A stretch of DNA of 38,120 nt, from contig JAAYIA010000027.1 in NCBI GenBank assembly GCA_012735145.1, positions 1 through 38,120 on the forward strand, in the 5' to 3' direction. Source of the stretch: Clostridiales bacterium (GTDB lineage Bacteria; Bacillota; Clostridia; Peptostreptococcales; Anaerovoracaceae). Shown here one piece after another: positions 1 to 38,120 of the stretch. The notes beneath the pieces were generated by a model. The model made no database searches. It was not told where the DNA came from and saw nothing but the letters and a program-made list of their open reading frames with translations. Position numbers and translations under genes: made by a program. Position 1 is the stretch's first letter. Each line of letters begins with the position of its first letter.

Positions 1-2
1 AT

Positions 3-518
3 CACGGCCCAATAATGATATATTCCAATCACCAAAGTTTCGCTGATATTTTTGCAGCCCTCTATTTAATGCGAAATCACTTTCAAATAGGCTTTATTGC
101 TAAGGATGAATGGCGTAAAATCAAAATTCTCGCTGACGCTATAGAATACACACGTTCTATCTTTCTCCTAAGAGGTAGTGGTCGAGATGCCATCAACACT
201 ATCAAACAAGCTTCTGATTACCTACAACAAGGGTTTTCCCTTTTGATATACCCTGAGGGCACACGCTCAAAATCTAGCAAGATGGGCACGTTCAAGAACG
301 GTGCTTTTAAGTTTGCTCAAAGAGGTAAGGTTCCTATTCTTCCGATTACCGTAGATGGAGGTTACAAGATGTTTGAAGAGAAAGGCTCTTTTCAGCCATG
401 TCATATCAAGATAACAGCTCACCCTCTCGTTCATTTTGAACAAATGGATAAACGCCAGCAAACAGAAGCTGCACTGCAAATAGAAGAAGTAATTAAAAGT
501 TGTCTTAAAAATAATTAG
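3..518 (+). CDS. plsC: 1-acyl-sn-glycerol-3-phosphate acyltransferase (PlsC family), 5' end truncated by window
   Basis: Frame is open from position 3 (HGPIMIYSNHQSFAD); NHxxxxD motif (NHQSFAD) and EGTRS motif. Confidence 0.85.
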   Translation, partial: HGPIMIYSNHQSFADIFAALYLMRNHFQIGFIAKDEWRKIKILADAIEYTRSIFLLRGSGRDAINTIKQASDYLQQGFSLLIYPEGTRSKSSKMGTFKNGAFKFAQRGKVPILPITVDGGYKMFEEKGSFQPCHIKITAHPLVHFEQMDKRQQTEAALQIEEVIKSCLKNN

Positions 519-526
519 ATATATAC

Positions 527-566
527 AAAGAGCAAGTTTCGATATCTTTTGAATGTTTGCTCTTTT
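527..566. terminator. Bidirectional intrinsic terminator between convergent plsC and galE
   Basis: AAAGAGCAA ... TTGCTCTTTTTT inverted repeat with T-run in the 50 bp between two convergent stops. Confidence 0.75.
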
Positions 567-1580
567 TTATTTTGCATATCCGGCAGGATTCTTTTTCTGC
601 CAATTCCACGCATCTTGACACATCTCATTAATTCCGCGATGCACCTGCCATCCAAGGACTTCTTCAGCTTTACTTGTATCCGCCCAGATATCCTGAACGT
701 CCCCATCCCTTCTGCTGCCAATCTCGTATTTTATTGTTTGTTCACTTGCTTCCTCGAACGCTTTGACAAGCTCAAGTACCGAGCAGGGAATTCCCCTTCC
801 AATATTAAATACATCCAAGCCCTTATTTTTTTCTACATATTCAGCTGCTTTGAGATGAGCCTCTGCTAAATCCATTACATGGATATAATCTCTGCGACAT
901 GTTCCGTCAGGCGTATTGTAATCATCGCCGAATACTGTCAGATGCTCTCTTCTTCCGTCAGCCACCTGTAATATATATGGCATTAAATTATTGGGAAGTC
1001 CGTTTGGTTCTTCCCCTATCAAACCACTTTTATGTGCACCTGTAGGATTAAAGTATCTGAGTATTACAGTCGATATCTTTAATTGCTTAACTACATCCTC
1101 AATAATCTGCTCTTGCATCCATTTTGTCCACCCGTACGGATTAGCACACCTTCCCTTAGGCATTGTTTCAGTAAACGGAGGAATGTTGTCTTCACCATAA
1201 ACTGTTGCAGAGCTCGAAAACACAAGTCTTTCGATTCCTGTTTCTTTCATACTCTCAAGCAGAGAAAGTGTCGTATTGATATTATTTCTATAATATTTCA
1301 GAGGTTTCTTTACAGATTCGCCTACAGACTTAAGTCCTGCACAATGAATTACACAATCCGGTTTTTCATCATGTAAAATTCTAGTTAAATCCTCTCTGTC
1401 GGTTACATCGGTTTTATGTAATACAATATTTTTCCCTGTAATCTTTTCAACTCTGACAATCGCTTCCGGAACACTGTTTACAAAATTATCAACAATAGAA
1501 ATACGGTGCCCCGCATCAGTAAGAGCTACCGCTATATGCGATCCAATATATCCTGCTCCACCTGTAAGTAATATATTCAT
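567..1580 (-). CDS. galE: UDP-glucose 4-epimerase
   Basis: MNILLTGGAGYIGSHIAVAL Rossmann start, SSSATVYG and YGWTKWMQE (YxxxK) motifs, CRRDYIHVMDLAEAH. Confidence 0.95.
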   Translation of the reverse strand: MNILLTGGAGYIGSHIAVALTDAGHRISIVDNFVNSVPEAIVRVEKITGKNIVLHKTDVTDREDLTRILHDEKPDCVIHCAGLKSVGESVKKPLKYYRNNINTTLSLLESMKETGIERLVFSSSATVYGEDNIPPFTETMPKGRCANPYGWTKWMQEQIIEDVVKQLKISTVILRYFNPTGAHKSGLIGEEPNGLPNNLMPYILQVADGRREHLTVFGDDYNTPDGTCRRDYIHVMDLAEAHLKAAEYVEKNKGLDVFNIGRGIPCSVLELVKAFEEASEQTIKYEIGSRRDGDVQDIWADTSKAEEVLGWQVHRGINEMCQDAWNWQKKNPAGYAK

Positions 1581-1638
1581 GATCTTTACTTCCTTACTAT
1601 TACTCTGGTCTCGGTTTAAATATTACCTTATATTTTTG

Positions 1639-2085
1639 CTACATCTGTTCAGAATCAAGCACTATCGTAAATGGGCCGTCATTAACCAATTCTACTTTCA
1701 TATCCTCTCCAAACAATCCTCTTTCAACTACCGGCACTTGCTTGCGACATCTTTCTACGATGTATTCGTACAAATTACTAGCTTTATCCGGTGCACCTGC
1801 CTCTATAAATGACGGCCTGTTTCCTTTCTTGCAATTTGCATATAAAGTAAACTGCGATATGAGAAGAAGCTGACCTTCAACATCTGCGAGACTCAGGTTT
1901 GTTTTTCCTTTTTCATCTTCGTTAATGCGAAGCTTAACCATTTTATCGACCATTTTATCTGCTATAGCTTCATTATCTGCATCGCTGACACCAATAAGAA
2001 CCATATAGCCCCTGCCAATCTTGCCTATAACTTTATTGTCTACTGAAACGGATGCGTGACTCACTCTTTGAATTATAAATTTCAT
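1639..2085 (-). CDS. dtd: D-aminoacyl-tRNA deacylase
   Basis: [57 protein letters not shown] upstream. Confidence 0.95.
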
Positions 2086-2140
2086 AGTATTGTCTCCTCT
2101 TATGATATATTACCATATTAATACCTCTTCCGTAGATATC

Positions 2141-2177
2141 AAAATTGCCCTCCCCACCGATTACCGGCAGGAAGGGC
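2141..2177 (-). terminator. Intrinsic terminator downstream of gyrA
   Basis: Minus-strand GCCCTTCCTGCCG-GTAAT-CGGTGGGGAGGGC forms a 13-bp stem (with GU pairs) followed by AATTTT. Confidence 0.8.
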
Positions 2178-2243
2178 TCTTTGTTTTGCTGCTTTTAATA
2201 AAATAGTTTGATGAATTATTTTTCTGCGTTCTTCTTTACAATA

Positions 2244-4766
2244 TTACTCTGTATCTATTGTAAGTTGTTCGTTACCGTCGTTTCCAACATTAGGCGATAT
2301 TTCGTGAGAAGTATTCCCAGGTTTGGCCACGTTTTCCTCATCTACGACTTTTGCAAAGGACACTATACGATTATTTTTTCCTACCTTCATAATCTTAACC
2401 CCTTGAGTGGTCCGTCCCGACTGGCTGACTTCATTCGCTCTGATTCTTATTATAACACCGTCGGAATTTATTACCATTATTTCATCATCGTCACTTACCA
2501 ACGTTGCTCCAACCAGAAAACCTGTTCTCGAGAACTTTAACCTATCGTATGTAGCGACGCCTTTACCACCTCGTGCCTGGAGTCTGTACTCATCCAGTTG
2601 GGTTCTCTTGCCAAAACCCTTCTCTGTTATGACAAGCATCTTTCTCTTCTGATCGATATCAAGGTTCATCGATACCACCTCATCATTCTTCTCAAGAAGA
2701 ATTGCTCTGACTCCACCTGCGTTTCTACCCATAGGTCTTACGTCGTCTTCGGAGAAAACAATCGCTTTACCTTCCTTCGTTACAACAATTATATTTTCTT
2801 TCCCGTTTGCCGGAGCAACTGCTATAAGCTTATCTTCGTCCTTGAGGTTAATTGCTATCAGTCCTGCTTTGCGGTTTGTATCAAACTCTGATAGAGGAGT
2901 TTTCTTAATCGTTCCTCTCTTTGTAACCATAACAAGGCAGTTATCATTATCAAAGTCTCTAATTGGAATAACTGCTGTTACCTTTTCTGAGCTATTTAGG
3001 TGCAGGAAATTGATTACAGGTGTTCCCTTTGCTGTTCTTGAGGCTTCCGGAATTTCGTAAGCTTTAATTTTGTATACTCGTCCCATGTCTGTGAAGAACA
3101 TCAAATAATCGTGGGTACTTGTTATAATCAGATCGCGGACAAAATCGCTATCTCTTGTAGTCAGTCCCACGATACCTTTGCCTCCTCTGCGTTGCGCTTT
3201 GTATGTATCGGCAGGAACTCTCTTGATATATCCAAGATGCGTAAGGGTTATAGCAACATCTTCTTCGTCTATCAGCGTTTCCTCATCAAGCTCCCCTTCA
3301 TCTGCAACAATTTTAGTTCTTCTTGTATCTCCCCACTTATTCTTGATTTCGAGAAGCTCTTCTTTGATAACCTCCATAAGGAGCTTTTCGTCAGCTAGAA
3401 TCTTCTTATAGTAAGCTATTTTTTTCTGAAGCTCTGCGTATTCTTCTTCTATTTTTTCTCTCTCAAGACCCTGCAACTTAGCCAGTCTCATATCGAGTAT
3501 TGCCTGTGCTTGGATTACAGATAGACCGAACCTCACCATCAACTTCTCTTTGGCATCATTATAAGAAGCTCTGATTGTCTTGATAATTTCATCAATATTA
3601 TCAAGGGCAATAATGAGACCCTCCAATATATGTGCTCTGGCCTCAGCTTTCGCAAGGTCGAATCTTGTTCTTCTTGTTACTACAACTTTCTGATGCTTGA
3701 GATATTCGACGAGAATCTGTCTTAGATTAAGTATCTTAGGTTCTCCATCTACAAGAGCCAACATTATCATAGAGAATGTTGTCTGAAGAGCTGTGTGTTT
3801 GTATAGACGATTAAGGATAATATTAGGATTAACGTCTTTCTTGAGCTCAATAACAATCCTTGTTCCTTCACGGTTTGACTCATCTCTGATTGCCGATATG
3901 CCCTCTATCCTTTTTGATTTAACAAGCTCTGCCATCGACTCGATAAGTCGAGATTTGTTAACTTGAAAAGGAATCTCGGTTACGACAATTTTTGTCCTGC
4001 CTTTTGTCGACTCTTCAATATCACATACCGATCTTACTTTTACTCGTCCCGTTCCTGTACGATAAGCTTCTTTCGCAGCATTTTTGCCCAGAATTGTAGC
4101 TCCCGTAGGAAAATCCGGTCCCTTGATTATCTTAATCAAGTCCTCAATGTCACTTTCAGGTTCATCAATAAGCTTGACACACGCATCTATCGTTTCCGTT
4201 AGATTGTGAGGAGGAATTGATGTTGCCATTCCAACCGCGATACCGTTCGACCCATTAATTAATAGATTCGGCACTCTTGATGGAAGAACTACAGGCTCTT
4301 GTTCCTCCCCATCAAAGTTATCCATAAAATCAACAGTGTTTTTTTCGATATCTCTCAGCATCTGCATGGAAAATGGTGACATTCTTGCTTCGGTATATCG
4401 CATTGCCGCTGCCCCGTCACCATCAACCGATCCGAAGTTACCATGTCCGTCTACCAGTGGATATCTCGTACTAAAGTCCTGTGCGAGCTTAACCATCGCA
4501 TCATATATTGAACTGTCTCCGTGAGGGTGATATTTACCCATTACTTCTCCGACGATTCTCGCTGACTTCTTATGTGGTTTATCTGGCGTCGTTCCCAACT
4601 GCTGCATTCCATACAAAATTCGTCTATGTACAGGCTTAAGACCGTCTCTTACATCCGGCAGTGCACGGCCTACGATTACGCTCATAGCATAATCTATATA
4701 CGAATTTTTCATTTCATCGTATATTTCTTGTTCTATAATTGTGCTGTTATCTAATAAATCTGCCAT
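2244..4766 (-). CDS. gyrA: DNA gyrase subunit A
   Basis: [54 protein letters not shown], GyrA box QRRGGKG. Confidence 0.98.
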
Positions 4767-4784
4767 TTTGTCTTCCTTCTACTG

Positions 4785-6794
<2,010 letters not shown>

Positions 6795-6842
6795 TTATGC
6801 TTCTCATTTTTTAACGTCGTTATTTTACCATATAAGCGTCTT

Positions 6843-6918
6843 TTGTGCAATAAAACAACAGTATGTTGTGTTTTTGCAAAAAGCTCTTAAATCGAAGATT
6901 TTTGCGTTTTATGCACAA
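6843..6918 (-). promoter_or_regulatory. Structured intergenic element (candidate three-way junction / cruciform) between recF and gyrB
   Basis: Outer arms TTGTGCA-A-TAAAAC (6843-6856) / GTTTTATGCACAA (6906-6918), with internal hairpins ACAACA-GTA-TGTTGT (6855-6869) and GCAAAAA...TTTTTGC (6876-6905, extended by TCTT/AAGA). Confidence 0.55.
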
Positions 6919-6953
6919 TATACCATTTTTTATATACTTTCAGATTCTTGTGG

Positions 6954-8201
6954 TTAATATTTATCCACTCTGGTCATTGTACCGTCTTCGACTCTAAAAA
7001 GAGTTCCTCCTTCCAAATCTCTTATAACCTTATCGTTGATTTCTGCTGATGTAATAAAGAGCTGTACGTCATCAATTTCACTCACTAAAAACCTCTGTCT
7101 ATCTAAATCAAGCTCTGAAAAAACATCATCCAGCAGTAGGATAGGATTTTCTTCCATAATCATTTTGGCCATCCTAATCTCTGCCAACTTTAGAGCAAGT
7201 GCAATCGTTCTCTGTTGCCCCTGAGATCCGTATTTTTTTGCATCCTTTCCATTTATATAGAATTCGAGGTCGTCCCTATGCGGACCAATCGTTGCACTTC
7301 CCGCATAAATATCCTTCTCTCTTCTGTGACAGATTTGTTTGTATAAAATTTCTCTGCCTTCCGGTACAGTTACAAAATCGCACGTTGTTTTATATTCTAC
7401 TCGAAGATCTTCACGATCTCCCGATATCTTCCTCACTATTTCGGATGCCTCTGCAGAAAGCATCTCAACAAAATCCTTTCTATATCTGATTATTTCATAT
7501 GCAGTATCTGCCAGTTTTCTATCATAGATATCAAGCATTTCTTCATTGAACCTGCGACTGTTGTCATAGCGATTACGCGTTTCTTTTAACTGATTTCCCG
7601 GTTCTTCTTTTTTCTCACTGAGCTCCTTTCCCATAACAAGGGCTTCATTTAACACCAAATTATCAGCTCTGGTAAAAGTCTTCTTGCTGACATTGAAATA
7701 TCCTTTGAGCAAAGCATTCTTCTGGCGCAGGGTTTCACTATACTCCCTGAGCACCTCATAATATCTCGGTCGTATTTGCGATATTTCACTGTTAATAAAT
7801 GTCCTTCTTCTCTCCGGACTGTCTTTGATAATGCGTAAATCGTCAGGCGAGAACATAATTACCACTATAGTGTTCAAAAGGTCTGATATCTTTTTAATAA
7901 CCTTTCCATCTTTTTTTATCATTTTCTTGCCATCAGGCCTTATAACTATATTTATCTTTTTATCGAGATTATCGCTTACAATTTCTATACCTATATGTCC
8001 TTGATTTGCACCAAACGAAACCATCTCTCCTGCATTGTTAGTTCGAAAAGATTTCGCAAACGCTGTCATATATATAGCTTCAATAAGGTTTGTTTTCCCT
8101 TGTGCATTTTCGCCAACTATAATATTTCGGCTCTTATCGGGAACAATTTCTAAGCTTTTGTAATTTCTAAAGTTTTCAAGGATTATTTTTTCTATCCTCA
8201 T
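6954..8201 (-). CDS. recF: DNA replication/repair protein RecF
   Basis: MRIEKIILENFRNYKSLEI, GENAQGKTNLIEAIY, GSQGQQRTIALALKLAE, ILLLDDVFSELD. Confidence 0.97.
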   Translation of the reverse strand: MRIEKIILENFRNYKSLEIVPDKSRNIIVGENAQGKTNLIEAIYMTAFAKSFRTNNAGEMVSFGANQGHIGIEIVSDNLDKKINIVIRPDGKKMIKKDGKVIKKISDLLNTIVVIMFSPDDLRIIKDSPERRRTFINSEISQIRPRYYEVLREYSETLRQKNALLKGYFNVSKKTFTRADNLVLNEALVMGKELSEKKEEPGNQLKETRNRYDNSRRFNEEMLDIYDRKLADTAYEIIRYRKDFVEMLSAEASEIVRKISGDREDLRVEYKTTCDFVTVPEGREILYKQICHRREKDIYAGSATIGPHRDDLEFYINGKDAKKYGSQGQQRTIALALKLAEIRMAKMIMEENPILLLDDVFSELDLDRQRFLVSEIDDVQLFITSAEINDKVIRDLEGGTLFRVEDGTMTRVDKY

Positions 8202-8282
8202 TCCTTACTGCTCCTATTTCTTTTATTCCATCCTTTTTATAAATAAAATCTACCTTCATTATACTCTAATTTTATTCTGATA

Positions 8283-8291
8283 TGATATAAT
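8283..8291 (+). promoter_or_regulatory. Candidate extended -10 promoter (TGaTATAAT) for the 8363 gene
   Basis: TGATATAAT in the recF/8363 divergent gap; no clear -35. Confidence 0.4.
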
Positions 8292-8362
8292 GTTCTTATC
8301 TATGACAGTAGGTTTTCATACCTCAATACTCATTTAATACTATAAGCGATTGGAGACAGGTT

Positions 8363-8818
8363 ATGAACAACAAAAGAGGGGGACTAGGAACAAAATTTAT
8401 TTTGATTCTCATACTCATGCTTGCCTCGGCGGCAGGTGGTGCCTATGCTTACAGAACCATAGACGGCCAGATGGCTGTTCGTGAAGCAAATAAAATCATT
8501 GCAAAAGTTGAGATCTCTGACTATGACAGTTTTGAGTCAGGCACGATTCAAGAATATATTGATAAAGCAACAAAAGATCTTGAAACCACTAAGACACGCA
8601 AAGAAGCTTACGAAATCCTCACTGACTTCAACGATGATGTTTCAAAGGTTCTCACTTCCGCGCAAAAAGAGCTCCAAGCAGCTAGAGATGCAAATAATCA
8701 ATCTGAGAACTTATCCAACAATACAGAAAATGATACCCCTATCAGTGGACTGTTTGATGGTTTGCTTAAAGACGATAGCGCGAATAAAAATAACAACAGT
8801 ACCGATGCATTTAGGTAA
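8363..8818 (+). CDS. Hypothetical exported/membrane-anchored protein with one N-terminal TM segment
   Basis: Start ATG with GGAGACAGG upstream; hydrophobic FILILILMLASAAGGAYAY then a charged, predicted helical and Asn-rich tail. Confidence 0.7.
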   Translation: MNNKRGGLGTKFILILILMLASAAGGAYAYRTIDGQMAVREANKIIAKVEISDYDSFESGTIQEYIDKATKDLETTKTRKEAYEILTDFNDDVSKVLTSAQKELQAARDANNQSENLSNNTENDTPISGLFDGLLKDDSANKNNNSTDAFR

Positions 8819-8903
8819 ACATAACCTAACCTCTTATAAAGCATCTCGTTAAGTTATTTCCATTTCACGTTAATGCCACTACCATTACATATGGAGGAAA
8901 ATT

Positions 8904-9308
8904 ATGAAGAAAAAGAATATTTTTAGCATCCTTGCAGTATCCATTCTCCTTATTAGCATGCTTTTGACAAGCTGTGGATCTACTAATACACTGGAAAGCT
9001 ACGTAAACAGCGATAAAGATCTGAAGAAGCAGATTAAGGAAATAGGTGATACCAACGGACTTACTGTTGAAATTAAAGGTAACGATGTTATATACATCTT
9101 TGATCTCTCCACTCTTGGCGTAACAGATGAACTTATTAAAGGTAACGAATTAAAAGATTCTCTCGAAGAGGCTCTGACTGGTCAAAGCGCAACATTTAAA
9201 AGTATCGTTTCTACACTCGAAGATGAAACTAAAATCAATGATATTAGAATTATTGTCAACTATATCTACAAAGGTGATACAATTGTTACGAAGTCTTTTG
9301 AAAATTAA
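8904..9308 (+). CDS. Putative lipoprotein, resembling DUF4854-type proteins
   Basis: Signal peptide with lipobox LLTSC; TLESYVNSDKDLKKQI pattern; SD GGAGG. Confidence 0.7.
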   Translation: MKKKNIFSILAVSILLISMLLTSCGSTNTLESYVNSDKDLKKQIKEIGDTNGLTVEIKGNDVIYIFDLSTLGVTDELIKGNELKDSLEEALTGQSATFKSIVSTLEDETKINDIRIIVNYIYKGDTIVTKSFEN

Positions 9309-9350
9309 TAAGGTAAGTTTATCTCTATAATTTCTTTTCTCATTAAAGGT

Positions 9351-9389
9351 AAAAAGCCTGTGCTCAGCAAGTTAAAGCATAGGCTTTTT
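9351..9389. terminator. Bidirectional intrinsic terminator between convergent genes
   Basis: AAAAAGCCTGTGCT ... AGCATAGGCTTTTT inverted repeat with A/T runs on both sides. Confidence 0.85.
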
Positions 9390-9406
9390 ATTATTCAAGA
9401 ATTTAT

Positions 9407-10183
9407 TTATCTAATGATATCTCCAACTCCATTAAGTATCAAATTTGGTTTGTAAGCAAAATTTTCAACAGTTTCTCTGGTTGAAACGCCGGATAGCACC
9501 AATATTGATTGTAATCCCGTTTCTATTCCTGCAATTATATCCGTATCCATTCTATCGCCTATCATAACCGCTTCGGATGAATGAACTCCTAACATTTCCA
9601 ATCCTGTCCTCATCATAAGTGGGTTGGGTTTGCCCACATAGTAAGCCTGTTTTCCTGTAGTAGCCTCAATTGGTGCAACTAAGGCCCTGCATGCAGGAAC
9701 AAAACCTCCTTCAGCCGGAGCCGTTAAGTCCGAATTTGTTGCAATCAGCTTTGCTCCATTATTAACAAGATTCATAGCTATATTTATATGATTAAAACTA
9801 TAGTCCACCGTTTCTCCGATAACGACATATTCAGGATTCACATCATTTATTGTTATTCCGTATTCGTATAAAGCATTATACAGTCCATGATCACCTATTA
9901 CATAAGCGCTGCAATTCGGAGCCTGTTTATTCAGAAATTTAGCCGTAGAAAGTGCACTTGTGTAAAAATGGCTTTCCTCAATATCCAGCCCCATTCTTAA
10001 TAATTTTTCTCTCAATTCTCTTGGAGATCTGTTGGAAGCATTTGTGAGAAATAAAAACTTTTTTTCATTTTTATAAAGCCATTCTACAAATTCTTTTACT
10101 CCATTTAACAACTTATCCCCATGGTAAATTACACCATCCATGTCACATATAAAACCTTTTTTTTCCATTATTTTATTTTTCAT
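9407..10183 (-). CDS. HAD-superfamily (HAD-IIA, NagD-like) phosphatase; ATG at 10168 is an alternative start
   Basis: FICDMDGVIYHG, FLTNASNRSP, YVGKPNPLMM, VMIGDRMDTDIIAG. Confidence 0.9.
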   Translation of the reverse strand: MKNKIMEKKGFICDMDGVIYHGDKLLNGVKEFVEWLYKNEKKFLFLTNASNRSPRELREKLLRMGLDIEESHFYTSALSTAKFLNKQAPNCSAYVIGDHGLYNALYEYGITINDVNPEYVVIGETVDYSFNHINIAMNLVNNGAKLIATNSDLTAPAEGGFVPACRALVAPIEATTGKQAYYVGKPNPLMMRTGLEMLGVHSSEAVMIGDRMDTDIIAGIETGLQSILVLSGVSTRETVENFAYKPNLILNGVGDIIR

Positions 10184-10364
10184 TATATATTTTTCATTCC
10201 CCTTTCTTTATAAACTAATACATATATTAATAGTCAGGATTTTTTTAATATTAAATATCTATACAATACAATGCTTAAATCTTTTTTCAGATTGATTATA
10301 TCATGTGTACATTTTAAATTGATTTAGTTGAAAAAATATTACAAAAGCATTGAATGTATATTGC

Positions 10365-10401
10365 AAATAAAAAGTCAGCTTTTTTTCTGGTTAGCTGACT
10401 T
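10365..10401 (-). terminator. Intrinsic terminator of the rpmH-rnpA-yidD-yidC-jag operon
   Basis: Minus strand AAGTCAGCT ... AGCTGACTT followed by TTTATTT. Confidence 0.8.
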
Positions 10402-10435
10402 GTTGGATTTTTGTATTTAGTTTAAAAGACTTAAG

Positions 10436-11314
10436 CTATTTAGTCTCTATAATAACTCTACGATAAGGTTCCTTACCTTCACTCCTTGTTTTGACTTTTC
10501 GATTATTCTGCAAAGTACAGTGAATAACTTTTCTCTCATAAGGATTCATTGGCTCAAGTGTAACCGGTCTTCCGCTTTTCTCTACTTTACCTGCTATTCG
10601 ATTTGCTAAGTTTTCAAGAGTTTTTTCTCTCTTTGTTCTGTAATTTTCAGCATCCAAAATGACTCTTATATATTTTTCTTCATCCTTGTTTACCATATAG
10701 CTTGCAAGACACTGAACTGCATCTAGAGTACTTCCTCTCTTTCCAATTATTGTTCCTGTATCTTTACCTGTAATTTCAACATAAATCAATTCATCATTTT
10801 TTTTGACATTAAAAGATAATTCTATTCCCATCTGCTCTGCTATATCACTAAGAAACTTTTCCACAGGATGATTCTCAACGGACTCAAGCTTCTTAACTTC
10901 CTCTAAAATTTTATCCTCTAAAGATAGTGTATATCTTCTAGCCTTTACAGATTTTTGAGTTCCCTTTTTTCTTGTTTCAACCTTTTCTCTTGCATCTGCA
11001 TCTTCTCGTTCTTCTTTTTCATATTTATCGTAATCTGCTCTTACTTCTTTAGGTAGTTTTTGTGCCGCATTTTCCGGGAGTCCAGCAAGTATAGCGTCTA
11101 TATCGTCAAAAGTTGCCTTTTCTTTAGATACAACACCCATATCTTCTTTGGCAATTACTCTTACCTTTGCAAGCTTAGATCCTATTCCTAAGAAACCGCT
11201 TGCGGATTCTTCAAGTATTTCTACCTCTACCTCATCTCTTTCGAGCTTGAGATCTTTAAGTGCGAGCTTAACCGCAGTTTCTACATCCACTCCCCATTTT
11301 TCTGAAGATCTCAT
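10436..11314 (-). CDS. jag: RNA-binding protein Jag/KhpB/EloR (Jag-N, KH, R3H)
   Basis: LEILEESASGFLGIGSKLAKV, GTIIGKRGSTLDAVQCL, MNPYERKVIHCTLQ..V.TRSEGKEPYRRVII. Confidence 0.95.
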   Translation of the reverse strand: MRSSEKWGVDVETAVKLALKDLKLERDEVEVEILEESASGFLGIGSKLAKVRVIAKEDMGVVSKEKATFDDIDAILAGLPENAAQKLPKEVRADYDKYEKEEREDADAREKVETRKKGTQKSVKARRYTLSLEDKILEEVKKLESVENHPVEKFLSDIAEQMGIELSFNVKKNDELIYVEITGKDTGTIIGKRGSTLDAVQCLASYMVNKDEEKYIRVILDAENYRTKREKTLENLANRIAGKVEKSGRPVTLEPMNPYERKVIHCTLQNNRKVKTRSEGKEPYRRVIIETK

Positions 11315-12075
11315 TAATTATAACTTCCTTTCATTCTTGCTCTTCTTTTGCGAGCAATCTCTTTCTCTGCTTTTGCAGTAAGCTTTCTTCTATCGCTTTC
11401 TTCTTTCATCTTATCCTTTATCTTATTAATTCTAAGATTAAAGAATATTTGCATAAACTGTCCTCCTGCCCAGTAAATGGCAAGTCCTGCAGGATATGAT
11501 CTTGCAAGCCACAATATACTGATAGGAAAAAAGTATTTCATTACAGCATTCATTGCTTGATTTTGTCCCGGAGATGCTCCAGGTTGCTGTGTCATTGCGC
11601 TATTCATACTAAATGCGAAGAATGTTGCTATACCTGCTGCAAGAGGAAGTACCCATATATCCGGTTGTGCCAAATCCTTAATCCACAAAAAAGCTTCGTG
11701 ATTAGCAAACATCATCTCACTACCGGCAGGCATATACTTCATTGGATTTCTTAAAAGCGCAAAAAGACCCATAATTATTGGGAACTGAATAAGCATCGGT
11801 AAACATCCGCTCATCGGATTAAAACCGGATTCAGCATAAACCTTTTGCATTTCCTCATTCATCTTTTCTTTATCGTCAGCATACCTACGCTGTATATCCT
11901 TGGTTTTTTCTGACATATCTCCAAGATTTGCAGTAGATTTGATTTGTTTTGCATACATAGGATACAAAGCGACCTTAACTATTACTGTTAAAATAATCAA
12001 GGAGATTCCGTAATTTCCTACCAATTTATAGATTAACATCAGAAAATATCCGATTGGTTTTGCAATAATTCCCAT
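11314..12075 (-). CDS. yidC: Membrane protein insertase YidC/Oxa1
   Basis: NYGISLIILTVIVKVALYPM, GCLPMLIQFPIIMGLFALLRN, PAGLAIYWAGGQFMQIF. Confidence 0.95.
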   Translation of the reverse strand: MGIIAKPIGYFLMLIYKLVGNYGISLIILTVIVKVALYPMYAKQIKSTANLGDMSEKTKDIQRRYADDKEKMNEEMQKVYAESGFNPMSGCLPMLIQFPIIMGLFALLRNPMKYMPAGSEMMFANHEAFLWIKDLAQPDIWVLPLAAGIATFFAFSMNSAMTQQPGASPGQNQAMNAVMKYFFPISILWLARSYPAGLAIYWAGGQFMQIFFNLRINKIKDKMKEESDRRKLTAKAEKEIARKRRARMKGSYN

Positions 12076-12089
12076 TAAATTTCTCCGTT

Positions 12090-12320
12090 CTATGGCACAG
12101 GGTCATACCCACCCGGGCGTCCCGGATGACATCTTAATATTCTTCTTATACCAAGCCAACTACCTTTTAATGCTCCATATTTTTCTACAGCCTCTATAAA
12201 ATACTGACTGCAAGTTGGTCTGTATCTACAATGTCCTCCCAAATATGGGGATATGCCTATTTGGTACGCCCTCACCAAACTAATCATTATCTTTTCAATA
12301 AATCTTTTTTTTCTAACCAT
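12090..12320 (-). CDS. yidD: Membrane protein insertion efficiency factor YidD
   Basis: [50 protein letters not shown]. Confidence 0.96.
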
Positions 12321-12684
12321 TTCTTTTATTTATTCCCGACTTTTTTTCTATAAGACCGCAATTTATCAAAGCCCTCTTCATCGATGCTTCAACTTCACTT
12401 TGTCCACTATTTAAAATATTTCTTCTTGCTACAAATATTACATCGTAACCTAAACGAAGCTCTTCTTTCAAAACCCGAAAAGATTCTCTCATAAGCCTGC
12501 GTGCTCTATTTCTCTCAACAGAATTTCCTACTTTCTTGCTTGCAACAAATGCAACTCTGTTGTATTCGAATTGATTCTTCTTATAAAGAACAACTGTATA
12601 CTGGCTTCCTTTTGAACTTCCTCTTTTATATACTTTGTTGAAATCCGATTGGTTTCTTAATGTGAATTTTCTTTGATCTCTCAT
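12313..12684 (-). CDS. rnpA: Ribonuclease P protein component
   Basis: [38 protein letters not shown]; overlaps yidD by 8 nt. Confidence 0.95.
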
Positions 12685-12699
12685 CGGGATACCATTCGA

Positions 12700-12834
12700 C
12701 TAAGCTGTTAATGCTTTTCTGCCTCTTAATCTTCTTCTTTTAATAACTTTGCGACCACTTGGAGATGCCATTCTTTTACGAAAACCGTGCTCCTTCAATC
12801 TCTGTCTTTTTTTTGGTTGATAGGTTCTTTTCAT
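12700..12834 (-). CDS. rpmH: 50S ribosomal protein L34 (44 aa from [12 protein letters not shown])
   Basis: [44 protein letters not shown]. Confidence 0.97.
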
Positions 12835-13186
12835 TTTAATACTCCTTAATTTCTTATCTTTGTAATAACTATTATTAGGTTGCTCTCTAAATTCCAAAAG
12901 CATACATGCCAAAACATTATAATTTAAGGACTTTTACAAGTCAAATTTTAAACAACTTCTTGAGCATTTATTAATCTTTTTCTTGTGTCTAAATAAAAAA
13001 CATTCTTTACAAAAAGATAGTTATACACAACATGTGGTATCTCCTTTAATTTATTAACAATTTTATTAACAATATGTGGAAAACTTTCTTTTTGATATAT
13101 AACTTACTTTAATTTTCTTCATTTTAAGCATTTGAATATGTGGATATCTTTATGTAAAATATGTTAATAACGATTAGGAGATACAT
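12835..13186. other. oriC: Putative oriC (rpmH-dnaA intergenic)
   Basis: AT-rich gap between rpmH and dnaA; TTATACACA (13021-13029); near-consensus reverse boxes TGTGGAAAA (13076-13084) and TGTGGATAT (13139-13147); tandem 12-mer TTTATTAACAAT x2 (13050-13073). Confidence 0.75.
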
Positions 13187-14530
13187 TTGGATAAAAACAA
13201 GATATGGGAAACAACACTTAATTTCCTCAAAGCAAATACAACTGATTTAAGCTACAATACCTGGATAGCTCCTCTGTATATTAAAAAAATTGAGGAAGAA
13301 ACGGGTATTATTTATCTTGCTTGGACTAATCAACCGGGACTTATAGATCATATCAATCAGCATTACTTACAACAGATTGAAAATTCTCTTAATAATTCCT
13401 TAGATAAAAATTACAGAGTTATTATTAAGCATGATAAAGAATATGAAATACCCAAAATTGATACCATAAATAAAAAAAATACACTTAATCAAGAAAATCT
13501 GTTTAATCCCAGATTTAATTTTGAGAATTTCGTTGTTGGAAACTCTAATAAATATGCACATGCTGTTTCAGTTGCAGTAGCTGAAAATCCGGGAGATATA
13601 TATAATCCTCTTTTCATTTATGGTGGCTCAGGGCTTGGAAAAACTCATTTAATGCAAGCGATAGGTGTTCATATAATAAGAAATAATCCATCAGCAAAGG
13701 TTTTATATGTTTCTTCTGAAATGTTCACGAATGAAATGATATCAGCTATTAATGATAATAAAACTAGAGTTTTCCGTAATAAATACAGAAAACTAGATGT
13801 TTTACTTATCGATGATATTCAATTTCTAGAGGGTAAAGACGCTACGCAAGAAGAATTTTTTCACACATTTGAAGCACTTTATCAAAACAACAAACAAATT
13901 ATTATAACAAGTGACTGCCCACCTGTAAGTTTAAAAGGTCTTGATGAAAGACTAAGAACTAGATTTAGCTGGAATATGATAGCTGATATACAACCTCCAG
14001 ATTATGAAACAAGAGTTGCTATTCTTAAGAATTTAGTCGATAAATCAGATGTTGAAATGAATTCTTCTCTTTATCAAGTTATTTGTTTTATTGCAGAACA
14101 AGTAAAAGATAATATAAGAGAGCTTGAAGGTGCTTATAATAGAGTTATAGGATTAACCCAGCTTCTCGGAGAAAGTATAACTATTGAGAGTGCAGAAAAC
14201 ATACTAAAAGATATTATTAGTGACAATGATCAAGCTATTGCACCAGAAAGAATAAGAACTATTGTTGCTCAGCATTTTAAAATTAAATTATCAGATATGG
14301 ATTCTCCAAAAAGAAATGCTGAAATTGCTCTTCCAAGACAAATTGCAATGTATTTATGCAGAGTAACAACTGATCTTTCTCTAAACAATATAGGAAAATT
14401 ATTTGGAAACAGACATTATTCAACAGTAATACATGCAGTTGAAAAAATTACAAATGATTTAAAAAGAGATGAAGAATTAAAAAATAATTTAGAAATTATA
14501 AATGCAAAATTAAAATCAAAAAAAAGGTAA
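13187..14530 (+). CDS. dnaA: Chromosomal replication initiator DnaA, TTG start
   Basis: FIYGGSGLGKTHLMQAIG, VLLIDDIQFLEGK, LFGNRHYSTVIHAVEKI; SD TAGGAGA before TTG at 13187. Confidence 0.98.
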   Translation: MDKNKIWETTLNFLKANTTDLSYNTWIAPLYIKKIEEETGIIYLAWTNQPGLIDHINQHYLQQIENSLNNSLDKNYRVIIKHDKEYEIPKIDTINKKNTLNQENLFNPRFNFENFVVGNSNKYAHAVSVAVAENPGDIYNPLFIYGGSGLGKTHLMQAIGVHIIRNNPSAKVLYVSSEMFTNEMISAINDNKTRVFRNKYRKLDVLLIDDIQFLEGKDATQEEFFHTFEALYQNNKQIIITSDCPPVSLKGLDERLRTRFSWNMIADIQPPDYETRVAILKNLVDKSDVEMNSSLYQVICFIAEQVKDNIRELEGAYNRVIGLTQLLGESITIESAENILKDIISDNDQAIAPERIRTIVAQHFKIKLSDMDSPKRNAEIALPRQIAMYLCRVTTDLSLNNIGKLFGNRHYSTVIHAVEKITNDLKRDEELKNNLEIINAKLKSKKR

Positions 14531-14582
14531 TTTATTTTTCAACATGATTTCCATAAATTATTGATATACTTATTAACATAAA

Positions 14583-14626
14583 ATAACTGTTAAACTTATT
14601 GAAATTTCTATCAGTTTAACAGTTAT
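14583..14626. repeat. 14-bp perfect inverted repeat in dnaA-dnaN intergenic region
   Basis: ATAACTGTTAAACT (14583-14596) / AGTTTAACAGTTAT (14613-14626). Confidence 0.85.
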
Positions 14627-14735
14627 AGAAGTTATCAACACTGCCTACTATTACTACTAAAATTATTTATATAATAATAAAGAGATTTTCTCTTAACTAT
14701 CCGTATAATACTATCAAAAAAGAAAAGGAACAGAA

Positions 14736-15839
14736 ATGAAATTTTATTGTAATAAGAATGAATTAAATAAGGCTTTAAGCAATGTTTCTCATTCAGTGCC
14801 GGTAAGAACAACTACAAGTATACTTGAGGGAATACTTGTGGAAATTAAAGATGAAAAGATGGTTCTTACAGCGACCGATACAACAATGATCATTGAAACA
14901 ACTATATCGGTTTACTGTGATGACGAATTTTCTTTTGTTGTTCCTGCAAAACTTTTTTCAGGAATTATAAGTAAACTTCCCGAAGAAGAAATAATGATGG
15001 AATATAATCCGAAAAAGGAGAAACTAAATATAAAATCGGGAGGATCAAATGCGGATATTATATGTTTCAAATCTGACGATTTTCCGAAGATAAAAATTCA
15101 AGATGGAGAAAATGTAATATTTCTAAATAAAGAAGATGTAAAGAAAATAATAAAAAAAACAGCTTTTAGTGCCTCAAGTGATGAATTCAATGGAATTCTT
15201 ACAGGAGTTTTACTTCAAATTGAAAATAAAAATATGAAAATGGTAGGTGTGGATCCTTTCAGAATAGCGACATATAATATTGAAATTGAAAACGAAGAAT
15301 CTGTTAGTGTTGTTATTCCTGCAAAACTCATAAATGATGTTTCCAAAATAATAAATGATGAAGGCGAAGAAAATATGTCTCTGGAGATATCAGAAAAAAA
15401 AGTTATTATGAAATTCGACAATAATAAGGTTATAATAAATACTTTTACAGGAAAATACATTGATTATGAAAGAATAATTAATAAGGATGGCAATATAAAT
15501 GTAAGAGTGAAAAAAGATGATTTATTAAAAAGTATAGATAGAGCATCATTGCTAACGTCTTTACAAAATAATAATCTAATAAGATTTAATATTGAAAACA
15601 ATGTTATTATTATTAATTCTCTGAACGAAGAAGGAAATATAGAAGAAAAAATAGAAGTAATAAAAGAAGGTGAAGATATTCAAATTGGATTAAATTCAAA
15701 ATATCTTAAGGATGTATTGAGTGTAATTGAAGAAGAAGAAATAATAATGAATATGAAAGATAGTACAAGTCCATGTATTATAAAGCCTCTAAAAGGGGAA
15801 ACATATAAGTATCTCATTCTGCCTATAAGATTGAGTTAA
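14736..15839 (+). CDS. dnaN: DNA polymerase III beta sliding clamp
   Basis: MKFYCNKNELNKALSNVSHSVPVRTTTSILEGILVE; C-terminal YLILPIRLS; position after dnaA. Confidence 0.95.
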   Translation: MKFYCNKNELNKALSNVSHSVPVRTTTSILEGILVEIKDEKMVLTATDTTMIIETTISVYCDDEFSFVVPAKLFSGIISKLPEEEIMMEYNPKKEKLNIKSGGSNADIICFKSDDFPKIKIQDGENVIFLNKEDVKKIIKKTAFSASSDEFNGILTGVLLQIENKNMKMVGVDPFRIATYNIEIENEESVSVVIPAKLINDVSKIINDEGEENMSLEISEKKVIMKFDNNKVIINTFTGKYIDYERIINKDGNINVRVKKDDLLKSIDRASLLTSLQNNNLIRFNIENNVIIINSLNEEGNIEEKIEVIKEGEDIQIGLNSKYLKDVLSVIEEEEIIMNMKDSTSPCIIKPLKGETYKYLILPIRLS

Positions 15840-15876
15840 AAAATTATCACTTTCAACAATATAAGGAGTTTAGATA

Positions 15877-16659
15877 GTGATTGATTATACAGAGGGATTA
15901 GGAAAAGAATATCATATAGGTTTAAAAAAAGGTGATGTTGGGAAATATGTAATCCTTACAGGTGATCCACAGAGATGTGTTAAGATTGCTAAATATTTTA
16001 ATAATCCTAATAAGGTATGTGAAAATAGAGAATATGTAACATATACAGGTGATATTGATGGAATAAAGGTAAGTGTTACAAGTACTGGAATAGGAGGTCC
16101 TTCTGCTTCTATTGCACTGGAAGAGCTGGTTAATATTGGTGCAAAATTTTTTATAAGAGTTGGAACTTGTGGAGGAATGCAACTTGATGTAGAAGGTGGA
16201 GATATTATTATTGCAACAGGATCTGTTAGGATGGAGGGAACCACTAAAGAGTATGTTCCTATTGAATATCCTGCAGTTGCAGATAATCAAATAACCAATG
16301 CTTTGATAGAATCAGCAAAGAAAAGTAAAATAAAATACCATGTTGGTGTTATTCAAAGTAAAGATTCATTTTATGGAGAACATCAACCGGAAAAACATCC
16401 TGTAGGTAAAGAATTAATTTCAAAATGGGAAGCATGGATTAAAATGGGATGTCTTGCTTCAGAAATGGAGTCAGCAGCACTTTTTATTACAGGTATGTAT
16501 AGAAAAGTAAAAGTTGGTTGTTGTTTATTAGTTCTAGCAAACCAAGAAAGAGAAAGGGAAGGTCTTACGAACAATCAAAACCATGATACTGATCCAATGA
16601 TTAGAATAGCAGTAGATTCAATTAGAAATCTTATAGTACAAGAAAAAAATAATATCTAA
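15877..16659 (+). CDS. udp: Uridine phosphorylase / nucleoside phosphorylase family, GTG start
   Basis: YVILTGDPQRC, TSTGIGGPSASIALEEL, FIRVGTCGGMQ, LASEMESAALF; SD AAGGAG. Confidence 0.88.
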   Translation: MIDYTEGLGKEYHIGLKKGDVGKYVILTGDPQRCVKIAKYFNNPNKVCENREYVTYTGDIDGIKVSVTSTGIGGPSASIALEELVNIGAKFFIRVGTCGGMQLDVEGGDIIIATGSVRMEGTTKEYVPIEYPAVADNQITNALIESAKKSKIKYHVGVIQSKDSFYGEHQPEKHPVGKELISKWEAWIKMGCLASEMESAALFITGMYRKVKVGCCLLVLANQEREREGLTNNQNHDTDPMIRIAVDSIRNLIVQEKNNI

Positions 16660-16855
16660 AAATACACATAATATAAAAAAACAGTGATTCAAATATATGA
16701 AAAGCTGTTATTTTTATATAATAATATTAAGATATGAATAATTATATTATGATAATGATATAAAAAAACATAAATTTATAAAAAATATAATAATTATGAT
16801 ATTATAATTAAGTCGATATAATGAATTAGTTATACAAGAAGAAAAGAGGAAAAAA

Positions 16856-18244
16856 ATGTCTGAAACGATAGCAGCAATTTCAACAGCTCCTGGAGAAGGT
16901 GGTATAGGAATTGTAAGGGTTAGTGGAGAATCCAGTAAAGAAATAATGAGCAGAGTTATGGATAATTTTCCTGATAATGTTAAGCCAAGAAATGCTTATT
17001 TTGGTAAAGTAACTGATGGAAAAGAAATAATTGATGAGGCTATTTTTATATATATGGAATCGCCATCTTCTTATACAGGAGAAGATATGTTAGAAATACA
17101 GGCGCATGGGAGTAATGTTTCTCTAAAAAAAATTCTTCGTGCTGTATTGAATTGTGGAGCTTATGGAATAAGAATAGCAGAACCTGGGGAATTTACAAAA
17201 ATTGCATTTTTAAACGGGAAAATGGACTTATCTCAGGCAGAAGCTGTAATAGATATTATAAAGGCAAAAACCGATTTATCTCTTGAAATTGCAGAGAGTC
17301 AAATTGAAGGAAGATTGGGAAATTCTATAAGAAAAATGAGAGAAAATCTTCTTGATATATTAGCAAAGATGGCTGTAAATATTGATTATCCTGATGAAGA
17401 TATAGATCAAGTTGTTAATGATGAATTTGTGAATCAAATTAGATGGGTTTTATTGGATGTTGATGAATTATTAGATACTGCATCAATTGGACGTATTGCT
17501 AGAGAAGGAATAAAAATAGCGATTGTAGGTAAGCCAAATGTAGGTAAAAGTTCATTGATGAATGCACTACTTGGAGAAGGAAGGGTTATTGTTACAGATA
17601 TACCTGGAACAACAAGGGATACAGTCGAAGAAAGCGTTTCTCTTGGTGGAATACCTATAGTACTTATAGATACTGCTGGTATAAGGGATACTGATGATCG
17701 TGTTGAAAAAAAAGGAATAGAGAAAACAGAACAAGCAATAGCTTCTGCAGATATGGTAATGCTTGTTATTGATAGAAGTTCAGATCTTGAGGATGAGGAT
17801 AATAGAATAATTAAATTCGTTGAAAAGATGAATGGAGAAAAAATACTCGTTGTTCTTAATAAATCTGATCTTGGAGAATCAATAGATGAGGATACTATTA
17901 AGAAAAAAATTTCCGGCGTAACTGTTGTAACAACAGCACTTACAGAAAAAAAATCTTTAGAAGCAGCACTAAAAGTTTCAGAAGCTGTAGGAAAAATGTT
18001 TGGAATAGGTAATATTAATCCTTCCGAATCAAATATTGTTACCAATGAAAGACAAATACAAATGTTAAAAAATGCAAGTATGAATCTAAGTGATGCTATA
18101 ACAATGCTTCAAAATGGGGAATCAATTGAAATTGCAGAGCTTTCAGTGCATTATGCTTATGATTCTCTGGGAAAAATTATAGGAGAAGAGGCAGGAGAAG
18201 AAATATTAAACACAGTTTTTAGTAAATTTTGTCTTGGAAAATAA
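16856..18244 (+). CDS. mnmE: tRNA uridine-5-carboxymethylaminomethyl modification GTPase MnmE
   Basis: ETIAAISTAPGEGGIGIVRVSG, GKPNVGKSSLMNALLGEGRVIVTDIPGTTRDTVEE, C-terminal FSKFCLGK. Confidence 0.98.
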   Translation: MSETIAAISTAPGEGGIGIVRVSGESSKEIMSRVMDNFPDNVKPRNAYFGKVTDGKEIIDEAIFIYMESPSSYTGEDMLEIQAHGSNVSLKKILRAVLNCGAYGIRIAEPGEFTKIAFLNGKMDLSQAEAVIDIIKAKTDLSLEIAESQIEGRLGNSIRKMRENLLDILAKMAVNIDYPDEDIDQVVNDEFVNQIRWVLLDVDELLDTASIGRIAREGIKIAIVGKPNVGKSSLMNALLGEGRVIVTDIPGTTRDTVEESVSLGGIPIVLIDTAGIRDTDDRVEKKGIEKTEQAIASADMVMLVIDRSSDLEDEDNRIIKFVEKMNGEKILVVLNKSDLGESIDEDTIKKKISGVTVVTTALTEKKSLEAALKVSEAVGKMFGIGNINPSESNIVTNERQIQMLKNASMNLSDAITMLQNGESIEIAELSVHYAYDSLGKIIGEEAGEEILNTVFSKFCLGK

Positions 18245-20238
18245 TGGAAGAAAATATAGAAAGAAATAATAATGAATACGAAATAATTGTTATAGGAGCA
18301 GGCCATGCAGGATGTGAGGCTGGTCTTATTGCATCTAGAATGGGTAAGAAAACTGCAATGTTTTGTACAGATATAGAATCCGTTGCAATGATGCCATGTA
18401 ATCCTTCAATTGGAGGAACAGGTAAAGGGCACCTTGTAAGAGAAATTGATGCATTAGGCGGAGAGATGGGTGTTAATACTGACAAAACATTAATACAATC
18501 TAAGATGTTAAATACATCTAAGGGTCCTGCAGTCCACTCTCTAAGAGTTCAGTCAGACAAAAGATGCTATCATGAAGAAATGCTCAAGACAGTAAAAAAT
18601 CAAGATAACCTTGATGTTATAGTTTCTGAAGTCGTTGATTTATTGATAGAAGAGAGTAATGTAGAAAAAGACATAGAAAATGAAGAAAAAACAATATCAA
18701 GAAAAAAAGTAATAGGGATAAAGACTGCTGATGGCAGGAAATTTCATTCGAAAGAAGTAATAATTTGCACCGGAACATTTCTTGGAGGAAAGATTTTTAT
18801 TGGAGATGAAGTTACTTTATCAGGTCCTGCAGGGATGAAGCCTGCCAATGAATTTGGAGAAAATCTTAAGAAAATGGGATTTGATGTTAGGAGATTTAAG
18901 ACAGGGACACCTGCAAGAATGCTAAGTGATACTATTGACTATAGTAAAATGAAAGAACAAAAAGGAGATGAAAATATAGTCCCTTTTAGTTTCTTGAATG
19001 AAGATAAAAATTTTGATATTGAACAGATTTCATGTTGGTTATCATATACGAATGAAACGACTCATAAAATAATACTTGAAAATATAGAAAAATCTGCTAT
19101 GTATTCAGGGAATATAGTTGGAGTTGGAGCAAGATACTGTCCGTCAATTGAGGATAAAGTTTCTCGATTTAAAGACAGAAAAAGACATCAACTTTTTGTT
19201 GAACCTGAGGGAAGAGATACTAAATGGAGTTATATACAAGGCATGAGTTCGAGTCTTCCTTTAGATATTCAGCACCAATTTTATGCATCAATACCGGGTT
19301 TAGAACATGCGGAAATTATAAGACCTGCATATGCGATAGAATATGATTGTATTGACCCAACTACACTAAAGCCAAGCCTTGAAAGTAAGTTGTTCGAAGG
19401 TTTGTTCTGTGCAGGACAATTTAATGGAAGCTCAGGATATGAAGAGGCTGCAGCTCAAGGTCTTATTGCTGGAATAAATGCTGTAAGAAAATTAAATAAG
19501 GAAACTCCATTAATACTTGGCAGAGACCAAGCTTATATTGGGGTGTTAATAGATGACCTTGTAACTAAAGGAACTAATGAGCCTTACAGGATGATGACAT
19601 CACGATCTGAATACCGGCTTCTATTAAGACAAGATAATGCTGACAGAAGGCTTACGGAGTTAGGATATAAGTATGGATCTGTAAATAATGATAGGTATGA
19701 TAGATACCAAAAGAAGAAAAAAAGAGTTGACAAAGAAATTGAAAGATTGAAGAGAGTAAAGATAGATTTAAAATTATTAAAAAGATTTCTAATAAAATAT
19801 GAGTGTGAAAATAAAAGTAATGAAATTAGTAAGGAAATTATCGCACGCCGAAGAAGTGATATAGAGGAAATGAACAATCAAGTTCTTGCAGATATATTGG
19901 CAAGACCAAGTATAAAGTATGTTGACCTCGCGGAAATTGACAATAATATGCCTTCATTGAGTATTAATGAACAAGCTGTTGTTGAGGTTATGATTAAGTA
20001 TAGTGGATATATTAAGAAGCAAAAAACTGAAGTTGAAAAACTTCACAATTTGGAAAGAAAAAAACTTAATGAAAAAATTGACTATAATTCAATAAGAGGT
20101 CTTCGAATAGAAGCAAGACAGAAACTAACAAAAATTAAACCTTTGACTATAGGGCAGGCAAGTAGAATTTCCGGGGTATCTCCGGCAGATATTAATGTAC
20201 TTCTTGTTTACTTAGAAAAAAACAGAAGAGAAAAATAA
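18244..20238 (+). CDS. mnmG: tRNA uridine-5-carboxymethylaminomethyl modification enzyme MnmG (ATG overlapping mnmE stop as TAATG)
   Basis: IIVIGAGHAGCEAGLIASRMG, MPCNPSIGGTGKGHLVREIDALGG, FCAGQFNGSSGYEEAAAQGLIAGINA. Confidence 0.97.
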   Translation: MEENIERNNNEYEIIVIGAGHAGCEAGLIASRMGKKTAMFCTDIESVAMMPCNPSIGGTGKGHLVREIDALGGEMGVNTDKTLIQSKMLNTSKGPAVHSLRVQSDKRCYHEEMLKTVKNQDNLDVIVSEVVDLLIEESNVEKDIENEEKTISRKKVIGIKTADGRKFHSKEVIICTGTFLGGKIFIGDEVTLSGPAGMKPANEFGENLKKMGFDVRRFKTGTPARMLSDTIDYSKMKEQKGDENIVPFSFLNEDKNFDIEQISCWLSYTNETTHKIILENIEKSAMYSGNIVGVGARYCPSIEDKVSRFKDRKRHQLFVEPEGRDTKWSYIQGMSSSLPLDIQHQFYASIPGLEHAEIIRPAYAIEYDCIDPTTLKPSLESKLFEGLFCAGQFNGSSGYEEAAAQGLIAGINAVRKLNKETPLILGRDQAYIGVLIDDLVTKGTNEPYRMMTSRSEYRLLLRQDNADRRLTELGYKYGSVNNDRYDRYQKKKKRVDKEIERLKRVKIDLKLLKRFLIKYECENKSNEISKEIIARRRSDIEEMNNQVLADILARPSIKYVDLAEIDNNMPSLSINEQAVVEVMIKYSGYIKKQKTEVEKLHNLERKKLNEKIDYNSIRGLRIEARQKLTKIKPLTIGQASRISGVSPADINVLLVYLEKNRREK

Positions 20239-20247
20239 GATAGAAAT

Positions 20248-20889
20248 ATGACAACAGAACTATTAATAAAAAAATATGGCAGTGATAAAGTTAAAGATAT
20301 GCTTTCATATATAGATATGATTCTTGATAGAAATAAGTATATAAATTTAACGGCCGTAAGAAACAAAGAAGACGCAATAGAAAAACATATAGTGGACTCT
20401 CTTATTATTACAGATATTCCAGAGTATATTTCGTCAGATAACATTATAGATGTAGGCACAGGTGCAGGGTTTCCGGGGATTCCTCTTGCAATAGCTAGTC
20501 CAGAGAAAAATTTTGTTCTTTTAGACTCCACATTAAAAAGACTTAAAGTTATTGAAGAATTTGCAGAAGAGTTAGATATACAAAATATAAGAACAGTGCA
20601 TGCAAGAGCTGAGGAAATAGGAAGAAAGGAAGAGTATAGAGAGCAATTTGATATATGTATCTCTCGTGCAGTAGCTAATCTTAAAAAGCTTTCTGATTGG
20701 TGCTTGCCGTTTGTAAAAATAGGAGGTAGTTTTATTGCATACAAGGGAGATAATTATATTGAAGAGATAGAAGAAGCAAAAAAAAATATTAGAATGCATG
20801 GAGGAAAAATAGAAAAGATTGTTAGACTCCCATATAATGAAAATTCAATTTCTGGACATGTTTTGGTAATTATCAAAAAAATCAAATAA
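20248..20889 (+). CDS. rsmG: 16S rRNA (guanine527-N7)-methyltransferase
   Basis: YINLTAVRNKEDAIEKHIVDSL, IIDVGTGAGFPGIPLAIA, ISRAVANLKKLSDWCLPFVK. Confidence 0.95.
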   Translation: MTTELLIKKYGSDKVKDMLSYIDMILDRNKYINLTAVRNKEDAIEKHIVDSLIITDIPEYISSDNIIDVGTGAGFPGIPLAIASPEKNFVLLDSTLKRLKVIEEFAEELDIQNIRTVHARAEEIGRKEEYREQFDICISRAVANLKKLSDWCLPFVKIGGSFIAYKGDNYIEEIEEAKKNIRMHGGKIEKIVRLPYNENSISGHVLVIIKKIK

Positions 20890-20891
20890 AA

Positions 20892-20907
20892 AGTTTCACG
20901 TGAAACA
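20892..20907. promoter_or_regulatory. parS: parS centromere site for ParB/Spo0J
   Basis: AGTTTCACGTGAAACA matches 15/16 of TGTTTCACGTGAAACA; perfect 14-bp palindrome; 178 bp upstream of parA. Confidence 0.93.
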
Positions 20908-20913
20908 TAAAAT

Positions 20914-20956
20914 AAAGTATCCTGTGCCTTAATCAAGAGGTACAAGATACTTTTTT
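20914..20956 (+). terminator. Intrinsic terminator after rsmG
   Basis: AAAGTATCCTGTGCCTT-AATC-AAGAGGTACAAGATACTTTTTT hairpin plus T-run. Confidence 0.85.
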
Positions 20957-21084
20957 AACACATTTAAGGTCATACACTCACAAAAAACACATAGTATTAG
21001 TGGAAAAAACTGGAAAAGATCATCAAAAATGAAGTATAATATCTGGAAGTGTTTAATCGGGTAGTGTGCCCAAGGAGGTAATGG

Positions 21085-21870
21085 ATGAGTAAAGCTATTG
21101 CTATTTTTAACCAAAAAGGCGGAGTTGGAAAAACAACAACAAATATCAATCTCGCAGCATGTCTCGCACATATGGGCAAGAAGGTTCTTATGGTAGACAT
21201 TGATCCGCAAGGAAATACAACAAGTGGGATAGGTATAAAAAAAAGAAAACTCAAAGTTACTTTATATGATGCTCTTATTGATAGCTCCTTAGATGTTAGC
21301 AAGGTCATTCTTCCTACAAATACTGAAAATCTTTTTCTTCTTCCGGCAAGTGTAGATTTGGCAGGAGCAGAAGTAGAATTGGCAACACTTGAAGGTAGAG
21401 AGAGAAAACTCAAAAGAATTATCGATGAAGTTAAACACGATTATGATTATATATTGGTAGACTGTCCACCTTCCCTTGGAATCCTTACGTTAAACTCCTT
21501 AACAGCAGTGGACAGCGTGTTAATTCCTATTCAATGTGAATTTTATGCTTTAGAGGGAGTAAGCCAACTAATAAGCACAATAGAGATGGTTAAAAAAAGA
21601 CTTAATCCTAATCTATATATAGATGGAGTTATTCTTAGCATGTTTGATGGCAGGACAAATTTATCTCAGGCTGTGGTAGAAGATGTGCGAAATTTTTTTG
21701 GTAAGGCAATGTATAATACTATTATTCCTAGGAATGTAAGGTTGGCAGAAGCTCCAAGTTATGGCGTTTCGATTATTACCTATGATCCTACTGCCCCCGG
21801 AGCCAAAGCATACCAAGAATTTACTAAGGAATTCTTAGCAAGAGAGAAAACAAGAAAGAGCGAGAAATAG
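21085..21870 (+). CDS. parA: Chromosome partitioning ATPase ParA/Soj
   Basis: AIFNQKGGVGKTTTNINLAACLA (deviant Walker A), VDIDPQGNTTSG, LVDCPPSLGILTLN. Confidence 0.97.
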   Translation: MSKAIAIFNQKGGVGKTTTNINLAACLAHMGKKVLMVDIDPQGNTTSGIGIKKRKLKVTLYDALIDSSLDVSKVILPTNTENLFLLPASVDLAGAEVELATLEGRERKLKRIIDEVKHDYDYILVDCPPSLGILTLNSLTAVDSVLIPIQCEFYALEGVSQLISTIEMVKKRLNPNLYIDGVILSMFDGRTNLSQAVVEDVRNFFGKAMYNTIIPRNVRLAEAPSYGVSIITYDPTAPGAKAYQEFTKEFLAREKTRKSEK

Positions 21871-21872
21871 AT

Positions 21873-22862
21873 ATGGCAAGAAAACCAGGATTAGGAAGAG
21901 GGCTTGACGCTCTCTTTGCTGATGTAGCACCTGTAAGTGAGGAAGAATATATTCAAGACGATAGGCAACTCATAGATGAGTCGAATGCGACAGAAATATT
22001 AACTGCTGCTACAAATGTGAAGGGAGAGAAAAAAGCATCAACGTCGGAAGTGCAAGAAAAGGATAGAGTACTATATATTGATATCAATGATATCAAGCCA
22101 AACAGTGCGCAGCCAAGGGTGAATTTTGATGAAAGCAAACTTAATGAACTGGCAGAGTCAATCAGAATCAATGGCGTTATACAGCCGCTGATAGTGCGTA
22201 GAGGAAAGAACGGTTATGAGATTGTTGCAGGAGAAAGACGATGGAGAGCATCTCGTATAGCCGGACTCAAGAAAGTGCCATGCATCACTCGAGACTTTGA
22301 TGACAGACAAAATGCTATCGTTGCTATCATTGAGAATATGCAAAGAGAGGATCTTGATCCAATAGAGGAAGCTATGGGACTTCGTTCAATGACTGAGAAG
22401 TATGGATTTACACAAGAACAGATTTCATCTTCTTTGGGTAGAAGTCGTACATACATTGCAAACAGCATGAGACTCCTCAAACTTCCTAAAGAAATACAAC
22501 AATACGTATCTAGCGGACAAATGTCTGCAGCTCACGGAAGAACTATAATTAATATAACTGATGCTGATAAACAAAGAGAAATTGCAGAAAAGATTATAAG
22601 AAAAGATTTGTCTGTCAGAGCAACAGAAAAGCTGGCAGATAAGATAAAAGATGAACTTAAACCGGATCGCAAGAAAAGAAGTAAGAAAGAAGAAAATAGC
22701 AAGACCGATGATGTTCTTGCTGTGGAAGCGGAGTTAAGGAGATTGCTCGGGACTAAGGTGAATATTATCTCCGAAAATAACAAGGGAAAAATTGAGATAG
22801 AATATTATAGTATTGATGAGTTAAATAGACTAATCGATATTTTGAGAGACTTCGCAAAGTAG
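21873..22862 (+). CDS. parB: Chromosome partitioning protein ParB/Spo0J
   Basis: RKPGLGRGLDALFAD, INDIKPNSAQPRVNFDE, GVIQPLIVRR, IVAGERRWRASRIAGL, SAAHGRTI. Confidence 0.97.
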   Translation: MARKPGLGRGLDALFADVAPVSEEEYIQDDRQLIDESNATEILTAATNVKGEKKASTSEVQEKDRVLYIDINDIKPNSAQPRVNFDESKLNELAESIRINGVIQPLIVRRGKNGYEIVAGERRWRASRIAGLKKVPCITRDFDDRQNAIVAIIENMQREDLDPIEEAMGLRSMTEKYGFTQEQISSSLGRSRTYIANSMRLLKLPKEIQQYVSSGQMSAAHGRTIINITDADKQREIAEKIIRKDLSVRATEKLADKIKDELKPDRKKRSKKEENSKTDDVLAVEAELRRLLGTKVNIISENNKGKIEIEYYSIDELNRLIDILRDFAK

Positions 22863-22886
22863 AGACAATCAAAGAGGTTTAGAAAA

Positions 22887-24641
22887 ATGGATACTAATTA
22901 TGTAAGCCAGATTCCGTTACCGGCACTAGTCGTAGGAAATGACAGCATCATAAAAACCGCTAATCATCTTATGAAGAATGTTATCGTATATGAGGATATT
23001 GAGGGAGCCAACTTTTTTGCTTTAACCGGTATAAGAAGAGAAGTTTTGATGAAGGTGAACGATGAAGAAACTTTCATAACAAGAAATGACAGAACTTTCA
23101 AGCTGAGGATTAATGAAGATGCTGATATTGAAGAGGATATCGTTATTTTCTTTGATGAGATAACCGAAAAAGAGATTTTAAAGCGTAGGCTTGAGAGCGA
23201 TAAGACGGTGATGCTTTTTATTAATATCGATAACTATGATGCTTTGATTTCAAGCTCTACAGAGGATAGTAGGAGAATAGTCCCTTCACAAATTGAAGGA
23301 ATTGTACGTAAATGGGGAGATTCTTTTGATTCACCAATATTGAATATCGATGACGATAGATACATTATGTATACGAATCATGGAAATCTCGATAGAATGT
23401 TAGAAGAAAATTTTAGCGTTCTTGATGAAGTTAGAAAAATAGAGGGACAGATTGATTTCCCTGTTTCAATTAGCATCGGAATTGGTTCGTCCGAGATATC
23501 TATGCAAGAGTCGATGACTCTTGCGGAGGCTGCACTAGAATTGGCTCTCGGAAGAGGAGGAGATCAAGCAGTCTTTAAAAATGATGATCGGACCAAATAT
23601 TTTGGAGGAACACTTCAAACTTTGGAGAAAAACAATAGGGGAAAATCAAGAGTGATTGCCCACGCCATGAAAACACTTATAAATGATGCGGATAATGTAT
23701 TCATTATGGGACACAGATGGCCGGATATGGATGCATTTGGATCAGCAATCGGAGCTTACTGCATTTGCAGACATCTGGGAGCTGAAGCATATATAGTTAT
23801 AGATAAATATAATGATGCTTTGGACACAATTTACGAGCAGGCAGAAGAAACTGAAGCATATAAGTTTATTAAATCGGACCGAGCTCTTCGCATGAGCACT
23901 CCAAATTCTCTGCTGATAGTCGTTGATGTAAATAGGCCCGGATTAGTAGAGAGTAAAGAACTTCTTGATTCAATGTCGAACATAGTAATTATTGATCATC
24001 ATAGATTAACAGAAGATTCTATTGAAAATGCTACAGTTGCATATATTGAGTCTTATGCATCATCGGCAAGTGAATTGATGGCAGAGCTCCTACAGCATTT
24101 TTCACCAAGAAGATTTATCAATAAATTTGAAGCAGAGGCAATGCTTGCAGGAATAATGGTTGATTCAAATAACTTCTCCGGTCGCACTGGGGTAAGGACA
24201 TTTGAGGCGGCGGCGTGGCTCAAAAGAGCGGGAGTTGACACCACTGAAGTTAAGAGGTTTTTTCAGATGGAAAAATCAGACTTCACCTCCAAAGCAAATG
24301 CAATAGCTAAAGCGGAATTTACCGATGAAGGGATAGCGTTTGCAATAACAAAAACTCACATGGGATCAACGCAAGTAATAAATGCACAGGTAGCAGATGA
24401 ACTGCTTATGGTCAAAGGTGTCAAAGCGACATTCGTTCTTGGAGCCGATGAAACGGGACAGACTCTTATAAGTGCGAGATCTATAGGAGCCGTAAATGTT
24501 CAAACCTTGATGGAGGTATTTAACGGAGGCGGACATTTTTCATCGGCTGGAGCACAGGTGAAAGATTCAATTGAGAATGTAGAAGAAGTTCTCAAAAAAC
24601 ACATTAAAGAATATTTGATTAAGGAAAACACCGATCAGTAA
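22887..24641 (+). CDS. gdpP: GdpP-like DHH/DHHA1 phosphodiesterase with PAS-like and degenerate GGDEF-like regions but no N-terminal TM helices
   Basis: FIMGHRWPDMDAFGSAIG, VVDVNRPG, IIDHHRLT, MVDSNNFSGRTGVRTFEAAAWL, FNGGGHFSSAGAQ. Confidence 0.88.
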   Translation: MDTNYVSQIPLPALVVGNDSIIKTANHLMKNVIVYEDIEGANFFALTGIRREVLMKVNDEETFITRNDRTFKLRINEDADIEEDIVIFFDEITEKEILKRRLESDKTVMLFINIDNYDALISSSTEDSRRIVPSQIEGIVRKWGDSFDSPILNIDDDRYIMYTNHGNLDRMLEENFSVLDEVRKIEGQIDFPVSISIGIGSSEISMQESMTLAEAALELALGRGGDQAVFKNDDRTKYFGGTLQTLEKNNRGKSRVIAHAMKTLINDADNVFIMGHRWPDMDAFGSAIGAYCICRHLGAEAYIVIDKYNDALDTIYEQAEETEAYKFIKSDRALRMSTPNSLLIVVDVNRPGLVESKELLDSMSNIVIIDHHRLTEDSIENATVAYIESYASSASELMAELLQHFSPRRFINKFEAEAMLAGIMVDSNNFSGRTGVRTFEAAAWLKRAGVDTTEVKRFFQMEKSDFTSKANAIAKAEFTDEGIAFAITKTHMGSTQVINAQVADELLMVKGVKATFVLGADETGQTLISARSIGAVNVQTLMEVFNGGGHFSSAGAQVKDSIENVEEVLKKHIKEYLIKENTDQ

Positions 24642-24685
24642 GATTGATAAAATATAATTAGTCAGTTTCTAGAAAGCACAACAGG

Positions 24686-24780
24686 TTAAGAAAAAGTTTT
24701 CTTAAATAAATATAAGTATATTATGAAAACTTTAATAATATTATGAAAATAAGCATTACTACGACTAAATATTTTGAAAG
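24686..24780 (+). repeat. Intergenic repeat cluster upstream of rplI
   Basis: Inverted repeat TTAAGAAAAAGTTTTCTTAA (24686-24705); direct repeats ATATTATGAAAA at 24718-24729 and 24738-24749 (20-bp period); degenerate ATATTTTGAAAG at 24769-24780. Confidence 0.6.
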
Positions 24781-24825
24781 ACTTTAAAAATATTCAAGTC
24801 GAAGAAAAAAGAGAAGAGGAAAAAA

Positions 24826-25275
24826 ATGGAAGTAATTTTGAAAAAAGATGTTAAAGGAACGGGTAAAGAAGGTGACCTTGTTACAGTAAGCCCCGGATTT
24901 GCACGCAACAAACTTATTCCAAGCGGAGTGGCTGTAGAGGCAACGGAAGCGAATAAAAGGGCTCTGGCTCGAGAGAAGGCTAATCTTGCACAGAAAATAG
25001 CGGAAGAAAAGATGACTGCGGAAAATCTGGCAAAATCACTGCGAGCAAAGACAATTACAGTAAAAACAAAAGTTGGAGAAAATGGGAAGCTTTTCGGCTC
25101 CATAACCTCTATGGATATAGCAAATGCAATTAACAGCCAGACTGGCTATGAAATAGATAAGAAAAAAATTGTTTTAGATAAACCAATCAAAGAAGTAGGC
25201 CTAACACAGGTAGATATTAAGCTCTATCCTGAAGTAACAGCAGTAGTGAAAATAAAAATCGAGGGTGGCAAGTAA
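24826..25275 (+). CDS. rplI: 50S ribosomal protein L9
   Basis: MEVILKKDVKGTGKEGDLVTVSPGFARNKLIPSGVAVEATEAN, GKLFGSITSMDIA. Confidence 0.97.
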   Translation: MEVILKKDVKGTGKEGDLVTVSPGFARNKLIPSGVAVEATEANKRALAREKANLAQKIAEEKMTAENLAKSLRAKTITVKTKVGENGKLFGSITSMDIANAINSQTGYEIDKKKIVLDKPIKEVGLTQVDIKLYPEVTAVVKIKIEGGK

Positions 25276-25290
25276 GAACCGGAGTAAGCT

Positions 25291-26664
25291 ATGAATGATG
25301 AGAAAAACATTAATACCTATCTTCTGCCGGCAGATATTGAAGCGGAAAAAGCTGTACTTGGAGCGATGCTCAAAAGTGGTGATGCCAGAGCCGATGTTAG
25401 TAGTATCTTGAGAGAAGAAGATTTTTATTTGACCGAACATAGAGAAATATATAAGACAATCCTTGAGATGGAACATAGGTCAATAGGAGTTGACCTTATG
25501 ACGGTGTTTTCTGAACTTAAGCGCCGCAAAACAGCAGAAATAGTCGGAGGATTGACATACCTTAGCAGGCTTATTGATGAAACAATAGTCGTTTCTAATG
25601 CAAAATTTTATGCGGGGACGGTATTAGATAAATCAAAGATGAGACAGCTGATAAATGAGGCTGATCGCATCAAAGAGGCTGCATATTCAGATGAGCTGCC
25701 GCCTGAAGATATACTGGATAATGCAGAACAGAGTATTCTTGAAATTGCTCATAAGGCACAGAGAAGCAATTATACAGATATTAACGAGATTCTTGTTGAA
25801 AACATACAGGAAATACAAGAACTGGAGAAGAATAAAGGAACAATCCAAGGAATAGAAACAGGTTTTAAGAAAGTAGATGAAATTCTTGGAGGATTTCAGA
25901 AGACAGATTTGATAATTTTGGCGGCAAGGCCAGGTGTCGGCAAAACGGCATGGGCACTTAATATAGCGGAGCATGCAGCTTCACTAGGAAATAAAGTAAT
26001 AGTATTTAGTCTTGAGATGGCAAATACACAGCTTGGACAAAGATTGTTGTCGATGACGGCTAATGTACCGCTTGAAAATATAAGAAACGGAAATATTTCT
26101 GCAGAAGACTGGGAAAGCTTGAGCGAAGCACAAGATAGTTTCTATGGACTTGATTTGGTTGTAGATGAAACCTCTGTTATTACTCCTATAGAAATGAAAA
26201 ATAAGTGTCGCCGGTTCAAACAGGAAAGAGGTGGCCTGGATCTGGTTGTAATAGACTATCTACAACTCATGAGTATGGGAGGCTATCGTATAGAACAAAG
26301 AGAAAAAGAAATTGCTGCAATTACAAGATCCGTTAAAATAATGGCAAAAGAATTGGGTTGCGCCGTGATACTCCTTTCGCAGCTCTCAAGAGGGCCGGAA
26401 CAAAGAGGAGGGGATCATATGCCAAAGCTCTCCGATTTAAGAGATTCTGGAGCGATTGAGCAGGATGCAGATATAGTCATTTTTCTAAGAAGAGCTGACT
26501 ATTATGAAAGTGAAACCGATCCAGCGAATATTGACGCAACGACGGGATTGACGTGCCAGGTTAATATTGCAAAGCACAGAAATGGGCCTACAGGTATCGC
26601 AACACTGGCATGGATACCAAGATATACAAAGTTTGCAAATCTTGCCGTAGGATACGAGGAGTAA
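25291..26664 (+). CDS. dnaB: Replicative DNA helicase
   Basis: ADIEAEKAVLGAML, AARPGVGKTAWALNIA, VVIDYLQLMS, ILLSQLSRGPEQR, LSDLRDSGAIEQDADIVIFLRR. Confidence 0.97.
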   Translation: MNDEKNINTYLLPADIEAEKAVLGAMLKSGDARADVSSILREEDFYLTEHREIYKTILEMEHRSIGVDLMTVFSELKRRKTAEIVGGLTYLSRLIDETIVVSNAKFYAGTVLDKSKMRQLINEADRIKEAAYSDELPPEDILDNAEQSILEIAHKAQRSNYTDINEILVENIQEIQELEKNKGTIQGIETGFKKVDEILGGFQKTDLIILAARPGVGKTAWALNIAEHAASLGNKVIVFSLEMANTQLGQRLLSMTANVPLENIRNGNISAEDWESLSEAQDSFYGLDLVVDETSVITPIEMKNKCRRFKQERGGLDLVVIDYLQLMSMGGYRIEQREKEIAAITRSVKIMAKELGCAVILLSQLSRGPEQRGGDHMPKLSDLRDSGAIEQDADIVIFLRRADYYESETDPANIDATTGLTCQVNIAKHRNGPTGIATLAWIPRYTKFANLAVGYEE

Positions 26665-26669
26665 AAAAT

Positions 26670-28043
26670 ATGGCAAAGACTAAACTGAAAATCGGCGAAG
26701 AAAAGGACATTTTCCTGCATACTACAAAGGTAGAGAACCTGTTCATTAACGAGTTCCTTCCGGGTGCACCGGGAGACTATGTTAAAGTTTTTCTTTTTGG
26801 TCTAATGTATGCTCAATATAACCAAGAAGTTGGTAGAGGAAGGATGGCAAGAGCTCTAGGTATTTCAGAGGAGGATATTGTTCGAGCATGGCAGTACTGG
26901 GCAGATGAAGGAATTGTTACAATCACCAAGAGAGGTGAGGACGATAGTTATGAGATAGAGTATGTGAGACAGATTGATAATTTGTATGGACGGGGACTTT
27001 CCGATAAACAAAGAGATATTTCAGAAAAAGAGGAAATATCAGAGGAAGATAGTAATGCGGGTCTTATTGAGAAGCTTGTTAACAAGCAAATTAAATATAT
27101 CTTTGATAAATATCAGATGCAATCAGGCAGGATTATGACCCGCAAAGAAACAGAAAAGCTGACAGATGCAATAAAGGTATATGGTATCGAGCCTGATGTA
27201 CTCGCTTTTGCAATAGATTATTGTGCAGATCTTGATAAATATAGTGTAGATTATATATTCAAAGTTGCCCTGCGCTGGACGGAAGAGGGGTGTCGAGACA
27301 TCAGCCAGGTCAAAGAAAATCTCGACAGATATAGTAAACGGAATGCAGATTATGCCACAATTTTTAAAACCATGGGATTTACCAGATTACCGAATCCGGC
27401 GGATAGAGAGCTTATGAGTAGATGGTTCGATGAAATGGGATTTACAATCAAGGAAGTGATTGAAGCTTGCAAGGCTGCAGCCGGACTGAGAGAACCTAAT
27501 CTCAGATATGTAAACAAGGTTCTTGAGAACAAAATGCTTGAAAAAGGAGGCATTAAAACCTCACAAGATTACAAATCTTCACCTGCAAATACAAATTATT
27601 ATAAACAAAGACAGGATTCAGGTGAGGTTTCAAAAGCAAGAGTTAGCAAGAAAGTTCTAAGGGATTACTACGATTATCTTCGTAGCGAAGCAAGTAGATG
27701 TCTGGATGCAAGGATAGATGAAGTTTGTGCCAGGGTGCCGGAGATGAGGGAAATTTTTGCATCGGAAAATGCTTTTAGCCGAGAGCTTTTGAGCCTGCAG
27801 ATGGGTAAAGAAGGTATAGAGAAGAGGCAAGAACTTAGAAATAAAAGGAAATTGCTTGAGGAGAATAAGAAAGGGTTACTTAAAACAAAAGGTTATCCCG
27901 AAGATTACCTCGAGGAAAAATATAAATGTGATATTTGTAAAGACTCAGGATTTACAGATGAAGGAAGAGTATGTACTTGCAGTGAGCAACGTGCAGAAGA
28001 GGCTTATAGATGGATTCAAGAGACAAGCAGTCAAGAAAAGTAG
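26670..28043 (+). CDS. DnaD-domain replication protein with C-terminal Cys-rich module resembling the N-terminal part of DnaC/DnaI helicase loaders
   Basis: N-terminal winged-helix-like region, two DnaD-like repeats (LTDAIKVYGIEPDVLAFAIDYC..., MSRWFDEMGFTIKEVIEACKAAAG), then LKTKGYPEDYLEEKYKCDICKDSGFTDEGRVCTCSEQ; directly after dnaB. ATG at 26670 preferred over ORF start 26610, which lies inside dnaB. Confidence 0.85.
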   Translation: MAKTKLKIGEEKDIFLHTTKVENLFINEFLPGAPGDYVKVFLFGLMYAQYNQEVGRGRMARALGISEEDIVRAWQYWADEGIVTITKRGEDDSYEIEYVRQIDNLYGRGLSDKQRDISEKEEISEEDSNAGLIEKLVNKQIKYIFDKYQMQSGRIMTRKETEKLTDAIKVYGIEPDVLAFAIDYCADLDKYSVDYIFKVALRWTEEGCRDISQVKENLDRYSKRNADYATIFKTMGFTRLPNPADRELMSRWFDEMGFTIKEVIEACKAAAGLREPNLRYVNKVLENKMLEKGGIKTSQDYKSSPANTNYYKQRQDSGEVSKARVSKKVLRDYYDYLRSEASRCLDARIDEVCARVPEMREIFASENAFSRELLSLQMGKEGIEKRQELRNKRKLLEENKKGLLKTKGYPEDYLEEKYKCDICKDSGFTDEGRVCTCSEQRAEEAYRWIQETSSQEK

Positions 28044-29956
28044 AAGAAAAAACAGAAGAAGCAAAAAGGGTAGAGGTTTATGTTGAAAGAGGAGAGGCTC
28101 CTCAAGATGACTACGATTTGGAGTTGATGAAAGAAGCCGCTGCCGTATATGCAAGATACCTTAAAGATAAAGGGCTAGAGCCGGGGGCAGCAACATTCAT
28201 TGAGCCGGAGCAGCTTAATGTTAACTTAAAAACAACAGAAGTCGAATATAAGGAGCCTGAGGTAGAAGAGCCGGAAGCTCAAGCTGGTGGAGACTTGAGA
28301 AGCGAAAAGGATGTTGAAGAACATCCGGAAAGAATAATAAAAGAACAACCCAATAAAGAAAAAAAGGTAAAAGCAGAGAAAAAAAGAAAGAAAGAAAAAT
28401 CTGTAAAAAACACGAAAGAAAAAATAAAGAGAAAAAAACCTAAAAAAGAGCGGAATGAAAAGCTGCAAAAGGAAGGTATTTTAGTCGAAAAAATCCTATC
28501 AGCGCCGATTGATATGCATGATAAGTTGCAGGTTAAACTTGATGGAGTTATATCAAGATTTGCGAGAGATTTCATTACGGAAACGCATAATATTATATCA
28601 ATATATAAAAACTCAAAAAAAGTCATAGGACGAGGAGTTCTTGTAATGGGATTGATATGTGCGTTTATTCTCGTATTGTTTGATAACTATACAGTATATG
28701 AGTATGCATATAATGGCAAAGTACTCGGTTATGTGGATAGCCAAGAAGATGTTACAGATATTCTGGATATAACAGGAGAAAAGCTCTCTGAAGCAAGAGA
28801 AAATGAAAAGGAAGTTAAGTTTGAAGCCAATGAAAATATCACATTTAATCTCGTAGATGGTAGAGAGAAAAGCACTGATGATTCTGATACGGCAGTGAAC
28901 AAGCTAATTTACATGACGGATATAGAAACGGAAGCCTTTGGAATTTATGATGGCGGCAATCTTGTTACAATCGTTGAGAGTAAAGTGGCAGCAGAAAAGC
29001 TCCTTGGACAGGCAATGAATATACTGAGTACCCCTGATACAGGGATGGAACTCCTGGAAGCGGAATTCAGCAATAGCCTTGATATACAGCCTATTAATGT
29101 ACTTCTCTTCAGTGTACAAAGCAATAATAAAGCGAAGAAACAGATGACGAAAGGCGGTGAAGCGGAGTTTTATCACATTGTAGAGGAAGGTGAAAGTTTG
29201 GATAGCCTTGAAACTACTTTTGGTGTAAATGCCGCTAATATATATGATGGAGAAAATAAGGAAGCAGTTTCGTTTGTAGAGCAGGGCGATAAGGTTTGCA
29301 TAAGAAAAGATATAAAACCTGTTAGCATTAAGATGGTAGAATCCGGAAAAATGAGAGAAAAAATAGAATACGAAACCATTAAGAAAAAATCCAAAGAATA
29401 CTATAAGGGAGATACTCACGTTGAGCAAAAAGGTATAGATGGAATACAAATATTTGAAGGAACTTTAACTAAAGTAGGAGGAGAAATTACAGATCGAAAG
29501 ACTGACAATATAGAAATTATTAGAGAGAAGCAGGATAAAATAATTCTTATTGGTACGGCGAAAAGACCTAAAACTGCACCGACAGGAACCTTTGCAATGC
29601 CGGTTAAAAGCTATGTACTATCATCCTATTTCGGACCAAGATGGGGAAGAATGCATACAGGTATTGATATGGCCAATTCAATGGGAACACCTATATATGC
29701 AAGTGACGGTGGTACCGTAATAAGGGCTGAGGACTATGGAGGGTATGGACTCTGTATAGATATTGACCATGAAAATGGGCGAGTAACAAGATACGGGCAC
29801 TGCAGCGCTTTGTTGGTAAATGCAGGAGACAAAGTATACCAAGGACAAAATATTGCTTTGATGGGTAATACCGGACGAAGCTTCGGATCTCATCTCCACT
29901 TCGAGATAATACTGAACGGTTCTCCGGTAGACCCATTGCCGTTACTAGGACTTTAG
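28010..29956 (+). CDS. Membrane-anchored M23 peptidase with Lys-rich cytoplasmic segment, TM, LysM-like, G5-like and M23 domains
   Basis: VLVMGLICAFILVLFDNYTVYEY TM; HIVEEGESLDSLETTFGVNAANIY (LysM); KIEYETIKKKSKEYYKGDTHVEQKGIDG (G5); HTGIDMANSMGTPIYASDGGTV...YGH...GNTGRSFGSHLHFEI (M23). Confidence 0.9.
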   Translation: MDSRDKQSRKVEEKTEEAKRVEVYVERGEAPQDDYDLELMKEAAAVYARYLKDKGLEPGAATFIEPEQLNVNLKTTEVEYKEPEVEEPEAQAGGDLRSEKDVEEHPERIIKEQPNKEKKVKAEKKRKKEKSVKNTKEKIKRKKPKKERNEKLQKEGILVEKILSAPIDMHDKLQVKLDGVISRFARDFITETHNIISIYKNSKKVIGRGVLVMGLICAFILVLFDNYTVYEYAYNGKVLGYVDSQEDVTDILDITGEKLSEARENEKEVKFEANENITFNLVDGREKSTDDSDTAVNKLIYMTDIETEAFGIYDGGNLVTIVESKVAAEKLLGQAMNILSTPDTGMELLEAEFSNSLDIQPINVLLFSVQSNNKAKKQMTKGGEAEFYHIVEEGESLDSLETTFGVNAANIYDGENKEAVSFVEQGDKVCIRKDIKPVSIKMVESGKMREKIEYETIKKKSKEYYKGDTHVEQKGIDGIQIFEGTLTKVGGEITDRKTDNIEIIREKQDKIILIGTAKRPKTAPTGTFAMPVKSYVLSSYFGPRWGRMHTGIDMANSMGTPIYASDGGTVIRAEDYGGYGLCIDIDHENGRVTRYGHCSALLVNAGDKVYQGQNIALMGNTGRSFGSHLHFEIILNGSPVDPLPLLGL

Positions 29957-29969
29957 GAAAGGTATTAAG

Positions 29970-30344
29970 TTGACAGGAAGAAACGCAAAGAACAAAAGCA
30001 TAAAAAGCGAAGGGCTTGCTGCAAGAATGACAGAAAAGAAAGAGAATGTCAGCAAGAAGCGTAAGAAAGTCGCTATAGTTATTGTGTGTGCTGTTTTGTT
30101 GGTGGGGGTTCTGTATGGAAGGAGTATAATAAAGCTCAAAGCAGAGAATGCGAAATTGCAGAAACAACAAGAAGAGCTGACAAAGCAGAGAAATGAAATA
30201 AAACAAGAACTTAAAGATGTTAACAGCAAGGAATACATCAAGGAAGAAGCGAGACGTCAATTGAGACTACTAAATCCTGGAGAAATAATGTTCCTTTTCA
30301 AAGACTCGGGAGAGAGTGACACCAAAGATAGCGGAAATCAATAA
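29970..30344 (+). CDS. divIC: FtsB/DivIC-like septum formation initiator, TTG start
   Basis: One TM (VAIVIVCAVLLVGVLYG) then coiled coil LKAENAKLQKQQEELTKQRNEIKQELKDVNSKEYIKEEARRQLRLLNPGEI; SD AGGAAAGG. Confidence 0.82.
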   Translation: MTGRNAKNKSIKSEGLAARMTEKKENVSKKRKKVAIVIVCAVLLVGVLYGRSIIKLKAENAKLQKQQEELTKQRNEIKQELKDVNSKEYIKEEARRQLRLLNPGEIMFLFKDSGESDTKDSGNQ

Positions 30345-30940
30345 TGTGTGAAGACTATAAGAAGCTTAAAATTAGCCAGGCAATCGTCGTAGAAGGAAGA
30401 GATGATGTCGATGCTGTATCTCAAGCATGTGATGCCCTTATAATACCAACCCATGGCTTTGGCATAACCTCTGAAACCCTGGAAGTTATCAAAAAGGCAT
30501 ATGAGGAAAAAGGAATTATTATACTTACCGATCCGGATTCTGCCGGAGAGGAAATCAGGAAGAAATTGACTGAGAGATTCCCAAAAGCTTTACAGGCCTA
30601 TGTGCAACGAGAAGACGCTCTTGCAGGGAAAGATATAGGGGTTGAGAATTCCAATAAAGAAATAATTATCGAATCGATTATTAAGGCTATAGATATGGCA
30701 GTAAGGCTTACAACTCAAGAATTACCGGTGATGCATCACGTTACTATGAATGATTTGGTTGTCTTGGGACTGGCAGGAGAGGAATACTCATCCAAGTTAA
30801 GAAGCAAGGTTTGCGGAAGGCTTGGAATAGGATATGGAAATACAAAAACTATGTTAAAGAAGCTGAGAGGCTTCGGAATCGGAAAGGATGAGCTTGAAGA
30901 AGCAGTCAGGGAAAGCAAAAAAAGAGAAGACTTTCGATAA
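30344..30940 (+). CDS. rnmV: Ribonuclease M5
   Basis: QAIVVEGRDDVDAV Toprim, ILTDPDSAGEEIRKKL; neighbour of rsmA. Confidence 0.93.
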   Translation: MCEDYKKLKISQAIVVEGRDDVDAVSQACDALIIPTHGFGITSETLEVIKKAYEEKGIIILTDPDSAGEEIRKKLTERFPKALQAYVQREDALAGKDIGVENSNKEIIIESIIKAIDMAVRLTTQELPVMHHVTMNDLVVLGLAGEEYSSKLRSKVCGRLGIGYGNTKTMLKKLRGFGIGKDELEEAVRESKKREDFR

Positions 30941-31790
30941 GTCCGGAAGAGCGAAAACAAATAGATTGTCGGGAAGTATTAAGCCACAGAAGAGTCTTGG
31001 TCAGAATTTTCTCGTAGACGAAGGCGTGGTTGAGGCTATAATTGAAGGCAGCAATGTCAATCAAAATAGCCTCGTCATTGAGATTGGTCCCGGGACGGGC
31101 GTTTTGACTTGTCCTCTGGCAGACAGGGCAGGCAAAGTAATAGCAATTGAACTCGATGAGAGGATGATATCACCACTGCGAGTAAAAACTTTCAGCTACG
31201 GAAATGTTTCAATAATACACGAAGATATTCTTAAAGTTGATTTGAATAAATTGATAGAAGAAGAACTTCAGGTAGGCAACTTAAACAATGTAAGAGTGGT
31301 TGGTAACCTACCTTACTATATAACAACACCAATTATTATGAAGCTTTTAGAGTCCAATTTAAATGTTGATAGCATAACTGCTATGATGCAAAAGGAAGTT
31401 GGCGATAGAATTGCTGCAGAGCCGGGAACAAAGCTTGCCGGTGCGATAACGTACTCGGTGAATTATTATGCCGAGGTTACGAAAGTTATTGATGTAGAAA
31501 GAGAAAGCTTTTTTCCTATACCAAAAGTGGATTCTGTTGTCCTAAGAATGGATTTGCGTAAAGGAAAAGCTGTTCATGTGACTGATGAAACCTTTTTATT
31601 CAAATGTATTAAAGCAGGGTTTTCTCAGAGAAGAAAAACTCTGCTGAATTCCTTGACCGCCTTAGAAAATTACAAAAAAAATGAAATAGAAAAAGCCCTC
31701 ACGCTTGCGGGGATAGAAAAAAATCGCAGAGCGGAGAGCTTAAGTATGGAGGAATTTGCCTCTTTGGCAAAAGTCCTTCAGGAGGAATAA
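30888..31790 (+). CDS. rsmA: 16S rRNA (adenine1518/1519-N6)-dimethyltransferase
   Basis: KPQKSLGQNFLVDEG, VIEIGPGTGVLTCPLA, VVGNLPYYITTPIIMKLLE, FSQRRKTLLNSL. Confidence 0.96.
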   Translation: MSLKKQSGKAKKEKTFDKSGRAKTNRLSGSIKPQKSLGQNFLVDEGVVEAIIEGSNVNQNSLVIEIGPGTGVLTCPLADRAGKVIAIELDERMISPLRVKTFSYGNVSIIHEDILKVDLNKLIEEELQVGNLNNVRVVGNLPYYITTPIIMKLLESNLNVDSITAMMQKEVGDRIAAEPGTKLAGAITYSVNYYAEVTKVIDVERESFFPIPKVDSVVLRMDLRKGKAVHVTDETFLFKCIKAGFSQRRKTLLNSLTALENYKKNEIEKALTLAGIEKNRRAESLSMEEFASLAKVLQEE

Positions 31791-31791
31791 T

Positions 31792-33891
31792 TTGTTAGAT
31801 AAGATAAAACGCATACCTGCATTGTTTCTTTTGATGCTGAAGAGAATAGGACAAAGACTGAGAAAGGTTTTTCTCAAGATATTTCCGAGAAGAGCAGCAA
31901 AATATTTTGATGCGGATCTTCACGAAGTAAAATATATATTTTTGATGCTGTTGTATGCTTTTGTTATAAATCTTTATATTGAGTGGATAGCAAGACTCAC
32001 GACAGGTTTTTTTGAGGGGTTACTGTGGATGCTTAGGCATCCTCTAATCTTCTCTTATAATATGTTGATTATTTTCTGCACTATGACATTAGCTCTATTA
32101 TTTAAGAGAAGACGATTTGCATGGTTTATGATTTCTCTTGCTTGGATTCTTATTGGAACGGCGAATGGCATTATTAAGTTATCAAGAATGACACCTTTTA
32201 CCCTCTACGATATGCAAAATCTTAAAGATGGACTTACCATTGCAACGACATATTATGCAATCTGGACACTAGTACTAATAGCTGCAGGAATTATAGCCGG
32301 GATTTTCGCAATAGTGCTTATCTTTCTAAGAAGCGAGAAATGGAGAAATATTAAATACTCCAAGAGCATATCTGCGATACTTCTAACAATCATCGTAACC
32401 GCAGGAGCAACCTATGCAGGACTTCAGACGGGAATGATTGGAAGCTTTTTTGCGAATCTTAGTTATGCTTATAGAGATTACGGGGTTCCTTATTGTTTTA
32501 TTGCAACATCTGTAAATTCGGGAATATCCAAACCTCAAGGATACTCCGAGGAAATGATAACCAAAATTTTGAAGGAAAACACCAAAAAAGGAACGCATAC
32601 TCAACTTATCACAGAAAATGATAGTAAAGAACATCCAAATATTATTGTGCTTCAAATGGAATCATTTACCGTCGCACAAGACTACAATCACATTAGCGTT
32701 GATAAGGACCCAACCCCTGTATTCAATGAATTATCTCAAAATTATACTTCTGGATGGTTCAGTGTTCCTGCATGCGGAGCAGGCACTGCGAATACTGAAT
32801 TTGAAGTTTTAACAGGCATAAGCGCAAGATACTTTGGCCCCGGAGAATATCCATATAAGGGTAAGTTAAGAGAGCAGGCACTAGAATCAATGGCTTATGT
32901 CACGAAGAATCATGGATATGTAACGAGTGCACTACATAATCACAGAGCTCTTTTTTATAACAGAAACGAAGTATATGCAAATCTTGGGTTTGATACTTTT
33001 ACCTCAGTTGAGTACATGAATGATGTATCATTTACTCCAACAAATTGGTGTAAGGACGAGGTTCTGACAAAAGAAATAATGGATATAATGACGAGCACAA
33101 AAGAGAGAGATTTTATGCACGTGGTTTCTGTGGAAGGTCACGGTCAATATCCTGCGGAGCAGGTGTTCAAGAATCCTTATACAACTGTGAAGGCAAAAAA
33201 CGATGAAACCAAGTGGAAATATGAGTATTATCTTAATGAGTGCCATGAAATGGATAAATTCATCGGAGATCTTATAGATGAGATAGAGAAAGCCGGAGAA
33301 CCGACGGTGATGTTGATTTATGGTGATCATATACCTGCACTTGATGTAACAGAAGATATTTATGATGCTCCCGATTTGTATAGCACCAGATATGTTATAT
33401 GGGACAATATAGGTCTGAAAAAGACAGACAAAGATATAGCTGCTTATCAGAGCGGAGCAGAGCTTCTAGAAGACGCAGGCTTAGCGAACGAAGGAATTAT
33501 CTTCGATTACCAGCAGACCACAAGTAGTAAGAATAAACAATATCAAAATCAACTTGAAGCTCTTGCCTATGATATGATGTATGGAAAAGAATATGTTTCC
33601 CAAGGTAAGAACTTAGTGAAGCCTACGGATATGAAAATGGGTCATAGGCAGATTCTAATTAAAGATGTTATCAAGATTGGAAACAAGTACTACATTAGGG
33701 GCAAGAATTTTACAGAAAGATCGATAATAAGCATGGATGGAAAGCAATTAAAAACAGTATATCTGTCACCAACGCTTCTTGCACTCAATGAAAAGATCTC
33801 AATCGAAGATGTTAACCTACTCGAGGTCAGCCAAGTAGACAAATCAGAGGACGAAGTACTGACGACGGTAGGAGCAAATGAGGAGCTCTAG
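31792..33891 (+). CDS. LTA synthase family (sulfatase-fold) membrane protein, TTG start
   Basis: Several N-terminal TM segments; IIVLQMESF, GAGTANTEFEVLTG, SVEGHGQYP, LIYGDHIPAL; SD AGGAGGAA overlapping rsmA 3' end. Confidence 0.9.
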   Translation: MLDKIKRIPALFLLMLKRIGQRLRKVFLKIFPRRAAKYFDADLHEVKYIFLMLLYAFVINLYIEWIARLTTGFFEGLLWMLRHPLIFSYNMLIIFCTMTLALLFKRRRFAWFMISLAWILIGTANGIIKLSRMTPFTLYDMQNLKDGLTIATTYYAIWTLVLIAAGIIAGIFAIVLIFLRSEKWRNIKYSKSISAILLTIIVTAGATYAGLQTGMIGSFFANLSYAYRDYGVPYCFIATSVNSGISKPQGYSEEMITKILKENTKKGTHTQLITENDSKEHPNIIVLQMESFTVAQDYNHISVDKDPTPVFNELSQNYTSGWFSVPACGAGTANTEFEVLTGISARYFGPGEYPYKGKLREQALESMAYVTKNHGYVTSALHNHRALFYNRNEVYANLGFDTFTSVEYMNDVSFTPTNWCKDEVLTKEIMDIMTSTKERDFMHVVSVEGHGQYPAEQVFKNPYTTVKAKNDETKWKYEYYLNECHEMDKFIGDLIDEIEKAGEPTVMLIYGDHIPALDVTEDIYDAPDLYSTRYVIWDNIGLKKTDKDIAAYQSGAELLEDAGLANEGIIFDYQQTTSSKNKQYQNQLEALAYDMMYGKEYVSQGKNLVKPTDMKMGHRQILIKDVIKIGNKYYIRGKNFTERSIISMDGKQLKTVYLSPTLLALNEKISIEDVNLLEVSQVDKSEDEVLTTVGANEEL

Positions 33892-33897
33892 ACGATA

Positions 33898-34950
33898 TTA
33901 AAATGCTAGTTTAATAAATTCGCTTAGATGTATAACTTTAAGCGGACGCATTATGCACTCACCTATATCAATAGGGACAAGGATTTGAATAACACCACTC
34001 CTGATTCTTTTATCACGCATAATATAAGGAATTAAATCCTCGAATCGGTAAGGTTCTTCAATATCGAAATCAAATTCTCGCAAGAGATCGGTTATTGCAT
34101 TGTATGTACGAAGAGAGGTATATCCTGCGAATGCACAGGCACGAGTTTCAAGAGCGAGTCCATAAGATACAGCTATTCCATGAGAGATATGGTAATCACT
34201 ATAAGCTTCTATAGCGTGTCCGATAAGATGTCCGAGATTAAGGTATTGCCTAAAAGACTGATCGTTTTCATCCATCTCTATAATGGATTTCTTTATTCTG
34301 ATAGAATGACTAATAACATCAGAGTAGTCGTTATAGATAATAGCCTGACGTAGACTATTAATAATTTCATTACCACTAAGGATACCGTATTTAAGGATTT
34401 CGGCATATCCGTCAAGCTTTGAATTATTGGAAAGCGTGGCCATAACTGCAGGATCACAAATAACTAGGGAAGGGTTTCGTATAGTACCGACTTGGTTCTT
34501 TGCAGTTGGAAGATTGATTGCATTTTTCCCCCCTATAGAGGAATCGACAGCGGCAAGAAGAGTTGTCGGAATTTGAACAAACTGTGTACCACGACGATAA
34601 GTTGAAGCCACAAAACCAGCAAGATCACCGATAACACCTCCGCCAAGAGCGATAATAATATCAGAGGAAGAAAACTCGCTTTTGGCGAGAACCTCAAGAA
34701 GAAAAATATAATTTTCAACATCCTTGGAAAGCTCTCCAGCGGGAAGAACAATATCAACTATTTCATAACCAACCTCTCTCAGAGAATCAGCCAAGGTATT
34801 TAGATACAGACCACCTACATTGGCATCCGTTACGATAAGAGCTTTTTCTCCACCTATTTTGTTGGAAAGCAACTCTCCGGCTAAGGATAGAATATCCTGC
34901 TGTATTATAACCTCGTAAGAACTAGATCCATGAATGGTAATTTTATTCAT
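33898..34950 (-). CDS. aroB: 3-dehydroquinate synthase; start at MNKITIHG, not the long ORF start
   Basis: IIALGGGVIGDLAGFVASTYRRGTQFVQIPTTLLAAVDSSIGGKNAINLPTAKNQVG, NLGHLIGHAIE. Confidence 0.96.
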   Translation of the reverse strand: MNKITIHGSSSYEVIIQQDILSLAGELLSNKIGGEKALIVTDANVGGLYLNTLADSLREVGYEIVDIVLPAGELSKDVENYIFLLEVLAKSEFSSSDIIIALGGGVIGDLAGFVASTYRRGTQFVQIPTTLLAAVDSSIGGKNAINLPTAKNQVGTIRNPSLVICDPAVMATLSNNSKLDGYAEILKYGILSGNEIINSLRQAIIYNDYSDVISHSIRIKKSIIEMDENDQSFRQYLNLGHLIGHAIEAYSDYHISHGIAVSYGLALETRACAFAGYTSLRTYNAITDLLREFDFDIEEPYRFEDLIPYIMRDKRIRSGVIQILVPIDIGECIMRPLKVIHLSEFIKLAF

Positions 34951-35002
34951 TTCGATACACCTTTCTATATTTATCAAAGCCATTTTATCACAGGAGGACA
35001 CA

Positions 35003-36244
35003 ATGTCAGAAGAACTAAAAAGCGAATCTGTCGGAGAACCGATCGATGAGGAAATTATTGAAGAAATTAACGATCCGATTGTTGAGGATATTATTAAAGA
35101 AACAAGAGGAGATAAGGAAAATGAGCAAGATCGTCCAGAAGTTGAAGGAGTTCTTGAAATTGCAGAAGATGGCTTTGGCTTTCTAAGGTTCGACAACTAC
35201 ATAACATCAAATAAAGATATATATGTATCCCCAACTCAAATCAGAAGGTTCGGATTAAGGACGGGAGATATGATACATGGGATTACCAGAAAACCGAACA
35301 GCAATGAGAGATTTGGGGCATTGTTGTATGTTAAAGAGGTCAATGGAATGAATCCGGTAGAGTCTAGAAAGAGACCGTATTTTGACAATTTGACCCCGGT
35401 CTTCCCAAATAAAAAAATTGTTCTTGAGTCCTCCAGCATAGATTTATCAACCAGAATAATGGACCTTGTTGCCCCGATAGGAAGAGGACAAAGAGGATTG
35501 ATAGTGGCCCAACCGAAAGCAGGAAAAACTGTGCTCCTTAAGAAAATTGCTGCAGCAGTCGAGGCGAAATACCCAGATATTGAATTAATTGTATTGCTCG
35601 TGGACGAAAGACCTGAAGAGGTTACGGATATGAAGAGGAGTCTAAAGCGATCCGAAGTTATTTATTCAACATTTGATGAACAGACATCTCAACATATCAA
35701 GGTTGCATCAATGGTAATAGAGAGGGCAAAGAGATTGGCTGAAATGGGCAAGGATGTTATGATTTTGTTAGACTCAATAACAAGATTAGCAAGGGCATAT
35801 AATATGGAAGTACCCTCATCGGGAAGATCCCTATCCGGAGGATTAGATCCGGGAGCTCTTCACCCACCTAAGAGATTTTTTGGCACAGCAAGAAATCTAG
35901 AAGAAGGTGGAAGTGTTACAATATTAGCGACAGCTCTTGTGGATACAGGAAGCCGTATGGATGATGTAATATATGAAGAGTTCAAAAGCACGGGGAATAT
36001 GGAGCTGCACCTTGATAGGCAATTGAGTGAGAGACGCATATTTCCGGCTATTGATTTATATAAATCGGGAACAAGAAGAGAAGACTTGCTGCTATCAAAG
36101 GACGAATATACAGTTATGCATATGCTCCGCCGAGCAATGTCCTCAGGAAGTGTTATGGAGGTTACAGAAGAAATAATAGATAACCTATCGAGCACTAAGA
36201 GCAACAAAGACTTCGTATCATTTATGCTTAAGAAGCTTGGATAG
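35003..36244 (+). CDS. rho: Transcription termination factor Rho; ATG at 35003 preferred (SD AGGAGGA)
   Basis: [77 protein letters not shown]. Confidence 0.97.
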
Positions 36245-36300
36245 ATAGTAGTAGTGATATAATTTATTTAGTTTGAATTTAGATAAAGAGAGTCGAATTT

Positions 36301-38120
36301 ATGGCAAAAATAGATTACAACAAAATATTCATTAAAGAAGCATGCCCGACTTCGATTGGAGGTCAGGCGATAATGGAAGGCGTTATGATGCAGGGACCTG
36401 AACGCATTGCTATTGCCATGAGGCTACCTTCGGACGAGCTTTACCTTATGACTAAGAAGAAGCCTTCGGAACCGGCATCTATGAAGATTCCTATTATAAG
36501 AGGAGGAGTTGCTTTCTTCCGTTCTCTTGCGCTTGGAATGTCAACGCTTATGGAGTCAGGAAACATTCTCGAAAAGTATGCATCGGATGAATATGCAGAA
36601 GAACCGGGAAAGGTTGAGCAGTGGATCGACCGAAAATTTGGGTCAAAAACCACTTGGAATCTTATGATGGCTTTGTCTGTGTTGTTTGCTGTCGTCATTA
36701 CAATAGCGGCTTTCATCATATTCCCAACATGGATAGTGAATTTCCTTAAGAGATGGATTACAAACGAGATTGCCCTTAATTTGATGGAGGGGATTCTCAG
36801 AATAATTTTATTTGTTCTGTATGTTGTGGGAATAAGCAAGATGGAAGATATACAAAAGCTGTTCCAATATCATGGTGCAGAGCATAAGACGATACATTGC
36901 TTTGAGAACGGGATTGAGCTTACACCGGCAAATGCCGACCAGTTTACAACACTTCACCCTAGATGCGGAACGAGTTTTTTGATGTTCGTAATGATAATAA
37001 GCTTATTACTGTTCAGTCTTTTGGGATGGCCAAGCCTGCTGTGGAGAATTACATCGAGATTGCTTCTTATACCTGTAATCGCAGGGCTCAGTTACGAGTT
37101 GTTAAAGTGGGCGGGGCGTTCTGATAATAGGGTGGTGAGAGTTCTCAGCTTCCCTGGCATTATGATGCAGAGGCTTACAACGGCTGAACCGAGCAGATAT
37201 CAGATTGAGGTAGCAATTCTCGCACTCAAGGCGGTGCTTCCAGATTCATCGATACCAATTATGGAGGGCTTTGTCGACAAGAGTGGCAAGAGGATAAGAG
37301 ATTTTATTGATGAAGAGGAAATAAGTAAAGAGGATAAAGCAGAAGCTGAGCTCGCCGAGAGCATAAAGATGCTTAAGGGCATGGATGTTATGGATCACAC
37401 ACTGGTAATGCCTGATAAATATTCAGAAAGTGATGCTAAGTATAAGAAGATGGCACAGACGATGTCGATACCGACGCCAAAGAGGTTTACAAGCGATATT
37501 AGGACGGTGGAGAACTCTTTGCGCTGGGGAGAATCCGTCCTTTCGATGATTGAAAATGGCAAAAACGAAGCGATGTTGATAATGAACTATGCAACAGGCT
37601 TGAATAGAAGCCAACTAATTACAAGGGCCAAAGAAATCATGAGAGACGATGATTTCGAAGAATATGAAAGAAGAATACAGGCAAGGTTAGCAGGAACGCC
37701 TCTACAATATATTGTAGGGACACAGGAATTTATGGGTATTCCTTTTCGGGTTAATCCATCCGTTCTAATACCCAGACTTGATACAGAAGTTTTGGTCGAA
37801 AATATAATAAAAATAATTAAAGACAAGAAACTTACATCTCCAACAATACTGGATATGTGTACAGGAAGTGGAGCTATCGGTATTACCCTAGCAAAGAATT
37901 TTCCTGATTCTATTGTGACCTTGACGGACGCTTCGGGAGAAGCCCTCAAAACAGCTGTTGGAAACTCAGGGCTGAATAGGGTCAATAGGCAGTGTAGTTT
38001 CTTGATTGGAGATATGTTCGATGCTCTGCATGACGAGAAAAAGTTTGATGTTATAGTATGCAATCCCCCATATATAGAGACAGCCGTTATTGACTCTTTA
38101 CCGGTTGAAGTTAAAGACCA
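36301..38120 (+). CDS. prmC: Fusion protein DUF1385 (YqhQ-like) + peptide chain release factor methyltransferase PrmC, open at window end; not in the supplied ORF track
   Basis: Manual translation in one frame from ATG 36301 to 38120 with no stop; DUF1385: SIGGQAIMEGVMMQGPE, YHGAEHKTIHCFENG, LHPRCGTSFL; PrmC: RTVENSLRWGES, GTPLQYIVGTQEFMGIPFRVNPSVLIPRLDTEVLVE, LDMCTGSGAIGI, CNPPYIE. Confidence 0.9.
   Translation, partial: MAKIDYNKIFIKEACPTSIGGQAIMEGVMMQGPERIAIAMRLPSDELYLMTKKKPSEPASMKIPIIRGGVAFFRSLALGMSTLMESGNILEKYASDEYAEEPGKVEQWIDRKFGSKTTWNLMMALSVLFAVVITIAAFIIFPTWIVNFLKRWITNEIALNLMEGILRIILFVLYVVGISKMEDIQKLFQYHGAEHKTIHCFENGIELTPANADQFTTLHPRCGTSFLMFVMIISLLLFSLLGWPSLLWRITSRLLLIPVIAGLSYELLKWAGRSDNRVVRVLSFPGIMMQRLTTAEPSRYQIEVAILALKAVLPDSSIPIMEGFVDKSGKRIRDFIDEEEISKEDKAEAELAESIKMLKGMDVMDHTLVMPDKYSESDAKYKKMAQTMSIPTPKRFTSDIRTVENSLRWGESVLSMIENGKNEAMLIMNYATGLNRSQLITRAKEIMRDDDFEEYERRIQARLAGTPLQYIVGTQEFMGIPFRVNPSVLIPRLDTEVLVENIIKIIKDKKLTSPTILDMCTGSGAIGITLAKNFPDSIVTLTDASGEALKTAVGNSGLNRVNRQCSFLIGDMFDALHDEKKFDVIVCNPPYIETAVIDSLPVEVKD

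Follow-up and report, generated by a model that had tools for sequence, protein, structure and literature searches.

Does the 76-bp cluster of inverted repeats at 6843–6918, in the gap that separates recF from gyrB, act through a folded structure, or does it mark something else in the control of gyrase? The window, meaning the whole 38,120-nucleotide stretch of DNA that was analyzed, is one contig (C76) of a 1.13-Mb assembly that is 83% complete. On its minus strand lie gyrB (4785–6713; ATG at 6713), gyrA directly downstream of it (2244–4766), and recF as the upstream neighbor of gyrB (6954–8201; stop end at 6954). The two gyrase genes match NCBIfam TIGR01059 and TIGR01063, respectively, above the cut-offs, and recF matches TIGR00611. 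The recF-gyrB gap of 240 bp holds the element, which is noncoding and lies between the recF stop and the gyrB ATG, just as the initial annotation had expected. Among the named relatives of the window recF, Mogibacterium MAGs of rumen or gut origin predominate, and the relatives considered below belong to the GTDB genus containing Mogibacterium, from which 35 gyrB upstream regions were aligned (alignment A1).

The inverted repeats and their fold

The repeats exist as the initial annotation described them: a left outer arm, TTGTGCA-a-TAAAAC (6843–6856), and a right outer arm, GTTTTATGCACAA (6906–6918), enclose the palindrome ACAACA-gta-TGTTGT (6855–6869) and a second inner inverted repeat, GCAAAAAGCTCTTAAATCGAAGATTTTTGC (6876–6905). 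The fold also beats shuffled controls, both for the minus-strand RNA of the element (−20.4 kcal/mol, z −2.5; 2 of 200 shuffles equally good) and for the plus-strand DNA (z −3.5; none of 200 as good). Almost every base was said to be able to pair; the arms are real, but bases 6855–6856 are claimed by both the outer arm and the palindrome, and therefore all the drawn pairs cannot form simultaneously.

In the 35 relatives, pairing in the proposed three-way junction amounts to 55.2%, against 54.5% in column shuffles, and 79 of 500 shuffles are as high. The outer helix is paired in 40.5% of cells, covariation within the junction is absent, and the pairs of the linker palindrome, which reads ACAAnATnTTGT in the relatives and is imperfectly kept, are not maintained. 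The initial annotation had itself named the want of compensatory changes and conserved pairing as the outcome that would speak against it, and with regard to conservation this is the outcome obtained. Judged from the alignment, the three-way junction is specific to the window's lineage, as is the left outer arm. No Rfam family matches the element at the gathering threshold, at which one unrelated glycine riboswitch alone appeared. The suggestion of a small mobile unit of the MITE or REP kind is at odds with the single match that the element gives in its own assembly, there being one copy per genome, and that of a processing site found no support. A DnaA-box role for TTATGCACA (6909–6917), in the right outer arm, was set aside, as such matches occur in the window at chance frequency and the box is missing from the aligned relatives.

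The gyrBA promoter and a motif shared with the chromosome terminus

A promoter for gyrBA can be read on the minus strand at the left edge of the element. Its extended −10, TATGGTAAAAT (6822–6832), contains TAAAAT at 6827–6822, and a −35-like TTGCAC (6845–6850), which overlaps the left outer arm, stands 17 bp before TAAAAT; a promoter scan picked TGCACA, which overlaps TTGCAC, at a spacing of 16 bp. Because these −10 and −35 sequences (6822–6850) fall partly within the element and partly just beyond its downstream end, the greater part of the element lies 5′ of the likely start site, and the leader RNA that had been proposed is probably not what it encodes, read-through from recF being possible.

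A blastn search with the gap placed the element upstream of gyrB in 30 of the 46 other genomes of the genus. Across the 35 aligned regions TATATG[GC]TAAAAT and TTGCA are near-invariant, and the promoter block (TTGCA ... AAAAATCGCTTATATGGTAAAAT) is almost unchanged, with −35, spacer, and extended −10 alike. Farther upstream lies a second block, GGCGAAAATTTTCGATTTAAGGGATTTTTT, with a less conserved linker, ACAAGATATTGTG, in between. The upstream block resembles the promoter block on the opposite strand, that is, it contains the same motif of ~25 bp in inverted form; the promoter-embedded copy is called P and the upstream one U. Mean pairwise identity is 93% for the promoter block with copy P, 81% for copy U, and 71% for the linker, compared with 39% in the upstream flank and 50% in the rest of the 5′ UTR. 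When MATE or HTH-Uma2 ORFs split recF from gyrB, the element remains with gyrB, and at two loci (L027 and L095) it remains with recF, a membrane-protein ORF lying between the element and gyrB. The MATE efflux gene is divergent from gyrB at L135, L136, L137, and L131, with the element in between, and the HTH-Uma2 ORFs are found in the recF-gyrB gap of L132, L134, and L136.

A genus-wide scan for the block revealed the gyrB site and, in most cases, a single additional site in each genome, designated TM. Its 21-mer is matched in 39 of the 47 genus genomes, while the reversed control pattern gave 0 matches. TM falls within the 5-kb bin of the GC-skew and gene-strand switch in all three genomes tested, and because both switch at TM, it is considered to be located at the replication terminus. 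At three mismatches or fewer, a level at which some matches are due to chance, it is found in 55 of 92 family genera. The terminus TM, but not the gyrB copies, resembles dif in being a single copy at the GC-skew switch. Its core does not form two palindromic arms around a 6–11-bp center, and the reading of TM itself as dif was rejected in favor of a nearby palindromic 32-mer, ACTATTCCsAAAATTATGATTTTAGGAATAGT, with a linked Xer gene. This probable dif of the family is located near a gene for a ~390-aa Xer in the conserved synteny miaA-xer-...-LysM, and TM is a separate motif 0.1–0.8 kb from it in most relatives. The canonical 28-bp dif had no convincing match near the terminus. In the window's own genome (G000) TM was not found beside dif, although a dif-like 32-mer is present on contig C83 (L368:10681–10712), as it is at L171, L172, L180, L222, and L228. 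Folding of 73 TM copies gave no consensus structure, and TM is therefore best read as a DNA motif. An inverted upstream TM copy at the terminus, seen in G286 and G247, is not orientation-specific in general, and the reading of an AAGGTAT box as a hairpin is not general either. Among the ~48 other genera inspected the gyrB dyad was not found, except for a partial resemblance in genus g89 (L278 and L279), where TTTTAGAGCCTCTATGCTAAAAT upstream of gyrB joins the tail of the terminus motif to an extended −10; this is possibly an independent or diverged version.

Copies U and P were scored with a matrix built from 32 chromosome-terminus sites of other genera, in which no gyrB sequence was included. 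In 35 of 35 genomes the matrix detects each gyrB half, the two lying on opposite strands, and the U–P spacing is 54–57 bp in all of them (56 in 28), so that the promoter carries two related sites as an inverted pair in fixed geometry. This spacing could also stem from the overall architecture of the promoter, and since copy P overlaps the promoter, its conservation partly reflects promoter constraint. Relatives score mostly 11–25 for copy P and up to 38.6 for copy U, and the highest score among 2100 shuffles is 14.8; in a few genomes one half does no better than the best shuffles, namely the upstream half in L126 and L138 and the promoter half in L122 and L014. Both copies are degraded in the window: copy U, GCAAAAAGCTCTTAAATCGAAGATTT (6876–6901, plus strand; pattern match at 6878–6898), scores 15.4, exceeding all shuffles, and copy P, ACAAAAGACGCTTATATGGTAAAATA (6821–6846, minus strand), whose 21-mer AAGACGCTTATATGGTAAAAT occupies 6822–6842, scores 11.1. 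These scores are weak, but the strands and geometry match the conserved pattern. The region might instead be no more than a promoter of unusual conservation preceded by an AT-rich UP element, its likeness to TM being mere convergence, and the upstream DNA is AT-rich and the extended −10 is present. Such convergence is quite improbable, as in nearly every genome the scores from a matrix of unrelated loci far exceed those of shuffles, the inverted geometry is fixed, and the reversed control pattern gave no match.

The U/P arms, when read as RNA, show no covariation, and an RNA structure formed by them is not supported. The same arms bear on the earlier proposal of a supercoiling-sensitive cruciform, in which the repeats would extrude at high superhelicity and the promoter would be shut off. 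The overlap of the left arm with the −35 and the z of −3.5 for the DNA-strand fold would suit it, but arm pairing is not kept in the relatives and the U/P arms do not covary, so we regard a cruciform as highly improbable. The best explanation of the junction fold is that it is a by-product of the inverted U/P copies together with lineage-specific changes.

A putative operator and attenuator, and their alternatives

Following the −10, most relatives in the alignment have a GGGC...GCCC stem and a T-run within about 40 bp of the promoter, an intrinsic terminator in the position of an attenuator. Covariation in this stem is 0.227 versus 0.167, and none of 500 shuffles reaches the score; the terminator folds well in many relatives and weakly in several. 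Neither the window species nor its closest sister has it. The gyrB 5′ leader of the window (6714–6821, minus strand) is without it, leader folding detected no terminator in the window, L003, L095, or L127, and the start of the leader folds at 0.0 kcal/mol in the window versus up to −17 in relatives.

On balance we lean toward the view that 6843–6918 forms the upstream half of a control region for gyrBA found throughout the genus, which would consist of an attenuator and a two-site operator whose DNA-binding factor is also active at the terminus, and part of which has been lost here. The sharing of the motif and its position are measured, and from these we infer the regulation of gyrBA. A sequence-specific DNA-binding factor predicted to act at the terminus would also bind U and P, and contact with the two sites would probably be made at a fixed helical phase, through looping or a double-dimer complex. 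The bound pair might occlude or tune the gyrBA promoter, and the terminator would then attenuate the transcript. The window species and its sister have lost the terminator, no terminus TM was found, and the copies are degraded, so that control at this level has probably weakened there. Two further observations count against the operator: in one subclade (G044 and G033) the terminus TM has diverged, with a change in mid-motif, while the gyrB copies have not, so the two do not always covary, and G030 has strong gyrB copies, yet no recognizable TM near its dif. As to the initial annotation, a real noncoding element that is probably concerned with gyrase control remains, whereas the three-way junction as a conserved structure does not; its inverted repeats point at something real and functional-looking, for which a folded structure is the wrong level of description.

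TM also occurs outside host chromosomes. About 30 IMG/VR phage contigs (L348–L355 and L388–L424) carry TM with the AAGGTAT box, usually 20–100 bp 3′ of the stop of a gene and in places beside integrase or lysis genes, and TM is also present on a conjugative element; the exact dif 32-mer is in none of the viral contigs. In G194 (L425:799–2234) two GIY-YIG ORFs lie between recF and gyrB, each followed by a TM copy. In G045 a full recF (C13:1407–2612) is accompanied, about 10.5 kb away, by a duplicated recF 3′ end of 24 residues (13,089–13,160) that adjoins the gyrB element, a pattern suggestive of integration at the 3′ end of recF. Such contexts raise the possibility that TM serves for site-specific recombination or attachment, the recF-gyrB copies being remnants of a mobile element acquired by insertion in the ancestor of the genus and retained as promoter DNA. 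The positions of TM at the integrase edges of several phages (L352, L391, and L412), on the conjugative element, and after the GIY-YIG ORFs agree with this idea, as does the recF 3′ end, which in G045 resembles an integration hot spot. However, a separate palindromic dif-like site with a linked Xer is already present, TM-bearing phages often bring their own integrase, and the mid-motif change in G044 and G033 was not followed by the gyrB copies, so that an origin in recombination, though one of the two main rivals to the operator, seems to us unlikely.

We hold to be similarly doubtful the idea that gyrase binds TM strongly, as it does the SGS of phage Mu, and would in this way bind U/P and autoregulate gyrBA, while the terminus and phage copies would serve decatenation or supercoiling. 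Gyrase would be relevant in all three contexts, namely its own promoter, the terminus beside dif, and phage genomes. In addition, a second, ParE-like match exists in only 7 of 39 genus genomes (G007, G008, G010, G015, G029, G036, and G040), which suggests that gyrase may be the sole type II topoisomerase in many relatives, but the incompleteness of the MAGs weakens the absence of ParE. TM is, moreover, a short, high-information 21-mer, whereas the known sequence preferences of gyrase are diffuse. In the framework of the two-site operator, gyrase is nonetheless an attractive candidate for the factor. A more far-reaching version, which we put forward only tentatively, is that the terminus factor, perhaps gyrase, binds the inverted U/P pair and thereby makes the supply of gyrase responsive to the state of the terminus, while phages use their copies of the site for recruitment or titration of the factor.

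Relation to known systems

Little is known about how the level of gyrase is set in nonmodel organisms, and the setting here is gut and rumen bacteria, many of them apparently without topoisomerase IV. If the operator is real, a promoter with terminus-like sites would provide a direct and testable link from chromosome topology or termination to gyrase expression; the sharing of the terminus signal hints that gyrase supply and chromosome-end biology have a factor in common. TM, common to host termini and phages, is apparently an undescribed motif. No paper on the Mogibacterium gyrB promoter was found in the open-licence literature, and among the titles and abstracts listed there none dealt with a gyrase promoter that carries a terminus motif. 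As the window carries a decayed element, the relatives rather than its own genome are suited to studying it.

Relaxation-stimulated gyrA and gyrB promoters are known in Escherichia coli and other bacteria, and the present locus is like them in placing gyrase control at the promoter and, in many relatives, in having a GC-rich sequence 3′ of the −10. We know of no such promoter described with a paired upstream motif common to the chromosome terminus. The terminus of the family appears to be of the XerS/difSL type and distinct from the classical XerCD dif: XerS/difSL is a single-recombinase system, and the palindromic terminus site of the family, near the ~390-aa Xer gene, resembles the difSL arm TTTCCGAAAA (PMC5357621). 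TM and the gyrB copies are separate from that site and do not have its palindrome. The strong gyrase site of phage Mu is similar to TM as a single intergenic site on phage genomes with a possible link to gyrase. Looping operators consist of two inverted or separated sites, and the arrangement at gyrB, with one site over the promoter and a second about 55 bp upstream at near-constant phase, is like theirs; it differs in that the regulator is putative and in that the motif is also found at the terminus and on phages.
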